DNA from: Pedobacter schmidteae
GTDB taxonomy: Bacteria; Bacteroidota; Bacteroidia; Sphingobacteriales; Sphingobacteriaceae
Assembly (NCBI RefSeq): GCF_900564155.1
Contig: NZ_LS999839.1
Span: 5,577,097 to 5,641,096 of the forward strand
DNA: 64,000 nt
Direction of reading: 5' to 3'
Numbering within the stretch: the stretch's first letter is position 1; each line of letters opens with the position of its first letter. Positions 1-64,000 of the stretch are shown piece after piece. Position numbers and translations under genes: made by a program. The notes under the pieces are model-generated. The model did not search any database and was not told the DNA's origin. It was given only the letters and a program-made list of their open reading frames with translations.

Positions 1-973
1 TACTCAACTCGGTATCATTAAACTGGAACACTCCGTTCTTCCAGCTCATAACTTCCGAAATGTCAGCCTTTTTAACATTGAGTTCATCTTTATCCAAAAC
101 TACTTGCTGCCCTGGTTTTAACAGAACGCTACCAGGAATTTTTGAGCTCCTATTTGAGTTAACCGGGACAATTTTCACTGAGCCTTCCAGCAAAGTCGTT
201 TTGGTCTCCTGCTCATCAGCAAAAGCATTTATATTAAAATGCGTGCCCAGTACTTCCAGGTCCTGATTTATCGTTTTTACATGAAAGGGACTGGTCTTAT
301 TTTTAGACACCTCGAAATAAGCTTCCCCCTTCAACTCCACCCTCCGTTCATTTGAAGCAAAAATCACCGGATATTTTAGTTCAGAAGCTGAATTAAGCCA
401 AACTTTAGTGCCATCTGGCAAATTGATCTGGTATTTGCCACCTCTCGGTGTAGCAATCGTATTATATTGCAGTTTACTGTCTTTAGCCTTCATCATTTCA
501 GGAGAGAGACTATTGTTATAAACAATTGTGCCGTCTGCAGCTTTGGTGATGGACAAGCCCGACTCCTGAGCAATTTCTCCAGCCGCAGTTTCATTAAGTA
601 TCACCTTCTTCCCGTTTGAAAGGGTAAGTACCGCATCATTTTTTCCGGGAAGCAAACTCGCAGCCAATTTGAACTGTTCTCTTTCTGCTGCTTTTTTTTG
701 TTGGTAGAAAAACAAACCTATCCCCCCCACAAATATTACTGCAGCAGCTATGGCTAGCCTGGGCCAAAGGCGGGTTCTTTTCACAACCGGAACAGGTTGT
801 TGTAATAAAGTCCACACCTTATCCAGATCTTTTTTCTGTTCTTCGGCAGAAAGATCCTCAGCTCCATCCAATGCATAGTTCAGGTGCCAGCTTTCCAACA
901 GCGCCTTTTCCTCTGCTGTAGATTTACCTTCAAGGTATTTTGTTAATATGTCTCTTGCGTCAATTTTTTCCAT
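1..973 (-). CDS. FecR family anti-sigma factor (3' end cut by window edge)
   Basis: This is an inner-membrane anti-sigma regulator that would receive a signal from an outer-membrane SusC-type transporter and control the sigma factor just upstream. The frame is open from the ATG at 971-973 to base 1, giving about 324 residues without the C-terminus. The N-terminal cytoplasmic part is followed by one membrane helix near residues 67-87 (core RLAIAAAVIFVGGIGLFF). A periplasmic FecR domain follows, with the family signature TPRGGKYQINLPDGTKVWLN. The usual C-terminal DUF4974/STN-like part lies outside the window. It sits 69 bp after the sigma gene, the normal FecI-FecR order, so a susC/susD pair is expected beyond the edge. 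The closest relative in the window is the FecR at 8987-10183. Confidence 0.93.
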   Translation of the reverse strand, partial: MEKIDARDILTKYLEGKSTAEEKALLESWHLNYALDGAEDLSAEEQKKDLDKVWTLLQQPVPVVKRTRLWPRLAIAAAVIFVGGIGLFFYQQKKAAEREQFKLAASLLPGKNDAVLTLSNGKKVILNETAAGEIAQESGLSITKAADGTIVYNNSLSPEMMKAKDSKLQYNTIATPRGGKYQINLPDGTKVWLNSASELKYPVIFASNERRVELKGEAYFEVSKNKTSPFHVKTINQDLEVLGTHFNINAFADEQETKTTLLEGSVKIVPVNSNRSSKIPGSVLLKPGQQVVLDKDELNVKKADISEVMSWKNGVFQFNDTELS

Positions 974-1042
974 TTTAATGAGCTTCTTATCAGGCTTATT
1001 AAACGGAAGACAAATGAAAACGGGCTATGGGGTAAATAAAAA

Positions 1043-1612
1043 TTAAAAAAATAAAAAGAACAGCAATCCTAGCTTCGATTTTAGGATACGGAGTGCATGC
1101 TGTATGTGTTTTCGTACCGTTTGTTCCGAGATCTGCAGCTGTTCCGCAATTTCTTTATGGCTCAAATTAGATTTGCGACTCAGTTCAAAAACTTCACGCA
1201 TTTTGTGTGGAAGCGCTGTGATTTCTTTTTCGATAAGTGCTGTCAATTGTTTTTCCCGAACCAGATGATCGGTAACACAGTCGCCTTTATCTATAAATTC
1301 CTGAAGGGAATCAATGTATTGAGATTCAAATTTCCGCTTTGAAACGCGATTGAAGATTTTATTTCTTAGGGATACATATAAATAACCGGAAAGACTGGAG
1401 TCGAACTGGACGCTCTCACGCTTATCCCAAAGCACCGCAAACAGTTCATGAATGATGTCCATCGCCTCTTCCCTGTCGCGCATCCATTTGTAAGCATGCG
1501 TATGCAGTACTATTTTATACCTGCTGTAAATTTCAGTAAAAGCCAAACGGTCTCCATGCTTAAGCAAGCTGACCAGTTCAACATCTGATATAGATTTGTA
1601 ATCGGGCTTCAT
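1043..1612 (-). CDS. ECF RNA polymerase sigma-70 factor (FecI-like, Bacteroidota type)
   Basis: This is an alternative sigma factor expected to transcribe the susC/susD genes that follow its FecR partner. It has 189 residues, typical for the group. Region 2 lies at about 22-90 (EEAMDIIHELFAVLWDKRE is the region 2.2-like part) and region 4 at about 128-180, with the helix-turn-helix SHKEIAEQLQISEQTVRKHI. The last residues (LGLLFFLFF) are strikingly hydrophobic, as in the two other ECF sigmas of the window. It is the first gene of a pair with the truncated FecR. A perfect TAnnTTTG box stands 14 bp upstream of the ATG. Confidence 0.93.
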   Translation of the reverse strand: MKPDYKSISDVELVSLLKHGDRLAFTEIYSRYKIVLHTHAYKWMRDREEAMDIIHELFAVLWDKRESVQFDSSLSGYLYVSLRNKIFNRVSKRKFESQYIDSLQEFIDKGDCVTDHLVREKQLTALIEKEITALPHKMREVFELSRKSNLSHKEIAEQLQISEQTVRKHIQHALRILKSKLGLLFFLFF

Positions 1613-1626
1613 TCTGTAAATCTTTA

Positions 1627-1634
1627 CAAAGATA
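1627..1634 (-). promoter_or_regulatory. -7 promoter box of the first ECF sigma gene
   Basis: On the minus strand the bases read TATCTTTG, a perfect match to the Bacteroidota -7 consensus TAnnTTTG, ending 14 bp before the ATG. No good -33 TTTG is present; CTTG at 1652-1655 is the best candidate, with a 17-nt spacer. The box overlaps the small palindrome ATCTTT-AC-AAAGAT at 1620-1633. Confidence 0.5.
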
Positions 1635-1660
1635 GCAATATGAAGCGACTACAAGGAAAA

Positions 1661-1693
1661 TGATCACCTTATCCTAAAACGGACAAGGTGATC
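1661..1693 (-). terminator. Terminator of the susC-susD-lipoprotein-tlpA operon
   Basis: A 13-bp stem (arms 1662-1674 and 1681-1693, one G-U pair on the minus-strand RNA) closes a 6-nt loop. It lies 27 bp after the tlpA stop codon and is followed on the minus strand by ATTTTCC. The U tract is short, but stem and position fit the end of this operon. Confidence 0.65.
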
Positions 1694-1719
1694 TGAGCGC
1701 ATATAAAGAAAATATTGTA

Positions 1720-2853
1720 TTAGTTTAAAAGCTCTTCCAGCTTTTTATGCAAAGCTTCGGCTCTTAAATTTGAAGCGATAATTTTTCCATCAGGACCAAC
1801 TAAATAGTTCTGAGGAATTCCTTTTACACCATATAGCTGCGAAGCTGCATTGGCCCATCCTTTTAAATCGCTTACCTGCGTCCAGGTTAAACCGTCTGTT
1901 TTGATGGCGTTTAACCAGTTGTCTTTTTTACCCGGCATATCCAAAGAAACACCCAACACCGTAAAGTTTTTGTCTTTAAACTTGTTGTAAGCAGCCACTA
2001 CATTCGGGTTTTCGGCACGACAAGGTCCACACCATGATGCCCAGAAATCAATTAATACATACTTACCACGAAAATCGGAAAGTTTAACCGGTTTATCATT
2101 TACATCATTCTGGGTAAAATCAGGCGCAATCGCACCAATTGAAGTTGACTTGGTGATATCCATCAATTTTACAAAATCCTGTCCGGCTTTACTGGCTTTA
2201 AGACGGGCAGATAACTTATTGAAAGCAGGCTCAACCTTAGCTAAATCCATGTCATACTCAGACATATCCTTTAGCGACATTAAGCTAAAATAAGAATCAG
2301 GATTGGCGGCAATAAATGCTTCCTGTAATTTCATTTTTTCTGCAGCGGCAGGAGCGTGTGTCTCGCGCATCTTTTTTACAAATTCCGCATCTTGCTTTTG
2401 CGCCATACTTGCCGCTGCCCATTTCGCATTTAAACCATTGATAATTTTTTCGGGTGCAGCAATGTGTTTTAAATACTTTTGGTAGTCGGCATTAATAGAA
2501 GAACCCGATACTAATGCATGTTTAATGGAATCTTTTACCGCAACTGCTACATTACCCTTATCCAAATAAATGGATAATACATCAGCACCTTTTGAGGCCT
2601 CAGTTAAACCCGCCCCATTATGATCTAAGGTTAATTTCGCAGCCGTGGGATTAGCCACATTTCCCTGAAAAGAGAATGCTCCGTTTTTAACCGCCGCTGA
2701 ATCGGTAATTGATGAACCAGCCGCGCGATAAGTGAGATAGACTTTTGCTTTTGATGCTGCTTTACTCAGCTTACCGGTTACTTTAAAGGAATCACTTTGC
2801 GCCTGTGCCAAAACCGGCACAGTGCAAAGGAGTGTTAAAATTAATTTATTCAC
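1720..2853 (-). CDS. TlpA-family thiol-disulfide oxidoreductase with DUF4369 N-terminal domain
   Basis: This is an exported thioredoxin-like protein, probably periplasmic, that would reduce or exchange disulfides. It has 377 residues. A signal peptide (MNKLILTLLCTVPVLAQAQ) is followed by a DUF4369-like beta domain at about 24-120, a helical linker, and an AhpC/TSA-thioredoxin domain at about 238-375. The active site is WCGPC, with C275 and C278. It is the last gene of the second ECF-FecR-SusC-SusD operon, 12 bp after the lipoprotein gene and just before the terminator. Such thioredoxins often end SusCD-type operons in Sphingobacteriales; the substrate is unknown. Confidence 0.92.
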   Translation of the reverse strand: MNKLILTLLCTVPVLAQAQSDSFKVTGKLSKAASKAKVYLTYRAAGSSITDSAAVKNGAFSFQGNVANPTAAKLTLDHNGAGLTEASKGADVLSIYLDKGNVAVAVKDSIKHALVSGSSINADYQKYLKHIAAPEKIINGLNAKWAAASMAQKQDAEFVKKMRETHAPAAAEKMKLQEAFIAANPDSYFSLMSLKDMSEYDMDLAKVEPAFNKLSARLKASKAGQDFVKLMDITKSTSIGAIAPDFTQNDVNDKPVKLSDFRGKYVLIDFWASWCGPCRAENPNVVAAYNKFKDKNFTVLGVSLDMPGKKDNWLNAIKTDGLTWTQVSDLKGWANAASQLYGVKGIPQNYLVGPDGKIIASNLRAEALHKKLEELLN

Positions 2854-2865
2854 TTGTGTATTATT

Positions 2866-3798
2866 TTATTTGTATTTATTCAGTTCCTGTCTGTATTTAT
2901 TGCCGGTAGCCTGAATATCCCAGTTGTATTTATCTTTAAAATACTTCACAAACAGATTGTACTTTTGTCTACGCATTTCATTCCCAATTAGATATTGTTT
3001 GTTAATATTTTCATAGGATTCCAGCAATATTAATTTAAGAAAAGCAGCATACTCAGCTTTAAAAGAGAATGAGCAGTAAGGATCCAGGTATCCTCCATTA
3101 TCGGCTATAGCTTGCCACTCTCTATCTCTTTTTGGACGATCATAATCAATAAAGTATTGATCTCTAACCTTAGTAAAAGCAGCCCCCCCGTCATACGGTT
3201 TACCTATTTTTTCGAAGTCAGGGATTACTTCCGGAATCCGGTTGCCAATCATCTCCGTCAAATTACGCCATACTTCCCTTGTCAAGACAGAATCTTTGTA
3301 GTAATGAATATTAGCATCCACAACAGGTTGAGATCCGGATGTTTTGTTTGGCCATACAAAAGCTAGTCTATTCCGACCGACTACACTAAATTGATACCCC
3401 CATCCAGGGTTTCCATATGTTTTGATAAAAAACACTTCATTAGGCATAATCTGCGTCGCATATTCTTTAGAAACATTAGACAACAGCGTCTTCATATAAA
3501 TGTAGGCACTTTCCTTTTTGTCTTCATCTACCTTCTGCACAGGAAAGCGGGCATTATTAACATCCTGACCTAAATAAGAGTTATATACCTCTCTGGATTC
3601 AGAGAACTCAGTTCGCACCCATACATTATAATTTTCATATAGTTCTTTTTCAATTGGGTTTGCATTAGCCTTTGGCTTAAATTGTTGCTCAAACCCCGCA
3701 TCTTCCGAAGGTAATAATTCAGATTCTTTTGTGCAGCTTGCAATAGTCATATTGATCAGTGCTGCACCTGCTAATAAAATATATTCTACTCTTTTCAT
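2866..3798 (-). CDS. SusCD-associated lipoprotein, degenerate zinc-metallohydrolase family
   Basis: This 310-residue lipoprotein (lipobox IASC, C22) is the third structural gene of a SusC/SusD operon, 1 bp after susD. Its length, position and general sequence recall the substrate import-associated zinc metallohydrolase lipoproteins (TIGR04549/PF15890-like). That family carries HExxH plus a downstream GF-x-PYA...EDFAE block. Here the corresponding places read REVWRN (near residue 173) and GGYLDPYC...AEYAAF (near 235-255), so neither metal-binding histidine nor the third acidic ligand is visible. I infer a non-catalytic binding lipoprotein on the cell surface. The family assignment is from memory of motif layout, not from a search. 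Confidence 0.7.
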   Translation of the reverse strand: MKRVEYILLAGAALINMTIASCTKESELLPSEDAGFEQQFKPKANANPIEKELYENYNVWVRTEFSESREVYNSYLGQDVNNARFPVQKVDEDKKESAYIYMKTLLSNVSKEYATQIMPNEVFFIKTYGNPGWGYQFSVVGRNRLAFVWPNKTSGSQPVVDANIHYYKDSVLTREVWRNLTEMIGNRIPEVIPDFEKIGKPYDGGAAFTKVRDQYFIDYDRPKRDREWQAIADNGGYLDPYCSFSFKAEYAAFLKLILLESYENINKQYLIGNEMRRQKYNLFVKYFKDKYNWDIQATGNKYRQELNKYK

Positions 3799-3799
3799 T

Positions 3800-5266
3800 T
3801 TATCTTGGATTTAATGGCATTCCTGGACTGTTTTCTGATTCAGAGGGCGGAATCTGCATAATATAACGCGGATCATTTTTTTCTAAAGTAAAAACTCTGG
3901 CGTCTTTAAATACATGTTCAATTTTAGGTTTTCCCAATCTGCGCAAATCCATAAACCTAAAACCAGCATCAAAAGCAAGCTCCAATCTCCGCTCTTCCAG
4001 GACACGGTCCAACACGGCTGCATTATTTGCAAAATCATCAACTTTTAGTGTCTTCACAAAATCTTTACGCATTCTACTCTTCAATATCGAATTGATATCG
4101 TTTAGGGCAAGTTCAGACTGATTTAAACGCGCCTGGGCTTCTGCACGAATCAAATATGCCTCACTAGCTTTAAAACCGACATAATACCACAAAAGATCTT
4201 GTCCGGCATACATCTTATAAACAGTTTTACCCATTTTGATTATCTGTGTTGCATTATCTTCAAAATGACCAAAAATAAACTGTCTGTAATCGCTTATATT
4301 TCCATACCTGATACTTAAATTCAACAACTCTTCAGTCGGTTTTATAGATCCTGTACCATAATAGTATAGGTTTTTATTCGCATTTCCACCTACAAAAAAC
4401 ATCAGTTCTTTATTCGCTTGTGTGTCTACAAACCCATAATTGTAAGCTAACGCACTTTTAAAGCCAAGAGTAGGATCCTGTATTCTTTTTTCAATGCCTG
4501 ACAAATCCGCGAGCGGATAATTGCTGACTACTGAACCGGCATATTTAATAGCAGATTCATAGTTACCCATCATCAAATCTACCCGGGCCCTAAAAAGTTG
4601 TAGTACATTATAGGAGAATCTATATCTATCCGTAATCTTTTTCCCCGACAGTAAACCGGTCGCCTGCTCAATATCTTTCACTATCTGGTTCCAGACATCC
4701 CCAATAGGTGTCCGAACATTATTCCCGGCATTTGCGTTAACATCTTCGGCCGTAAGGGGCATAGGTACACCAGGAAGGCTTAAATTAGCCGGGCTATAAA
4801 CATCTGCATAAAAATTAATCAGATAAAAATAAGAGTAGGCGCGTAACGCATAAGCTTCGCCCTGAATCTGCTCAAATAATTCTTTCTGTTCTGGCTTTAT
4901 CGACATCCCTTTCAGATTATCCAGAACCGAGTTCGCATAGTAGATACTCCTATACATTTGCCCCCAATAGGGATCAGATAATGTACCTGGTGCAATCAAG
5001 GACGATGAAAAAGTAAACCAGCGTTCTTGCTCTGACGTTGGTTGAATCTCTGCGTTGAAATTGACATAGACATTGTCAGTCAACATTTCTGTCTTAACAA
5101 AAAAATCAGACCGAGGGTATCCCCCAAGTAAAACAGCCTCAAAATCTTCTAAAGATTTAGGCGTCATACTATGTACTGGCTTTATATCTAACATATCTTT
5201 ACAGCCAATAAGAGATATGGACAGTAAAAGAAACGAATATTTTAAAAATTTTATCATGATATTCAC
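3800..5266 (-). CDS. SusD/RagB-family nutrient-binding outer-membrane lipoprotein
   Basis: This is the surface lipoprotein that lids the SusC barrel and captures substrate. It has 488 residues, with a signal peptide ending in the lipobox LIGC (C22), and the mature start CKDMLDIKP is typical of the family. The helical TPR-like core includes EAYALRAYSYFYLINFYADVY and the C-terminal SusD signature VLEERRLELAFDAGFRFMDL. The ending with NPR is normal. It follows susC by 2 bp. The substrate cannot be read from the sequence, and no glycosidase lies in this operon, so it may import a peptide or another compound rather than a glycan. Confidence 0.95.
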   Translation of the reverse strand: MNIMIKFLKYSFLLLSISLIGCKDMLDIKPVHSMTPKSLEDFEAVLLGGYPRSDFFVKTEMLTDNVYVNFNAEIQPTSEQERWFTFSSSLIAPGTLSDPYWGQMYRSIYYANSVLDNLKGMSIKPEQKELFEQIQGEAYALRAYSYFYLINFYADVYSPANLSLPGVPMPLTAEDVNANAGNNVRTPIGDVWNQIVKDIEQATGLLSGKKITDRYRFSYNVLQLFRARVDLMMGNYESAIKYAGSVVSNYPLADLSGIEKRIQDPTLGFKSALAYNYGFVDTQANKELMFFVGGNANKNLYYYGTGSIKPTEELLNLSIRYGNISDYRQFIFGHFEDNATQIIKMGKTVYKMYAGQDLLWYYVGFKASEAYLIRAEAQARLNQSELALNDINSILKSRMRKDFVKTLKVDDFANNAAVLDRVLEERRLELAFDAGFRFMDLRRLGKPKIEHVFKDARVFTLEKNDPRYIMQIPPSESENSPGMPLNPR

Positions 5267-5268
5267 TA

Positions 5269-8200
5269 TTAAAATTGTACAGTTAAAGACAAAGAATACG
5301 ATCTCGGTACCGGTAAGAAGGTGTTACCAAAATTAATTGCTGTAGTACTTGCACGAGTCGATGAATACGAAAGGATCGGTGTTCCTTGTGCTTCCGGATC
5401 TTGCCCTTTCAATGCTTTATCCTTCCATACATAAAGATTATTTCCCTGGATAGCTAACCTTATATTTTGTATTCCGATAGCACGTAACTTTGGTGTAAAA
5501 TAGTCGTATCCAATAGATAAATTCTGGAAACGTACAAAATCTCCTTTAACTGTTCTAAGATCAGAATTGTCAAACATTGCACCATTGGATGGGTCTAATG
5601 CAGTTAATGCAATATCTGGACCTACTTCAAGAACCGGAATGTTCGTATGCGACTCATCACCTGGATTTTGCCATCTGCCCACCCACTCTTTAGACATATT
5701 TTGGGTAGGATCAGGGAATCCTAAATAGCTCCCATTAGACATATTACGTAAGCGCATCACATTTCCAAAACTACCCACAAATAAAGCTGACAATGTAATA
5801 CGCTTATAAGTAAATGTATTCGTAAAACCAACCTGAGATTTAGGGTTTATCACTCCAGAGTACCCTAGTCCACCAATACTCGTCATTCCATTTAGTACTT
5901 TCACACCTTCATTAGCGGTATAGAACGTAGCTCTTCCCCGCTCATTCAAGCCGGCATAACGATAAGACCAAAGCCCGTCAATAGGCTGTCCTATTACTGC
6001 TGATGTTGAATACTGTGTTCTTCTGGGATTAGTCAAGCTTTGAACAGTTGGCTTGGCATATACATCCAGTACCCTATTCTTGTTAAATCCAAAGTTTATA
6101 TTAGTAGACCATCTAAAATTGCCATTATCCATATTAATGGTACTCAAAGAGAATTCCCAGCCTCTGTTCAACATAGACGCCCAATTGACTTGTACCTCAT
6201 CAAATCCTGTTACTTGTGATACCTGCCTGCTACCAAGCAGATCAACCGCTTTCTTATTATACCATTCTACATTGAACATCAGTTTTCTTTTGAAAAACCC
6301 TGCCTCTAATGCTAAATTCGTGGTATAAGTCTGCTCCCATTTGAGGTTTGGATTTTTAGGAGCAGTAATGGTGTAATAATTTACCGGATTTTCAAGAGCC
6401 ACAGCACCAATTCTAGCCACTAAGTCAGAATAAGCCTGAGAAGCAACATTTCCCTGACTACCATATGATCCTCTGAATGTCAGATAGGAAAGCCAGTCTA
6501 CATCCCGAAGAAACTTCTCTTCTTTCATCTGATAATTTGCTCCAATTGCCCATAAAGGTTGGAACAGTTGGTTGGTCTTCAGCCCGAAACGGTTCGATCC
6601 ATCCGTACGTATATTAAAACTGGCAGTATACCGGTTATCATAGGTATAATTAACAGCACCAAAGTAAGACAAATTCGCTCCGTCATTCAAATTTTCTCTC
6701 CAGTATGGCGCCCCCATTTTTTTCATATAATCAAATTGTGGAATCTGTTGATGTCCTCTATCATGAGAGTAACCGTATACTTCGGCACTAATATCACTAG
6801 TCTTAGATTTTCGAACTTCCTGTCCAACCATCACATTCAAATAATGTATATTATTGAAAAATGGATTATAGGTCAGTTGATTTCTAAAGGTAATTGAACC
6901 GTTGTACGAGCTGCGATCTTTTCTATAGCCCCCATCTTTCCATGTATAGACGTATTGACCATTAACAATCTCACGATTATCCTTTTTTCTAATACGAACG
7001 AAGTAGCTGTCGTCAACCGCTATATCTTCATCTGTTGTATTTTGTTTAGCATAAGAGAATAGAGAATTAAAGGTCAAATCTTTGATAATTTTGTATTCTA
7101 AATCCAATGACCCTCTGAAACCGAAGTTACGCGAATCGCGCCACCCTTTATCTCTATTTTCCAGGAAATTATACTCCATACCATTCAAATAAAAATGGCT
7201 ATAAGTTCCATCCGGATTCTTTGCCGGTTGTGCACGGGTGGTATAAATAGCATATTCAAAAGGATTTTCTTTAGAATCTACCGCAAAAAAACTCTTGTTT
7301 TCACGTGCATTGACATCCAGCATTACACCAAGTCTGATCTTATCGTAAATCCGGGTATATACTTTTAATGATCCTGTGTAGGTCTTTTGTCCTACACCTT
7401 TGGCTGTGGCCTGATCGTTCATATAGCTTCCTGAAGCATAAAACGTTGTTCTTTCATCCCCTCCGGAAATGCTTAGGTTTTGTCTGTTTGTAACCGAATT
7501 TCTAAATAGGTGTTGGAACCAGTCTGTATTAACAGTTTCTAAATAGCCAACACGCTGATTAAAATCATCCCATGTAATTTTTTTATCCATCACATCGATA
7601 AAATAACGTTCAAAGTCCGAAACGGTATTGTATTCACCTGGTGCAGGAGTGGTTGCATTAAAAACACCTCTACGGATCATTTCTCTATTTACATCGATAC
7701 GCTCCTTCGAATTCATCATGTAGGCATCTTCAATTCGAGGTCTTTCACCGAAACTAAGGTTACTCGAGAAGCTTACACGTGTTTTCCCTGCTTTACCTTT
7801 TTTTGAGGTAATCACGATAACCCCATTTGCAGCGCGGGTACCATAAATTGCGGTTGCTGCAGCATCCTTAAGCACGTTGATACTTTCAATATCGTCTACG
7901 TTAACACCTCCGATACCAGAAGCAATCAGATTACGGTTGGTCATGATGTCATCAACTGATACATTCACTGCATCATCTAATATGATACCATCTACTACCC
8001 ATAATGGCTGTACATTTCCACTCAAAGTAGAGGTACCACGGATGCGGATCTGTGGTATAGATCCTGGCGCACCTGATGTACTCATTAAGGTCATTCCCGG
8101 TACCTGTCCCTGAAGCAACTTATCAATATTTGGCTGATAAACAGTTTCCAGATCTTTTAACTGTATAGTTGTGACAGAGCCTGTTAAAGACTTTTTTTTC

Positions 8201-8856
8201 AATGACTGATATCCGGTCACGACCACATCATTCAGCTCGCTTGCAGCGGGCTTCATCTTTACGTTGATGACTGTTCTTTGCTTTACTGCTTCTTCAATTG
8301 CGGTGTAACCTACATAAGAAAAAATCAATACCGCATCCTGATTTGGGACGGTGATCCTGAACTGGCCCGAATTATCTGTAGCTACAGTAACCCGGCTTCC
8401 TTTCAATTTTACACTTACACCGGGAAACTCCTGGCCACGTTCATCGGTTACTTTTCCCCGGATCTCGATAGCCACTGGCAATTGTTCTGAAAAATTATCT
8501 TTTCTTTGAACCACCACCGTATTTTGACTGATTACATAAGTAATCGGTTGATCTTTCAATAAAACTTCAAGAGCTTCCTGTAACGTAACATTTTTAAGTT
8601 TTACGTTTAGCGGCTGAAGTCCAGACAGGTCTTGAGAAGTGTACACGAAATTGTAGCCACTTTGTACCTGCAGCTGTTTAAAAATGCGGCCCATGGTCAC
8701 ATTGGCCTCAGAAATAGTAATTTTTTGTGCAAGGCTGCTTGCACTTACCTGGAATAAAAACGCAGTTATAATAATAGTGGTTAACTTCATTATCCGCAAT
8801 ATTTGGTTAGGAACATAAGCGCATCGCTTATGCCTAAAGACATTGTAAAAATTCAT
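5269..8856 (-). CDS. SusC/RagA-family TonB-linked outer-membrane transporter with STN signalling domain
   Basis: This is a TonB-dependent importer that pairs with the SusD downstream. I take the ATG at 8854-8856 (MNFYNVFRHKRC), giving 1195 residues. The open frame runs to 8901, but the extra 15 residues look non-coding, and a later start at MKLTTIIITAFLFQVSA (8790) is also possible. After the signal peptide come an STN domain (KITISEANVTMGRIFKQLQ), a carboxypeptidase-regulatory-like beta domain, the TonB-box-like DVVVTGY, the plug (GQVPGMTLM; WVVDGIIL; DAAATAIYGTRAANGVI) and a long barrel ending LSLTVQF. The STN domain and the FecR/sigma genes upstream indicate substrate-induced signalling to the sigma factor. 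Confidence 0.95.
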   Translation of the reverse strand: MNFYNVFRHKRCAYVPNQILRIMKLTTIIITAFLFQVSASSLAQKITISEANVTMGRIFKQLQVQSGYNFVYTSQDLSGLQPLNVKLKNVTLQEALEVLLKDQPITYVISQNTVVVQRKDNFSEQLPVAIEIRGKVTDERGQEFPGVSVKLKGSRVTVATDNSGQFRITVPNQDAVLIFSYVGYTAIEEAVKQRTVINVKMKPAASELNDVVVTGYQSLKKKSLTGSVTTIQLKDLETVYQPNIDKLLQGQVPGMTLMSTSGAPGSIPQIRIRGTSTLSGNVQPLWVVDGIILDDAVNVSVDDIMTNRNLIASGIGGVNVDDIESINVLKDAAATAIYGTRAANGVIVITSKKGKAGKTRVSFSSNLSFGERPRIEDAYMMNSKERIDVNREMIRRGVFNATTPAPGEYNTVSDFERYFIDVMDKKITWDDFNQRVGYLETVNTDWFQHLFRNSVTNRQNLSISGGDERTTFYASGSYMNDQATAKGVGQKTYTGSLKVYTRIYDKIRLGVMLDVNARENKSFFAVDSKENPFEYAIYTTRAQPAKNPDGTYSHFYLNGMEYNFLENRDKGWRDSRNFGFRGSLDLEYKIIKDLTFNSLFSYAKQNTTDEDIAVDDSYFVRIRKKDNREIVNGQYVYTWKDGGYRKDRSSYNGSITFRNQLTYNPFFNNIHYLNVMVGQEVRKSKTSDISAEVYGYSHDRGHQQIPQFDYMKKMGAPYWRENLNDGANLSYFGAVNYTYDNRYTASFNIRTDGSNRFGLKTNQLFQPLWAIGANYQMKEEKFLRDVDWLSYLTFRGSYGSQGNVASQAYSDLVARIGAVALENPVNYYTITAPKNPNLKWEQTYTTNLALEAGFFKRKLMFNVEWYNKKAVDLLGSRQVSQVTGFDEVQVNWASMLNRGWEFSLSTINMDNGNFRWSTNINFGFNKNRVLDVYAKPTVQSLTNPRRTQYSTSAVIGQPIDGLWSYRYAGLNERGRATFYTANEGVKVLNGMTSIGGLGYSGVINPKSQVGFTNTFTYKRITLSALFVGSFGNVMRLRNMSNGSYLGFPDPTQNMSKEWVGRWQNPGDESHTNIPVLEVGPDIALTALDPSNGAMFDNSDLRTVKGDFVRFQNLSIGYDYFTPKLRAIGIQNIRLAIQGNNLYVWKDKALKGQDPEAQGTPILSYSSTRASTTAINFGNTFLPVPRSYSLSLTVQF

Positions 8857-8926
8857 TACATTTGTTTTGGTTTGGTTTGTTGATAGACTGTTATTCGACA
8901 AATTATTAAGTAACCCAAACCTTTGT

Positions 8927-8962
8927 CAGATTCCGATGGCCGTCGGGTCTGGCTTTTTTTTT
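8927..8962 (+). terminator. Intrinsic terminator antisense to the 5' leader of susC (first copy)
   Basis: The stem CAGA-tt-CCGA / TCGG-g-TCTG (8927-8936 with 8943-8951; G8952 adjoins it) is followed on the plus strand by nine T (8954-8962). No plus-strand gene is near; the site lies between fecR and susC, both on the minus strand. It can end a transcript running antisense from the start of susC. On the susC mRNA the same bases form a leader hairpin preceded by an A tract. Confidence 0.6.
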
Positions 8963-8986
8963 GGATTACAGTAGTATAAGTAGCTT

Positions 8987-10183
8987 TTATGGCATAACTG
9001 TAACCCTCCTTCCTTCAATTTTAAAGTGCACGTTATTGGTCAGTTCCAGTATGGTTAAGGCCTCAGAAATATTCTTAAACCGTGGCACAGTGCCCACAAA
9101 ATCTTTGTCGGTAATTTTACCCTGATAAACAACCTCTATATTGTACCATCTGGCTAGTTTACGCATGATACTTTCTATTCCTTCGTTCGCAAACATGAAG
9201 TTCCCGTTTTTCCAGGCAATAGCTTCTTCTGTATCCACAGTCATTGTTTTTAAACCACTATTGGATAAAACCGCCTGTTGACCAGGCGAAAGCACCATAT
9301 CATGCTTCTTATTGGCATTTTGCAACGCTGCTACTTTAACAGCTCCTTCCAATAAGGTTGTTTTAGTTTCATCCTCATCTTCATAGGCATTGATGTTAAA
9401 ATGAGTACCCAATACCTCGGTTTCCTGCGCTCGTCCTTTGTCAGCTGCCGAACTTAGCACTTTAAAAGGTTGCTGTTTATTTTTGCTTACTTCAAAGTAA
9501 GCTTCGCCACTAAGTTCAACTCTGCGTTCTTTTAAATTGGCAAAAGTTGTGGGGAACTTCAGTGCAGAGGCGGCATTAAGCCACACCTTGGTACCGTCGG
9601 GCAAATTTATCTGGTACTGCCCTCCGCGTGGCGTGGTAATGGTATTAAAAACAACAACTTCGTCTGTTCTCGCCATTCCAGGGTCAACTGTGTACACCAA
9701 TTGTCCATCTTTGGTTTTAACAATCCGTACTCCCTGTTTATTTAACAATTCTCCTTTTGCAGCATCCGTTAAAGAAATCTTCGAGCCATCGGCTAAAGTC
9801 AAAATGGCTTCATTACCTCCCGGAGGAACATCATTTGCATATCTGGATTTATTTAAATCGTTTTGGCTTGTTGCCTGGGTATAATACCAATAGCCAATAC
9901 CAAGTGTAAACAAAATTGCAGCTGCCGAAATCCATTTAAATAAGGAAATTGTTTTAACCTTCTTGGCCACTGGTTTGTCAACCCTCACAATCTTTTCCAC
10001 TACAGCCTCCCAGTTGCCTGTCCTGGCTATTTCCCCGGGCACTTGCCGATCTATCATCTCGGTAATGGCATTACTTAACTGCAGCTCGTTATCGTCCGAC
10101 AAGGCCAGTAACTCGGCCTTTTCCGCCTCAGTTAACGTTCCTTTTTCAAACTTCAACAGCAAATCGTTTATTCTCTCTTTCAT
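8987..10183 (-). CDS. FecR family anti-sigma factor
   Basis: This is the membrane regulator paired with the ECF sigma at 10249-10842. It has 398 residues. An N-terminal cytoplasmic helical part (binding site for the sigma) is followed by one membrane helix at about 83-102 (WISAAAILFTLGIGYWYY). The periplasmic FecR domain carries TPRGGQYQINLPDGTKVWLN near 190-210, and a C-terminal DUF4974/STN-like domain (IESIMRKLARWYNIEVVYQG) is expected to touch the N-terminal domain of SusC. It lies 65 bp after the sigma gene and 130 bp before the susC start, a gap that holds the antisense terminator. Confidence 0.95.
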   Translation of the reverse strand: MKERINDLLLKFEKGTLTEAEKAELLALSDDNELQLSNAITEMIDRQVPGEIARTGNWEAVVEKIVRVDKPVAKKVKTISLFKWISAAAILFTLGIGYWYYTQATSQNDLNKSRYANDVPPGGNEAILTLADGSKISLTDAAKGELLNKQGVRIVKTKDGQLVYTVDPGMARTDEVVVFNTITTPRGGQYQINLPDGTKVWLNAASALKFPTTFANLKERRVELSGEAYFEVSKNKQQPFKVLSSAADKGRAQETEVLGTHFNINAYEDEDETKTTLLEGAVKVAALQNANKKHDMVLSPGQQAVLSNSGLKTMTVDTEEAIAWKNGNFMFANEGIESIMRKLARWYNIEVVYQGKITDKDFVGTVPRFKNISEALTILELTNNVHFKIEGRRVTVMP

Positions 10184-10248
10184 AAGATTCTGGTACTAAG
10201 AAACACGAAACAACATTTAGGACTATCGGTCTTAAAACTTTTTTTTAT

Positions 10249-10842
10249 TTATTTTAACAGAGCGATATAAGCCAGTACAGAAAGGGCTACTCCGTTTTTA
10301 TTTAAATGGTCGCGGATAGTTTTGAGTGAAATGACCAGTGCATTCTTTATCGTATTTGGCGAAAGGTCCAATGCCGCCGCAATTTCAGGAATATTCATTC
10401 CTTCGGCCCTGCTCATCTGATAAATCTTTTTGCGTTGACCTGGCAATTTATCAATGGCCTGGCCTACCAGATGATTGATATCATTCAGGTTAATTGTATC
10501 AATGGTTGTATTACTATGCACGGGATGGTCTACCCGCAAATCATCAATCGCCTTAGCCTGTTTCAACGTTTTACGGAGGTAGTTTAAACATTCATTTGAG
10601 GCAAACTTATACAACCAGGCCTTAACATTTTCAACCCCCTCCAGTTTATCCCTGTTTAGCCATACCCTTAAAAAAGTATCCTGTATAATTTCTTCAGCGG
10701 CATCGGGAGACCTGGTAAATTTTAAAGCAAAAGGTTGAAGAATGGGAAGGTATCGGTAAAAAAGCACGGCAAAGGCCTGCTCATCTCCTTCGGAAATTTG
10801 CTTTAGCAGCAACTGCTCGTTGTTGTTACCTGCCGTTCTCAT
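10249..10842 (-). CDS. ECF RNA polymerase sigma-70 factor (FecI-like)
   Basis: This 197-residue sigma factor is the first gene of the module that controls susC (5269-8856). Region 2 is at about 25-95 (AAEEIIQDTFLRVWLNRDKLE) and region 4 at about 130-185, with the helix-turn-helix MNIPEIAAALDLSPNTIKNAL. The C-terminus again ends in a hydrophobic stretch (ALSVLAYIALLK). It is closer to the general Bacteroidota TIGR02985 type than to the other two sigma factors here. I see no consensus -7 box in the 130 bp before its ATG. Confidence 0.94.
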   Translation of the reverse strand: MRTAGNNNEQLLLKQISEGDEQAFAVLFYRYLPILQPFALKFTRSPDAAEEIIQDTFLRVWLNRDKLEGVENVKAWLYKFASNECLNYLRKTLKQAKAIDDLRVDHPVHSNTTIDTINLNDINHLVGQAIDKLPGQRKKIYQMSRAEGMNIPEIAAALDLSPNTIKNALVISLKTIRDHLNKNGVALSVLAYIALLK

Positions 10843-10973
10843 TTTGTTTTTTTCCCCACCTGATTCTTACTATCCCCCTTTTTTAGGATCAATAATCTTT
10901 TCCAATGTTAAAAAATTATTTTTAATTCATTGGCATGTCTGACAACTTTCTCTACATAAAAATAGGTATATCA

Positions 10974-11018
10974 TAAAAAAGTCTGAAGCAAGTATAGTGG
11001 CTATAACTGCTTCAGACT
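10974..11018 (-). terminator. Terminator of the GlcNAc/chitin operon
   Basis: Perfect 11-bp arms (AGTCTGAAGCA at 10980-10990 and its complement at 11008-11018) are followed on the minus strand by TTTTTT. It lies 31 bp after the stop codon of the GH20 gene and ends the third operon cleanly before the next sigma gene. Confidence 0.85.
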
Positions 11019-11049
11019 AAAAAGCTGTCTCAATAAATTATCACTGGTG

Positions 11050-13578
11050 TTATTTATTCGAAACCTTCACCGACCGCCCTCCTTTTCCTTCGGCATTAAA
11101 CACCCTAAATTGCAGTGTTCCTTTTGCTTCAACTGGTTTTGAATATACCGGGCTTTTTAAACCAGGTAATGATCCATCGGTGGTATAGCGGATAGTCAGC
11201 CCAGGCAACTGCACATTTGCGGTAGCCAAACCATTTGCTACCTGTACTCCAGCTGTAGGAATGCGATAATTAAAACCACCGGCATAGTGACTCATCCTTG
11301 GCAGCTCTTTTTTACCTATAATATTTACAAATTCAGACCAGGCCTTTTGATATAATTCTTCGCTTTTAGCCTCATCAATCTCTGTAGCCCATTCCGGATC
11401 TTTGGCCCATGCCCTTTCCGCAACACCGAATAGTTTGGGTAAAAACATATAGTCAAATCTTTCCGGGCTTTTAATAATCTCGCTCCATAAAGGTGCCTGC
11501 ATACCAACAATATTCGCTTTACCTGCTTCGGTAAGTTTTACTTTTCCTGCCAAAGCCTTTCTGTCTATCGGATTGCCACGTTCATCTTCCCTGATGTTTT
11601 TGAACATATCGTACGGGATAAAATAAAATGGTTTATCAATATCCACATATCCGCCCCAATACTGACCAATCTCTTCAAAACTTTTGGTAGTGGCCATATC
11701 AATGTAAAGATTGGTAACCGGAGTTAATACAACTTTATACCCCGCATTAGCCATTTTATAGGCTAAATCTTCATTTCCTTTCAGGTTATTCCATACATCT
11801 GCATGAAAATTCTGATTGGCAAAACGTTCGTCGAGGATCATTTGCTTCCGCCCATCTACCAAAGCTTTACGCAAACCTATTTCCTCCCAACCTGACAAAT
11901 AAAGATTTCTAGCTTTTAACATGTTATTTATTTTGTTGAAATAATAATACCACATCTCATCCACGCCCTTAATTGAGGGATCTTTTTTCAACAAATCAGC
12001 TACCGCCGGAGATTTTTCCCAAACACCAGCCGGAACTTCATCTCCACCAAAATGAATGGTGGTCAGCGGCGCATCCGCTGCAACATACATGGCGCGCATT
12101 TCATCTACCACTTTTTCCAAAAAGTTATAAGCCGACGGAAGCGCAACATTGATAATATTATCGTTAAATCCCTGAACAGATTCATATACCGACTGATCAT
12201 TTTTGTCGCTTAGAAGATACTGCTCTGCTGCATCCTTTTTACCTTCTTTCATCAATCTTTCATACCTGGCATCCATCGACTTTATGGCGGCCCGGGCATG
12301 CCCAGGTGTTTCTATCTCAGGAACAACCCTAATGTGGCGTGCTGTAGCGTACTTTAGTATCTCAATAAAATCCTCGCGACTATAAAACCCACTTCCAGAG
12401 TTTACACCTTTATCAGCACCCGATCCATAAGATGGTAGAATACTCTCGGCCTCGCCTATAGAATGTCCACGTTGGGAACCTATTGTGGTCAGCTCCGGCA
12501 GCCCCGGAATTTCCAGCCTCCACCCCTCGTCATCGTTTAGGTGAAAATGCAGTACGTTCATTTTATAAAGCGCCATCACATCCAACACCTGCAACACTTT
12601 GCTTTTGGACTGAAAGTTCCTTGCTACTTCCATCATAAAACCTCTAAAGCCAAACCTTGGCGCATCTTCCACGTCTACTGCTGCAATCAAAACTTCTTTT
12701 TGGACGGTTTTCCATGCGCTTGCAGGAACCATCGTTTTTAAAGATTGTAAGCCGTAAAATGCACCAGCAGCATCCGGGGCAGTAATAAGGATCCCCTTCG
12801 GACTAACATTTAACTGATAAGATTCGGCCCCTTTAACATCGCCTTTTTTAAGTACAATGGCATCTCCCGTACCTGTTTCAGCTACTACCGGCGGCTTGCC
12901 AAAAATCTTACCAAGATCGGCCGCAAAAAGCCCGGCCTCTTTTTTAAACTCCTTGTGGGCCACTATAGTAACCCCCGAAGTAAGTTTAAATACTCCACTT
13001 GTTTCCCTGTAGCTAATCGGTGTAGGGAAAATCTTTGGCAATTTAGCTAGCGGAATATCTTTTATTCCCTTATTTTGATTAAAAGCATGAGCAGCCATTT
13101 CGATCTCCTTACTTTCAACCCTGGCTTGAGGATTAATATTGGTCAGACTAATGTTATGCCCTTTTGCAGGTGCATTATCCCATACCAGGTAAAAACCTGA
13201 AGACAGATCTGTTATATTCTTAACTTCGGTAGACTGCACCTTAATTTTTACTGAAGAGCCAGGCTTTAAAGCCACAAAGCCTTTTGAAGGCTGCAGCTGA
13301 AACAAATCGCCGTTTACCGGTTTTATTGTGGCCAAATCAGTATGTTCTTCTGTTACACTGATGGGTCTGGAATTGAAATAAATCGTCCATCCTGCGCCCG
13401 GGAATGTCGATTTCCCTTTATTGCTCAGGGTAATCTCCGATAAGGTTTTATCGCCTACATTATTTAATACCCGACGCATGATATGCAGGTCTTTCACATT
13501 AAAATTGGATACAGATTGTGCCAAGACAGTTACGAGATTACAACACATAAGGAGAGTTAGGATACAAGTTTTCTTCAT
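11050..13578 (-). CDS. Family 20 glycoside hydrolase, exported beta-N-acetylhexosaminidase
   Basis: This enzyme releases terminal GlcNAc/GalNAc from chitin oligosaccharides or glycans. It has 842 residues with a signal peptide (MKKTCILTLLMCCNLVTVLAQ). In order come a chitobiase-type N-terminal domain (25-160), a GH20b domain (about 180-305), the catalytic TIM barrel (about 308-720, with FHLNDDEGWRLEIPGLPEL) and a chitobiase C-terminal domain. The catalytic pair is D513-E514 in HFGGDEVP, which also fits the substrate-assisted mechanism of the family. It is the last gene of the sigma-fecR-susC-susD-nagX operon, although 200 bp of AT-rich DNA separate it from nagX and could hold its own promoter. 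Confidence 0.95.
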   Translation of the reverse strand: MKKTCILTLLMCCNLVTVLAQSVSNFNVKDLHIMRRVLNNVGDKTLSEITLSNKGKSTFPGAGWTIYFNSRPISVTEEHTDLATIKPVNGDLFQLQPSKGFVALKPGSSVKIKVQSTEVKNITDLSSGFYLVWDNAPAKGHNISLTNINPQARVESKEIEMAAHAFNQNKGIKDIPLAKLPKIFPTPISYRETSGVFKLTSGVTIVAHKEFKKEAGLFAADLGKIFGKPPVVAETGTGDAIVLKKGDVKGAESYQLNVSPKGILITAPDAAGAFYGLQSLKTMVPASAWKTVQKEVLIAAVDVEDAPRFGFRGFMMEVARNFQSKSKVLQVLDVMALYKMNVLHFHLNDDEGWRLEIPGLPELTTIGSQRGHSIGEAESILPSYGSGADKGVNSGSGFYSREDFIEILKYATARHIRVVPEIETPGHARAAIKSMDARYERLMKEGKKDAAEQYLLSDKNDQSVYESVQGFNDNIINVALPSAYNFLEKVVDEMRAMYVAADAPLTTIHFGGDEVPAGVWEKSPAVADLLKKDPSIKGVDEMWYYYFNKINNMLKARNLYLSGWEEIGLRKALVDGRKQMILDERFANQNFHADVWNNLKGNEDLAYKMANAGYKVVLTPVTNLYIDMATTKSFEEIGQYWGGYVDIDKPFYFIPYDMFKNIREDERGNPIDRKALAGKVKLTEAGKANIVGMQAPLWSEIIKSPERFDYMFLPKLFGVAERAWAKDPEWATEIDEAKSEELYQKAWSEFVNIIGKKELPRMSHYAGGFNYRIPTAGVQVANGLATANVQLPGLTIRYTTDGSLPGLKSPVYSKPVEAKGTLQFRVFNAEGKGGRSVKVSNK

Positions 13579-13616
13579 TTGGTTTGGATTAAAAGCGTAT
13601 ATAATTATTTAAATAA

Positions 13617-13660
13617 ATGTAAGTTAGACGTATAATTATTTATATATCAAAAACTTACAT
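13617..13660. repeat. Inverted repeat upstream of the GH20 gene
   Basis: ATGTAAGTT (13617-13625) is repeated inverted at 13652-13660. Between and around the arms are two similar AT-rich blocks (TATAATTATTTA type). The element lies 39-82 bp before the GH20 start, so it may be an operator or part of a separate promoter for that gene. No T tract follows, so it is not an obvious terminator. Confidence 0.35.
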
Positions 13661-13778
13661 TAGTTAAAAAACAAATTTAATAATATAAATGAATTAGTAT
13701 AAAAAATTACAAACCCAGGCCAAAGGGTGTCCACAAGCCTCATAGGGGGCCTTATACATTTTTTTATTTGAAACCGGG

Positions 13779-14900
13779 TTAAACACGTATATATATTTTT
13801 CTTTTATCAAGAAAGTAGCCCACAGCCCAACAAACCAGCATGAAACAAATGGCAAAAAGCAGGGAACCTACCGGGCCAGGCGTAATGACCTGGAAAAAGT
13901 TTTGATTGATCCAGTTGTTAAAATCTGAATTGGGAAAGAGTATGCGAATTATGGTGAGCAAAATTTCTGATACGATATATATAAACAAAGGATTTTTCCC
14001 GAAAACAGTAAAAAAGCCAGTCCATTTTATATATTTTTTTACTTCAATAACATAAATCAACGAACCTATAATGACCATATCGAGTCCGCAGGTGATTAAA
14101 ACAAAAGAACTTGTCCATAGTTTTTTGTTGATCGGAAACACAGCATTCAGACAAATAGCCAGCAAAATTAACAAGCCACCGGCCAATAACAGCTTCGCGA
14201 TACTTTCATACCCCTTTCCTTTCTCCTGAATAAAGCGTCCGGCATAATATCCGATAATCACATTTACGCAAGCTGGGATGGTACTTAAGATACCTTCAGG
14301 ATCAAATGCAATCCCTTCGCCATGGTACAGATGTTTATCGCCCAACAAGAACAAATCCAGATACTGACCTGCATTACCTGTCATACTAAATGGATCTGCC
14401 GCATTTCCAAATACCAGTAAAGCGATCCAATAACCAACTAAAAACAAAACGCTGATTATTGCTACCATACGTGCAGACAGATAGTGAATTAAAAGCGAAG
14501 CTATGCCATAACAAATTGCAATGCGTTGTAAAACACCAAAGATCCGCGTATTTGCTATGGGTGATAAACTGATGCCGCCGCTTTCATTATAACTAAAAAA
14601 CGGGAACCAGTACATCAGGTACCCTAAAAGAAATATGAGCAGCATCCGCTTAAATATCTTCATCAGAACAGCGGAATTTTCCATCTGTGCAAATTTCTTC
14701 ATTGAAAAACTCATGGCATTACCTACCGCAAATAAAAAGGAAGGAAATACCAGATCTGTTGGCGTAAAACCATGCCATGCTGCATGTTGCAGCATGGCAA
14801 AAGGTTCGGCTCCGCTTCCTGGTGTGTTCACAATGATCATGAAACACACCGTCATTCCGCGAAATACATCAAGGGATAAAAAACGTTGTTGTTGGTTCAT
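13779..14900 (-). CDS. NagX-like multipass acyltransferase family protein (DUF5009/HGSNAT type)
   Basis: This is an inner-membrane protein of 373 residues with about ten predicted membrane helices. It starts with the family signature RFLSLDVFRGMTVCFMIIVN and has PTDLVFPSFLFAVGNAMSFS in the next helix. Relatives include the human heparan-alpha-glucosaminide N-acetyltransferase and bacterial NagX proteins from N-acetylglucosamine utilisation loci. Its place between susD (20 bp) and a GH20 hexosaminidase supports a part in amino-sugar handling. Whether it transports or acetylates is not settled by the sequence. Confidence 0.87.
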   Translation of the reverse strand: MNQQQRFLSLDVFRGMTVCFMIIVNTPGSGAEPFAMLQHAAWHGFTPTDLVFPSFLFAVGNAMSFSMKKFAQMENSAVLMKIFKRMLLIFLLGYLMYWFPFFSYNESGGISLSPIANTRIFGVLQRIAICYGIASLLIHYLSARMVAIISVLFLVGYWIALLVFGNAADPFSMTGNAGQYLDLFLLGDKHLYHGEGIAFDPEGILSTIPACVNVIIGYYAGRFIQEKGKGYESIAKLLLAGGLLILLAICLNAVFPINKKLWTSSFVLITCGLDMVIIGSLIYVIEVKKYIKWTGFFTVFGKNPLFIYIVSEILLTIIRILFPNSDFNNWINQNFFQVITPGPVGSLLFAICFMLVCWAVGYFLDKRKIYIRV

Positions 14901-14920
14901 TTAGTTGGTTTTATTAGGGG

Positions 14921-16705
14921 TTAATTGTATCCTGGATTTTGTTTCAACACAGGGGCATTTTGGGATTGACTTAAATCAATCTGCCGTTGCGGGATGGGGT
15001 AATAATCATGTTTACCTTTAACAAATTTCCCTTTTCTTACATCCGAAGTAAATTGCCCCTGGTAGCTGAAATAAGCAGTTAATTCCTGTTCGGCTATTCC
15101 CCAGCGAACGAGATCGAAAAAACGATGTCCTTCCATAGCCAATTCTATTTTTCTTTCATAATAAATGGCTTTTAGTGCCCCCTCCTTCCCCTTGGCAACA
15201 AAGTCTCCGGCAGGATATTGATTAATTTTATAATTGGCTGCCGGCACATTGGAAAATCCGGCCGAAGGATTTGCGTCATCTTTATATTTGTAAAGCCAGG
15301 TTACCGGATTTGCGGCTCTGGCCCTCACCAGATTTACATAATCCTCGGCCTTGCTCAAACTTCCAGCCTGTGCCTCACATTCGGCAGCCATCAGCAATAC
15401 GTCAGCAAATCGTATAATGGAATAGTTTATCGCAGTACCGGGAGCCCAGGTTCCCTGATCTCCATCTGTGTCTGCACTTTCATGCCAGTAAACATTCTTT
15501 TTGGGTCCATAAGGCCCGCCGTAACTCTGATCTCGGGCCCAGGGTTTCCCCGGATAAATGCCCCAATCGTGATAAGGAACTCCGCGACGTCCTGCTGTCC
15601 AATCTAAACGTGGATCAAGTGTGCCCCCGTCGGGGGTAAATGGCTGATTGCCTTCAATACCCATATCCGTTTTTACCGGAAAGTCATTATAGTTTGTAAT
15701 ATAAGGTAAACCTGTTGTAGGATTGGTTCTAAAATGATTGACCAGATCAATAGAAGGTTGAAAAAAGCCACAGCAACTAAATGGACTACCATCGCCGTAA
15801 GGAAAATTTAACATATCTCCGTTATTGGCATGTGATGGACCCGAAGCATCTACATTTGCAGCCATCTGAATCACAAATACCGCTTCAGGATTATTTTCTC
15901 GGCTAGGCCTCCAGTTATCCTCAAATTCTTCGTTCAGTTCATATTTAAGCCCCGAACTGGTAGTTCCGGTATTGATTACCAATTCGAATATCGGTTTGGC
16001 GTCTAAATATTTATGTTGGTACAGGTAGGCTTTAGCCAGATACGCAGCTGCAGCCCATTTGTTGGCCCTTCCTATTTCCGATTGTGTGGGTGGAAGATTT
16101 TCATAAGCGAACTTTAAGTCGGCTTCAATTTTAGGCCACAAATCCAGGTTGTTGGGCTGATTGAAGGCGGTGGTACTTTCGTCAATCCAGGGTACCATAT
16201 TCCACATTTTTTTGAGCTCAAAATAGTAATGCCCGCGTAGAAAACGTGCTTGTGCAGCAATATTTTTCCGTTCATCATCCGTAACATCGGTTGTCTTGGC
16301 CAAAATTTTCAATACGTTGTTTGTTCGGGCAACACACTCAAACAGCGCTTTCCATTTGCCATTATATAAAACGTTATTGGCATCCGAGTAAAAGTTGGCT
16401 ATCGGATCTATTGCTGGCTGGTCGGCCCCATCACTGCCTTTTGACGCATCACCACCTGCCACCGCACCAAAAACCCAGTTTGTTGGCGATACCTGCCAGG
16501 CATCACCACCGCCCAATGCCTTATCACCACCTGCCATAAAATCAAGTGCGGCATAAGCACCAATAAGCAATCCATTTACCCCATTTTTGTTCGCTACAAT
16601 CTCCTCGCTGAGAGAGCCCAGAGGAGCTTGCTCCAATGCTTTTTTACACGCGTAAAATTGTGTTATAAAAAACATTACCACTAATATATATGCTGATCTT
16701 TTCAT
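14921..16705 (-). CDS. SusD/RagB-family nutrient-binding outer-membrane lipoprotein
   Basis: This is a glycan-capturing surface lipoprotein paired with the SusC at 16718-20293. It has 594 residues. The signal peptide ends at the lipobox FYAC (C20), followed by the typical mature start CKKALEQAPLGSLSEE. The helical core (ARFLRGHYYFELKKMWN) and the C-terminal signature YERKIELAMEGHRFFDLVRW are those of the RagB/SusD family, and the end LKQNPGYN is normal. Its extra length relative to the other SusD lies mainly in the middle substrate-facing region. The GH20 and NagX genes suggest GlcNAc-containing oligosaccharides as ligand. Confidence 0.95.
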   Translation of the reverse strand: MKRSAYILVVMFFITQFYACKKALEQAPLGSLSEEIVANKNGVNGLLIGAYAALDFMAGGDKALGGGDAWQVSPTNWVFGAVAGGDASKGSDGADQPAIDPIANFYSDANNVLYNGKWKALFECVARTNNVLKILAKTTDVTDDERKNIAAQARFLRGHYYFELKKMWNMVPWIDESTTAFNQPNNLDLWPKIEADLKFAYENLPPTQSEIGRANKWAAAAYLAKAYLYQHKYLDAKPIFELVINTGTTSSGLKYELNEEFEDNWRPSRENNPEAVFVIQMAANVDASGPSHANNGDMLNFPYGDGSPFSCCGFFQPSIDLVNHFRTNPTTGLPYITNYNDFPVKTDMGIEGNQPFTPDGGTLDPRLDWTAGRRGVPYHDWGIYPGKPWARDQSYGGPYGPKKNVYWHESADTDGDQGTWAPGTAINYSIIRFADVLLMAAECEAQAGSLSKAEDYVNLVRARAANPVTWLYKYKDDANPSAGFSNVPAANYKINQYPAGDFVAKGKEGALKAIYYERKIELAMEGHRFFDLVRWGIAEQELTAYFSYQGQFTSDVRKGKFVKGKHDYYPIPQRQIDLSQSQNAPVLKQNPGYN

Positions 16706-16717
16706 GAGTTCAAATAA

Positions 16718-19700
16718 TTAAAAATGTAAGTTTAAACCTAACAGGAAGGTACGCTGACTTGGATAAGATCCGTCATCTATACCATAAGCTGTTTGTCCTC
16801 CTGGCTCATCATCATTGTCACTTGAAATACCAATTTCCGGATCAACCCCAGAATATTTGGTTATGGTAAACAGGTTTGCAGCTGAAAGATAAACCCTTAA
16901 TCTGCTTATGCCCAATTTTTGTAGTTTACCTGGGGGCAAAGTATAACCGATCTGCGCATTTTTCAGCCTCAGGTACGATCCTTTTTCCACGAAATAGGAA
17001 TTCGGAACGCTATTGGTACTGAACGATTGAGCGGTCTCCTGAATCGGGGCCTTAGCATTCATATGTGTGGGCGTCCATGAATCGTAAAGTGCGGTATGGC
17101 TTTTTGCACCGTCAAATGAAGGCACAAAATCTGTCCACCATTTTACCTGGTTCCATATGGAATTTCCCTGAACACCATAAAAGAAAGCGCTAAAATCAAA
17201 GGCCTTGTAACTTAGTCCAAGATTAAGACCGTAGCTAAAATCAGGATTTGCATTACCTAAAAATGTACGGTCGTCAGCAGTAATCCTGCCATCACCATTA
17301 ATGTCATCATACTTAAAACGTCCCAGGCCTATGTCATTCTGGTATATGGACGTCTGATCTTTTGTCGCAGCACGGGCGGCAGCATTTGCGGCTTCAATTT
17401 CTGCTTCCGAATTCCAGAAACCAGCTACTTTGTACCCAAAAAACTCACTAACGGATCTTCCTACTGCATTTCTGATGATGTTACTTCCATCAAACCTGCG
17501 CGCATCAATTTCATAGTAATTAGCATCGGCAGAAATCTTCTGGATTTCATTCCGATAAGTAGTAATGGTGGCGGTCGCATTCAACTTAAGGTCTTTGCTC
17601 AAATACGTATTTCCTGACAGGGAAATATCAAACCCATCATTTTTCATCTGGCCAATATTTACAAATGGCACAGTTGCACCACCTACTGTACCTATCATTT
17701 CAGGATTATAGAGCAGATCCCTAATATTTTTGCGATAATAGTCGGCCGATATTTCCAGTTTGCCTCCCCATAAAGTGGCATCAAATCCAATGTTGGCATT
17801 TATATTCTTCTCCCATTTTGCTGCAGGATTCCCGATCTGATCCTGGTAAAACCCGGCAAGCAAATTGTTGCCGCCATTTATAGCATAGTAAGATTGGCCT
17901 ATGGCACTGCCAAACGTACTAAAGGAATTCCCTCCGCTTACATTTAACTGATTGCCCATTATACCCCAACCACCTCTTAATTTCAGATCAGTAATCCAGG
18001 TGGCATTGGCCAAAAAGTGCTCCTTAGAGATCCGCCAACCCGCACTTACTGCGGGAAACCAGCCATACACATTCTGCAGGAATTTGGATGAACCATCTCT
18101 TCTGATGGTTGCGCCCAACAAATATTTGTCATTAAAACTATAGTCAGCTCTTCCAATTAAAGAGAACAATGCATCGGCAGTTCTGGAGCTGGATGTTTCC
18201 ATCGGTCCGCTACCGGTTGAAAGATTGGTATAATCAGGATCAAATGAAAAATACCCCTTATTGCTCCCCGTCATCGTACGATACCTGTTTTTAAAATATT
18301 CTGTCCCTACAAGTACTTTTAAACTATGTTTATCGAAAGTTTTGTTAAACGACAATGTATTTGTCCAGACATATTCCAAACCGCTGTAAGCAGTTTCGGT
18401 ATAGCTGTTATTCGTATTATTTTCAGCATTTTCATACTGCGGGTACACAAAAGCACGTGAAGAACCCGAATAAGAATCTCCGCCAAAAGAGGTCCGTAAT
18501 GTCAAAGAGCCCAACAAATCAACCTCTGCAAATACATTTCCAAACAGCCTGTTATCAGTAGCCTTGTTATCTTTGGTACGGTGCAACATGGCAACAGGAT
18601 TATACGCATCACCCAACTGACCTCCATATCCACCCGCAAAATTCCCCATAATATCATAAACCGGAATAATGGGTTGTTCACGAAAAGCATGCCCAATAGC
18701 GTTATCCCCACTTAAGCCACCTATCTGTGGATTATTTGTGATGGTATAAGCCAGGTTTTCACCAATCCTGATGTGCTTACCGATATTGTACTGACTGTTT
18801 GACCGCAAGGTATATCTCTTTAAATAAGTTTTAGCCAAGGTTCCTTGTTGATCAAAATAATTGGCAGAAAAGAGATAGTTACCCTGCTCTGATCCTCCGC
18901 TTACTGAAATATTCTGACTGTTAATGGGTGCCGGGCTAAAGATCTCCTGGTACCAGTTGGTTCCCGTTTTATTTGCTTTATTAATCCGGCGAAAGTTATT
19001 ATACTCGTCTACAGAAGTGAATAAAGGTTTTAAATAATAGTTTGACGGATTCACCGAAGGATCCCCTTCTTTCGCCCCTAAGGGGTAAATATAATCGGGC
19101 AACACATAGGTTGGCCCATCTCCGTACAAGGGATCATCAAAATCATGAGCCCCCGAATTTGTTTCTGCCAGTCTTTTCAAATCGGCCATTTCCTGTGGCG
19201 AGAGGATATTCCAGACATTCCCTTTTCTTGGGCGCTGTGTGCCGTAGTAAGTATCGTATTTCACACTCACTTTCTCTTTTCCTTTCCGCGTGGTGATTAC
19301 AATAACCCCATTAGCCGCCCTCGACCCATAAATTGAAGCTGCACCGGCATCCTTAAGTACCTGCATCGATTCAATATCATTTGGATTAATGTCGGCGACA
19401 TTCAACGTAGGTACCCCATCTACTACATAAAGCGGGTTATTATTGCCAAAGGTATTCACCCCCCGTATGCGAACCTGCGGTTCTTCGCCGGGCTGCCCGG
19501 AGCCCAGAATAGTTACCCCGGAAGCCTGCCCCTGCAATAAATTATTTACAGATGCACTGGGCTGTTTGATCATTTCTGAAACATTTACAACCGAAACTGC
19601 ACCGGTCAGGTCTTTTTTCTTTTGGGTCGAATACCCTGTTACAATCACTTCTCCCAAAGACGTTTCCTCCTCCGCAAGTTGTACATTGAGTATGCTTTGT

Positions 19701-20293
19701 CCATTAACAGGTACTTCTTTTTTGATAAAACCTATATACGAAAACACCAGAACAGCATTTGCATCAGGTACATTGATCAGATAGTTTCCATTAGCGTCTG
19801 TAATGGCTGTAGTTGTGCCACCTTTTACTTTTACACTTACCCCGGGCAGTGTTTCTCCCTTGGCTGTACTCACTTTACCCTTAACCGGAAACTGTATTTT
19901 TTCCATTATGACCGGGCTTTCCTTTTTTGAAGTAGCCTTATCATAAAGAATAATCCGATTATCAATTACCTTGTAAAAGATGCTGAGCGGGATTAGGGTT
20001 TCATCAAGAATATCTCCCAGGCGTTTTCTGGTATAGTTTGCCGATGTCATGCGCTCGGCCCGGATGACGGAAGGGCTATAGATAAATTTGACCTTTGTTT
20101 TAGACTGGATTTCCTTTAATACCTCTGTGATTTTACCTCCGGTAATGCTAATGGAAATTTCCTTATTCAATATCTCCTGTGCCCCGGCATTTTTTGCTGC
20201 AGCGCTACAGGTAAAAACAATTACTAGAAATATTTGGGCCACAGATAGTCTCATTGCTATTTTTATTAAAGCAACAAATCGCTTTTTTTTCAT
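16718..20293 (-). CDS. SusC/RagA-family TonB-linked outer-membrane transporter with STN signalling domain
   Basis: This is the TonB-dependent importer of the GlcNAc-type locus. I take the ATG at 20291-20293 (MKKKRFVALIKIAMRLSVAQ), giving 1191 residues. The open frame extends to 20353 but would then run into the antisense terminator. Domains in order are the signal peptide, STN (ISITGGKITEVLKEIQSKTK), a carboxypeptidase-regulatory-like domain (GETLPGVSVKVKGG), EVIVTGYS, the plug (LLQGQASGVTILG; YVVDGVPTL; GAASIYGSRAANGVI) and a barrel ending LLGLNLHF. SusD follows after 12 bp. The STN domain implies signalling to the FecR at 20458. Confidence 0.95.
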   Translation of the reverse strand: MKKKRFVALIKIAMRLSVAQIFLVIVFTCSAAAKNAGAQEILNKEISISITGGKITEVLKEIQSKTKVKFIYSPSVIRAERMTSANYTRKRLGDILDETLIPLSIFYKVIDNRIILYDKATSKKESPVIMEKIQFPVKGKVSTAKGETLPGVSVKVKGGTTTAITDANGNYLINVPDANAVLVFSYIGFIKKEVPVNGQSILNVQLAEEETSLGEVIVTGYSTQKKKDLTGAVSVVNVSEMIKQPSASVNNLLQGQASGVTILGSGQPGEEPQVRIRGVNTFGNNNPLYVVDGVPTLNVADINPNDIESMQVLKDAGAASIYGSRAANGVIVITTRKGKEKVSVKYDTYYGTQRPRKGNVWNILSPQEMADLKRLAETNSGAHDFDDPLYGDGPTYVLPDYIYPLGAKEGDPSVNPSNYYLKPLFTSVDEYNNFRRINKANKTGTNWYQEIFSPAPINSQNISVSGGSEQGNYLFSANYFDQQGTLAKTYLKRYTLRSNSQYNIGKHIRIGENLAYTITNNPQIGGLSGDNAIGHAFREQPIIPVYDIMGNFAGGYGGQLGDAYNPVAMLHRTKDNKATDNRLFGNVFAEVDLLGSLTLRTSFGGDSYSGSSRAFVYPQYENAENNTNNSYTETAYSGLEYVWTNTLSFNKTFDKHSLKVLVGTEYFKNRYRTMTGSNKGYFSFDPDYTNLSTGSGPMETSSSRTADALFSLIGRADYSFNDKYLLGATIRRDGSSKFLQNVYGWFPAVSAGWRISKEHFLANATWITDLKLRGGWGIMGNQLNVSGGNSFSTFGSAIGQSYYAINGGNNLLAGFYQDQIGNPAAKWEKNINANIGFDATLWGGKLEISADYYRKNIRDLLYNPEMIGTVGGATVPFVNIGQMKNDGFDISLSGNTYLSKDLKLNATATITTYRNEIQKISADANYYEIDARRFDGSNIIRNAVGRSVSEFFGYKVAGFWNSEAEIEAANAAARAATKDQTSIYQNDIGLGRFKYDDINGDGRITADDRTFLGNANPDFSYGLNLGLSYKAFDFSAFFYGVQGNSIWNQVKWWTDFVPSFDGAKSHTALYDSWTPTHMNAKAPIQETAQSFSTNSVPNSYFVEKGSYLRLKNAQIGYTLPPGKLQKLGISRLRVYLSAANLFTITKYSGVDPEIGISSDNDDEPGGQTAYGIDDGSYPSQRTFLLGLNLHF

Positions 20294-20346
20294 AACTTTA
20301 GAAGTTTTGTTCGTTAATGTGAAACTTTTCGTACAGAATTCTTTAA

Positions 20347-20382
20347 CTGGCAATGTCCCTCAACATTGTCAGTTTTTTTTTT
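20347..20382 (+). terminator. Intrinsic terminator antisense to the 5' leader of susC (second copy)
   Basis: A 10-bp stem (20347-20356 with 20363-20372, one G-U) around a 6-nt loop is followed on the plus strand by ten T (20373-20382). It stands 54 bp before the susC ATG and points the opposite way to every gene around it, the same layout as at 8927-8962. Confidence 0.65.
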
Positions 20383-20457
20383 GATGTTTTGGTTAGTAAA
20401 ATTCTCTTCTTTTCATTGGCTGGTTTGGTTTAAGTTTTTAGTTTGAGTTGATGGTCT

Positions 20458-21516
20458 TTATTCTTTGACAGAGATGATTATTTTAGTGCCTTTTATCTGA
20501 TAGCGGGCTTTGATCGATTCGCATAAGAAATCTAACTGGTTGTATAGGTTTTGTCCCGATAAATCGCCTGTAAATGTGTAATTGTACAATTCCTTATCCT
20601 CTACCACAAATGCTATCCCATAAGTTTTTTGTAGCTGATCCAGCACTTCTGCCACAGGTGTATCGTTAAACGAGCAATCATCCTTTACGGCTGTCCGGTC
20701 TTTATCTAAATCAATCGGTATTGGCTGCTCAACCAGGCTGGTTGCAAAAGTGTTTTTGGCAGCATTGTAAACCGTTTTCTGGTTTGGTGTCAGCACTACT
20801 CCATTAGTCGGGCTCAGCGGATTGCGGGCATCAAAACCACCTCCCTCGGTGCTTGGAGAAACCACTACTTTGCCTGTCCTTACGATAACCTCAGTTTCAT
20901 ATACATCCGATCCTGCTTTTACCGTAAAGCTGGTGCCAAGCACCCGCGTCACTACGTTTCTATTGTATACCAGAAAAGGCCTGGATGGATTTTTGCTGAT
21001 CTGAAAAAAACCTTCCCCTTCCAGGGTAACTTCACGGCGGTCCTTTAAGAAATGTTCAGGATACTTCAGGGTCGCCTTTGGTTGAAGGACAACCTGACTG
21101 CCATCTTCCAACTTAATCTCAACCGGCTTAAGACCATTATTTTTATATTGCTTTACAAGGCTGGCATTGGCTGGCACTATAAAATCAGATTTATTATTTT
21201 CAGCAAGAAAAAACTGATAACCGGCAATCAATACAAAGCCTGCAATTACTGCAGCCGCTGCAACTCTAAAAACAGGGAAACGTTTGATCGCCGGTTGAGT
21301 CGGATGAACAACTTTTTCCGGTTCATCGGCAACAACGTCCTCATTTATCCTGTCCCACAGTTTCTGCTCCAGCTCATTTATTTCTGTCGCAGCCGGGGCT
21401 TTCCCCTCCTGTTTGTCCAGCAATCCATACCATTTCTCAACAATTTCTTTTTCTTCATCCGTACACCTGTTCTGCAGGTATTTTTCTAATAGTAGATGAA
21501 AGGCTTCTCTGCTCAT
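20458..21516 (-). CDS. FecR family anti-sigma factor
   Basis: This is the membrane anti-sigma regulator of the third module, 352 residues long. The N-terminal cytoplasmic segment of about 80 residues has short helices (FHLLLEKYLQNRCTDEEKEI) and a membrane helix follows at about 84-106 (RVAAAAVIAGFVLIAGYQFF). The periplasmic FecR domain (VEIKLEDGSQVVLQPKATLKYP) and a C-terminal DUF4974-like domain (VAEVLDQLQKTYGIAFVVED) complete it. The FecR core is shorter and more divergent than in the other two copies. It follows its sigma gene by 68 bp. Confidence 0.94.
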   Translation of the reverse strand: MSREAFHLLLEKYLQNRCTDEEKEIVEKWYGLLDKQEGKAPAATEINELEQKLWDRINEDVVADEPEKVVHPTQPAIKRFPVFRVAAAAVIAGFVLIAGYQFFLAENNKSDFIVPANASLVKQYKNNGLKPVEIKLEDGSQVVLQPKATLKYPEHFLKDRREVTLEGEGFFQISKNPSRPFLVYNRNVVTRVLGTSFTVKAGSDVYETEVIVRTGKVVVSPSTEGGGFDARNPLSPTNGVVLTPNQKTVYNAAKNTFATSLVEQPIPIDLDKDRTAVKDDCSFNDTPVAEVLDQLQKTYGIAFVVEDKELYNYTFTGDLSGQNLYNQLDFLCESIKARYQIKGTKIIISVKE

Positions 21517-21584
21517 TTTTATCGCTTTTACACTATAAGTAAGCTAAGTAGCCTGTACCCCTAAAAAAAATAAAAAAAATGTTC

Positions 21585-22166
21585 TTATGCAAAAAACACC
21601 AGGGTGGCGAGCAAAAACAAATACTCCTTAAGGTAAAAACGAATGGACTTTAATGATTGCGTAATGTGATATTCAACGGCTTTTTCAGAGATATTCAATT
21701 GCTGGGAAATATCTTTTACCGAACGGTGTTCCATGCGGCTCATCCTAAATACTTCAGCCGTCTTTTTAGGTAGCAATGCCACTCCTTTATCCAAAGCTTC
21801 CGAAAGTTCATGAAGCATTAAAAGGTAGTCGGCATTATTTACCACACCAAAATTACTGGATGCTTTAATATAATTATGGTAATTTTCCTGAACCAGCAAG
21901 GATTTATAATGATTGATGATACTATATCTTAAACTCCCAAAAAGATAAGCGCTAAGCGAACGGATCTCTACGCTTGTTCTTCTGCGCCAAAGTTCAACAA
22001 ACAGATTCTGGGTCAGTTCTTCGGCCAGTTCCTTATGATGTACTTTTCTATAAGCTACCTGGTATACCTGAAACCAATAACGTTGGTATATCTCTTTAAA
22101 CGCATGCTCGCAGCCACCTTTAAAAGGAATGATCAGATCAGCATCAGATAAAAGCTTATAATCCAT
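21585..22166 (-). CDS. ECF RNA polymerase sigma-70 factor (FecI-like)
   Basis: This 193-residue sigma factor starts the regulatory pair for the GlcNAc-type SusCD locus. Region 2 is at about 25-90 (ELAEELTQNLFVELWRRRTS) and region 4 at about 125-180, with the helix-turn-helix SVKDISQQLNISEKAVEYHI. The C-terminal tail YLFLLATLVFFA is strongly hydrophobic. A perfect TAnnTTTG box lies 19 bp upstream of the ATG. Confidence 0.94.
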   Translation of the reverse strand: MDYKLLSDADLIIPFKGGCEHAFKEIYQRYWFQVYQVAYRKVHHKELAEELTQNLFVELWRRRTSVEIRSLSAYLFGSLRYSIINHYKSLLVQENYHNYIKASSNFGVVNNADYLLMLHELSEALDKGVALLPKKTAEVFRMSRMEHRSVKDISQQLNISEKAVEYHITQSLKSIRFYLKEYLFLLATLVFFA

Positions 22167-22185
22167 GAGTTTGCGTTGGTTATAA

Positions 22186-22193
22186 CAAATCTA
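22186..22193 (-). promoter_or_regulatory. -7 promoter box of the third ECF sigma gene
   Basis: The minus strand reads TAGATTTG, matching TAnnTTTG, 19 bp before the ATG of the sigma gene. No clear -33 box is at the expected spacing. Confidence 0.45.
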
Positions 22194-22242
22194 ATAATAT
22201 AATTGAAAGCATCCTATAAAAGTATTTTACACCGTATGCAAT

Positions 22243-22275
22243 AAAAAACCCCGCTACAGTATTATAGCGGGGTTT
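22243..22275 (-). terminator. Terminator of the CBM9-like/beta-barrel operon
   Basis: A 10-bp GC-rich stem (AACCCCGCTA at 22247-22256 with 22265-22274) is followed on the minus strand by a T tract and lies about 20 bp after the stop of the beta-barrel gene. It separates that operon from the sigma gene downstream. Confidence 0.85.
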
Positions 22276-22295
22276 CCATATTAAAAAAACAAGAT

Positions 22296-25139
22296 TTACA
22301 TAAAGCTACCATCGCCTCTGCGCATAATCCCCCTGCCGCCGCGTCCTTGCGCGCCCGACCATTTCTGCAGTCGCATGCTCAGTTTAAGCATAAAGTATCT
22401 GCTCATAGGATTCACAAATGTATTCGTATAACCACCATCTGCTAATTGATTATAGCTAAGTGTATTGTTCTGATTTAAAATATCGAATGCCTGAAAAGTA
22501 ATCTGACCTCTGCGGTTAAAAAGCTGACGTTCTAAACTTGCATTTATCACCAACGGTTTAGTATTTGTATTTCCAACTACACCGCTTATATACTGTTTAC
22601 TGCCATTGTAAGCAAACATCCATGAGTCCCATAAATAAATCCTTCCATCTAAATTAAGCGAAAGTGTGTTGATGGTATTATTCGCAAAACCCGCTGTTGT
22701 ATTGTCAGATTTATCAATTTTATAGCCGATATCGGCATTGATTTCAAACCAATCTGTAGGATTGATTTTTGGGCCAAAGCGCTGATTTAAAGAGGTGATA
22801 TTGGTGGTATTCAAAATCCCATCCCTCATGCTCAGGTTATGACTATAGTTTACAGTACCATTAAGTTGCAGGTTATATTTCCTGTTGTTCAGTTGCTTAC
22901 TGATGTTATAATTACCGTTCAGTCTATACACTCCGCTAACGTTTAAGAAGCGCGTTTCATTTATATAGGTTCCGGCGAGGCCTGGATTAGGTACAGTTGA
23001 AATATTTTGAATAACCGCATTTTCAGTATAAGATCCATTTGCATTAAATGAAATATTAAGCTTCGAATTTGCGATGTAATTATTGTAATCGCCTCTTAAA
23101 GTGTGTACAAAAGTAGCATGCAAGTCAGGGTTACCAATAACCGGATTATTTGGATTCGTAACATCCCTAACCGGCTGTATCTGATCAAAAGTTGGTTCTA
23201 CAGCATTTCCAGAATAATTCAGCGATAATTTTTGTTGCCTGGTCCAACGATATTCGAATCTGGCAATAGGAATCAGGTTAAAGCTACTACGGCGAGTGGT
23301 TGTACCAAGACTTAATTTAGTGCCGGATAGCAAAGCAGGTACACCTGTTAAACCAACAGAGAAACGAACTTTGGAAGTATTCGCCATTCCATATCTAAAA
23401 TTCAATGCAATCCGGCCTTGTGTAAATGAATAATTGTAAATGTTACTCAATGAATCTACGACACTAGAAAAACCGTCGTCTAAAATATTTCTTGTCGTGG
23501 CTGTATTGTCGTATCCGTTATAATTGACCTGAGCGTTAACTTCAAATTGAGTATTCACACCAAGCGGCTCCACGTAAGTCATACTTCCGCGATAATTATC
23601 ACGCAGATTCTTACGAGCTATAAGCTGATTAAGTATGGAATCTTTCTGAGGTAAGTCTTCACGATAAAATCTTGTAAAGTTATATCTTAATTGCTCATTA
23701 TCCTGATTGTTTTTATTCAAATCTATCTGTGTCGAAAAGTTCCTTCTATACTTTTTAAAGGTATGTTGATAAAAGACCGAAACACCAAGTTCAGGTGCTG
23801 TTTTAGAATTGTTGTTCCTTACATTACGATCCTGATCCATCTTCAAAGCCATAGCGCTCCCCCTTTGAACTACTGAGGAAGTGTCATTATTATTAGAAGA
23901 ATTATAGTTAATCGTAGGAATAACTTTCAGATAATTACTTGAATCCAGGTCCACTTCAAACTCAAGCCTAAACGTATGATTATTAGATTTCTGCAAACTA
24001 TTACCCCATCTATTAGACAACAATTGTCCATTAAGAAGCGTGCCATCGGAAGCACGACGACTGATATTGCTTAATGATTCGGTCTGATTGAGATTGTCTC
24101 CTTTTGAGTCCGTAAATTGGTAATTCAAATTATACTCTATCTTTTTCCCGATTTTATCACGCAAACTGAATCTGGCATCTCCGCTCTTATTGGAACCACT
24201 AAGGGCGTTCAAATTGATTACATCTTTGTAATTACCATTTATGCCCATCTGCTGATTGCCATTAATCCGTGTAGCAAACAATCCGGTTTCTTTTCTCTCA
24301 TTACTCCCTCCGGCCGCATGTAAATTTACCATGTTACCTACAGATTTATCTGTTCTGGTGGTGATGTTCAATATCTTCTGCGGATCTCCATCTTTAACAC
24401 CGGTACGGGCAGCCTGATCCCCATAATCGTCAACAATCTGAATTTTATCTACAATCTCTGCAGGAAGGTTTTTAATTGCATTGGCAATATCTCCGCCAAG
24501 GTATTCTTTACCATTCAGCTTCGCTTTGGCAACTGTCTCACCCTGGTGAACTAAGCTTCCATCATTGCCCACTTCCATGCCTTCCATCTTCTTTAACAAC
24601 TCATCAACTGTTGCATTTTTCCGTACCACATAATCACTGGCTTTATATTCAACCGTATCCGTTTTATAGGTTATAGAAGGCGTACCGCTAATGACAACTT
24701 CGTTTAAGGTATTTTTTTGCTCTTTCAACACAATGGGATCCATCACAATTCTGGGGATCATATCATTTTGTTTAAAACGCATAACGGGCGACTTCTCATA
24801 CCCTATACTTTGTACTACAAGCGTATAGGTTGCCGATTTTACATCTTTAAAAATAAAAATACCATCGCTATTGGTGGAGGTCTTTAGGGTATCCTTGTCT
24901 GAAGTAAGACTAACAGTAGCGCCTATTACCCCCAAATCTGTACTGTCTTTAACAATACCGCTGATTTGCCTTGTAGGTAAAGGAGGGGGTATTTCCTTTT
25001 TAGCTGGCTGTTGCGAAAATACCTCAGTAAAACTGAACGTCATGAGTAAAACGAGCAGTAGGACCTTAAAATGCTGGGAGTATTCCGGCTTGAAAAGAGC
25101 ATTCAATTCCTTAGCCGTGACCCGGTTAAAATGATTCAT
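22296..25139 (-). CDS. Large outer-membrane beta-barrel protein with carboxypeptidase-regulatory-like N-terminus
   Basis: This 947-residue protein is exported (hydrophobic segment FKVLLLVLLMTFSFTEVFSQ at about 24-43). A carboxypeptidase-regulatory-like beta domain follows (QISGIVKDSTDLGVIGATVSL). A TonB-receptor-like plug region (NEVVISGTP...) leads into a long barrel of the OMP_b-brl_3 type ending in amphipathic strands. It is not a canonical SusC: no STN domain and no SusD neighbour. The last residues are Gly/Arg-rich (GRGGRGIMRRGDGSF), like the tail of the gene upstream, which ends 50 bp before. The start chosen is the first ATG of the frame. The function is unknown; it may handle a substrate bound by its partner. 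Confidence 0.88.
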   Translation of the reverse strand: MNHFNRVTAKELNALFKPEYSQHFKVLLLVLLMTFSFTEVFSQQPAKKEIPPPLPTRQISGIVKDSTDLGVIGATVSLTSDKDTLKTSTNSDGIFIFKDVKSATYTLVVQSIGYEKSPVMRFKQNDMIPRIVMDPIVLKEQKNTLNEVVISGTPSITYKTDTVEYKASDYVVRKNATVDELLKKMEGMEVGNDGSLVHQGETVAKAKLNGKEYLGGDIANAIKNLPAEIVDKIQIVDDYGDQAARTGVKDGDPQKILNITTRTDKSVGNMVNLHAAGGSNERKETGLFATRINGNQQMGINGNYKDVINLNALSGSNKSGDARFSLRDKIGKKIEYNLNYQFTDSKGDNLNQTESLSNISRRASDGTLLNGQLLSNRWGNSLQKSNNHTFRLEFEVDLDSSNYLKVIPTINYNSSNNNDTSSVVQRGSAMALKMDQDRNVRNNNSKTAPELGVSVFYQHTFKKYRRNFSTQIDLNKNNQDNEQLRYNFTRFYREDLPQKDSILNQLIARKNLRDNYRGSMTYVEPLGVNTQFEVNAQVNYNGYDNTATTRNILDDGFSSVVDSLSNIYNYSFTQGRIALNFRYGMANTSKVRFSVGLTGVPALLSGTKLSLGTTTRRSSFNLIPIARFEYRWTRQQKLSLNYSGNAVEPTFDQIQPVRDVTNPNNPVIGNPDLHATFVHTLRGDYNNYIANSKLNISFNANGSYTENAVIQNISTVPNPGLAGTYINETRFLNVSGVYRLNGNYNISKQLNNRKYNLQLNGTVNYSHNLSMRDGILNTTNITSLNQRFGPKINPTDWFEINADIGYKIDKSDNTTAGFANNTINTLSLNLDGRIYLWDSWMFAYNGSKQYISGVVGNTNTKPLVINASLERQLFNRRGQITFQAFDILNQNNTLSYNQLADGGYTNTFVNPMSRYFMLKLSMRLQKWSGAQGRGGRGIMRRGDGSFM

Positions 25140-25189
25140 TTGTGTGCTTGTATGTTTGGTGTGTGTGTTTCTTTACAGCATTGAGCTAT

Positions 25190-26089
25190 TTATTTTTTTG
25201 CAAGCGTATATTTCCCCCAAAAGTCTGTAGGGCTTATCAAGGCCTGAAAATCCATTCCTCCATGATCGCCACCACGCCCCCCAGGGCCACGACCGCCGCC
25301 GCCACCAAAGTTACCGCCACCGCCACCGAAACCTCCACGACCACCGCCGCCGCCGCCACCGCCAAATCCACCTTCAAAACCTGGCATTTGCAGTCCGTTC
25401 ACTTTGATGTTATAGGCAAATTCTTTTGGTGCCTCTACCGAAATACCCAACGCTTCCAGCGGAATAGCCATTTCATAGAAGAAAACATTATCCTTATCTA
25501 TATTTGCAAATGCCTTAATCCCGTATTCGTTATAAATAGATACCAATGTATCAGTCGTATTTTTAAAACCTTTAATCTTAATCTCCTTAGCCGTTGCCAA
25601 TTGAGTTTTCTGTCTGGATACCATAAAAGAATCTCTCTGCTTTGCATTCTGCGGACCACCACCGCCCATAGACATAGTCATACCCATTGCCCTTCGGGTG
25701 CCTCCCCCGCCGCCACCTTGCCCCCTGGGCTGATGAGCAACCATCGGATAGGTTAAGGTAATACTCTCTTTTTCTTTCTTTTTACCATCCGGGTTTACCG
25801 AAAAAGTAATACCTCCAGCCATTATTTTCGAATTATTGGCGATATCAGTAGATTTAATAATCACATAGAGGTTCTTTTCATCATTACTGATGATATAGGA
25901 AAGATTAGTGCGTTTGTTCCCAGAAAAATCAGTTTCTTTCCATTCAAAGTTTTTACCATCAATTTTAATAGCGTGAGGAGCGAATATACTGACTTCCTGT
26001 AGTTCATTCACTTTCTGAGCATGGCCGACTGAGCCAAATCCGGCCAATAAAGCCGAACAGAATGCAATTTTAAGGAATCTCGTTTTCAT
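25190..26089 (-). CDS. Exported CBM9-like protein with a glycine-rich C-terminal tract
   Basis: I place the start at 26087-26089 (MKTRFLKIAFCSALLAGFGSVGHAQ is a clear signal peptide); the frame is open 8 codons further. The mature protein of about 275 residues begins with a fold resembling the family 9 carbohydrate-binding domain (KIDGKNFEWKETDF; NLYVIIKSTD). A Gly/Arg-rich insert lies near residue 120, and a long low-complexity tract of GGFGGGG and GRGG units near 245-280 precedes a conserved-looking end (ALISPTDFWGKYTLAKK). The tract is encoded by GC-rich triplet repeats that could change length by slippage without a frameshift. It is probably cotranscribed with the barrel gene. The function is unknown. 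Confidence 0.83.
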   Translation of the reverse strand: MKTRFLKIAFCSALLAGFGSVGHAQKVNELQEVSIFAPHAIKIDGKNFEWKETDFSGNKRTNLSYIISNDEKNLYVIIKSTDIANNSKIMAGGITFSVNPDGKKKEKESITLTYPMVAHQPRGQGGGGGGTRRAMGMTMSMGGGGPQNAKQRDSFMVSRQKTQLATAKEIKIKGFKNTTDTLVSIYNEYGIKAFANIDKDNVFFYEMAIPLEALGISVEAPKEFAYNIKVNGLQMPGFEGGFGGGGGGGGRGGFGGGGGNFGGGGGRGPGGRGGDHGGMDFQALISPTDFWGKYTLAKK

Positions 26090-26292
26090 ATTTGGTGTTC
26101 TATTTAAGTGCAATTTCTAGGTTTAAGACTTGATAAAATGATTTAGGTTTAATACTCGCTTCTATATTCGCCGAATAAATTGTTCAACGTCATAAAAAAG
26201 ACTACGAATTAAACACAAAATCCATTCTGTCAGAAATTGTTATCTTAATTTGTTACACAAGCTTAAGAATTCGGGTATGGAAAAAGTCTAGC

Positions 26293-27312
26293 TTAATGAT
26301 CGCCCAATCCTTCTTTGGGTTTTTGAAAAATATAGATCAGGTATATCAATGCAGGCAAAATAAATAAACTGCCAATTAATAGCGCATACCCCAGCGAATC
26401 AATAGTTTTAGCCTGCCCCTGATGCAGCAGCAAGGAAAGATTAGTCCCATTTTTAAGCAATACAATGTCAGGAAAATGCGAATACGTAGCTGCAAATAAA
26501 ATCATAGTGATCTGAAAACCGGCCAGCAAACGCAACAAGATCGGCTTATTCTGATTTAAAGCATAAAACATCACTATCAACGACAAACTTGCAGCTATAA
26601 TGGCAATCAGACCAGGGGTATCTCCAAATATCCAGGTGGCCAATGGAATACCTTCTGCACCGGCAGCCAGAAAAACCAGTGCACCGCAACCCATTACAAA
26701 AAAAATAGCCCTTCTTGCTTTCCCGATAAAATGCTGTCTATCGCCATCATTGTCGCTTTGCCCAATGATGAAAATGGTAGCCAGAAAACCGCAAATGCTT
26801 ACCGTAAAAATACCTACCGCTACAGAAAACCAGTTTAACCAGCTGAAAATATAAGCGGATACAAAATCATTGGCCTGCGGATCAATCTGTCCCGATACAG
26901 AACTGGCCGCAATAATGCCCAGAAAAAAAGGCGTAATTAAACTCGAATAAACAAAAATAGGCGTATACACCTTTTGCATATCGTCTTTTACCGCATCATA
27001 GTTCCTAAACACAAAAGCGGTACCCCGGGCAATAATACCCAATAGCATACATACCAATGGAATATGCAGGTAAACAGAAATGGTGGTATATATTTTGGGA
27101 AAGCCTACAAAAAGAATCACAATAGCAATAATCAGCCACATGTGATTGGCTTCCCATATTGGCCCTATGGCTTTATACATGGTTTTACGCGTTTTGGCTT
27201 TATTGGTTTTAGCGGTCATCAACTCAATGATACCGGCACCAAAATCAGCACCTCCAAGCAAAATATACAACAAAATGGCAGTCCAAAGGAAAACGATCAC
27301 TACATATATCAT
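26293..27312 (-). CDS. cydB: Cytochrome bd ubiquinol oxidase subunit II
   Basis: This is the second subunit of the bd-type terminal oxidase, which reduces oxygen with quinol at high affinity. It has 339 residues with eight or nine membrane helices. It starts with the family's WTAILLYILLGGADFGAGI motif and includes GPIWEANHMWLI near residue 50. It lies 2 bp after cydA, so the two are translated from one message. The C-terminus is short and charged (QKPKEGLGDH). No cydX-like small gene is evident after it. Confidence 0.97.
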   Translation of the reverse strand: MIYVVIVFLWTAILLYILLGGADFGAGIIELMTAKTNKAKTRKTMYKAIGPIWEANHMWLIIAIVILFVGFPKIYTTISVYLHIPLVCMLLGIIARGTAFVFRNYDAVKDDMQKVYTPIFVYSSLITPFFLGIIAASSVSGQIDPQANDFVSAYIFSWLNWFSVAVGIFTVSICGFLATIFIIGQSDNDGDRQHFIGKARRAIFFVMGCGALVFLAAGAEGIPLATWIFGDTPGLIAIIAASLSLIVMFYALNQNKPILLRLLAGFQITMILFAATYSHFPDIVLLKNGTNLSLLLHQGQAKTIDSLGYALLIGSLFILPALIYLIYIFQKPKEGLGDH

Positions 27313-27314
27313 AA

Positions 27315-28643
27315 TTAAAGGTCTTTTGCTTGGTTTTCAGAATCGTATAATTTGCCCACCATAGTAATCTGTCTGAACAGCAATAAGCTTACGATAACAG
27401 ATAACGAGATGTATACGGCGGTGAACAGGTAAAAGGAATAGGCTATGCCCGGCATAGGAGTTACCGCATCTGCGGTACGCATTACCCCCCTGATGATCCA
27501 GGGTTGCCGGCCAACTTCTGTTACCGTCCAACCAGCCTCCAAAGCAATGAAGCCCAGCGGCGTAGCCAGTACAAACAGTTTAAGCAGCCAGCGGCTGTCC
27601 AGCCATTCTTTCTTCTTCCACAAGGCTATAAAATATAACAAAGCCAGCAGTACCATGGCCATCCCTAATCCTACCATAATCTGAAAGGCATAATGGGTTA
27701 CGGCAACAGGTGGTTGCTCATCTTTTGGCACACTGTCCAAACCCTTCACTTCGCCATTAAAGTCGCCCGTAGCCATAAAGCTGAGCAAGCCCGGAATTTT
27801 AATGGCATAATCTACTTTTTTGCTGGCTGTATCTGGTATCCCACCAATAATAAGTGGAGCATTTCTTTCCGTATGAAAATGAGCTTCCATGGCCGCCAGC
27901 TTTTCAGGTTGCCGCTTTGCCACATCTTTGGCCGAAATATCGCCACTAATGGGCTGCAAACAAGCTGCAACCGTCCCAAATACAGCTGCAATTTTAAAAG
28001 CTTTGCTGTGAAACCTTACATTTTTACCTTTAAGAATCATTAAAGCGTGTACACCTGCAACAGCAAAACCGGTTGAAACAAATGCGGCCACACACATGTG
28101 TAGTGATTGCGAAAACCAGGCTTCATTAAACATAGCCTTAATGGGGTCTATGTTCAAATACTGACCATCAATATAGTCAAAACCCGCGGGACTATTCATC
28201 CAGGCGTTTGCGGCAACCACCAGAATTCCAGAAAGTAAGCCACTAATACCTACCACTACCCCGGTTGCCCAATGAAACCAGGGGTTAATTCGGTTCCAGC
28301 CGTACAGATAAAAGCCAAGCGCAATGGCTTCTATAAAAAATGCCGTCCCCTCCAAAGAAAACGGCATTCCAAATATTGGCCCGGCATGCTCCATAAATTT
28401 GGGCCAGAGCAAACCGAGTTCAAAAGACAATACCGTACCTGAAACTGCACCGGTAGCAAAAAAAATAGCCACTCCCTTACTCCATGCCTTGGTTACATCT
28501 CTATAAACCACCTTTTTGGTTTTGAGCCAGTAAAAGTGGGCCACCGACATAAAGAAGGGCATCACCATACCAATACAGGCAAAAACAATATGAAAGCCTA
28601 AAGAAAAGGCCATTTGGAGGCGGGCAGCTAAAAAATCGTCCAT
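27315..28643 (-). CDS. cydA: Cytochrome bd ubiquinol oxidase subunit I
   Basis: This is the haem-bearing subunit of the bd oxidase in the inner membrane. It has 442 residues. The N-terminal haem ligand region is RLQMAFSLGFHIVFACIGM, with H18. The second region (WFSQSLHMCVAAFVSTGF) and the GLGMAMVLL segment with the Met ligand are present. The Q-loop is short, as in the GRQPW...CIO-like class, in agreement with the total length. The canonical WTVTEVGRQPWIIRGVMRT block is intact. It is the first gene of cydAB; the 275 bp upstream are AT-rich with one 11-bp direct repeat. Confidence 0.97.
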   Translation of the reverse strand: MDDFLAARLQMAFSLGFHIVFACIGMVMPFFMSVAHFYWLKTKKVVYRDVTKAWSKGVAIFFATGAVSGTVLSFELGLLWPKFMEHAGPIFGMPFSLEGTAFFIEAIALGFYLYGWNRINPWFHWATGVVVGISGLLSGILVVAANAWMNSPAGFDYIDGQYLNIDPIKAMFNEAWFSQSLHMCVAAFVSTGFAVAGVHALMILKGKNVRFHSKAFKIAAVFGTVAACLQPISGDISAKDVAKRQPEKLAAMEAHFHTERNAPLIIGGIPDTASKKVDYAIKIPGLLSFMATGDFNGEVKGLDSVPKDEQPPVAVTHYAFQIMVGLGMAMVLLALLYFIALWKKKEWLDSRWLLKLFVLATPLGFIALEAGWTVTEVGRQPWIIRGVMRTADAVTPMPGIAYSFYLFTAVYISLSVIVSLLLFRQITMVGKLYDSENQAKDL

Positions 28644-28765
28644 ATGATAAACGTTATGTGCTTGAAAGAAATCGTGCCATAAAAGTACGGCTTATCTGCA
28701 TTGGAAGGAGCTTTTTTTTGAAAGTAAAACACATTTGCAGGTAAAAAAAAGGCATCACTAAAAGC

Positions 28766-28791
28766 AATCTTAAATCAATCTTAAATCAATC
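28766..28791. repeat. Short direct repeat upstream of cydA
   Basis: The unit AATCTTAAATC occurs twice head to tail, plus four more bases (period 11). It sits in the 275-bp divergent gap between cydA and the lipoprotein gene, about 120 bp from either start. It could be a regulator site, but nothing else supports that. Confidence 0.3.
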
Positions 28792-28918
28792 AAAAGATTA
28801 TTTAATTTCCAATACAATAAAACAAACAAATATTTAAAATAAATATTTTTATTTAATAATTAATAAAATCATATTTATCCATCCAAACCAGCCAATTCCT
28901 ACTTTAAATGATTTAAAT

Positions 28919-29704
28919 ATGAAATGTTCAAACTATGTTCTATTTGTAATGCTCTCATTATCCCTATTGTCCTGCAAAAAAGCCATCAAAACAAATCCAA
29001 TAGCAGCTCCTGTAATACCAACAGACCTGACTTCACTTTATATTCCGATAAAATTTGAAACTGATGGGCTTAGCCTAAGCCTAAGTTATAAAGAAAACAC
29101 AGCACAACTGACAGAATTAACCGATCAAAATGGCGATAAAGTAAAAATCAGCTATACCACAAGTCAACTTCCTTCCAAATTGGAGCATTACCGAAACGGG
29201 CAGTTATTTTACGTGGCCTACTTTGAGCAGCAGGATAAAAAAAACACCAACAAGGCCGTCTTGTTTGACTGTACCGCGCAACCTCTTATTTACACCCCAC
29301 GTGGAAATTACCTGTTGACTTACGACGAACAAAACATCAGTATCCTTAAATACTACAACAATTCTGGTAATCTGGTTTATGCCAATACCTGGTTGTATGC
29401 GTCAGGAAATTTATCGCAAATGAGCAGCACCAATCCCCCGGGAACTCCTTCTTTAACCACTTTTACTTTCGATCAGAAAAAAGGAATTAGCAGCCATATT
29501 CCATATACGCAGCTATTTGTCATTGAACTGGATTATTGGTTTCTTCGTTGTGCCAACAACAATATCGTAAGCCAGCAATCGACAAGCAATCAGGTAAACT
29601 ATAGCTACGAATACAATGATCAAGGCTATCCTTTAAAGGTAAAAATTAGCGATCAAAAGCGTAGCCAAACCATAAAAGTCACTTACCAACAATTAAAACC
29701 ATGA
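28919..29704 (+). CDS. Hypothetical lipoprotein
   Basis: This 261-residue lipoprotein (lipobox LLSC, C19, followed by KKAIKTNP) would be anchored in the membrane. I do not recognise the family. The sequence is rich in short beta-strand-like segments with Tyr/Asn (NQVNYSYEYNDQGYPLKVKI near the end), reminiscent of RHS/YD-like or DUF4595-like strands. It has two cysteines beyond the lipobox. It is transcribed alone, divergent from cydA, and its stop codon directly abuts that of the convergent aminopeptidase gene. Confidence 0.8.
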   Translation: MKCSNYVLFVMLSLSLLSCKKAIKTNPIAAPVIPTDLTSLYIPIKFETDGLSLSLSYKENTAQLTELTDQNGDKVKISYTTSQLPSKLEHYRNGQLFYVAYFEQQDKKNTNKAVLFDCTAQPLIYTPRGNYLLTYDEQNISILKYYNNSGNLVYANTWLYASGNLSQMSSTNPPGTPSLTTFTFDQKKGISSHIPYTQLFVIELDYWFLRCANNNIVSQQSTSNQVNYSYEYNDQGYPLKVKISDQKRSQTIKVTYQQLKP

Positions 29705-32269
29705 CTACTGCATCAGCTTCCTTGCTCTGAATAGGTTATCGGCTGCCTGCAATAACTTCGCTTTTAATTTGGGGTTATAGTTGGGGTTTGCTTTTAAAAA
29801 TCCGGTAACAACAGATGCTGCTTCAGCACTCTGATAATAACTTAAAATCGCCTGCAGCCAATTCTGAGGAAAGAAAATATCACCCGCAGTTTGAATTTCT
29901 TCCAGCAACTCCAAACTCTTTTTCAAATATTTTGCGGAGCTGGCCTGTCTTAAGGGGTGATGCAGGTAATAAAGCGCGGCTACCACATTGGCTTCTTTTG
30001 TCCTGTTGGTTTTCGACTCCAGGCTTTTAAAAAACTGATCTCTTTCTGCCCCATTTGAAGAAAGTGCTGGCATCATAAATTCAAACCTTTTCTTTCTATC
30101 TGCATTGCTGATGCGCAACAGTTGTGTTTTCAATAAATCAGCATCCTGATCGTTTCTTAAAGCCAGCGAAAATGCCAGTGAAGTATAATCATCCTCAGCC
30201 AGCTTTACCCCTTCCGGCGCCTGCTGTGATTTCCATATTTCATGCAGTTTCTCGGCAGCTTCCTTTGTCAGGAATATATCCTGATAAGTTTTAAACAATA
30301 ATTTTTTAACGTTATTGGTTGGCTGCTCCTGCATGGCATTCCAGATTTCTTTCTCCAGCGGTGCAGTCACAAGTTCCCGATCCGATGCCGACAGGAATGC
30401 CCAGTAAATGCTTCCGATGTAACTGGTCATCAGTTTAATGTTCAGTTCTTCTTTTTCTTTGTTCAGTCCCGCTACAAGAAGACTCAACAGTCTGGCAGGC
30501 TTTATCCCCCTACCATTCAACATATTTTCATACAATGAAATATAAGCAGAAGCCCTGTTTAAAGGTTTATCCATCTCGTACAGATGGCTAAACATAGCGG
30601 TGTCTACGGGCCACAAGCCATAGCCCTGTCCGGATGAATTAAACAATACAAATAAAGGAACCTCCATGCCTACCGCCTCTTTGACGTCTACCTGGGCAAC
30701 ATTTAAATTAACTGTAATTTCTTTGCTGTACCCCTTATAATATAAGGTCAACTCAAAAAGCTGTGGCCAGATCCTTGAACCTCCGTATTCGGCAGTTTGA
30801 TTGATGGTAAAACGGCTGATTTTATTGCCCTTATTTTCGATATTGTAATTCAGAACTGGCCGGCCCGGCTCATTTACCCATACTTTATTCCATTGCTGCA
30901 AATCGGCGACGGCATACTTATCCAGAATACCAATCAGATCGGGCCAGGAGGCATTGTCATTGGCAAATTTCCTGAGGTATTCCCTTACCCCCTGTTGAAA
31001 CTTTTCTTTACCCATCAAACGCTCCAGTTGGCGCATCATGATGGGTGCCTTGTGATATATGATATTACCATAAAGAGACCCTGCGTCCTTCAGGTTATCC
31101 AGATCCTGCCGGATCGGATTGGCTCCTGTAGTACGATCTACGCCATATGCAGCAGGAAAGTGGTCCACTAAAAACTTCAGGTCAAATACATCCTGCCCTA
31201 CACTGCCTTCGGCACTTTTATCGGCCATAAAATTGGCAAATACCTCTTTCATCCATACATCGGTAAACCAGTTCATGGTCACCAGATCGCCAAACCACAT
31301 GTGTGCCGTTTCATGGGCAATCAAATTATTTCTCGAATTTAACTGATCTTTTGTGGCGGTTCCATCTAAAAACAAAGCAGAAGCTTTGTACTGTATGGCA
31401 CCAACATGTTCCATACCTCCAAATTGAAAATCGGGGATCGCCGCAAAATCAAACTTCTGAAAAGGATAAGGAATTGCGGTCCAATCTTCAAAATATTTCA
31501 ATGCGTCAGCATGAAGTTTAAATATCTCGTTCATGCTGTACTTTATTTTTGCGGTGTCAGTTTCACGGTACAGGAAATCTGCTTTCCTGCTTCCAAGACT
31601 GGACAATTGCTGTTCAAATTTTCCGGCTACAAAAGAAAACAGATAAGTACTCAAAGTATCTGAGGTTACAAAACGATAAGTTTTTTTGCCATTTACCAAA
31701 GCGCTGTCTTTTAAAGGAGCGTTGGCAATAGCCTTCCAGTCGGCCGGAACCTTCAGGGTCAAATTATAGGTCGCTTTTAGATCGGGCTGATCAAAACAAG
31801 GAAAAACAGTTCTGGCCCTATCGGGTACAAACAAAGTATACAGATAATCGGCATTCCGGTTTAATGCAGCCTCGCCCGATTGAAATGCTATCTTTATCTG
31901 GTTACTTCCTTTTTTCAGGTATTTCGCAGCAATCAACAGGTGTTCGGAACGGTGCTCAACCGGAACTTCCTTTCCGTTGACGGTCAACTTCCACAGCTTC
32001 GATTTATCTTCTTTAAAATCCAACTGCAAGGTTTGATCATTTGCCTTCAAATTGAAGTTCAAGACCTCCGTTGCTATAATTTTCTCCAATTTTTGGGCAG
32101 GAATATCAAATTCAAGCACATAACGAACATCACTAATAACAGATTTTCGATATAATGCCAGTTGTTTTGACACACCGGTTTCTACCTGTTGCGCTGCAGC
32201 AACGATGGAAAGCGAACACCAGAATAAAAGCAAAATGCAACGTCTGAAAGTATTACGAAAGTCGACCAT
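29705..32269 (-). CDS. M1 family zinc aminopeptidase, exported
   Basis: This protein cleaves N-terminal residues from peptides in the periplasm or outside. It has 854 residues with a signal peptide (CILLLFWCSLSIVAAAQQ). The gluzincin site is complete: exopeptidase motif GGMEH at 284-288, zinc motif HETAH at 319-323 and the third ligand E342 in WMKEVFANF. The N-terminal beta-saddle and a C-terminal helical ERAP1-like domain (about 540-850) give the usual M1 length. It is transcribed alone. The TAG stop touches the stop of the convergent lipoprotein gene with no base between. Confidence 0.95.
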   Translation of the reverse strand: MVDFRNTFRRCILLLFWCSLSIVAAAQQVETGVSKQLALYRKSVISDVRYVLEFDIPAQKLEKIIATEVLNFNLKANDQTLQLDFKEDKSKLWKLTVNGKEVPVEHRSEHLLIAAKYLKKGSNQIKIAFQSGEAALNRNADYLYTLFVPDRARTVFPCFDQPDLKATYNLTLKVPADWKAIANAPLKDSALVNGKKTYRFVTSDTLSTYLFSFVAGKFEQQLSSLGSRKADFLYRETDTAKIKYSMNEIFKLHADALKYFEDWTAIPYPFQKFDFAAIPDFQFGGMEHVGAIQYKASALFLDGTATKDQLNSRNNLIAHETAHMWFGDLVTMNWFTDVWMKEVFANFMADKSAEGSVGQDVFDLKFLVDHFPAAYGVDRTTGANPIRQDLDNLKDAGSLYGNIIYHKAPIMMRQLERLMGKEKFQQGVREYLRKFANDNASWPDLIGILDKYAVADLQQWNKVWVNEPGRPVLNYNIENKGNKISRFTINQTAEYGGSRIWPQLFELTLYYKGYSKEITVNLNVAQVDVKEAVGMEVPLFVLFNSSGQGYGLWPVDTAMFSHLYEMDKPLNRASAYISLYENMLNGRGIKPARLLSLLVAGLNKEKEELNIKLMTSYIGSIYWAFLSASDRELVTAPLEKEIWNAMQEQPTNNVKKLLFKTYQDIFLTKEAAEKLHEIWKSQQAPEGVKLAEDDYTSLAFSLALRNDQDADLLKTQLLRISNADRKKRFEFMMPALSSNGAERDQFFKSLESKTNRTKEANVVAALYYLHHPLRQASSAKYLKKSLELLEEIQTAGDIFFPQNWLQAILSYYQSAEAASVVTGFLKANPNYNPKLKAKLLQAADNLFRARKLMQ

Positions 32270-32429
32270 GCTGCTAATTTAACCATGATTTTCTAATTTT
32301 TTCGTCAAGTTTCTTTTTATCAGATTTTTTAATGCTAAATACAGGATCATAAACGTAATTTAGTACCCGCGAACACAAATCAAAACTTATGCGCACTCGT
32401 CACCCGTTAAAAAAACAAAACTTATCATT

Positions 32430-33278
32430 ATGAAAACAACGTTAAAAACAATGCTATTGCTGGCACTAACGGTAGCATTTACCGCCGATCTTCAGGCGCA
32501 AGGCTTAAAAATGCCACAGGCAAGTACCAATCAAGTCATTACTCAAAACTTTGGATTGGGTAAAATTACCCTGAACTATTCGCGCCCAAATGTAAAAGGA
32601 CGTAAAATTTTTGGTGCGATGGAGCCTTACGGAACGGTATGGCGCACCGGTGCCAATTCTGCTACCATGATCAGTTTTACAGAACCCGTGAAAATTGAAG
32701 GTAAAGAATTACCTGCCGGAGACTACGGTTTGTTTACTATTCCAGGTAAAGACGAATGGACTGTAATCTTCAATAAAGGGGCTAAACAATGGGGAGCTTA
32801 TGAATACAAAGAAGCAGAAGATGTGTTAAGGGTTAAAGTTAAAGCCATCAAATTAAAAGATAAGGTAGAAACATTTACCATGCAGTTTGCAGATGTACTT
32901 GCTACCAGCGCTCAATTGCAGTTAGCCTGGGAAAATACCGCTGTAAATGTAAATTTAACTACTGAAGTAGACGCTCAGGTAATGGCCAGCATTGACGAAG
33001 CAATGAAAGGCGAGAAAAAACCGTACTTCGCGGCTGCACAATACTACTATTCAAATGGCAAAGATTTAAATAAAGCATTGGAGTGGGTTAATGCAGCTGA
33101 GGCAGCAGATGGTAAAGCACCATGGGTAAAATTATGGAAAGGCCGCATCCAGTTAAAAATGGGTGATAAAGCCGGCGCAGCTAAGACAGCAGCAGCAGGT
33201 TTGCAACTGGCAACTGAAATGAAAAACCAGGAGTATGTTCGTTTACACACCGAATTGCTAAGCGAAACAAAAAAATAA
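32430..33278 (+). CDS. DUF2911 family exported protein
   Basis: This 282-residue protein has a signal peptide (MKTTLKTMLLLALTVAFTADLQAQ). The DUF2911 domain at about 28-175 has the typical LNYSRPNVKGRKIFG, YGTVWRTGANSAT and ELPAGDYGLFTIPG segments, all hallmarks of this Bacteroidota family. The C-terminal 100 residues (YFAAAQYYYSNGKDLNKALEW) look like TPR helices. The function is not known. It is monocistronic with two successive terminator hairpins after it. Confidence 0.92.
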   Translation: MKTTLKTMLLLALTVAFTADLQAQGLKMPQASTNQVITQNFGLGKITLNYSRPNVKGRKIFGAMEPYGTVWRTGANSATMISFTEPVKIEGKELPAGDYGLFTIPGKDEWTVIFNKGAKQWGAYEYKEAEDVLRVKVKAIKLKDKVETFTMQFADVLATSAQLQLAWENTAVNVNLTTEVDAQVMASIDEAMKGEKKPYFAAAQYYYSNGKDLNKALEWVNAAEAADGKAPWVKLWKGRIQLKMGDKAGAAKTAAAGLQLATEMKNQEYVRLHTELLSETKK

Positions 33279-33338
33279 CATTTTCTGTTATTTTTAAAGA
33301 AAAAGCCGGATATTGTGAAAACAACATCCGGCTTTTTT
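33274..33338 (+). terminator. Tandem terminators after the DUF2911 gene
   Basis: The first hairpin (AATAACA at 33274-33280 with 33286-33292, then T tract) includes the stop codon. The second is a strong stem (AAAAGCCGGAT at 33301-33311 with the complement ending at 33332) followed by six T. The second arm set is symmetric enough to work in both directions. Confidence 0.85.
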
Positions 33339-33442
33339 GTAGAGGGATATGGCAACTTGTATTCGGGACGATGCCAGGCAAATCCGGGACTGATGATAAA
33401 ACAATATCACGACTCTACAGGTTGCACTGTGCTCTATATATT

Positions 33443-33492
33443 CCAGGTACATAATACGTACATCACAGGTACCTCATAGGTATATGACAGGA
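33443..33492. repeat. Degenerate 12-bp microrepeat
   Basis: Four loosely repeated units around GGTAC/GGTAT (CAGGTACATAA, TACGTACATCA, CAGGTACCTCAT, AGGTATATGACA) lie in the 296-bp gap after the DUF2911 terminator. There is no open frame or promoter here. It may be decayed sequence. Confidence 0.3.
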
Positions 33493-33574
33493 CTAAAAGA
33501 CCTATAAAGTACGTTTAATACACCTATTGCACACCATTTTTGATTAGACCCCGATAAAGGGACAACACCACATG

Positions 33575-35284
33575 TTAAATCTCTTTTAAAGCTTTAGGTT
33601 TTCCGACACCCATAATTTGTTGCAGAAACAGCGAGATGAGCACCACTAACAGGCAACCAATTACATTGAGCCATAAATAAGCGATCAGTTCAGATCGTCC
33701 CAATACCACGATGACCGCTTCAGTTAGTAAAGCTGCAAAAAACACCGCTCTGCCATTTACCTGTTTTACATAAAATGCCACCAGAAAAACGCCCAATATA
33801 GTGCCATAAATATAGGAGCCCAATATGTTCACGGCTTCCAGCAAATTACCAATTTTACTGGCATACAAAGCCATTACGATACATACTACACCCCAAAACA
33901 CAGTAGCCAGTCGCGATGCCTGAAGATACTCATGATCAGATGCGTCTTTTTTAATCAATCGTTTATAAATATCGATCACTGTAGTAGAAGCCAATGAATT
34001 TAATGCACTGGCAGTAGACCCCATGGAAGCCAGAAAAATAATGGCTATCAATAAACCAATCAATCCCTTTGGCAGATATTGCGTCACAAAGCTCAAAAAG
34101 ATATAGTTGTTGTCTTTTATATTAGCATGCTCATCGTTCTTCAGCATTAAGTCAGTAACTGCCTTTCTAATGCCTTTTTCTTTTTCGTCGGCTTGTTGCA
34201 GCGCTGTCCGCTGTTTATCAATAAGTACTTTATCATCGGCATCTAGTGCCGCGTTCATTTTGTTTACTTCGAGTTGCTTTTCGTCAAAAGCGCGGTTATA
34301 ATCCTGTTTAATTTTATCCAGTTCGGAGGCATACTTGCTATTTTCCAGCTTGCTCAGCTCAAAGCTGTTAAAAAAAACAGGCGGCCGGTTATATTGATAA
34401 AAGGCAAATACCAGCACCCCAATCAGCAGGATCAAAAATTGCATCGGTATTTTCACTAAGCCGTTCATCAACAGCCCTAAACGACTTTGGCTCACAGAAG
34501 CTCCTGACAAATATCTTCCTACCTGGCTTTGGTCGGTACCGAAATAAGACAATTGTAAAAAGAAACCACCAATTAAACCCGTCCAAACAGTATATTGATT
34601 GTTCAGGTCCAGTTTAAAATCAATGGCATTGGTGCGGCCCATTTTTCCGGCTATGCTGATGGCCCTGCCAAAGCCAATATCACCAGGAAGCAGGTGTACT
34701 ACCATAATACCCGCCGCAAACAATCCGCAAAATATAATGCTCATTTGCAGCATCTGAGTATAAGAAACAGCCTTGGTACCACCGTAAACTGTATAAAATA
34801 TAACCAGGCTACCAATAAACAAAGTGGTATAGGTGGTATTGATATTTAAGATAGTAGATAAGATAATAGAAGGGGCATAAATGGTGATCCCGGTTGAAAG
34901 TCCTCTTTGGATTAGAAAAAGGAAAGCTGTCAACGCCCTTGTTTTCAAGTCAAAACGCTGCTCCAGATATTCGTAGGCTGTATAAACCTTTAATCGATGG
35001 AATATAGGCACAAAGGTGATGCACAGCACAATCATAGCCAAAGGCAGACCAAAATAAAATTGCACAAAGCTCATCCCCGAAGAATAAGCCAGACCAGGGG
35101 CAGATAAAAAAGTAATGGCACTAGCCTGGGTAGCCATTACAGAAAGGCAAACGTGGTACCAGGGCAATGACTGGTTGCCTAACAAATATCCCTGAATATT
35201 CTGAGCACCTCTGCTTTTATAAACACCGTACACTACAATGACAACGAGTGTAATAATTAATACAGACCAATCAATAACACTCAT
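33575..35284 (-). CDS. Sodium:solute symporter family transporter with a coiled-coil insertion
   Basis: This is an inner-membrane SSS-family transporter expected to import a small solute with sodium. The start is the ATG at 35282-35284 (MSVIDWSVLIITLVVIVVYG), which overlaps the stop of the small gene upstream by four bases (ATGA), giving 569 residues. It has about 13 helices. The family segments GYLLGNQSLPWYHVCLSVMATQ and FLASMGSTASALNSLASTTV are present. Between helices, around residues 304-388, lies a charged segment of about 85 residues with heptad-like coiled-coil character, unusual for the family's core. It is cotranscribed after the PIG-L deacetylase. Confidence 0.93.
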   Translation of the reverse strand: MSVIDWSVLIITLVVIVVYGVYKSRGAQNIQGYLLGNQSLPWYHVCLSVMATQASAITFLSAPGLAYSSGMSFVQFYFGLPLAMIVLCITFVPIFHRLKVYTAYEYLEQRFDLKTRALTAFLFLIQRGLSTGITIYAPSIILSTILNINTTYTTLFIGSLVIFYTVYGGTKAVSYTQMLQMSIIFCGLFAAGIMVVHLLPGDIGFGRAISIAGKMGRTNAIDFKLDLNNQYTVWTGLIGGFFLQLSYFGTDQSQVGRYLSGASVSQSRLGLLMNGLVKIPMQFLILLIGVLVFAFYQYNRPPVFFNSFELSKLENSKYASELDKIKQDYNRAFDEKQLEVNKMNAALDADDKVLIDKQRTALQQADEKEKGIRKAVTDLMLKNDEHANIKDNNYIFLSFVTQYLPKGLIGLLIAIIFLASMGSTASALNSLASTTVIDIYKRLIKKDASDHEYLQASRLATVFWGVVCIVMALYASKIGNLLEAVNILGSYIYGTILGVFLVAFYVKQVNGRAVFFAALLTEAVIVVLGRSELIAYLWLNVIGCLLVVLISLFLQQIMGVGKPKALKEI

Positions 35285-35424
35285 TCGAAATATTTGGTAA
35301 AAGCGTAAAAAATTAAAATCAGAAATACCAGCCAACCAATAAGCAAGCGGTAAAACTGCTTCCAGCTTTTAACAAAGGGAGGCAAGTCTTGCTCTTTCTC
35401 GGTTATGGACTCTTTCTCTATCAT
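35281..35424 (-). CDS. 47-residue single-pass membrane protein, translationally coupled to the symporter
   Basis: This small gene begins with ATG at 35422-35424, 13 bp after the deacetylase stop, and ends with TGA at 35281-35283, overlapping the symporter ATG in an ATGA junction. The N-terminal 27 residues are charged (MIEKESITEKEQDLPPF, then a KSWKQFYR amphipathic stretch) and one membrane helix follows (LLIGWLVFLILIFYAF), ending KYFE. The coupling points to a subunit or stabiliser of the symporter, similar in concept to the small partner proteins of some SSS and bd-type complexes. It has no recognised family. Confidence 0.8.
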   Translation of the reverse strand: MIEKESITEKEQDLPPFVKSWKQFYRLLIGWLVFLILIFYAFTKYFE

Positions 35425-35437
35425 TATTAACTGCTGA

Positions 35438-37876
35438 TTATTTTTTAATGGACAATAAGTTTACGAATAACCTATAAGCCCCAGGTACACCTGCAGGCAG
35501 TTGTCTGAAAAATGAAATACCGGTGTACACATATCTGCCTTTACCATAATCTGCAACGATCAACGATCCCGTTTTGGCACTTTCACCAGTATCGTTCATG
35601 CTCAGTACAGCCGTATATTTCTGGTCAGCATCTGCCACAAAATATAAGCCGCGTTCTTGTATCCAACCGTCGAAATCCTGAGCAGTGATTTTATTCGGAT
35701 AGTTTAACAACTGATTTTGCGGAGTAAGAACAGTGACTTTTGCGTCTTCCTCGGTAACCCTATCGCGCGACAAGCGGAAGGGAAAAGGTCCCATATTTTC
35801 GATTTTCAGTGGAGAGTTCACATTATATTGAACAACCAGGTTTCCTCCGTTTTCCACATACTTCATCAGTTTGGGCTGCATGTTTTTAATCTGATCGCTT
35901 ACGTTATACAAGCGTACTCCTGTAACGATGGCATCAAAAGCCGAAAGGTCTGTATGCATTACCTGCTGTTCGGTCAGGGTAACTACTTCGTAACCAATCT
36001 GCTTTAAAGATTCGGGTACAAGATCGCCTGCACCGGCAATATAGCCTATACGTTTTCCAGCAAACTTCAGATCAACCTTATCCAACCGGGCTTCTGCTGT
36101 CGGAAAAAGTGTTTGCACCGGAATGTGTTCATAATTGATCACCCGTAAGCCTTTGTCATAGGTTTTGCCGTCAACCGTTACCTGAAGCAATAAACTGCCT
36201 CCAGTAATATTTCCTGCCGGAGTAATGGTAAAAGTAGCTGACTGCTCATCACCTTTTTTGGCCAATGTAAAATCAATTTTTTGAGGGTTTGATTTCCAAC
36301 CTGCCGGCACCTGTGGCATCAATACTCCCGAGGCATTGTCTTTAAAACTCTTTAAAACAACGGTGATGCTTTTGGCTGCATTCCCGTTAAAAATAAAAGC
36401 TTTTTCGGAAAGTGTAGCCGTTACCGGCGGGGCAATAACCAGGGGTTGATAAATCTCGCCACGTACCTGATCGGTGTATTTATATACCACCGGGCGCGAC
36501 TTTTCTATCACCTGATCACCAATTTTAATTCTAAATGTTGCGGCAAGCGCTGGTAAGTTTTCAGGCATTCCAATTTTTGACTGATCGTTGACCACAAAAG
36601 TTCCTTGCGAATGCTCCTTTTCAAGCCAGTAAGGCTGGGTGATCCCCGCCTTGCTGCTGCTTATTTCCTTATCCTGGCTTACAAATTTATTGGGTGATAA
36701 ATCGAATGCTGCTCCACTATTGGTTTCCTGCAGACTGATAGCCAGCGAAAAATCAGACTTTACTCTTGCGATGCCTTGTACTTTTACACTTACAGGTTGG
36801 TTTAGGGCGTAAGTCGCATTTGCAGCGGCACTTTCGAACCAGATGCCTCCACAAGCCAGAATTATATCATCTAACAAATCGTGTTTAAATGGCTTTCCTT
36901 TAACCAATTCTCTTAATTTTAAAAGCTTCGCTATTGATTTAGAAGGATCAGCAGCATCATATCCTTTACTAATCTCTGTTAGCAATTGCTGTATCACTTC
37001 AGCACCTGCGGTTCTGTTTAAGGTAAAGTCAATGCCTTCAAATATATCCCGGCTTGCTTTTTCGCCTGCAACCGGTGTGAAAAATTCAATAGAAGCGCCT
37101 CTTTGCCTGGCCGAACCGAAGCCCTGGCTTCTGTGGTTAGATCTGCTTTCGGCCGCTATTTCGCCATAGCTTTTACCCAGCAAAGGATTATATAAACCGA
37201 CATCAATTTTTAGCTGATCGTCGGCCGTGGTATTGTTTCCACCAAAGTTGAAGGTATTCCATACAATGCGCTTTGTTTTCCATGGCTTCACAAAAGCCAG
37301 TTGCTCCGGAAACTGATTCGGATCGGCAGCGGCCACAAAAGCCTCGCGCGCCAGGATAGCCGAACCTGAGTGGTGACCATGACCGGCACGTGCATCCTCC
37401 GGGAAACGGGTAATGATTACATCGGGCTGAAACTTACGGATCACCCAGACCACATCAGACAGGATCTTGACCTTGTCCCATATTTTAAAACTCTCTTCGG
37501 GATTTTTAGAAAAACCAAAATCATTGGCACGGGTAAAAAATTGTTCGGCACCGTCAGTACGGCGGGCGGCAAGCAACTCCTGCGTCCGAATCAGGCCCAG
37601 TAACTCGGCCTGTTCATTGCCAATCAGGTTTTGTCCACCATCTCCCCTGGTTAGCGACAGGTAGCCCGTTTTAACCTTTTTTTCTTTGGCCAGATAGCCC
37701 AGCAAACGGGTATTTTCGTCATCCGGATGTGCGGCTATATACAACACACTTCCAGTAACACTCAAGGCTTCAAGGCCTTGCTTTATTTCGGCAGCATTTA
37801 GCTGCTGCATATTTTGTGCTTTAGATAAAAAAGGTACAACTGCTGCAACAACAAGCAGATACAAACGAAACTTCAT
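35438..37876 (-). CDS. Exported PIG-L/LmbE-type deacetylase with a C-terminal amidotransferase-like domain
   Basis: This protein would remove acetyl groups from N-acetylated sugars or related compounds outside the cytoplasm. It has 812 residues with a signal peptide (MKFRLYLLVVAAVVPFLSKAQ). The zinc site motif is AHPDDE at 49-54, with TRGDGGQN near 76 and RAGHGHHSGSAIL later. The middle is beta-rich, and the final 200 residues (RIGYIAGAGDLVPESLKQIG; FDAIVTGVRLYN) resemble a class I glutamine-amidotransferase/ThuA-like fold. It is the first gene of an operon with the small membrane protein and the symporter, which suggests that the product released is then imported. Confidence 0.92.
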   Translation of the reverse strand: MKFRLYLLVVAAVVPFLSKAQNMQQLNAAEIKQGLEALSVTGSVLYIAAHPDDENTRLLGYLAKEKKVKTGYLSLTRGDGGQNLIGNEQAELLGLIRTQELLAARRTDGAEQFFTRANDFGFSKNPEESFKIWDKVKILSDVVWVIRKFQPDVIITRFPEDARAGHGHHSGSAILAREAFVAAADPNQFPEQLAFVKPWKTKRIVWNTFNFGGNNTTADDQLKIDVGLYNPLLGKSYGEIAAESRSNHRSQGFGSARQRGASIEFFTPVAGEKASRDIFEGIDFTLNRTAGAEVIQQLLTEISKGYDAADPSKSIAKLLKLRELVKGKPFKHDLLDDIILACGGIWFESAAANATYALNQPVSVKVQGIARVKSDFSLAISLQETNSGAAFDLSPNKFVSQDKEISSSKAGITQPYWLEKEHSQGTFVVNDQSKIGMPENLPALAATFRIKIGDQVIEKSRPVVYKYTDQVRGEIYQPLVIAPPVTATLSEKAFIFNGNAAKSITVVLKSFKDNASGVLMPQVPAGWKSNPQKIDFTLAKKGDEQSATFTITPAGNITGGSLLLQVTVDGKTYDKGLRVINYEHIPVQTLFPTAEARLDKVDLKFAGKRIGYIAGAGDLVPESLKQIGYEVVTLTEQQVMHTDLSAFDAIVTGVRLYNVSDQIKNMQPKLMKYVENGGNLVVQYNVNSPLKIENMGPFPFRLSRDRVTEEDAKVTVLTPQNQLLNYPNKITAQDFDGWIQERGLYFVADADQKYTAVLSMNDTGESAKTGSLIVADYGKGRYVYTGISFFRQLPAGVPGAYRLFVNLLSIKK

Positions 37877-37891
37877 ATACAGATTTTAAAT

Positions 37892-37933
37892 GATCATCAT
37901 GGATATTGCTTACCGGCAATCGCCATGATGATC
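37892..37933. repeat. Inverted repeat in the leader of the deacetylase operon
   Basis: Perfect 11-bp arms (GATCATCATGG at 37892-37902 and its complement at 37923-37933) enclose a second 4-bp pairing (TTGC/GCAA). The element begins 16 bp before the deacetylase ATG. It has no adjoining T tract on either strand. It could be an operator or an mRNA leader hairpin. Confidence 0.5.
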
Positions 37934-38014
37934 CGAAATTAATCAAAAATCATTAATGTGAAGTTTTAAATGTAAACTAAACTCCGTAACAATACTGCAA
38001 AAGTACTACAGTTT

Positions 38015-38617
38015 TTATAGGAGAATTTTGCTGCTGACTTCTTTATCCACAGTGATAAAACCCGGATATTTTACAAGGGTATTACCTACTTTAATGCTCG
38101 GTCTGATTTTGAGGGTAAGAATGCCTTTCTTTTCCGCTCCTCCACTTTTTCCACTTTTAATAAAATCGGTAATCTCTCCCATCACCTTGCTGTTGGACAC
38201 GAACGGATAAACGTTTACCTCCATATCAACAGGTACTGTAGATGCAGCACCAGCTGCTACATTGAGTGCCTGATTTACAAAGCCAGTAGCCAATTCCTGT
38301 CTGTTGATCAGAATTTTGTATTCAAATTCATTGATCGAAGCAGCGTTACCTGTCGGATTTTTAACTTCCAGATTTAACCTTGCCCGCAATGGCACATCTT
38401 TTCTGAGCAAACCCAGGGCCAATCCCGGTAAACTACCCAGATTGATATCCTGATTGTTGAACATTTTTTTCACATCAGCCCCTCCCAGTGTAATCTGGTC
38501 GGCAGAAGTGATGCGATAGGTACATTTTTCGAGCGCCTTAATTTGCTGTGCCTGCCTGTTGATACCGCAACTGGATATCACCAAAGCCGTTAGGCCTAAT
38601 AACAAGATTTTTTTCAT
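38015..38617 (-). CDS. Putative lipoprotein, LEA type 2 (WHy)-like
   Basis: This 200-residue lipoprotein (lipobox VISSC, C17) has a mature part with the alternating strand pattern and Asn-Pro element (RLNLEVKNPTGNAASINEFEYKILINRQELATG) typical of LEA14/WHy domains. Those domains occur in bacterial proteins linked to desiccation or envelope stress. A direct role is not shown. It is a single gene with its own promoter box at 38641-38648. Confidence 0.78.
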   Translation of the reverse strand: MKKILLLGLTALVISSCGINRQAQQIKALEKCTYRITSADQITLGGADVKKMFNNQDINLGSLPGLALGLLRKDVPLRARLNLEVKNPTGNAASINEFEYKILINRQELATGFVNQALNVAAGAASTVPVDMEVNVYPFVSNSKVMGEITDFIKSGKSGGAEKKGILTLKIRPSIKVGNTLVKYPGFITVDKEVSSKILL

Positions 38618-38640
38618 TTGTGTGTAGTGTTTACGTGTTT

Positions 38641-38648
38641 CAAAACTA
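38641..38648 (-). promoter_or_regulatory. -7 promoter box of the LEA-like lipoprotein gene
   Basis: The minus strand reads TAGTTTTG (TAnnTTTG), 23 bp before the ATG. A perfect 10-bp palindrome GGCAATTGCC (38653-38662) lies just upstream, between this box and the -33 position, as an operator might. Confidence 0.45.
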
Positions 38649-38720
38649 TAACGGCAATTGCCTGTAAAAAATATCAGGCAATATTATAAATCAGGATTAA
38701 TACTATTCCTAACTCATCCC

Positions 38721-38803
38721 GTCATTCTGAATTTATTTCAGAATCTCACATCGGCTATTCAAAAACATCCACAAGAGGGATTCTGAAATAAATTCAGAAT
38801 GAC
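38721..38803. repeat. REP-like inverted repeat pair
   Basis: Two arms of 25 bp (38721-38745 and 38779-38803) are perfect inverted copies, separated by 33 bp. Each arm is itself nearly palindromic (ATTCTGAA-n-TTCAGAAT). The motif GTCATTCTGAATTTATTTCA belongs to the kind of intergenic palindromic repeat that is common in Sphingobacteriaceae genomes. It lies in a gap between a lipoprotein gene and doxX. It may also act as a bidirectional terminator, and looks mobile or REP-like rather than coding. Confidence 0.75.
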
Positions 38804-38853
38804 GACAGGATTAATAATTCAGCCTGCTATGTCTTATCAAAATTGATGCCCTT

Positions 38854-39285
38854 TTAGCGTTTGCGACTGTACAAACTTTTACTGATCAGCTGATCAACAC
38901 TATATTTACCCGGGCCGGCCACCAACAGAAAAACATATACCAGCAAATAATGCAAGCCCATTTCTTTTTTATCAAAACCATCCGGAGCATGTACAATAAA
39001 TACGGCTACAATCATCGTGATGATTAACGGGATCAAGGCCAAACGTGTCCCCAAACCAATTAATAAAAATATAGAACAGAAAAATTCAGCAAAAACAGCT
39101 AAGTATAGGGAAGTAGCCATACCAAGACCTATTGGGTCACCAAATTGAATTTCGCCACCTGCTGTAAGCCATCCCAGTTTCTGAAAACCGTGAACCATCA
39201 TAAAGGCCGCAAAGCCTACCCGTAAAACCAGGAGCATAAAATGGAGCAATTCGTGATTAAAATTGGTGTTAAATAGTCTTTTCAT
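38854..39285 (-). CDS. DoxX family membrane protein
   Basis: This 143-residue protein has four membrane helices and the DoxX start pattern (LLVLRVGFAAFMMVHGFQKL, then FGDPIGLGMATSLYLAVFAEFFCS). DoxX-type proteins are small inner-membrane proteins of uncertain function, sometimes tied to redox stress. It lies 59 bp after the TetR gene on the same strand, so both are likely one operon under TetR control. Confidence 0.92.
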   Translation of the reverse strand: MKRLFNTNFNHELLHFMLLVLRVGFAAFMMVHGFQKLGWLTAGGEIQFGDPIGLGMATSLYLAVFAEFFCSIFLLIGLGTRLALIPLIITMIVAVFIVHAPDGFDKKEMGLHYLLVYVFLLVAGPGKYSVDQLISKSLYSRKR

Positions 39286-39344
39286 AAGTTTTTGCTTGTG
39301 TAATTGTTAAATATAAATAATTAAATTAATGAAAAATTAAGCGA

Positions 39345-39947
39345 TTAAACCAATATAGATTTAATAAATCCTGATATGGCATCCGCTAATATTCGTCTGC
39401 TTTCCTGCACTGGTTTAGGTTCTTTGCTCATCAATTGAATAGAAACCAGACCATGGAGTATAGATAGATAGGTATGATATTTAAGAAAAAAATCGGCCTC
39501 AGGATCGGGACTTGTACGAATAGCATCCTGAATAGTCGAGATCATGATGGTGGTCATATTTTTCATTTCAGCAATTTGGTTTACCTTTTCACAGGCCGGG
39601 ATACCTAAACCAAACATCAGCTGATAATATTCTTTATGCTCAAAGGCGAAATCCCAATAGGCATATGCAATGGCTTCCAACTGCCGGGCAGGTGTTTGGT
39701 ATTGATCTTTAACTTGTTGCAATGCATCTGCCAGCTTTTGAAAGCCTTCTTTGGTAAATTCAAGGAGTATAGCTTCCTTATTTTCGAAATGATTGTAAAT
39801 TACCGGAATACTGTACTCAATGGCATCGGCAATTTTACGGATAGACAGGGATTGCCATCCATCTGTCAGGACCTGCAGCCAGGCCGCCTCCAGTATGCTT
39901 GCTCTGAATTCTTCTTTTTGCCTCATCTTACGCTCTGCAATTCCCAT
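39345..39947 (-). CDS. TetR/AcrR family transcriptional regulator
   Basis: This is a dimeric repressor of 200 residues. The N-terminal helix-turn-helix lies at about 15-60 (LSIRKIADAIEYSIPVIYNHFENKEAIL) and a C-terminal ligand-binding domain follows (DFAFEHKEYYQLMFGLGIP, as in the TetR_C_33/WHG class). A perfect palindrome overlapping its promoter, 16 bp before the ATG, is the probable autoregulatory operator. The doxX gene follows, so both may be controlled together. The ligand is unknown. Confidence 0.94.
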   Translation of the reverse strand: MGIAERKMRQKEEFRASILEAAWLQVLTDGWQSLSIRKIADAIEYSIPVIYNHFENKEAILLEFTKEGFQKLADALQQVKDQYQTPARQLEAIAYAYWDFAFEHKEYYQLMFGLGIPACEKVNQIAEMKNMTTIMISTIQDAIRTSPDPEADFFLKYHTYLSILHGLVSIQLMSKEPKPVQESRRILADAISGFIKSILV

Positions 39948-39962
39948 ACGCTATATATTTTA

Positions 39963-40006
39963 GTTAACAGTGTTAACAAAAGTAATAGGTAAAAAATATT
40001 TACAAA
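39963..40006 (-). promoter_or_regulatory. Promoter and TetR operator of tetR-doxX
   Basis: On the minus strand, -33 TTTG (40003-40006), an 18-nt spacer and -7 TACTTTTG (39977-39984) match the Bacteroidota consensus. The -7 box runs into GTTAACACTGTTAAC (39963-39977), a perfect palindrome with 7-bp arms. A repressor bound there would cover the transcription start. The operator lies 16-30 bp before the tetR ATG. Confidence 0.75.
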
Positions 40007-40041
40007 ACTATATCTGTTTTTCTGACTTAAATACAACAAAC

Positions 40042-40647
40042 TTATTGGTGGATGAAACGGAATGTCAGGTTGATGCGGGGACCAATGGGAAGAATGGTTT
40101 TCGGAAGCCGGTGCTCCCATAAATGTTGGGTTTCGGCTTTTGTGATAAGCAAACTACCATGGGAAAGCTCTACAGAAATAATCGGAATCTTGTCGGCATA
40201 ATGCCTGAACTGATAGATTCTGTCTGCGCCAAAACTTACCGAAGCAATAAAGGGATACAGTCCCAATTTCTTTTTATTATCGCGGTGCCAGCCTATGCCA
40301 TCTGCACCTGAGGGGAAATGATTAAGTGAACAGCTGTTAAAGGTCACATCAAATTTGTCTTCAATATTTTGTTTGATTTTTTGCAGCACCGATGACCATG
40401 GCAAAGCGCTCATGGGTACTCCCCACTGGTTATAGCTTATACCTTCATCACCGTAAAAAGAAATGATCCGTGGCAACAAAGCGGTTTTGCCAAACACTTG
40501 TATACGCTCCTGTCTCCAGTGGACAGATTTGGTTAAATATTCCAGATAGCCATCGCTTTCTGTTTTATCAAAAAAACCGGGATAAAAAAAAGCTTCACCC
40601 GGAATTGGTAATAGATTTAAGTGATCCAGGTACAGCGATTTATCCAT
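40042..40647 (-). CDS. alkB: AlkB-type alpha-ketoglutarate-dependent dioxygenase
   Basis: This enzyme oxidatively removes methyl groups from alkylated DNA or RNA bases. It has 201 residues. The iron site is complete: H121 and D123 in GWHRDNKKKLG and H179 in LWEHRLPK. The 2-oxoglutarate-binding arginines are R191 and R197 in RINLTFRFIH. The substrate lid (NQWGVPMSALPW) is that of the AlkB-2/3-like bacterial subgroup. The gene begins 13 bp after the stop of the sigma factor gene, so the two are likely one transcript. Confidence 0.94.
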   Translation of the reverse strand: MDKSLYLDHLNLLPIPGEAFFYPGFFDKTESDGYLEYLTKSVHWRQERIQVFGKTALLPRIISFYGDEGISYNQWGVPMSALPWSSVLQKIKQNIEDKFDVTFNSCSLNHFPSGADGIGWHRDNKKKLGLYPFIASVSFGADRIYQFRHYADKIPIISVELSHGSLLITKAETQHLWEHRLPKTILPIGPRINLTFRFIHQ

Positions 40648-40660
40648 AATGGTAAATATA

Positions 40661-41521
40661 CTAGATATATTCCATCATATAAGCTTTTGGTTTTTCTGCA
40701 CGAAGTGTTTTTAATGCTTTATCTTTAATTTGTCTTACACGTTCTTTACCCAGTTTCATTTTGCAACCAATTTCATCGAGACCGATTGCTGTATTTCCAC
40801 CCAGACCATAAAACATCGAAAGGATTTCTTTCTCCCTTTCAGGCAAACGTCGCATCAAACGTCTGATATCTACCGAGACTGAGCTTTGCAACAAAGTACT
40901 ATCCGTTTTTTCAGTATTAGGATCTTCTATCGTTTCGGCTAGTGTATAGCCGGATTCTTCTGCAATTACGGCATCCAATGAAGTGGTCATAGGCGCGTGA
41001 AAAAGGTAATCTACCACCTTCTCTTCCGACAGTTCTATAAATTCGCAAACCTCTTCCAGACTCGGCTGCCTCTCCAAACGCTGCTCCAATTCGCCCATGG
41101 CTTTGTTGATCCGCATGATGCCACCAATCTGATTTGCAGGCAGGCGTACCATCCTTTTTTGTTCGGCAATGGCAATCATAATACTCTGACGAATCCACCA
41201 CACAGCAAAGGAAATAAACTTAAACCCTTTGGTTTCATCAAAACGCTGTGCAGCTTTAATCAGTCCTAAGTTTCCTTCAGCAATGAGGTCTGACAGGCGA
41301 ATGCCCTGATTCTGGTACTTTTTGGCTACCGATACCACAAAGCGCAAATTGGCTTTCACCAGCCGATCTAAAGCAGATTGATCTCCTTTTTTGATCTTTT
41401 GTGCCAGCACAATCTCTTCTTCAACGCTCAGCAGGTCAATTCTTGCAATATCATACAAGTATTTTTCTATCGAGTCCGAATCCCGGTTGGTAATGGACTG
41501 CTCTATTTTTAATTGTCTCAT
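40661..41521 (-). CDS. RpoD-like sigma-70 factor, probably a group 2 paralogue
   Basis: I use the ATG at 41519-41521 (MRQLKIEQSITNRDSDSIEKYL); the frame upstream opens only with TTG. It has 286 residues: region 1.2, region 2 (ANLRFVVSVAKKYQNQGIRLSDLIAEGNLGLIKA motif class), region 3 and region 4 with its helix-turn-helix (LDEIGCKMKLGKERVRQIKDKALKTLR). Region 1.1 is absent, as in the housekeeping sigma of this phylum. Regions 2.4-3.0 deviate (RMVRLPANQIGGIMRINKAM instead of the usual RIVRLPLNKVGS...), which suggests a diverged paralogue rather than the main RpoD. It is followed by alkB. Confidence 0.9.
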   Translation of the reverse strand: MRQLKIEQSITNRDSDSIEKYLYDIARIDLLSVEEEIVLAQKIKKGDQSALDRLVKANLRFVVSVAKKYQNQGIRLSDLIAEGNLGLIKAAQRFDETKGFKFISFAVWWIRQSIMIAIAEQKRMVRLPANQIGGIMRINKAMGELEQRLERQPSLEEVCEFIELSEEKVVDYLFHAPMTTSLDAVIAEESGYTLAETIEDPNTEKTDSTLLQSSVSVDIRRLMRRLPEREKEILSMFYGLGGNTAIGLDEIGCKMKLGKERVRQIKDKALKTLRAEKPKAYMMEYI

Positions 41522-41570
41522 CTCGGGCAAGGTCAGAAGAAATGACTTTCAGGTCAATGGATAGTATTTA

Positions 41571-41600
41571 TTTCCGATTATTTTACGGAAAAATCGGAAA
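41571..41600. promoter_or_regulatory. Inverted repeat between the sigma factor and Lrp genes
   Basis: Perfect 9-bp arms TTTCCGATT (41571-41579) and AATCGGAAA (41592-41600) are separated by 12 bp, in the 179-bp divergent region. The sequence TTTTACGGAA recurs at 41582 and near 41613. It is a reasonable operator candidate for the Lrp-type regulator or another factor controlling the sigma gene. Confidence 0.45.
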
Positions 41601-41700
41601 AAAATTAAAACTTTTACGGAATTTTAAGTTTCTACATTCTTTTTTTTATTAATTTCGAAATCTCGGTGTAACAGGTACACTTTCAACTCATCAACTGCTT

Positions 41701-42168
41701 ATGAACAGTACAGATCTGGATAAAACAGACATTGGTATCTTAAGGCTTTTGCAACAAGATGCATTACTCAGTAACAAGCAATTAGCGCTGGAACTGAACA
41801 AATCTACAGCAACCATCCATGAAAGAGTAAGGAGACTAAAAAGTGAAGGATACATTAAACGTTCGGTTGCTATTCTGGATGCCAAAAAAATTGGTAAAAG
41901 CCTGATCGCTTACTCACAAGTACAGCTCAAAGAACACACCGATAGTGCCTTAAGCAGTTTTGAAAAGGAAGTTGTAAAGTTCCCTGAAGTGATGGAGTGC
42001 TATCACATGACCGGAGCCTTTGATTTCATCCTTAGAATTGTGATTTCTGATATGGATGCCTACCATCATTTTTTAAGAAGTAAATTGGCCCAGTTAAGTA
42101 ATATCGGTACCGTTCAAAGCTTTTTTGTGATGTCAGAGATTAAGACAGAGTCGGCCTATCCACTTTAA
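41701..42168 (+). CDS. Lrp/AsnC family transcriptional regulator
   Basis: This 155-residue protein has an N-terminal helix-turn-helix (about 8-60; LSNKQLALELNKSTATIHERVRRLKSEGYIK) and a C-terminal RAM/AsnC domain (about 70-150; VMECYHMTGAFDFILRIVISDMDAY). It senses a small ligand, typically an amino acid, and forms octamers in related proteins. It is divergent from the sigma-alkB genes, with a shared inverted repeat between. The next gene on the same strand is an SRPBCC protein. Confidence 0.95.
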   Translation: MNSTDLDKTDIGILRLLQQDALLSNKQLALELNKSTATIHERVRRLKSEGYIKRSVAILDAKKIGKSLIAYSQVQLKEHTDSALSSFEKEVVKFPEVMECYHMTGAFDFILRIVISDMDAYHHFLRSKLAQLSNIGTVQSFFVMSEIKTESAYPL

Positions 42169-42174
42169 TCGAAT

Positions 42175-42200
42175 CAGCTGTTTATAAAACAGTTCTATTT
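42175..42200 (+). terminator. Possible weak terminator after the Lrp gene
   Basis: An 8-bp AT-rich stem (AGCTGTTT/AAACAGTT, one G-U) around a three-base loop is followed by a T-rich stretch, just after the lrp stop. It is weak and may not separate lrp from the next gene. Confidence 0.3.
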
Positions 42201-42240
42201 TAATATTTTTAACTCATCAAATCATACCAATTATACTACT

Positions 42241-42687
42241 ATGAAAGAAGCATATGTTGAAGTACAGATGTTGATTAGAAAACCATCATCTGAAGTTTTC
42301 GAAGCCTTTATTGACCCGGAAATTACCAAAAACTTCTGGTTTAGCAAGGGAAGCGGAAAATTGGAAGTGCACAAAACCATTACCTGGGAATGGGAAATGT
42401 ACAACGTTTCGAGCAAAGTCTTTGTCAAAGAGATTATTCCCAATCAAAAAATTTCTATCGACTGGGGAGAGCCCTCTACAGAAGTGGTTTTCACCTTCCA
42501 CACGGTAACTGAAGCCACTACTTACGTTGTGATCAGACAATCTGGCCTGCATAGCACAGGAGAAGCACTATTGGCCGAGATCAGGGACTCAACAGGTGGC
42601 TTTACAACTGTGGTGGACGGACTTAAAGCTTACCTGGAACATGGTCTCCGGCTAAACCTGATAGCAGATAAATTTGTAAAAATCTAA
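42241..42687 (+). CDS. SRPBCC (AHSA1/START-like) domain protein
   Basis: This 148-residue cytosolic protein has the AHSA1-type helix-grip fold: an N-terminal PSSEVFEAFIDPEITKNFWFSKG segment, a central beta sheet and the C-terminal FTTVVDGLKAYLEHGLRLNL helix. The ligand is unknown. It lies 72 bp after the Lrp gene. A second SRPBCC protein of the same superfamily is at 58388-58882 with an ArsR partner. Confidence 0.9.
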   Translation: MKEAYVEVQMLIRKPSSEVFEAFIDPEITKNFWFSKGSGKLEVHKTITWEWEMYNVSSKVFVKEIIPNQKISIDWGEPSTEVVFTFHTVTEATTYVVIRQSGLHSTGEALLAEIRDSTGGFTTVVDGLKAYLEHGLRLNLIADKFVKI

Positions 42688-42740
42688 GCAAAAAACATTC
42701 ACACATCTTCATCATATGTTCACCAAGTATATCTCGATAT

Positions 42741-43439
42741 ATGTCAAATTTTCCTACTGAAAAATCAAATCAAATACCTGAAAGTGCATTACAATTTCTA
42801 AATAACCTGGCCGATAACAACAACCGGGAATGGTTTAACGCCCACAAAGCAACGTTTCAGGAAGAGCAACTACACATCGAAAATTTTGCGGAAGGCTTGT
42901 TGGAAAAACTGTCTGTACACGATCTGATAGAAACTCCTTCAGGGAAAAAAAGTCTTTACCGTATTTATAGAGATACCCGTTTTTCTACAGACAAAACGCC
43001 ATACAAAACGCATTGGAGCGGTAGCTTTAAACGTGCTACGGCATTACGAAGGGGAGGGTATTATTTTCAGATTGAGCCAGGCAACAGTTTTATTGCCGGA
43101 GGCTTTTGGGGGCCTGTACCGGCCGACTTAAAGCTCATCCGTGATGACATTGCTTTTGATCCCCAGCCACTAAGACGAATTTTAAACCATCCTGTATTCC
43201 TCTCTACGTTTAAAACATTGCGCGGCGAACAACTAAAAACTACGCCTAAGGGTTTTGATGCTGATGATGAAGCTATTGATCTTTTGCGCTACAAGCAGTT
43301 CCTGTTGAGAAGAAATTTTACAGATAAGGAAGTATTGAACATAGATTTTTTACAGCAGGCCGACCTCACCTTCAGGGCCATGCGGCCATTTTTTGATTAC
43401 ATGTCGGCAGTGCTCAGCACAGATGCCAACGGCGAATAG
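42741..43439 (+). CDS. DUF2461 domain protein (TIGR02453 type)
   Basis: This 232-residue cytoplasmic protein fits the DUF2461 family: ALQFLNNLADNNNREWFNAHK at the N-terminus, RIYRDTRFSTDKTPYKTH in the middle and YYFQIEPGNSFIAGGFW next. These conserved segments, and the length of about 220-230 residues, agree with the family. No function is established for it. It stands 53 bp after the SRPBCC gene, possibly in the same transcript. Confidence 0.93.
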   Translation: MSNFPTEKSNQIPESALQFLNNLADNNNREWFNAHKATFQEEQLHIENFAEGLLEKLSVHDLIETPSGKKSLYRIYRDTRFSTDKTPYKTHWSGSFKRATALRRGGYYFQIEPGNSFIAGGFWGPVPADLKLIRDDIAFDPQPLRRILNHPVFLSTFKTLRGEQLKTTPKGFDADDEAIDLLRYKQFLLRRNFTDKEVLNIDFLQQADLTFRAMRPFFDYMSAVLSTDANGE

Positions 43440-43493
43440 CTGTTTAAGTCTTTTTCATTCGTTATTGTTTAAAAAAATACTATTTTTACGAAT

Positions 43494-44060
43494 ATGGATT
43501 ATTTTAACACTCTCGAGCCTTTGCTCCGTGCCTTTTGGTTTATCGCCATACCAGTGAGTTTAATATTCATTGTACAGACTGTAATGACCTTTTTAGGGGT
43601 AGACAGTGCTGACGGTATAGATGCCGACTTTGATGGCAATCTTGACCATGCGGATGCTCCATTTCAGTTGTTTTCGTTCCGGAACCTCATTAACTTCCTT
43701 TTGGGCTTAAGCTGGACCGGGATCTCCTTTTATCAACTCATCAGCAACAGACCTTTACTCATTATATTGTCCGTAGCCGTGGGTATTGGGTTTGTTTTAT
43801 TGTTTTTTGTCATCATCAGACAAATTCAAAAACTGGCTGAGGACAATACCTTTAAAATAGAAAAGGCCCTCCACAAATCGGGTTCGGTATATCTTCGTAT
43901 TCCTGCGCAAAGAAGCGGGAGCGGCAAAATTCAGGTCAGCGTAAACGGATCGTTTAAAGAAATCGAAGCCATTACCGAACAGGAATCAATAGAAAGCGGA
44001 GCCTCAATCCGTATCATCAAAATAGAAAACCCAAATTTAGTAGTAGTAGAAAAAATTTAA
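43494..44060 (+). CDS. NfeD-like membrane protein with OB-fold C-terminus (flotillin partner)
   Basis: This 188-residue protein has three hydrophobic helices (about 14-32, 65-85 and 90-108). A C-terminal soluble domain (GSVYLRIPAQRSGSGKIQVSVNGSFKEIEAITE) resembles the OB fold of NfeD/YqiJ proteins. Its TAA stop and the ATG of the flotillin gene overlap by one base (TAATG), so they are translationally coupled. NfeD-like proteins habitually pair with SPFH proteins in membrane microdomain organisation. Confidence 0.88.
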   Translation: MDYFNTLEPLLRAFWFIAIPVSLIFIVQTVMTFLGVDSADGIDADFDGNLDHADAPFQLFSFRNLINFLLGLSWTGISFYQLISNRPLLIILSVAVGIGFVLLFFVIIRQIQKLAEDNTFKIEKALHKSGSVYLRIPAQRSGSGKIQVSVNGSFKEIEAITEQESIESGASIRIIKIENPNLVVVEKI

Positions 44061-45625
44061 TGGAAAACCTCTTACAATCGCCACTCACACTCATTTTAGT
44101 GGGTGTCATCGTTATTTTTGTGACCCTATCGGCATTAATTGCCAGGTATAAAAGATGCCCTTCAGACAAGATTTTAGTGATCTATGGTAAAACTGGTGGA
44201 ACCTCTGCAAAGTGTATTCATGGTGGGGGTGCCTTTATCTGGCCTGTTATCCAGGACTTTGCTTACCTCGATCTTAAACCGATTTCTATCGAAGCCAATC
44301 TGGTGAATGCCCTGAGCAGGCAGAACATCCGGGTTGATGTACCCTGCCGCTTTACCATCGCCATCTCGACCGAAAGCGACAGTATGAACAATGCTGCAGA
44401 GCGCCTGTTAGGTTTGGCTGCAAGTGACATTCAGGAATTGGCAAAAGATATCCTTTTTGGTCAGTTGCGTTTGGTAATTGCCACCATGACCATTGAGGAG
44501 ATCAACTCGGACAGAGATAAATTTTTAGATAATATTTCTAAAAATGTGGATACTGAGCTTAAAAAGATTGGTTTAAAATTGATCAACGTGAATGTTACCG
44601 ACATCAAGGATGAATCGGGTTATATTGAAGCCTTGGGTAAAGAAGCTGCCGCAAAAGCTATTAATGAGGCTTTAATCAGCGTAGCAGAACAAACCAAGAT
44701 TGGGGAAACTGGTAAGGCTGTTGCTGACAGGGAAAAAGATGTTCAAATAGCCGAGACTCAACGTGAGCGAGATGTTAAAATTGCCATTACTCAAAAAGAC
44801 AGGGAAGTAAGTATTGCATCGGCCGCCAAAGATGAGGCTATTGGTAAAGCTGAAGCAGAGCGTGATACACGTATCAAAACATCTGAGGCTAATGCTGTTG
44901 CTGTGACCGGAGAAAACCAGGCAAAAATAAACATTGCCAATTCCGATGCCTTGCGTCGCGAAAAAGAAGCAGAATCATTAAAAATCGCCGTTTCTGCCGA
45001 AAAAGTACAACAGGCACAGGCATTAGAGGCTTCTTATTTGGCCGAGCAAAAAGCTGAAGCAGCACGTTCTGAACGTGAAAGAGCAACACAGATTGCCAAT
45101 ATTGTTATCCCTGCCGAAATTGCCAAACAAAGGGCAATTATCCAGGCCCAGGCTGATGCAGAAACCATCAGAGAAAATGCCAAAGGGGAAGCAGATGCCA
45201 TATATGCGAAAATGGAGGCTGAAGCAAAAGGTCTATTTGAAATCCTAACCAAACAGGCCGAAGGCTATCGCGAAGTTGTTGCCGCAGCAGGTGGCGATCC
45301 TACCAAGGCCTTCCAGTTGTTGCTCATTGAAAAATTACCGGAACTAGTAAAAACCCAGGTTGAAGCAGTGAAAAACATAAAAATAGATAAAATCACTGTA
45401 TGGGACTCGGGCAATGGCACCAATGATAATGGCAATTCCTCAACGGCTAATTTTGTATCAGGTATGATGAAAACGGTTCCACCTCTAAACGATCTGTTTA
45501 ATATGGCCGGACTAAATCTGCCAACCTATTTAAAAGGAGCCGATGAGGCCCAAATAGCTGATGGAACCAGCTTAAGTCCTAAACCAGCAAACGACAAATC
45601 TGCAAAAGATAAGCCTGCAGATTAA
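44060..45625 (+). CDS. Flotillin family protein (SPFH/YqiK type)
   Basis: This 521-residue membrane scaffold protein has an N-terminal membrane helix (LTLILVGVIVIFVTLSALIA). An SPFH domain follows at about 30-200 (RLVIATMTIEEINSDRDKFLDNI), then a long Ala/Glu-rich coiled coil at about 205-390 with EAE/KAE-like repeats (AEAERDTRIKTSEANAVAV). A less ordered tail ends DKSAKDKPAD. The role is in organising membrane microdomains and envelope stress response, with the NfeD-like partner upstream. A strong hairpin terminator follows 10 bp after the stop codon. Confidence 0.95.
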   Translation: MENLLQSPLTLILVGVIVIFVTLSALIARYKRCPSDKILVIYGKTGGTSAKCIHGGGAFIWPVIQDFAYLDLKPISIEANLVNALSRQNIRVDVPCRFTIAISTESDSMNNAAERLLGLAASDIQELAKDILFGQLRLVIATMTIEEINSDRDKFLDNISKNVDTELKKIGLKLINVNVTDIKDESGYIEALGKEAAAKAINEALISVAEQTKIGETGKAVADREKDVQIAETQRERDVKIAITQKDREVSIASAAKDEAIGKAEAERDTRIKTSEANAVAVTGENQAKINIANSDALRREKEAESLKIAVSAEKVQQAQALEASYLAEQKAEAARSERERATQIANIVIPAEIAKQRAIIQAQADAETIRENAKGEADAIYAKMEAEAKGLFEILTKQAEGYREVVAAAGGDPTKAFQLLLIEKLPELVKTQVEAVKNIKIDKITVWDSGNGTNDNGNSSTANFVSGMMKTVPPLNDLFNMAGLNLPTYLKGADEAQIADGTSLSPKPANDKSAKDKPAD

Positions 45626-45635
45626 AAAAATAACA

Positions 45636-45687
45636 TTAATAAAAAAGGGAGTCTGAACAAAATAGTCCAAACTCCCTTTTTTATTAA
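45636..45687 (+). terminator. Strong bidirectional terminator after the flotillin gene
   Basis: 17-bp perfect arms (45636-45652 and 45671-45687, core AAAAAAGGGAGT) give a stem with T tracts on both strands. It ends the flotillin operon. Confidence 0.9.
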
Positions 45688-45696
45688 CCCATACCT

Positions 45697-45800
45697 GCTT
45701 CTCTCCCTAACCTATTCTCCGTACCCAACTAATCTTCCTGCATAACCTATCCCGTTCCCCAACTAGCCTTCCTGCATAACCTATCCCGCTCCCCTGTCAT
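45697..45800. repeat. Short degenerate tandem repeat, period about 34 bp
   Basis: Two clear copies of a 34-bp unit (containing CTTCCTGCATAACCTATCCC, at 45736-45755 type positions and again 34 bp later) are flanked by partial copies on each side. The segment is C-rich, lacks an open frame and lies between two convergent terminators. No coding or regulatory role is visible. Confidence 0.6.
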
Positions 45801-45840
45801 AACCTTAAAAATTACCTTCTCCGAAGAGACATAGGAAAAT

Positions 45841-45861
45841 TTTGCCCTTCTTCAGGGCAAA
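45841..45861 (-). terminator. Terminator of the GHL10 gene
   Basis: An 8-bp stem TTTGCCCT/AGGGCAAA with a 5-nt loop lies 11 bp after the stop of the minus-strand gene and is followed on that strand by ATTTTCC. Confidence 0.65.
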
Positions 45862-45872
45862 GGTTTCCAGTC

Positions 45873-47405
45873 TCAGAGGAGAACGGTTATTTTTACACTT
45901 TCGTTTCCAGTACGATCAACCGCCGTCACCGCAACCTTATTGAGCTTACTTCCTCCCTCCAGCGCCGGTTTCACCAGAAAGCGGTCATTACGGTTCAGAA
46001 TCACAGACTTCCAGGTATCTCCATATTGATAATACACCACCCATCTGAATACATCTTTTGTATCCCCATGGTTCCAGCTTAGTTTCCATTGCCCTTGCTT
46101 CAGTTCTGTTCTTAATTCGGGTGCTGCAGGGGCTTTATCGTCCAGCCATGAGCTTGCCGGAACCAAAGCTGGCTTTTTATAAGGTCCATCAGCAATACCT
46201 TTGGCTAATTTTTCGTGTTTGGTTAAAGCGGCAATGCTCCAATGTGCAGCACCGGGACTATTGGGCAGCATTCCACGGGTAATCATAATCTGATTGATAA
46301 TTTCATCCACATTTTTATCATCACCCCCCAAGCCAACATTCATACCTGGCCATAAGTGGCGGTTCATGGTATTTTCGGCAGACCACCAGCCCAGCAATAC
46401 CGGAAAGCTTTGTGCCGGATTATTGACTGTCCAGTATAACTGCGGCATAAAATAATCAATCCAACCTTTATTCAACCAAAGTTTGGCATCAGCATATAAT
46501 TTGTTGTATTGATCCATTCCCTCAATAGATGCCGGATAGCCCGGCTTCCATATTCCAAAAGGGCTCAGTCCAAATTTTACATATTTCTTTTCCGTCTTAA
46601 TTTCTTTGTAAACCCTTTCAATAAATTGGTTTACACTTTGCCGGCGCCAGTCGCCCCTGTTCAATTTGCCACCATTTTTTTGATAAGCAGCCCAGCTTAC
46701 ATCATCCGGAAAATCTGCTCCTCCATTATAAGATTCATAAGGATAAAAATAATCGTCAAAATGAACCCCGTCAATATCGTAACGTTTGACAATATCTTTT
46801 ACAACAGCCGAGACATGATCCTGAGTACCTTTATTGGATGGATCCATCCAATATTGTCCGTCTTTAAGTTTTAATACCAGATCAGGTCTTTTTTTAACGA
46901 TGGATTGCTCGCTGATTACTTTGCCTGATGTATGGTGTGCACGATAAGGGTTAAGCCATACATGGAGTTCTATACCGCGATCGTGTGCGGCTTCAATCCA
47001 AAACTGCAAAGGGTCATAGTAAGGATCGGGCGCTTGCCCCTGTTTTCCACTCAAAAAAACTGACCATGGTTCCAAACTGCTCTTAAAAAAAGCATCAGCC
47101 TGCGGTCTTACCTGAAATATTACCGCATTGAAATTGTTTTTCTTCAAAAAATCAAGCAAAAAGAGGGCTTCCTTTTGTTGTTCGGCAGTACTCAAACCTG
47201 GTTTTGATGGCCAGTTGATATTGGCCACTGAAGCCACCCATGCTGCCCGAAATTCTCTGTTAACCTGAGGTACGTCTGTAGCATTTTTAATTTCTGCCAC
47301 CTGCACTGCTGCCTTTTTGCTGGTGCTACAGGAATAAAATAAAAACAGGCTGCAGCAAGATAATGCCAGCAGCCCTTTTTCAAGATTTTTAAATGATAAT
47401 TTCAA
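45873..47405 (-). CDS. Lipoprotein of the GHL10 family (family 10-like glycosyl hydrolase, DUF187)
   Basis: This is a 510-residue lipoprotein (lipobox FYSC, C26). The GHL10/PF02638 domain lies at about 50-370: REFRAAWVASVANINWPSKP at the start, FNAVIFQVRPQADAFF, ELHVWLNPYRAHH and DGVHFDDYFYPY, all typical of these TIM-barrel enzymes. A fibronectin/Ig-like C-terminus (LSWNHGDTKDVFRWVVYYQY) follows. Relatives are proposed to cut peptidoglycan or other glycans, but the substrate is not proven. A promoter box TAGCTTTG lies at 47435-47442. Confidence 0.92.
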   Translation of the reverse strand: MKLSFKNLEKGLLALSCCSLFLFYSCSTSKKAAVQVAEIKNATDVPQVNREFRAAWVASVANINWPSKPGLSTAEQQKEALFLLDFLKKNNFNAVIFQVRPQADAFFKSSLEPWSVFLSGKQGQAPDPYYDPLQFWIEAAHDRGIELHVWLNPYRAHHTSGKVISEQSIVKKRPDLVLKLKDGQYWMDPSNKGTQDHVSAVVKDIVKRYDIDGVHFDDYFYPYESYNGGADFPDDVSWAAYQKNGGKLNRGDWRRQSVNQFIERVYKEIKTEKKYVKFGLSPFGIWKPGYPASIEGMDQYNKLYADAKLWLNKGWIDYFMPQLYWTVNNPAQSFPVLLGWWSAENTMNRHLWPGMNVGLGGDDKNVDEIINQIMITRGMLPNSPGAAHWSIAALTKHEKLAKGIADGPYKKPALVPASSWLDDKAPAAPELRTELKQGQWKLSWNHGDTKDVFRWVVYYQYGDTWKSVILNRNDRFLVKPALEGGSKLNKVAVTAVDRTGNESVKITVLL

Positions 47406-47434
47406 TAGTTCTAAGCTTTAATTGTCTGTTACAA

Positions 47435-47442
47435 CAAAGCTA
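47435..47442 (-). promoter_or_regulatory. -7 promoter box of the GHL10 gene
   Basis: The minus strand reads TAGCTTTG (TAnnTTTG), 29 bp before the ATG. No clear -33 TTTG is at the expected distance. Confidence 0.4.
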
Positions 47443-47491
47443 CAAACTATTAATCGCCTTAACCTATACGTAAGCTTATTTTTACAGCCGG

Positions 47492-47938
47492 TTAGGCGGT
47501 TTGCAGTTTGGCTATATTTCGATAAGGAAAAGCACCAAAAATATGACGACGGGCAAATCTGCCTGGTGAATCGGCATTTACCAGTTTTACATAGATGGCT
47601 TTAGGAACACCAAAATATTCGTAGGCACTGCCATCCAAAAAATGTACAGTTAACACCGATCCTTCCCAATTGTAATCGGCAATACCGCAGTTGGTGGTAG
47701 TTTGTGTGTATTCCTCAATTGAAAGGGCCAATGTTTCGGGAGCAATACTCACCAGGAAATGATAAGCTTCAATGATTTCCTTACTTTTCGTTTCGGCTTC
47801 CAGCTTAGCCTCCTCGCTATCCTGAAATTTATCAGGGTGCCAGTCTTTCATTAAATTCCTGTAAATGGACTTCAATTCTTTCAATTCGGCATCCTTTTGT
47901 ACACCCAATAGTTTTCTGTAATCAGTGATCTTCTTCAT
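47492..47938 (-). CDS. J-domain/KTSC-domain fusion protein
   Basis: This 148-residue protein joins two unrelated domains. Residues 1-65 form a DnaJ-type J domain with the HPD tripeptide at 34-36 (MKDWHPDKF) needed to stimulate Hsp70. Residues of about 85-145 form a KTSC-like domain (NWEGSVLTVHFLDGSAYEYFGVP). There is no Gly/Phe region or zinc finger, so it is not a classical DnaJ. It may deliver a KTSC ligand or client to DnaK. The gene is single, with a consensus -7 box 11 bp before the ATG. Confidence 0.88.
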   Translation of the reverse strand: MKKITDYRKLLGVQKDAELKELKSIYRNLMKDWHPDKFQDSEEAKLEAETKSKEIIEAYHFLVSIAPETLALSIEEYTQTTTNCGIADYNWEGSVLTVHFLDGSAYEYFGVPKAIYVKLVNADSPGRFARRHIFGAFPYRNIAKLQTA

Positions 47939-47949
47939 AAAATTTGCGC

Positions 47950-47957
47950 AAAGGTAA
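47950..47957 (-). promoter_or_regulatory. -7 promoter box of the J-domain/KTSC gene
   Basis: The minus strand reads TACCTTTG (TAnnTTTG), ending 11 bp before the ATG, which predicts a very short leader. Confidence 0.5.
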
Positions 47958-48060
47958 GGATATTTACCTTAAAATGAGCACAGTGTTGGTCTTCATGTTT
48001 TCTTCATTCTATTGTCTCAACTTTACATCAACAATTAACGAATAGAAATTTAAAAAGATC

Positions 48061-48426
48061 ATGAAAAAGTTATTAGGATTAATCGCAATTATGGCATTAG
48101 GTTTAACAACTACATTTGCCCAAACACCAGCAGCCGCAACAAGTGCTCCTGCAAAAAAAATGGTTAAAAAAGAAGTTAAAACTGTGGCTGCGCCGGCAAA
48201 AAAAGAAGCCAAAGCTGCAACAGAAACTGTAAAAACCACAGCAGTAAAAACTACAACTGCCACAGCTGCAAAAGCAAGTCCCCTGAAAAAAGATGGTACT
48301 CCGGATATGCGTTTGAAAGAAAACAAAGCAAAAATGGTAACTAAACCAGTTGCTCATGCTAAAAAAGACGGCACACCCGATATGCGTTATAAAGAAAATA
48401 AAGGTGCTGCAAAAAAAGGAAAATAA
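48061..48426 (+). CDS. Small exported Ala/Lys-rich protein with two KKDGTPDMR motifs
   Basis: This 121-residue protein has a signal peptide (MKKLLGLIAIMALGLTTTFAQ). It is a low-complexity Ala/Lys/Thr linker carrying two copies of a 14-residue motif, KKDGTPDMR-(L/Y)-KENK, at 76-89 and 101-114. Between the two copies five codons differ at silent positions, while only L/Y changes the protein, which points to selection on the motif. The net charge is strongly positive. It is probably a secreted or envelope-bound small protein; the motif seems familiar from small Bacteroidota proteins, but no function is known to me. A terminator follows. Confidence 0.82.
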   Translation: MKKLLGLIAIMALGLTTTFAQTPAAATSAPAKKMVKKEVKTVAAPAKKEAKAATETVKTTAVKTTTATAAKASPLKKDGTPDMRLKENKAKMVTKPVAHAKKDGTPDMRYKENKGAAKKGK

Positions 48427-48443
48427 TTCCTTAAAGGTTGAGT

Positions 48444-48477
48444 AAAAAAGAGGTGTTCAAAAAGCACCTCTTTTTTT
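48444..48477 (+). terminator. Intrinsic terminator after the repeat-motif protein
   Basis: Stem GAGGTG/CACCTC (48450-48455 with 48465-48470) is extended by A/T runs on both sides and ends in seven T. It lies within the extended open frame of the next gene, showing that the true start of that gene is further down. Confidence 0.88.
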
Positions 48478-48551
48478 ATACCCAAAAAAAACATAATTTG
48501 CATAAGCATCAATTCGCTGCCATACACCCATCAACTCTTAAAAAAGAATAT

Positions 48552-49457
48552 ATGAAACAATCGCGTCGCAGTTTTCTAGCTCAAATCGGCCTTTTATCAG
48601 CCACACCTTTACTTGCATCAACCGATTTACTCGCTGCAGCATTACCAGCTTCAGGTATTCAATACGGCTATGCAGCAATCACCTGGGGCAATAATATCAG
48701 GCAATCTATCCAGGATATTTCTTCACTAGGTTTTAAGGGTATTCAATTGAGAGCCAATGCTTATACTGAATTTGGAAAAAAGCCTGATGAACTGATCAGC
48801 CTATTAAAGGATGCAAAATTGAAACTCGCCATGTACTCGAGCGGTAATGCAAACATCAATACAGGCAACGATGAGGCTGAGATTGCAAAACATGTAGAAA
48901 GCGCACGGTTCGTTAAAATTCTGGGTGGGAAAAGTATCCAGCTTACCAATTCGTCCAGACCAAAAACAGGCGCTGTAGCTAATGAGGATCTGATCAAATA
49001 TGCCAAACTCATGAACGAGATTGGAAAACGAACTGCCGCTATTGGGATAAAAACCACCTATCACAACCATATGGGGCAGCTGGGACAAACACCGGAGGAA
49101 GTAGACGTAATTTTGCAACATTCGGATCCTAAAAATGTCAAGTTATTGCTGGATATTGCCCATTATCAACAAGGCGGTGGAGATCCTGTAGCAGCAATAT
49201 TGAAGTATAAAGATCGATTAGATTGTCTGCACATCAAAGATGTAAAGGATACCGGGGACGCGAAGGGGTATGTCTTTGTAGAACTTGGACAGGGACGGGT
49301 AAATCTGCGATCGGTATTTGCTACCTTAAAAACCATCAACTATAACGGATATGCCATTGTTGAATTGGATGCTGTTCCTGTAAAAGGCCGTACACCGTTA
49401 CAAAGTGGGCAAATAACCAAAGATTACCTAAAAAACACCTTAAAAATCAGCATTTAA
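48552..49457 (+). CDS. Tat-exported sugar phosphate isomerase/epimerase-like protein
   Basis: This is a xylose-isomerase-like TIM barrel, 301 residues. The start is ATG at 48552, since the open frame upstream contains a terminator. The twin-arginine signal SRRSFLAQIGLL, with a hydrophobic core ending at about residue 30, sends a folded protein to the periplasm. The barrel has TYHNHMGQLGQTPEEVDVIL and LDIAHYQQGGGD, and the metal-binding pattern H...D-H...H...E of the family is in place (near LDCLHIKDVKD and AIVELDAVP). The substrate is unknown. It is transcribed alone before the metal-sensing operon. Confidence 0.92.
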   Translation: MKQSRRSFLAQIGLLSATPLLASTDLLAAALPASGIQYGYAAITWGNNIRQSIQDISSLGFKGIQLRANAYTEFGKKPDELISLLKDAKLKLAMYSSGNANINTGNDEAEIAKHVESARFVKILGGKSIQLTNSSRPKTGAVANEDLIKYAKLMNEIGKRTAAIGIKTTYHNHMGQLGQTPEEVDVILQHSDPKNVKLLLDIAHYQQGGGDPVAAILKYKDRLDCLHIKDVKDTGDAKGYVFVELGQGRVNLRSVFATLKTINYNGYAIVELDAVPVKGRTPLQSGQITKDYLKNTLKISI

Positions 49458-49494
49458 CATTTCAGAATATTCATGGGCTTTTCATACTATCCGC

Positions 49495-49502
49495 TATATT
49501 TG
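49495..49502 (+). promoter_or_regulatory. -7 promoter box of the response regulator gene
   Basis: TATATTTG matches TAnnTTTG and ends only 5 bp before the ATG, which predicts a leaderless or almost leaderless mRNA. Two TTCAT units spaced 11 bp apart (49470 and 49481) stand where an activator could bind. Confidence 0.5.
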
Positions 49503-49507
49503 TCCTC

Positions 49508-50188
49508 ATGCCACAAATTGGATTAGCAGAAGATGACCTGAAAATAGCCGAACTCATAAAAACCGGCCTGGAAGAATATGGCTATGAGGTAACCAGGATC
49601 AGTAACGGACTACAGGCCTTGGAGCGTTTCCAAAACGATGTATTCGACCTTCTGATTCTTGATGTGATGATACCTGGTCTGAATGGCATAGAACTTTGCA
49701 GACAGCTTAGGTCTACACATCCCAACTTACCCATACTGATGCTGACAGCACTGGGGAGTATTGACGATAAAGTGACAGGTCTGAAATCGGGAGCCGACGA
49801 CTACCTGGTTAAGCCTTTCCATTTTAAAGAACTATTGGCCAGGATTGAAGCTTTACTGAGAAGATATCATTCCTCCGCTGATCAACCGGAGGATCGGATT
49901 CTTGTCTTCGACGACATTACTTTAAATACATACAACAAGGAAGTACAACGCGCAGGAATCCCTATTATACTTACGGCTAAAGAGTTTACTTTACTTGAGC
50001 TTTTTTTGCGCAATCCCAACCGGCTACTTTCCAGACAATATATTGCTGAAAATGCCTGGGACATTAATTTTGACACAGGCACCAACGTAATTGATGTATA
50101 TATCAACTTCTTACGTAAAAAAATAGAAAAAGGCTTTGCCCGAAAAATCATTCATACCAAAATCAATATGGGCTACATACTTAAATAG
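49508..50188 (+). CDS. OmpR/PhoB-family response regulator
   Basis: This 226-residue regulator has a receiver domain at 1-118 with the phosphorylation site D52 (LLILDVMIPG), the acidic pair E8-D9-D10 and the lysine in DYLVKPFHF. A winged-helix DNA-binding domain follows at about 130-225 (LTAKEFTLLELFLRNPNRLLS). It is paired with the kinase 5 bp downstream and precedes the CzcCBA-type efflux genes, so it should be the metal-responsive activator of these. Confidence 0.96.
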   Translation: MPQIGLAEDDLKIAELIKTGLEEYGYEVTRISNGLQALERFQNDVFDLLILDVMIPGLNGIELCRQLRSTHPNLPILMLTALGSIDDKVTGLKSGADDYLVKPFHFKELLARIEALLRRYHSSADQPEDRILVFDDITLNTYNKEVQRAGIPIILTAKEFTLLELFLRNPNRLLSRQYIAENAWDINFDTGTNVIDVYINFLRKKIEKGFARKIIHTKINMGYILK

Positions 50189-50193
50189 CAGGC

Positions 50194-51552
50194 ATGAAGA
50201 TCAAAGACCGCCTGGCTTTATACTTTACCTTGAGCAGTACCCTCATCATGATGGTCATCCTGTCGGCCATTTACTTTACTTTCCTAAAATTTCTGGAGGC
50301 TGATTTTTTCGCCCGCCTTACCGACCGTACTATGGTAACAGCAAAGCTATACCTGGAAGCCGACGAAATTTCAAGAGATTCGCTGAATAAGGTCAGAAAT
50401 CGTTATTTGGATAAGTTAAACGGGGAAGTTATTAGGATATATAATGCAAAAAATGCGGCAACATTTATTGGTGATGATCAGCAATACTGGAGCAACCAAA
50501 TCATCAACAAGGTAAGAAAGGCAGGTAAACTAAGGTTCAAAGATGGCGAACGACAAGTAGTTGGTATTTATTATAAAGACAATCAAGGTGATTTTGTCAT
50601 TATTGCCTCGGCCGTAGATCAAAGTACATATTCCCGGATTGATAAATTACGCAGGATCATGCTGGTCATTTTTGTCATTGTAGTAATTGGGTTGCTACTT
50701 TCCGGCCGCTGGATTGCCAAAAAAATACTAAATCCATTGGAACTATTTATGGGCGAGGTCAAGCAAATTAAGTCCAGCAACCTTCATTTCAGGGTGCAGG
50801 AAGGTAAAAACAAGGATGAAATTACGTTGTTGGCTCAAAATTTCAATAACCTGATGGAACATCTGGAACAAGCTTTTGTATTGCAAAGAACTTTCGTAGC
50901 CAATGCTTCGCATGAGCTAAGAACCCCTATTACCCGAATGATCATGTCTGCTGAACTGGCCTTATCACAAGAAAGAGAAAAACAGCATTACCGGCAAGCT
51001 TTAAATTCGGTATTGGAAGATGCCGGAAAAATGGAAGGCATCATTACCGGATTGGTAAATCTGGCCCAAGCCGATCTTGAATTTGCATCCGCTCAACTCA
51101 GCCTTGTGCGCATTGACGAGATGCTGTGGGCTTTGCAAAACGAATGGAAGCAGCGTGAGGGAGTTAATCTGCTTATTGAGTTGAAAGATTTACCAGAGGA
51201 TGAGACAGAACTTCAGATAGAAGCCAACCCTGCCCTGCTCCATATTGCCCTTAATAATATTGTATCCAATGCTTTTAAATTTTCAAACCAGCAATCTGTA
51301 CGCTGCCGCCTCCGAATAAAACAAACCAAAATCAGTATTTCTTTTACAGATCAGGGAATGGGCATAGCAGCGGAAGCCATCCCTGAGATATTTAAACCCT
51401 TTTACACCGGGGCTGCCGAAAGCCAACATACAGGTAGTGGCATGGGCCTATATATGGCCCATAAAATCATTACCCTTTATAAAGGCAACATCAGTGTAAT
51501 GTCAAAAAAAGGCGATGGCACTACTGTTAAAGTGGTTTTCCATAAACTTTAA
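50194..51552 (+). CDS. Sensor histidine kinase
   Basis: This 452-residue membrane kinase has a first helix at about 11-32 and a second at about 154-172, with a periplasmic sensor loop of about 120 residues between. HAMP at about 172-226, HisKA with the phospho-acceptor H240 in VANASHELRTPITR, and HATPase_c at about 345-450 follow (NIVSNAFKFSN; FTDQGMGIAAEAIPEIFKPFYTG; GSGMGLYMAHKI). It is the partner of the response regulator. The stop overlaps the first of the direct repeats in front of the efflux genes. Confidence 0.96.
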   Translation: MKIKDRLALYFTLSSTLIMMVILSAIYFTFLKFLEADFFARLTDRTMVTAKLYLEADEISRDSLNKVRNRYLDKLNGEVIRIYNAKNAATFIGDDQQYWSNQIINKVRKAGKLRFKDGERQVVGIYYKDNQGDFVIIASAVDQSTYSRIDKLRRIMLVIFVIVVIGLLLSGRWIAKKILNPLELFMGEVKQIKSSNLHFRVQEGKNKDEITLLAQNFNNLMEHLEQAFVLQRTFVANASHELRTPITRMIMSAELALSQEREKQHYRQALNSVLEDAGKMEGIITGLVNLAQADLEFASAQLSLVRIDEMLWALQNEWKQREGVNLLIELKDLPEDETELQIEANPALLHIALNNIVSNAFKFSNQQSVRCRLRIKQTKISISFTDQGMGIAAEAIPEIFKPFYTGAAESQHTGSGMGLYMAHKIITLYKGNISVMSKKGDGTTVKVVFHKL

Positions 51553-51604
51553 TCCCATTTTAATTCCGCTTTAATTTTCCTTTAATTCGATAGCGATAGG
51601 TTTG
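51547..51604 (+). promoter_or_regulatory. Four 11-bp direct repeats and -7 box driving the efflux operon
   Basis: CTTTAATCCCA, TTTTAATTCCG, CTTTAATTTTC and CTTTAATTCGA follow without gaps at 51547-51590 (core YTTTAAT, exact period 11). Then, 6 bp later, TAGGTTTG (51597-51604) matches TAnnTTTG, 7 bp before the ATG of the TolC-like gene. Direct repeats with an 11-bp period are the classical arrangement for OmpR/PhoB-type regulators. They occupy the place of the -33 element. Confidence 0.75.
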
Positions 51605-51611
51605 ACCAAAC

Positions 51612-52910
51612 ATGACACAAATGGTCCGCATATCGTTAAAACTCAATTTATTTTTAGGCATATTGCCCCTGCTCTTTACAGCGGCTGCAACATCAGCTCA
51701 AACTAAAAATACCATCAGGCTTAGTTTATCCGAAGCAGAACAACGCTTTGTGCAGCACAATTATCAACTTATTGCCCAACAATTTCAAACCGATCAGGCC
51801 AAAGCAGAAGTCATTACCGCCCGTCTATTTGACAATCCGGAAATCAGTTATGAAAACCTGCTGTACAATCCGGAAACCAAAAGATTTTTGGGTACCAGCT
51901 GGACATCGGGGCAGTATCAGGCGGCCATATCGCAAATGATTAAGCTGGCTGGAAAGCGCAACAAGAACATCAAACTGGCAACTTCAGGCGTAAAAATGGC
52001 TGAATACCAATACTTCGACCTGATGCGGACCTTGCGTTACAACCTCAGTTCGACTTTTTACAAAACCTATTATAACCAGCAATCGGCCAAGGTTTACGAA
52101 CAACAGATCAACTCCTTAAAACTGCTCTTAAGTACCAATGAACAACAACTAAAGTTGGGTAATGTTGCGCTTAAAGACGTCATTAGAATCAAATCGTTAC
52201 TGTATACCCTGCAGGGAGAATATAGTGCGCTGATGAACGAAATTGAAGATACACAGACAGAAATTAAGCTGATGACCAACCTACCTGCAAATGCAGATCT
52301 GGCATTGGTTGTATCGGCGGAAGAAGAACAAAACTATCAGCCGGATAAACAAGTGTATACCAATTTACTGGATTCCGCACGGAACAATCGGGCCGACCTA
52401 CAACTAGCCAAAACGGGAATTAGTTATGCAGAAAACAACCTGAAATTGCAAAAAGCAAACAGCATACCTGATGTGGAGCTGTCGCTTACTTATGACATGA
52501 AGGGAAGCTATCCGGAGAACTATACCGGAATTGGCGTTAAATTTCCCTTACCCTTGTTTAACCGCAATCAGGGAGAAATAAAAAAGGCCAGAATTGCCAT
52601 AGACGCGGGAAAAACACAGTTACAGCAACAGGATGCCCAGTTGGAAAATGAAGTATACAACAGTTATATTTCGGCACTACGCACAGAACACCTGTACCAG
52701 GGTTTCGACAAAAACTTTAACGCAGATTTCGATAAACTGATCGCCGAAGTCATTAAAAACTTTAAAAACCGAAATATCGGTCTGATCGAGTTTCTGGATT
52801 TCTATGATTCCTATAAAGCCAGCACACTACAAATGAATAGCTTAAAATACGAACGTATGAACGCGAAAGAACAAATCAATTTTGTAACCGGATCAAACAT
52901 TTTTAAATAA
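51612..52910 (+). CDS. czcC: TolC-family outer-membrane factor of the metal efflux system (CzcC-like)
   Basis: This 432-residue protein has a signal peptide (FLGILPLLFTAAATSAQ at about 15-31). The two repeated halves of the outer-membrane efflux protein fold (LSEAEQRFVQHNYQLIAQQF; DSARNNRADLQLAKTGISYAENNLKLQKA) have long helices. It would form the trimeric exit duct for metal ions. It is the first gene of the czcCBA-like operon, with the adaptor 8 bp downstream. The assignment to CzcC rather than general TolC rests on the pairing with a heavy-metal RND pump. Confidence 0.92.
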   Translation: MTQMVRISLKLNLFLGILPLLFTAAATSAQTKNTIRLSLSEAEQRFVQHNYQLIAQQFQTDQAKAEVITARLFDNPEISYENLLYNPETKRFLGTSWTSGQYQAAISQMIKLAGKRNKNIKLATSGVKMAEYQYFDLMRTLRYNLSSTFYKTYYNQQSAKVYEQQINSLKLLLSTNEQQLKLGNVALKDVIRIKSLLYTLQGEYSALMNEIEDTQTEIKLMTNLPANADLALVVSAEEEQNYQPDKQVYTNLLDSARNNRADLQLAKTGISYAENNLKLQKANSIPDVELSLTYDMKGSYPENYTGIGVKFPLPLFNRNQGEIKKARIAIDAGKTQLQQQDAQLENEVYNSYISALRTEHLYQGFDKNFNADFDKLIAEVIKNFKNRNIGLIEFLDFYDSYKASTLQMNSLKYERMNAKEQINFVTGSNIFK

Positions 52911-52918
52911 ACGCAGAC

Positions 52919-54016
52919 ATGCAAAACACCATAAAAAACATTGGAATATTAACTACCATAGCCGTTGCCATATTTATATCGGGCTGCAGCGAACAGGTAA
53001 AAGAAACCCCTAAAGATGAAAAATTTGAGCTGACCGACACACTTGTGAGCAGACTGCAAATAGATACCGTAAAAGGTGCTGATAACCAAACCGACATCAA
53101 TCTCTCGGCAAAGATTGCCGCCAATGAGGAAAAGATGGCTAAAATATATCCAATGGTAAGCGGCCATGTTCAAAATGTGCCGGTAAAACTGGGCGACCGT
53201 GTTAGCAAAGGGCAGCTGTTGGCCACCATGACCAGCGCCGAAATGGCCGGATTTGACAAGGAAGCCATTAGTGCAACAGCCGAATTACGAAATGCACAAC
53301 GCAGTCTCAAACTTACTGAAGATTTGTACAACAGCGGCCTGGCGTCGGCCAGAGAACTGGAGCAGGCAAAAAATGACTTGTTGGTAAAACAAGCCGAGGA
53401 CAAAAGAAGCCGTTCTATCCTGAAGCTAAATGGAGGAAATAAAAATGGGATCTATGCTTTAACATCCCCCTTATCCGGCTTCATCACCGAAAAAAATGTG
53501 ACGACTAATATGCAGGTGAGACCAGATAATAATCAGAACCTTTTTACAGTAGCAGATCTTTCAGATGTATGGGCGCTGATCAACATTTATGAAAGCGATA
53601 TCTCAAAAGTAAAAGAAGGCGATGAAGTCAATATCTCTATCCTCTCTTATCCCGACAAGTCCTTTAAGGGAAAGATAAGCAAAATTTATAATATGCTGGA
53701 TAATGATAGCAAAGTAATGAATGCACGGGTGGTGATTAACAATCCAGGTTATTTATTAAAACCAGGGATGATGGCCACTGTACAGATCAATACAAAAAGT
53801 GACAGCAGCTTACCTTCTGTAAATGTAAGCTGCCTCATTTTCGACAATAACAAATACTACGTACTGGTGTTGGACAAAGTGAAGAAAATCAGGATACAGG
53901 AAATAGGGTTGAGCCGAAAGTTTGAAGATAGGGCTTACATCAGCAAAGGACTTAGCCCGGGCGACCGTGTGGTTGCGTCGAAGCAGCTTTTCCTTTACGA
54001 CAGCTTAAAACCATAA
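52919..54016 (+). CDS. czcB: Periplasmic adaptor (membrane fusion protein) of the metal efflux RND system
   Basis: This 365-residue lipoprotein has the lipobox ISGC (C23). Domains in order are a lipoyl/barrel-sandwich hybrid (SGHVQNVPVKLGDRVSKGQLLA), an alpha-hairpin (about 115-155), the second lipoyl half (LTSPLSGFITEKNVTTNMQV) and a beta barrel (VWALINIYESDISKVKEGDEV) with a membrane-proximal end. It links the pump to the outer-membrane channel. It lacks the His-rich N-terminal extension found in some CzcB proteins. Confidence 0.93.
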   Translation: MQNTIKNIGILTTIAVAIFISGCSEQVKETPKDEKFELTDTLVSRLQIDTVKGADNQTDINLSAKIAANEEKMAKIYPMVSGHVQNVPVKLGDRVSKGQLLATMTSAEMAGFDKEAISATAELRNAQRSLKLTEDLYNSGLASARELEQAKNDLLVKQAEDKRSRSILKLNGGNKNGIYALTSPLSGFITEKNVTTNMQVRPDNNQNLFTVADLSDVWALINIYESDISKVKEGDEVNISILSYPDKSFKGKISKIYNMLDNDSKVMNARVVINNPGYLLKPGMMATVQINTKSDSSLPSVNVSCLIFDNNKYYVLVLDKVKKIRIQEIGLSRKFEDRAYISKGLSPGDRVVASKQLFLYDSLKP

Positions 54017-54045
54017 TCTGTATCACCTTTTAAATTCAAACTGTA

Positions 54046-57000
54046 ATGAATAAATTCATTAAGTCGATCATAAATTTTTCGCTAAAGAATAAGTACTTCG
54101 TATTTTTTGCCACTTTTATCTTAATTCTGGCAGGCTATTTAAGCTTCAAGCATACTACGATTGAAGCCTTTCCAGATGTAACAAATACCAATATTACTAT
54201 CATCACCCAATGGCCTGGCAGAAGTGCAGAGGAAGTGGAGAAGTTTGTTTCCCGCCCCCTGGAGATTGCCATGAATCCAACCGAAAAAAGGACGAGTATC
54301 CGCTCTTCCTCTCTTTTTGGGTTATCGGTAGTAAAAATCACGTTTGAAGACAATGTAGACTACCAATTTGCCCGTGTGCAGGTAAACAACCACCTGGACG
54401 AGGCCGACCTCCCTGCAGGTGCGAAACCTGAGGTACAGCCACCCTACGGACCTACAGGTGAGATTTTCCGTTATACGTTGAAAAGCGACAAAAAATCGGT
54501 AAGGGAGCTCAAAACGCTGCAAGACTGGGTGGTACAACGCGAATTGCTTTCTGTGCCGGGAATTGCCGATGTGGTGAGCTTTGGTGGTGAAGTTAAGACT
54601 TACCAGATTACGGTAGATCCACAAAAGTCATTACAATACGGCGTAACTGCCACCGAACTTTTTAATGCCGTTTCTAAAAGCAACGTAAATGTTGGTGGTG
54701 ATGTCATTGAGCAAAGCGGACAAGCCTATGTAGTACGCGGCATAGGGATACTCAATAATATAGATGAAATTAAGAACATTATTGTAGACAATTTTCATGG
54801 CACACCAGTTTATGTAAAAACCATTGCCGAGGTAACTGAAGCTGCGTTGCCCCGACTGGGTCAGGTAGGCCGCGATCGCGACCCGGATGTTGTTGAGGGT
54901 ATTGTAGTGATGCGCAAGGGCGAGAACCCAAGTGAGGTGATTAGTGCCCTAAAAGAGAAAATAAAGGAGGTAAACAACAATATTTTACCGGGAGATATAA
55001 AGATCAGTCCTTTTTACGACCGGGAAGATCTGGTCAACTTTGCCACCCACACGGTAATGCACAATATGCTGGAAGGGATTATTTTTGTCACCCTGATTGT
55101 GTTTCTTTTTATGGCCGACTGGCGCACAACACTGATCGTTTCGGTGATTATACCACTGGCCTTACTTTTTGCCTTCATTTGTTTAAAACTAAAAGGTATG
55201 TCGGCCAACCTTCTCTCTATGGGGGCTATCGATTTCGGGATCATTATAGATGGTGCGGTAGTGATGGTTGAGGGGATCTTTGTAGCTCTTAACTACAATT
55301 CCCATAAAAACGGGACTGAGAAATTCAACCACATGAGTAAGCTCGGTATCATCAAAAAAGCTTGTCTGGAAAATGGGAAGGGAATCTTTTTTGCCAAACT
55401 GATCATCATCACCGGTCTGATGCCCATTTTTACTTTTGAAAAAGTGGAAGGGAAAATGTTTTCTCCATTGGCCTGGACCTTGAGCTTTGCCTTACTTGGC
55501 GCTTTATTGCTAACCTTTACCTTAGTACCGGCCATGGCCAGTGTGCTGTTACGCAAAAACGTAAAGGAAAAACACAACATTTTTCTGGAGTACCTCACAA
55601 AAGGAGTCATGAATACCTACAATGCGGCTTTTAAAGCCCGAAAAATTGTTTTCACTTCTGCATTAATCATACTGGTTTTAGGCTTTTTCAGTTTCAAGTT
55701 TCTAGGCACCGAATTTTTACCTACCCTGGATGAAGGCTCTATTTATGTAAGGGCCAGTGCCCCGCTTAGTGTTTCACTCAACGAAACCAAAAAACTAAGT
55801 AATGAAATGCGTAAGATCTTTTTGAGTTTTGAAGAAGTGAAGCAAGTAATGTCGCAAACCGGTAGGCCCAACGATGGCACCGATGCAACGGGCTTTTACA
55901 ATATGGAATTCCTGGTAGACATTTATCCCAAAGCAGAATGGAAACGAAAAGAGACCAAAGAACAGCTGATCCAGCGGATGCAGGAAAAACTCAAAGGCTA
56001 TCCGGGCATCAGTCTGAATTTTTCTCAACCCATATCTGATAACGTAGAAGAAGCCGTATCGGGCGTAAAAGGTTCAATTGTGGTTAAAATGTTTGGTAAT
56101 GATTTCAGTTTTATTGAGCAGCAGGAAGAAAAGATAGAAAACATTCTTAAGACTGTCCCTGGCATTGAAGACCTGGGTATTTTAAGAAACCTGGGGCAGC
56201 CCGAACTCAGAATTAACCTTGACCAGGGGAAAATGGCTTTATACGGCGTAACTACAGAAGATGCCAACTCCATTATTGAAATGGCCATCGGCGGAAAGGC
56301 GGCCACTCAGATCTACGAAGGAGAAAGAAAGTTTGACCTCAGGATCCGTTATCCGGAAGATTTCAGAAATGATGAAGCTTCAATAGGTGCCTTGCGGATT
56401 CCTACCCTTTCAGGCGCAAAAGTCCCGCTTAGTGAGATCTCCACTATCCGCAAAATTACCGGGCCAAGCATCATTTACCGAGATAAACACCAAAGATATG
56501 GTGCCATAAAATTCTCTATCCGTGGACGTGACATGGGAAGTACCATTGCTGAGGCGCAAAAAAAGGTAGCGGTGGAGATTAAATTACCAAAAGAATATAA
56601 ACTGGAATGGGCTGGAGATTTTGAGAACCAGCAGAGGGCTACGTCCAGACTATCGACTGCGGTACCTATCAGTTTATTGCTGATTTTCTTTATCCTTTTC
56701 GTTTTATTTGGCAATATTAAGGATGCACTTCTGGTATTAAACAATGTTCCTTTTGCTATGGTAGGAGGTATATTCGCCTTGCTCATTACTAAGGTTAATT
56801 TCAACATCTCGGCTGGAATAGGATTCATTGCCTTGTTTGGCATTTGTGTACAAAATGGGGTAATCTTGATTACCAGGTTCAAAAACAACATGACAGAGTT
56901 AAAACATCATCCAACCTGGACTTTTGCAGATGCAATTCGGGATGGGGTTGCTACCAGGCTAAGGCCTGTGATCATGACCGCAATGATGGCCGCCATTGGT

Positions 57001-57156
57001 TTACTACCTGCTGCATTATCAACAGGAATCGGATCGGAAGCCTCTAAGCCCCTGGCCATTGTTGTTATTGGCGGATTGATGACCAATACCGTTTTTTGCT
57101 TATTTGTTTATCCTATTGTTTTTTATTGGGCTTATCACAAAAGAGCGAAACACTAA
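54046..57156 (+). CDS. czcA: Heavy-metal efflux RND pump (CzcA/CusA family)
   Basis: This 1036-residue inner-membrane pump exports metal ions by proton antiport. It has 12 helices and two large periplasmic loops, and starts IINFSLKNKYFVFFATFI. The fourth helix carries D396, D402 and E409 in AIDFGIIIDGAVVMVE, the relay pattern of the divalent-cation pumps (Co/Zn/Cd or Ni type). Copper/silver pumps have a different motif there. The exact metal cannot be fixed from sequence. It is the last gene of the operon, and a perfect palindrome stands 12 bp after its stop codon. Confidence 0.95.
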   Translation: MNKFIKSIINFSLKNKYFVFFATFILILAGYLSFKHTTIEAFPDVTNTNITIITQWPGRSAEEVEKFVSRPLEIAMNPTEKRTSIRSSSLFGLSVVKITFEDNVDYQFARVQVNNHLDEADLPAGAKPEVQPPYGPTGEIFRYTLKSDKKSVRELKTLQDWVVQRELLSVPGIADVVSFGGEVKTYQITVDPQKSLQYGVTATELFNAVSKSNVNVGGDVIEQSGQAYVVRGIGILNNIDEIKNIIVDNFHGTPVYVKTIAEVTEAALPRLGQVGRDRDPDVVEGIVVMRKGENPSEVISALKEKIKEVNNNILPGDIKISPFYDREDLVNFATHTVMHNMLEGIIFVTLIVFLFMADWRTTLIVSVIIPLALLFAFICLKLKGMSANLLSMGAIDFGIIIDGAVVMVEGIFVALNYNSHKNGTEKFNHMSKLGIIKKACLENGKGIFFAKLIIITGLMPIFTFEKVEGKMFSPLAWTLSFALLGALLLTFTLVPAMASVLLRKNVKEKHNIFLEYLTKGVMNTYNAAFKARKIVFTSALIILVLGFFSFKFLGTEFLPTLDEGSIYVRASAPLSVSLNETKKLSNEMRKIFLSFEEVKQVMSQTGRPNDGTDATGFYNMEFLVDIYPKAEWKRKETKEQLIQRMQEKLKGYPGISLNFSQPISDNVEEAVSGVKGSIVVKMFGNDFSFIEQQEEKIENILKTVPGIEDLGILRNLGQPELRINLDQGKMALYGVTTEDANSIIEMAIGGKAATQIYEGERKFDLRIRYPEDFRNDEASIGALRIPTLSGAKVPLSEISTIRKITGPSIIYRDKHQRYGAIKFSIRGRDMGSTIAEAQKKVAVEIKLPKEYKLEWAGDFENQQRATSRLSTAVPISLLLIFFILFVLFGNIKDALLVLNNVPFAMVGGIFALLITKVNFNISAGIGFIALFGICVQNGVILITRFKNNMTELKHHPTWTFADAIRDGVATRLRPVIMTAMMAAIGLLPAALSTGIGSEASKPLAIVVIGGLMTNTVFCLFVYPIVFYWAYHKRAKH

Positions 57157-57168
57157 TATACGTAGTAA

Positions 57169-57203
57169 ATCAAAGCTAATTGACAATGTCAATTAGCTTT
57201 GAT
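57169..57203. terminator. 35-bp perfect palindrome at a convergent junction (bidirectional terminator)
   Basis: 17-bp arms (57169-57185 and 57187-57203) with one central base form a perfect palindrome. It contains the TAA stop codon of the TPR gene and lies just after czcA. It can end both converging transcripts. T tracts are short. Confidence 0.75.
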
Positions 57204-57714
57204 AGGCATAAACCATCTTTTTATTAGCATGCAACTTATCATCTACACGCTTTAAATGATCTTTAAACAGATTGTGGTCTGCCTCACTTGCTGCAGCCAA
57301 TACTGCCAGTTTGTATTGTTCTTTTGCCAGCACAAAATCTTGCTGTATTTCAGCATTCAGACCGAGTCGACCATAAATTTCGGCCTTACACACCCCTGGC
57401 AGCGCTAGTGCTTTTTCAGATACCGGTCCCACTGATTGATACATCTTTAATGTAATCAACAGATCTAAATAATGTATATATACATCTGGAAATTCGGCTT
57501 CCAACTCGATGCATTTCTTAAAATAATAACCAGCGGTCTGATAGTTTTTAAACTGATAATAATAAAAGCATCCTAACTGGTAATAGGCTCTCGCATATTC
57601 GGGATCGGCATTGATAATCTCATTAAATAAATGAAGGGCTTTAGGTAGCTCCCCATAATTAAGTTCCTCTATTGCCTGCAGATATTTTTCATCTACAGTA
57701 TATAAAATGTCCAT
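57193..57714 (-). CDS. Tetratricopeptide repeat protein
   Basis: This 173-residue cytoplasmic protein is made of TPR-like helices: LHLFNEIINADPEYARAYYQ, LGCFYYYQFKNYQTAGYYFK and KCIELEAEFPDVYIHYL, then two less regular repeats. It probably binds another protein; the partner is unknown. It is convergent with the metal efflux operon and transcribed alone. A short inverted repeat stands upstream (57729-57753). Confidence 0.9.
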   Translation of the reverse strand: MDILYTVDEKYLQAIEELNYGELPKALHLFNEIINADPEYARAYYQLGCFYYYQFKNYQTAGYYFKKCIELEAEFPDVYIHYLDLLITLKMYQSVGPVSEKALALPGVCKAEIYGRLGLNAEIQQDFVLAKEQYKLAVLAAASEADHNLFKDHLKRVDDKLHANKKMVYAYQS

Positions 57715-57728
57715 AAGGATATATTAGT

Positions 57729-57753
57729 TTGTTAGGAACGTTGTTTCTAACAA
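57729..57753. repeat. Inverted repeat upstream of the TPR gene
   Basis: TTGTTAGGAA (57729-57738) and TTTCTAACAA (57744-57753) form 10-bp arms with one mismatch, 15 bp before the ATG of the TPR gene. It is a possible operator or leader hairpin. Confidence 0.4.
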
Positions 57754-57992
57754 TTGATTTTTAAATAGTTAAATTAAATACAGCTCTTAAAAGCTTATGC
57801 TAATAAGCAAACGATGCTAGTGGCCGGGAAGGAAAATAAAGCCCATACCCTGCGCCTTTAGCCAATAAGACTGGCTATTTCCGTTTTTTAGGATATGTTT
57901 TATCTGTAACATGACTTATATTTTTTACAAATATAGGAAATTATTGGTATCGTCAAGAATTAAAGCATGTTAAACATTTTTTTAAGAAAACA
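57754..57992. other. Non-coding gap before the ArsR-type operon
   Basis: The 345-bp gap between the TPR and arsR genes holds no supportable gene. This part is mixed-composition DNA with one GC-richer stretch near 57810-57870; only the inverted repeat before it and the operators after it are recognisable. Confidence 0.5.
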
Positions 57993-58041
57993 TTTGCATA
58001 ACCGAATGGTTATATATACCTTTACATAACCATTCGGTTAT
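57993..58041 (+). promoter_or_regulatory. Promoter with two ArsR-type operators
   Basis: -33 TTTG (57993-57996), a 20-nt spacer and TACCTTTA (58017-58024, close to TAnnTTTG) form a promoter. ATAACCGAATGGTTAT (57998-58013) lies in the spacer and its exact inverted copy ATAACCATTCGGTTAT (58026-58041) covers the start region. Each site is also nearly palindromic. Repressor bound to both would block transcription, 19 bp before the ATG. Confidence 0.8.
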
Positions 58042-58059
58042 ACTTATAAAAATATAAAC

Positions 58060-58401
58060 ATGAAAGCACGAAGAGATGTATTCCAAGCCATTGCCGACCC
58101 AACCCGAAGGGAAATACTTGGGTTATTGGCAGCACAAACACTAACGTTGAATGGGATTGCCGAAAATTTTCAGATCAGTCAGCCTGCGATTTCTAAACAT
58201 ATGCGGATTTTAACAGAATGTGGATTGGTTTCTATTACTCCAAATGGACGCGAAAAGTTATGCGAAGCGAAGTTAGATCAGTTGAATGAAGTGACAGGCT
58301 GGGTTGAGCAATCTAAAAAATTATGGAACCACAGATTTGAAAAATTAGATCATTATTTAGTTGAATTACAAACCAAAAACCAGAACGATGGAATCAAATA
58401 A
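58060..58401 (+). CDS. ArsR/SdpR-type winged-helix repressor
   Basis: This 113-residue regulator has the family start RDVFQAIADPTRREILGLLA and a winged helix with NFQISQPAISKHMRILTECGLV. The metal-binding ELCVCD motif of ArsR/SmtB is absent, so it should respond to something else, as in the SdpR-like group. It is translated together with the SRPBCC protein, whose ATG overlaps its 3' end by 14 bp. The paired operators upstream indicate autoregulation. Confidence 0.94.
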   Translation: MKARRDVFQAIADPTRREILGLLAAQTLTLNGIAENFQISQPAISKHMRILTECGLVSITPNGREKLCEAKLDQLNEVTGWVEQSKKLWNHRFEKLDHYLVELQTKNQNDGIK

Positions 58402-58882
58402 AATTCAAACAGAAAAAGAGCTCTACATTACACACCTCTTTAATGCACCCAGGGAGCTTGTTTTTCAAGCCTGGACAGACCCAGAGCAATTGAAACACTG
58501 GTATGCACCCGACGGCTGTACCATAGAATTTAAATCGGTAGATGCGAGGCAAGGCGGAACTTTTCATTCCTGTATTCATGATCCCGTGCATGGCGAATGC
58601 TGGATAAAAGGAGTTTATAAAGAAGTTACTTTCCCTGAGAAACTGGTTTTCTCTATGATCCTTAGTAATGAAAAGGGAGAAGATATAGGATCGGCCGCTG
58701 CTGGAAAGCCCGAAGACTGGCCACAGGAAATACTCACCACAGTGATGCTCGTTGCGGTTGGAGCACAAACCAAATTATCTATTCATCAGACTGTTCCTGA
58801 AGCATCAGCAAAAGAGAGCGGCGCTTACCAAAGCTGGATCAAAATGCTGAATAAACTGGAAACGCTTATGGAAAATGCTTAG
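58388..58882 (+). CDS. SRPBCC (AHSA1-like) domain protein cotranscribed with the ArsR-type repressor
   Basis: I use ATG 58388 (MESNKIQTEKELYITHLFNAP), inside the 3' end of the repressor gene, giving 164 residues; an in-frame ATG nine codons earlier is less likely. The helix-grip fold elements are PRELVFQAWTDPEQLKHWYAPDG, the central sheet and a C-terminal helix (SGAYQSWIKMLNKLETLM). ArsR-SRPBCC pairs are frequent in Bacteroidota, and the SRPBCC partner is thought to bind a small hydrophobic ligand. It is followed by a palindromic terminator shared with hutU. Confidence 0.93.
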   Translation: MESNKIQTEKELYITHLFNAPRELVFQAWTDPEQLKHWYAPDGCTIEFKSVDARQGGTFHSCIHDPVHGECWIKGVYKEVTFPEKLVFSMILSNEKGEDIGSAAAGKPEDWPQEILTTVMLVAVGAQTKLSIHQTVPEASAKESGAYQSWIKMLNKLETLMENA

Positions 58883-58901
58883 TTTTCCATAAACGCATAA
58901 T

Positions 58902-58935
58902 TTACTGGATAATTTTAAAACAAATTATCCAGTAA
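58902..58935. terminator. Palindromic terminator overlapping the end of hutU
   Basis: Perfect 14-bp arms (58902-58915 and 58922-58935) with loop TAAAAC lie between convergent genes. The right arm encodes the final residues of HutU and the stop codon lies at the loop. On both strands A/T-rich DNA follows. Confidence 0.75.
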
Positions 58936-60915
58936 TTCATCCTTAACTATATACGGCAGGGTAACGTTTAATGCAGCCGTCCGCTCCATCTCTCTGGAAA
59001 TGGCAAATCTTGCTTCTTTATTCCTCGCCCAGCTTCGTCTGGCTATCCCGTTATTGACATCAAAAAACAGCATATTTTTTAGCTTTCCAGCGGCAGCATC
59101 AGTACCGTCAAGCACCATTCCGAAGCCTCCGTTAATTACCTCTCCCCAGCCTACACCACCGCCATTGTGGATAGACACCCAGGTTGCCCCTCTAAAACTA
59201 TCACCAATCACATTATGAATGGCCATGTCTGCCGTAAAGCGGCTTCCATCATATACATTACTCGTTTCCCTAAAAGGAGAATCTGTACCACTTACATCGT
59301 GATGATCTCTACCCAATACAACCGGTGCAGACAATAATCCTGTTTTGACCGCCTCATTAAAGCGTTCGGCAATTTTAGCACGGCCTTCGGCATCTGCATA
59401 CAATATCCTGGCCTGAGAACCCACGACCAGTTTATTGGCGTCGGCCTCTTTAATCCAGGTTACATTATCCTGAAGTTGCTGTTGTATTTCAACCGGCGCA
59501 ACCACTTTAATTTCCAACAACACTTCCATCGCTAACCTATCGGTTGTTTTTAAATCTTCTGGATTACCTGAAGTACAAACCCATCTGAAAGGACCAAAAC
59601 CATAATCAAAACACATTGGCCCCAATATATCTTCTACGTACGAAGGATATTTAAAATCTATGCCATTAGCAGCCATTACATCTGCCCCCGCCCTGCTACA
59701 CTCCAGCAGAAAAGCATTACCATAATCGAAGAAATAAGTCCCCTTGGCCACATGTGCATTCACTGCATCGGCATGTCGTATCAGCGAAGCTTTCACATAG
59801 GTTTTAAAAAGTTCCGGATCTGCAGCCATCATCTCATTTGACTCCTGATAAGTAAGCCCTACCGGATAATATCCGCCAGACCAAGGATTATGTAAGGAAG
59901 TTTGATCTGACCCAATCTGAACAAAAACCCCCTCCTTGTCAAAATGCTCCCATACCGCCACAACATTCCCGATAAAGGCAAGCGATACGGTTTCCTTTGC
60001 AATCCGGGCTACTTTTATCCTGGTCACCAATGTATCCAAATCCTCAATCAACTCATCAACCCAGCCCTGTGCATGTCTTTTACGGGCAGCATCAGGATTG
60101 ATTTCCGCACATACAGTGATACAACCGGTAATATTACCTGCCTTGGGCTGAGCACCGCTCATTCCACCTAATCCGGCAGTCAGAAAAATCTTTCCTTCTG
60201 GACTTTCTGATGAATCCAATTTCTTTCTGAAAGCATTCATCAAAGTAATGGTAGTACCATGTACAATTCCCTGCGGACCTATATACATATAAGAACCCGC
60301 AGTCATTTGTCCATATTGCGTAACTCCCAATGCACTATATTTCTCCAGATCGTCGGGCGAAGAATAGTTCGGGATCATCATTCCGTTGGTGACCACCACA
60401 CGTGGCGCAGCAGGAGAAGAAGGAAACAATCCCTGCGGGTGTCCGCTATACATATTTAGCGTCTGTTCATCTGACATCGTAGCCAGATATTTCATGGTCA
60501 GTAAATACTGTGCCCAGTTTTGAAAAACACCACCGTTTCCGCCATAGGTAATGAGTTCATGTGGATGTTGAGCAATCGCCGGATCCAGATTATTTTGGAT
60601 CATAAGCATGATACAGGCGGCATGCTGACTTTGAGCCGGATACTCCGCTACTGGCCGGGCATACATCGCATAATCCGGTCTGAAACGATACATATAAATC
60701 CGCCCGTATGTTTTTAACTCTTTCAGAAATTCGATGGCCAGTTCACCATGCCATTCCTGCGGAAAATAACGCAAGGCATTGCGCAAGCTCAGTTTCTTCT
60801 CGTCGCTGGTTAATATATCCTTTCTTACCGGAGCATGGCTAATGCTGTGATCATATGGCTTTTTTTCTGGTAAAATATCCGGAATTCCCTGTAATATTTG
60901 TGCTTTGAAATCCAT
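58915..60915 (-). CDS. hutU: Urocanate hydratase (long Bacteroidota form)
   Basis: This NAD-dependent enzyme converts urocanate to imidazolonepropionate, the second step of histidine breakdown. At 666 residues it is longer than the usual enzyme of about 555. Family motifs are present: YGGNGGVFQNWAQYLLTMKYL, MYSGHPQGLFPSSPAAPRVV, the NAD-binding TAGLGGMSGAQPKA near 250, and GPFRWVCTSGNPEDL near the end. The extra length agrees with the form found in Bacteroidota, as far as I recall. hutH ends 2 bp upstream, so they are one operon; hutI and hutG are not in the window. Confidence 0.96.
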   Translation of the reverse strand: MDFKAQILQGIPDILPEKKPYDHSISHAPVRKDILTSDEKKLSLRNALRYFPQEWHGELAIEFLKELKTYGRIYMYRFRPDYAMYARPVAEYPAQSQHAACIMLMIQNNLDPAIAQHPHELITYGGNGGVFQNWAQYLLTMKYLATMSDEQTLNMYSGHPQGLFPSSPAAPRVVVTNGMMIPNYSSPDDLEKYSALGVTQYGQMTAGSYMYIGPQGIVHGTTITLMNAFRKKLDSSESPEGKIFLTAGLGGMSGAQPKAGNITGCITVCAEINPDAARKRHAQGWVDELIEDLDTLVTRIKVARIAKETVSLAFIGNVVAVWEHFDKEGVFVQIGSDQTSLHNPWSGGYYPVGLTYQESNEMMAADPELFKTYVKASLIRHADAVNAHVAKGTYFFDYGNAFLLECSRAGADVMAANGIDFKYPSYVEDILGPMCFDYGFGPFRWVCTSGNPEDLKTTDRLAMEVLLEIKVVAPVEIQQQLQDNVTWIKEADANKLVVGSQARILYADAEGRAKIAERFNEAVKTGLLSAPVVLGRDHHDVSGTDSPFRETSNVYDGSRFTADMAIHNVIGDSFRGATWVSIHNGGGVGWGEVINGGFGMVLDGTDAAAGKLKNMLFFDVNNGIARRSWARNKEARFAISREMERTAALNVTLPYIVKDELLDNLF

Positions 60916-60917
60916 AA

Positions 60918-62495
60918 TTAAAAACTTTCAAATCTGTTAGAATATTCTGTAGTATTGGCTACATGGCTTTTTGCCGCTACTTCATTTGCCAGCTGTAAGA
61001 TGGTTCCATCCTGTACCATTTCTATCGCCTTTTCCATCATCTCGTACATGATCTGGTCTTTCTCCAGGTGCTCAATTTTTGAACGGACGAAATTGTGGAC
61101 CTCAGTGATCATTTTACCTGATTTTAAGGGAGCATGATAATCCATGGCCTGTGCCGCACAAAAAAGTTCAATTCCCAAAATCCTTTCTACATTTTCAATT
61201 ACCTGCAAGGCTTTTCGTCCACTGATAGACCCCATACTCACATGATCTTCCTGCCCCAAAGAAGTTGGGATACTATCGGCACTTGCCGGAAAACAAAGTC
61301 CTTTATTTTCGCTGGCCAAAGCGGCTGATGTATATTGTAAAATCATAAAGCCTGAATTCAAACCAGTTTCCCTCATCAACAGTTTCGGTACGCCAGCTGT
61401 ATTACCTTCCAGCGCAAGATAAATCCTTCGGTCGGATATATTCCCAATTTCTGAAGCAGCCAGACAAGCATAATCCAAAGGCATTGCAATAGGCTGTCCG
61501 TGAAAATTACCACCACTAATGGTCCGGTCTTCACTAAATATTACCGGATTATCAGTAACCGAATTGATCTCTATTTCAAGGGTATCTTTCAAGTGCAACC
61601 AGGCATTGCGCGACGCGCCATGTACTTGTGGAATACAACGCAAAGAGTAAGGGTCCTGCACTTTCGCACAATCCAAATGCGATTCTACAATCTCCGATCC
61701 TGCCAAAAGGTTCCTGATATTGGCTGCTACATGCTGATTTCCAGAATAGGGTCTTAGCTGATGTAATTGCTCATCAAAAGGTTTTGCCGATCCCATTAAA
61801 CCTTCCAACATCATAGCTGCAGTGATATCGGCTGTGGCCAATACATTGTGAAAACGTGCCACCACCTGTACTGCATGTGCGGCAATAAACTGGGTACCAT
61901 TAATTAAAGCGAGACCTTCTTTTGCACCCAATTTAATCGGCTCAAGTCCATGTTTTTTTAAAAGCTCGGCAGTAGCCGTTACCTTTCCTTTGTAATGAAC
62001 TTTCCCCAGTCCAATCAATGGAAGAAAAAGATGCGACAAAGGAGCCAGATCACCCGAGGCACCTACTGAACCTTGTTTAGGCACCATAGGTATTACCCCT
62101 GTCTCCAGATGCCAGATCATCCTGTCAAGCGTTGCTTCCTGAATTCCTGAATATCCCTTGGCCAGGGCCTGTAATTTCAGAACCAGCATCAATTTTGAAA
62201 TTTCTTCATCAATAGCTTCCCCGACACCAACAGCGTGGCTTTTAAGAATATTTTCCTGAAGTTTCCTGGTATCCTCTGCCGAGATCATGGAAGTACATAA
62301 AGGACCGAAACCGGTATTGATGCCATACACCGCCTTATCCGAAAGTGCTATTTTTTCTACAACCGCACTACTTTTATTTATCTTTTGACGGGTATCAGGG
62401 CTTAAAACACCCTTTATCACTCCTCTACTGATAGCCAATGCTTTACCAGCTGTAAGAAAATCTGAACCGTAATTAAAAATCTGATGAACACTCAT
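60918..62495 (-). CDS. hutH: Histidine ammonia-lyase
   Basis: This enzyme deaminates histidine to urocanate, the first step of the pathway. It has 525 residues. The residues for the MIO cofactor are A146-S147-G148 in QGSVGASGDLAPLSHL, and the N-terminal YGINTGFGPL motif is intact. It is the first gene of hutHU, transcribed away from a LysR-type regulator 76 bp upstream. A perfect TAnnTTTG box (TATATTTG, minus strand 62513-62520) lies 17 bp before its ATG. Confidence 0.97.
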   Translation of the reverse strand: MSVHQIFNYGSDFLTAGKALAISRGVIKGVLSPDTRQKINKSSAVVEKIALSDKAVYGINTGFGPLCTSMISAEDTRKLQENILKSHAVGVGEAIDEEISKLMLVLKLQALAKGYSGIQEATLDRMIWHLETGVIPMVPKQGSVGASGDLAPLSHLFLPLIGLGKVHYKGKVTATAELLKKHGLEPIKLGAKEGLALINGTQFIAAHAVQVVARFHNVLATADITAAMMLEGLMGSAKPFDEQLHQLRPYSGNQHVAANIRNLLAGSEIVESHLDCAKVQDPYSLRCIPQVHGASRNAWLHLKDTLEIEINSVTDNPVIFSEDRTISGGNFHGQPIAMPLDYACLAASEIGNISDRRIYLALEGNTAGVPKLLMRETGLNSGFMILQYTSAALASENKGLCFPASADSIPTSLGQEDHVSMGSISGRKALQVIENVERILGIELFCAAQAMDYHAPLKSGKMITEVHNFVRSKIEHLEKDQIMYEMMEKAIEMVQDGTILQLANEVAAKSHVANTTEYSNRFESF

Positions 62496-62512
62496 AACAA
62501 AAATCGTTTACA

Positions 62513-62545
62513 CAAATATAACCCCTATCTTTGATACTTATAAAT
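62513..62545 (-). promoter_or_regulatory. Promoter of hutH-hutU
   Basis: The minus strand carries TATATTTG (62513-62520) with a 20-nt spacer to a TTTA at 62541-62544. The -7 box of the divergent LysR gene lies only 5 bp away, so the two promoters overlap and a single regulator could control both. Confidence 0.6.
62526..62533 (+). promoter_or_regulatory. -7 promoter box of the LysR gene
   Basis: TATCTTTG matches TAnnTTTG, 38 bp before the ATG of the LysR gene. The -33 region is weak (GTTT at 62506-62509, spacer 16). Confidence 0.5.
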
Positions 62546-62571
62546 ACCATTTACATCATCAATCAATAACC

Positions 62572-63471
62572 ATGGGTTATCAAATAGAACTTAGGCATTT
62601 GAAATATTTCCAGGTCCTTGCGCAGGAATTGAAGTTTAGAAAAGCAGCAGAACTGTTGTTCATTTCACAGCCCGGTCTTAGTCGGCAGATTATGCAAATG
62701 GAAGAAATATTTAACGTAAGTCTGTTCGATCGCAGCAAAAAAAAGGTTGAGCTAACTGCTGCCGGTTTATATCTGAAAGAAGAAGTAGATTTCATTTTCA
62801 ATCACCTGGAAACCATCCGCCGGCAACTGGACAACATCAATCAGGGTAAAGAGACCGAGCTACGAATAGGTTTTTTAGGCTCCGCAGCGCAAAAAGTTGT
62901 ACCCGAACTGGTACTGAGGCTAAACCAGAAATACCCCGGCATTCAAACCATTTTGGATGAAATGCCTAATAAATTGCAAATAGAATTACTAGAGAAAGAT
63001 AAGCTGGACCTAGCCTTTGTACGCTTGCATCGCCTTCCGCAAGGCATTTCCAGACATCTCATTCATCAGGATACCTTTGCGATGGTATTGCCTGTAGAGC
63101 ATCCTGTCAATGCCGATAATTTTAATAGTGTAAGGGATTTTAGCGATGAACCTTTTATTTTCTTTTCAAGTGAAGATAGTCCATTTTATCATGATCTGAT
63201 TACAGGCATTTGCGAAGACAGCGGTTTCAGACCTAAGGTATTCCATAAATCTGTAAACGCACTCACCATATTTAAATTAGTTGAAGAAGGACTCGGTGTA
63301 GCTATTGTACCCACCTCACTTCAGTATGGTTACAACCTGAAGGTAAAATTTATAGAGTTGAAAAATATTCCACAACGAACTGAATTGTATGTTGCCTGGA
63401 AAGAATCAAACCGCAATCCGGCCTTAAAAAACGTAATCGAATTGTTGCTGGATAAAAAGGTGCTGCCCTGA
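62572..63471 (+). CDS. LysR family transcriptional regulator
   Basis: This 299-residue regulator has an N-terminal helix-turn-helix at about 8-65 (FRKAAELLFISQPGLSRQIMQMEEIFNVSLF). An effector-binding domain follows at about 92-295 (LRIGFLGSAAQKVVPELVLRL; LVEEGLGVAIVP). It is divergent from hutH with shared promoter DNA, so it probably regulates histidine degradation, although this class controls many other pathways. Its final codons form half of a hairpin terminator for the next gene. Confidence 0.94.
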   Translation: MGYQIELRHLKYFQVLAQELKFRKAAELLFISQPGLSRQIMQMEEIFNVSLFDRSKKKVELTAAGLYLKEEVDFIFNHLETIRRQLDNINQGKETELRIGFLGSAAQKVVPELVLRLNQKYPGIQTILDEMPNKLQIELLEKDKLDLAFVRLHRLPQGISRHLIHQDTFAMVLPVEHPVNADNFNSVRDFSDEPFIFFSSEDSPFYHDLITGICEDSGFRPKVFHKSVNALTIFKLVEEGLGVAIVPTSLQYGYNLKVKFIELKNIPQRTELYVAWKESNRNPALKNVIELLLDKKVLP

Positions 63472-63485
63472 TATCGGGCAGCACC
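63459..63485 (-). terminator. Terminator of the lipoprotein gene, embedded in the end of the LysR gene
   Basis: 10-bp GC-rich arms GGTGCTGCCC (63459-63468) and its complement (63476-63485) have a 7-nt loop containing the LysR stop codon. On the minus strand TTTTTATCC follows, so it ends the convergent minus-strand operon and at the same time forms the 3' hairpin of the LysR transcript. Confidence 0.85.
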
Positions 63486-63507
63486 AACCAATTTACCAAA
63501 TTGAGCT

Positions 63508-63942
63508 TTACTGAAGCACGACCTTTAGTGTATATACACTGATATTTTTACCGGTTTGTGAAGTTACCGTATATGTTTTCGGTGTTGAGAAACTAGTATA
63601 GTAGCCCATTTCCGGGGATACCTTAGCAAATTTTGACTGACCTGTAAGTATGCACCTGATAAACAGATTACTCAGATCGGTACCTGTTTTTGCCGTTACG
63701 GTAATGTTTAAGGGCGTACCTGCAACATCCAGTCTTTCATTTCCCGAAGCTATATCAACCACTATTTTGGGGATACTTTTACTAACAACCACATCTTTAG
63801 CGCTGGCATCGAGTAATGTGATATCCTGTATAAAAGCCTGATCTATCTGGCTGCTGATAATCGGATCGTCCGTTTTTGAACAACCACCTCCTGTTGTTGC
63901 TATAATCAACAACAGGAATATATATTTAAATGAATTTTTCAT
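63508..63942 (-). CDS. Hypothetical lipoprotein with a DUF5018-like beta domain
   Basis: This is a lipoprotein of 144 residues from the ATG at 63940-63942 (MKNSFKYIFLLLIIATTGGGC, C21 as lipid site); seven codons earlier is another in-frame ATG that would overlap the gene upstream. The mature part (ITLLDASAKDVVVSKSIPKIVVDIASG, then LNITVTAKTGTDLSNLF) looks like an Ig-like or DUF5018-type fold found in Bacteroidota surface lipoproteins. The function is unknown. It is the last gene of an operon coming from beyond the window. Confidence 0.8.
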   Translation of the reverse strand: MKNSFKYIFLLLIIATTGGGCSKTDDPIISSQIDQAFIQDITLLDASAKDVVVSKSIPKIVVDIASGNERLDVAGTPLNITVTAKTGTDLSNLFIRCILTGQSKFAKVSPEMGYYTSFSTPKTYTVTSQTGKNISVYTLKVVLQ

Positions 63943-63949
63943 TAGGATA

Positions 63950-64000
63950 TTATTGAATTTCAACTGATTTATTGAGTTTAAGTTTTACCATCCAAAGTTT
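63950..64000 (-). CDS. C-terminal end of a gene extending beyond the window
   Basis: One reading frame runs in from base 64000 and ends with a TAA at 63950-63952 (residues KLWMVKLKLNKSVEIQ), 7 bp before the ATG of the lipoprotein gene. The spacing fits an operon. Too little is present to name it. Confidence 0.4.
   Translation of the reverse strand, partial: KLWMVKLKLNKSVEIQ

Follow-up and report, generated by a model that had tools for sequence, protein, structure and literature searches.

That a secondary transporter can have a tiny subunit is known. MetS of the methionine transporter MetPS (NSS family) and other one-helix subunits such as KdpF are tiny hydrophobic proteins encoded together with their transporters, although these transporters belong to families other than the sodium:solute symporters (SSS). 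Beside SSS genes themselves, short membrane proteins of the DUF485 (YjcH/ActP type), DUF4212, and DUF997 (YhdT) families are encoded. The proteins of these three families and of the DUF3311 family are longer than the protein described here and mostly have two helices, unlike this one-helix protein. In a regulator mutant of Sinorhizobium fredii, expression of the DUF3311 gene beside MctP falls together with that of its symporter neighbour, as described in an excerpt of one report (PMC9100948).

For the human SLC5 transporters SGLT2 and SGLT1, the described small partner is MAP17 (PDZK1IP1). According to excerpts of two studies, MAP17 binds SGLT2 through its single helix, SGLT2 transport requires MAP17, and MAP17 may help the localisation and folding of SGLT2 rather than directly change its activity (PMC10803289, PMC12605011). 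The excerpt of the former places the contact with MAP17 at TM13 of SGLT2 (PMC10803289).

Here, we analysed a small gene located immediately upstream of an SSS gene in a stretch of 64,000 nucleotides of Pedobacter schmidteae DNA (the window). Its product resembles the DUF485, DUF4212, DUF3311, and DUF997 proteins in being a short membrane protein encoded beside an SSS gene, and it resembles MAP17 in being a small single-helix protein whose putative partner belongs to the same SSS/SLC5 superfamily. It differs from MAP17 in that no sequence relation between the two was detected and in that SGLT2 has the contact helix TM13, whereas the symporter of the window, modelled with 13 helices, appears to be without an equivalent of this helix.

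The small gene and the symporter gene in the window

The genes are arranged on the minus strand in the order of a PIG-L/LmbE-type deacetylase gene (37876–35438), a gap of 13 nt, the small ORF (35424–35281), and the symporter gene (35284–33575). The small ORF starts with ATG at 35424 and stops with TGA at 35283–35281, and the stop and the start codon of the symporter gene share the sequence ATGA at 35281–35284. The translation of the small ORF, consisting of 47 amino acid residues, is MIEKESITEKEQDLPPFVKSWKQFYRLLIGWLVFLILIFYAFTKYFE. A preliminary description of this DNA had proposed a frame of 47 residues at 35281–35424, without stating its strand, that begins 13 bp after the deacetylase stop, ends in an ATGA overlap with the symporter start, and encodes a charged N-terminus followed by one hydrophobic helix. 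All of these features were recovered in our analysis, with the frame on the minus strand, the deacetylase ORF ending at 35438, the symporter starting at 35284, and the best 18-residue Kyte-Doolittle mean of the small protein being 2.21. A one-helix frame of 47 residues can easily be overlooked by gene finders.

The symporter gene (33575–35284, minus strand) encodes a protein of 569 amino acid residues, which was assigned to the SSS/SLC5 sodium:solute symporters based on PF00474 (E = 1.7e-38, 133 bits, cut-off 22.8), TIGR00813 (237.2, above the cut-off of 184), and a structure model with the SSS fold. By sequence, SMVT was its best match (E = 2e-44). The model (36 rows) had a pLDDT of 70.9 and a pTM of 0.69, with residues 1–54 below a pLDDT of 50, and 13 membrane helices were counted from its helix list. 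The folds nearest to the model were NIS and SMCT1 (Z 38), followed by SiaT, SGLT2-MAP17, and vSGLT; superposition of NIS gave a Z of 38.3 and 2.2 Å over 425 residues. The model also aligned to SGLT1-MAP17 chains. The alignments to SGLT2 chains stopped at residues 549–555, suggesting that TM13 is absent from the modelled symporter. Residues at approximately 300–395 formed a charged insertion of roughly 90 residues between helices 8 and 9; it was modelled as a helical hairpin (approximately 319–383), one of the regions modelled with the highest confidence.

The deacetylase gene upstream of the small gene (35438–37876, minus strand) encodes a protein of 812 amino acid residues containing PF02585 (E = 2.5e-17). 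On the other side, a gene encoding a DUF2911 protein (32430–33278, plus strand; PF11138, E = 8.6e-58) is convergent with the symporter gene. A DUF2911 gene was a frequent neighbour of the symporter, the cluster of this protein being present in 19 of 40 neighbourhoods. The region marks a conserved unit of PIG-L, the small protein, and the SSS symporter, often with DUF2911.

Occurrence of the small gene in Bacteroidota

Matches to the small protein at E ≤ 0.01 were obtained in 102 of 151 genomes of the same family, well beyond chance, with at least one spurious case among the 102 (G035, in which the match lies inside a 1166-aa frame). In another of these genomes (G006), a stop was present inside the match, outside an intact ORF of 40 amino acid residues. 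Because short proteins are poor queries, the searches were anchored on the symporter. In the order sample, 137 of 151 genomes carried it (E ≤ 1e-60), and in the phylum sample, 114 of 296 did (E ≤ 1e-90). Loci were fetched for part of the order-sample matches and for nearly all of the phylum-sample matches, the loci left out of the latter being G501, G493, and the second match of G513. From a total of 248 loci, 32 were removed (31 duplicates and one without a symporter), giving 216 distinct symporters. An iterated profile was run on the tails of plus-strand ORFs from 330 nt upstream of the symporter start to 60 nt past it.

A homologous short one-helix ORF was found just upstream of 198 of the 216 distinct Bacteroidota symporter orthologs at a profile E < 1e-3, the profile having been trained on the same loci. 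Since 27 of the 216 loci had entered the set via the small protein itself and were positive by construction, the counts were also taken without them, and 171 of 189 loci were positive, with 113 exact overlaps. In the 198 profile-positive loci, 140 small ORFs overlapped the symporter gene by exactly 4 nt, the overlapping sequence being ATGA in 137 of these, and 189 had stops located −12 to +4 nt relative to the start of the symporter gene. A later set selected by the symporter only, consisting of the best 80 of 573 relatives (named loci), included Flavobacterium, Maribacter, Tenacibaculum, Polaribacter, Zobellia, and Aquimarina; the small ORF was present in 80 of 80, as judged with a profile that already contained relatives of these loci. 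In this set, 64 of the 80 small ORFs ended 1–3 bases before the symporter gene without overlap. A genuine small membrane protein tied to the symporter gene, as envisaged in the preliminary description, occurs in Bacteroidota well beyond the family of the window.

The 18 profile-negative symporters were divided into four with a diverged small ORF, as judged by eye (L129, L133, L197, and L198), five with a different short hydrophobic ORF at the same place that was not recognised by the profile (L130, L142, L186, L189, and L191), four with the gene elsewhere, and five with no small gene visible upstream of the symporter (L127, L134, L173, L181, and L182). The stop of PIG-L overlaps the symporter start instead in L134, L181, and L182.

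When whole genomes were searched, the profile matched 77 of 198 Bacteroidota genomes. The match in G405 was weak and located inside a 674-aa frame, and it was set aside. In 71 of the remaining 76 genomes, the match was located within approximately 100 nt of the symporter gene when the coordinates were compared by eye, and the other five were four split cases and G252. One additional weak match (E 4e-4 to 5e-3), at a distance from the symporter, was present in each of G254, G323, and G403. In the split genomes (G251, G263, G279, and G323), corresponding to symporter loci L185, L188, L194, and L196 of the 216, the small gene is separated from the symporter gene by approximately 15 kb, and both genes are intact. 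In L249, the only split locus whose genes were typed, the small gene lies downstream of a WbqC gene, and SusC/SusD-type, ROK, MFS, and sodium:sulfate-symporter-type (SLC13-like) genes occupy the insert. The split small-gene loci (L249, L250, L251, and L252) belong to four genomes of genus g77, and the small gene and the symporter gene are still adjacent in four genomes of this genus (G290, G294, G384, and G396). G252 (L253) has an apparently intact PIG-L gene and an apparently intact small gene, with only a remnant of the symporter found within the fetched stretch.

The genome of the window contains nine SSS genes (ten matches, two of which are in one gene), and the profile matched the small gene at one place only. 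The motif of the small protein was absent from the listed upstream ORFs of the other eight SSS genes of this genome. One of these genes (L343) is preceded by a moderately hydrophobic ORF of 63 amino acid residues (hydropathy of 1.64), which ends 84 nt upstream and does not have the motif.

Sequence conservation and predicted topology of the small protein

The small proteins and their symporters were aligned as 277 pairs (197 + 80) after one short symporter had been dropped; the sequences were those chosen by the profile. The preliminary description had named a lack of conservation or stop codons in related genomes as evidence against its proposal; the frame was found intact in relatives. In the comparisons below, pairs are not independent of each other. 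For closer pairs, the pN/pS values of the last 27–28 codons of the small frame were 0.06 (5 pairs), 0.13 (22 pairs), 0.28 (53 pairs), and 0.27 (14 pairs), and those of the symporter were 0.02–0.10. For distant, near-saturated pairs, the values were 0.50 (959 pairs) and 0.36 (411 pairs) for the small frame and 0.19 and 0.16 for the symporter, respectively. The two shifted frames gave pN/pS values of 1.0–2.1, and synonymous changes dominated in the frame of the small gene only. Judged from the conserved frame and the purifying selection, the small ORF is a real, selected protein-coding gene.

Among the 277 profile-chosen sequences, W21 was conserved in 269, Y25 in 276, I36 in 240, and F39 in 222, and position 43 was occupied by T in 171 and by M in 98. 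The two most conserved of these residues belong to the KSWKQFYRLL-like core, the conservation of which had been anticipated in the preliminary description. Conservation followed a period of 100 degrees, corresponding to one face of a helix (column permutation, p = 0.00015 for the whole helix and p = 0.0002 for the core). A stretch whose 18-residue hydropathy mean exceeded 1.6 was present in all 277 aligned tails (median, 2.44), and the median length of 39 amino acid residues (202 ORFs) leaves room for one helix. K and R were in excess on the N-terminal side in 238 sequences and on the C-terminal side in 4, with equal numbers in 35, and an N-in/C-out orientation was predicted from this bias. 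Based on its homologs, the selection on its frame, and the conserved helical face, the product of 35281–35424 (minus strand) is a predicted single-helix membrane protein with this orientation. Because the N-termini of SSS proteins lie outside, a helper ending outside just ahead of the symporter would be topologically reasonable.

In a family search with the single sequence, YqfD was at the top (E = 0.096), and nothing rose above noise. Individual scanning of 58 small-protein members against Pfam and NCBIfam (E ≤ 0.1) gave weak and scattered matches to 16 and 8 families, respectively, the best of which were DUF2976 (five members, best E of 0.0014) and AmaP (two members, best E of 0.004). A KdpF-type model was touched by one of the 58 members (E = 0.042). 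None of the 58 members matched DUF485, DUF4212, DUF997, DUF3311, or MetS-type models in Pfam or NCBIfam at this threshold, distant homology being possible, and none matched the MAP17 (PDZK1IP1) family in Pfam, which presumably contains a MAP17 model. No description of the small protein was found in the titles and abstract starts of the open-licence papers searched, and the words "subunit" and "accessory" do not occur in one review (PMC7918813). As far as these open-licence papers, Pfam, and NCBIfam are concerned, the family seems to be new, and so does its association with one SSS symporter throughout the phylum.

Inter-protein mutual information with APC did not locate an interface of the small protein with the symporter. 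The top pairs linked L32 and L35 in the small protein to residues 473–491 and 304 of the symporter; these pairs look like clade markers and were rejected as an interface. The observed maximum was 9.6, compared to a mean of 7.1 and values up to 16.9 after shuffling inside clusters of 70% identity. Thirty-nine pairs were above Z 5, compared to a shuffle mean of 6.05, and these pairs were spread over the symporter and may represent residual relatedness. A read-through chain model of the small protein and the symporter (39 rows) had a mean pLDDT of 49.8 and was set aside as contact evidence.

Possible function of the small protein

The 47-aa protein is probably a small accessory subunit (microsubunit) that belongs to the SSS symporter whose gene lies directly downstream. 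In the best reading, the partner would be the 13-helix NIS/SMCT-like symporter, on which the small protein would work as MAP17 does on human SGLT2. The single helix would insert in an N-in/C-out orientation with its basic W..xY end facing the cytoplasm, and the face formed by W21-Y25-L28-L32-I36-F39-T43-F46 would pack against the symporter and assist its folding, stability, or operation. Through the overlap, translation of the two genes would be coupled, the subunit being produced immediately ahead of the symporter. Physical binding, an effect on folding or activity, and a 1:1 stoichiometry are all inferred, and the MAP17 analogy suggests that the role may be in folding, stability, or gating. 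The preliminary description had taken the overlap as a sign of a stoichiometric small subunit. An accessory subunit remains the best explanation, but the ATGA overlap points to coupled translation and not to a 1:1 complex.

A 4-nt overlap, or else a spacing of a few nucleotides, is very common, and the small ORF could mainly act as a translational leader whose termination-reinitiation delivers ribosomes to the start of the symporter gene, with a peptide of little function. We consider this very unlikely, since the small frame is under selection at the amino acid level, one helical face is conserved, and the exact overlap is missing in 58 of the 198 loci; in addition, the presence of both intact genes approximately 15 kb apart in four genomes argues against a mere leader. 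This retention of the small gene when it is unlinked suggests that its product acts in trans, and small membrane proteins have varied targets. The product might be a free-standing protein directed at another target, such as membrane stress or another transporter, that merely shares the operon. This is made improbable by the association of the small gene with a single group of symporter orthologs throughout the phylum sample and by the lack of a second profile match in the genome of the window despite its nine SSS genes.

PIG-L is the usual upstream neighbour, being detected in 163 of the 216 fetched loci, in five others of which the upstream sequence was too short, and in 27 of the 40 neighbourhoods. 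The small protein could thus be a membrane anchor or partner of this deacetylase instead of the symporter, and the intact PIG-L and small gene beside a symporter remnant in G252 fit such a link. However, among the loci whose upstream sequence covers at least 2.3 kb, 34 contain the small gene and the SSS gene with no PIG-L detected in that stretch, four loci keep PIG-L and the SSS gene without a recognised small gene, and the overlap is with the symporter gene. The linkage of the small gene is stronger to the symporter than to PIG-L, and we regard a role as anchor or partner of the deacetylase as unlikely. Against the accessory-subunit reading, the five symporter loci with no visible small gene appear to do without it. 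The failure of mutual information to locate an interface, the gene arrangement in G252, and the hydrophobic ORF without the motif upstream of L343 also count against this reading.

If the protein is an accessory subunit, the analogy with MAP17 can be extended. We lean slightly toward the view that the small proteins are an undescribed, phylum-wide family of one-helix micro-subunits of a Bacteroidota SSS symporter and a separately evolved counterpart of MAP17, possibly filling the position of the missing TM13; that the small helix stands in for TM13 is speculation. A protein tied to one symporter across a bacterial phylum, for which no Pfam or NCBIfam family was found, indicates how much conserved membrane biology may lie below the length limits of gene finders. 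The small protein and its symporter may provide a simple bacterial model for the need of some SLC5 transporters for a single-helix helper, the reason for which is still discussed for MAP17 and human SGLT2.

In many relatives, a second short ORF (approximately 59–73 amino acid residues), absent from the window, was observed between PIG-L and the small gene. Three examples of its product gave no Pfam match. The product is glycine-rich and has two hydrophobic stretches, and the ORF ends approximately 94–114 nt before the symporter start (examples: L009, L010, L014–L016, L018, L019, L021–L026, L028, L029, L076–L078, L080, and L082–L084).
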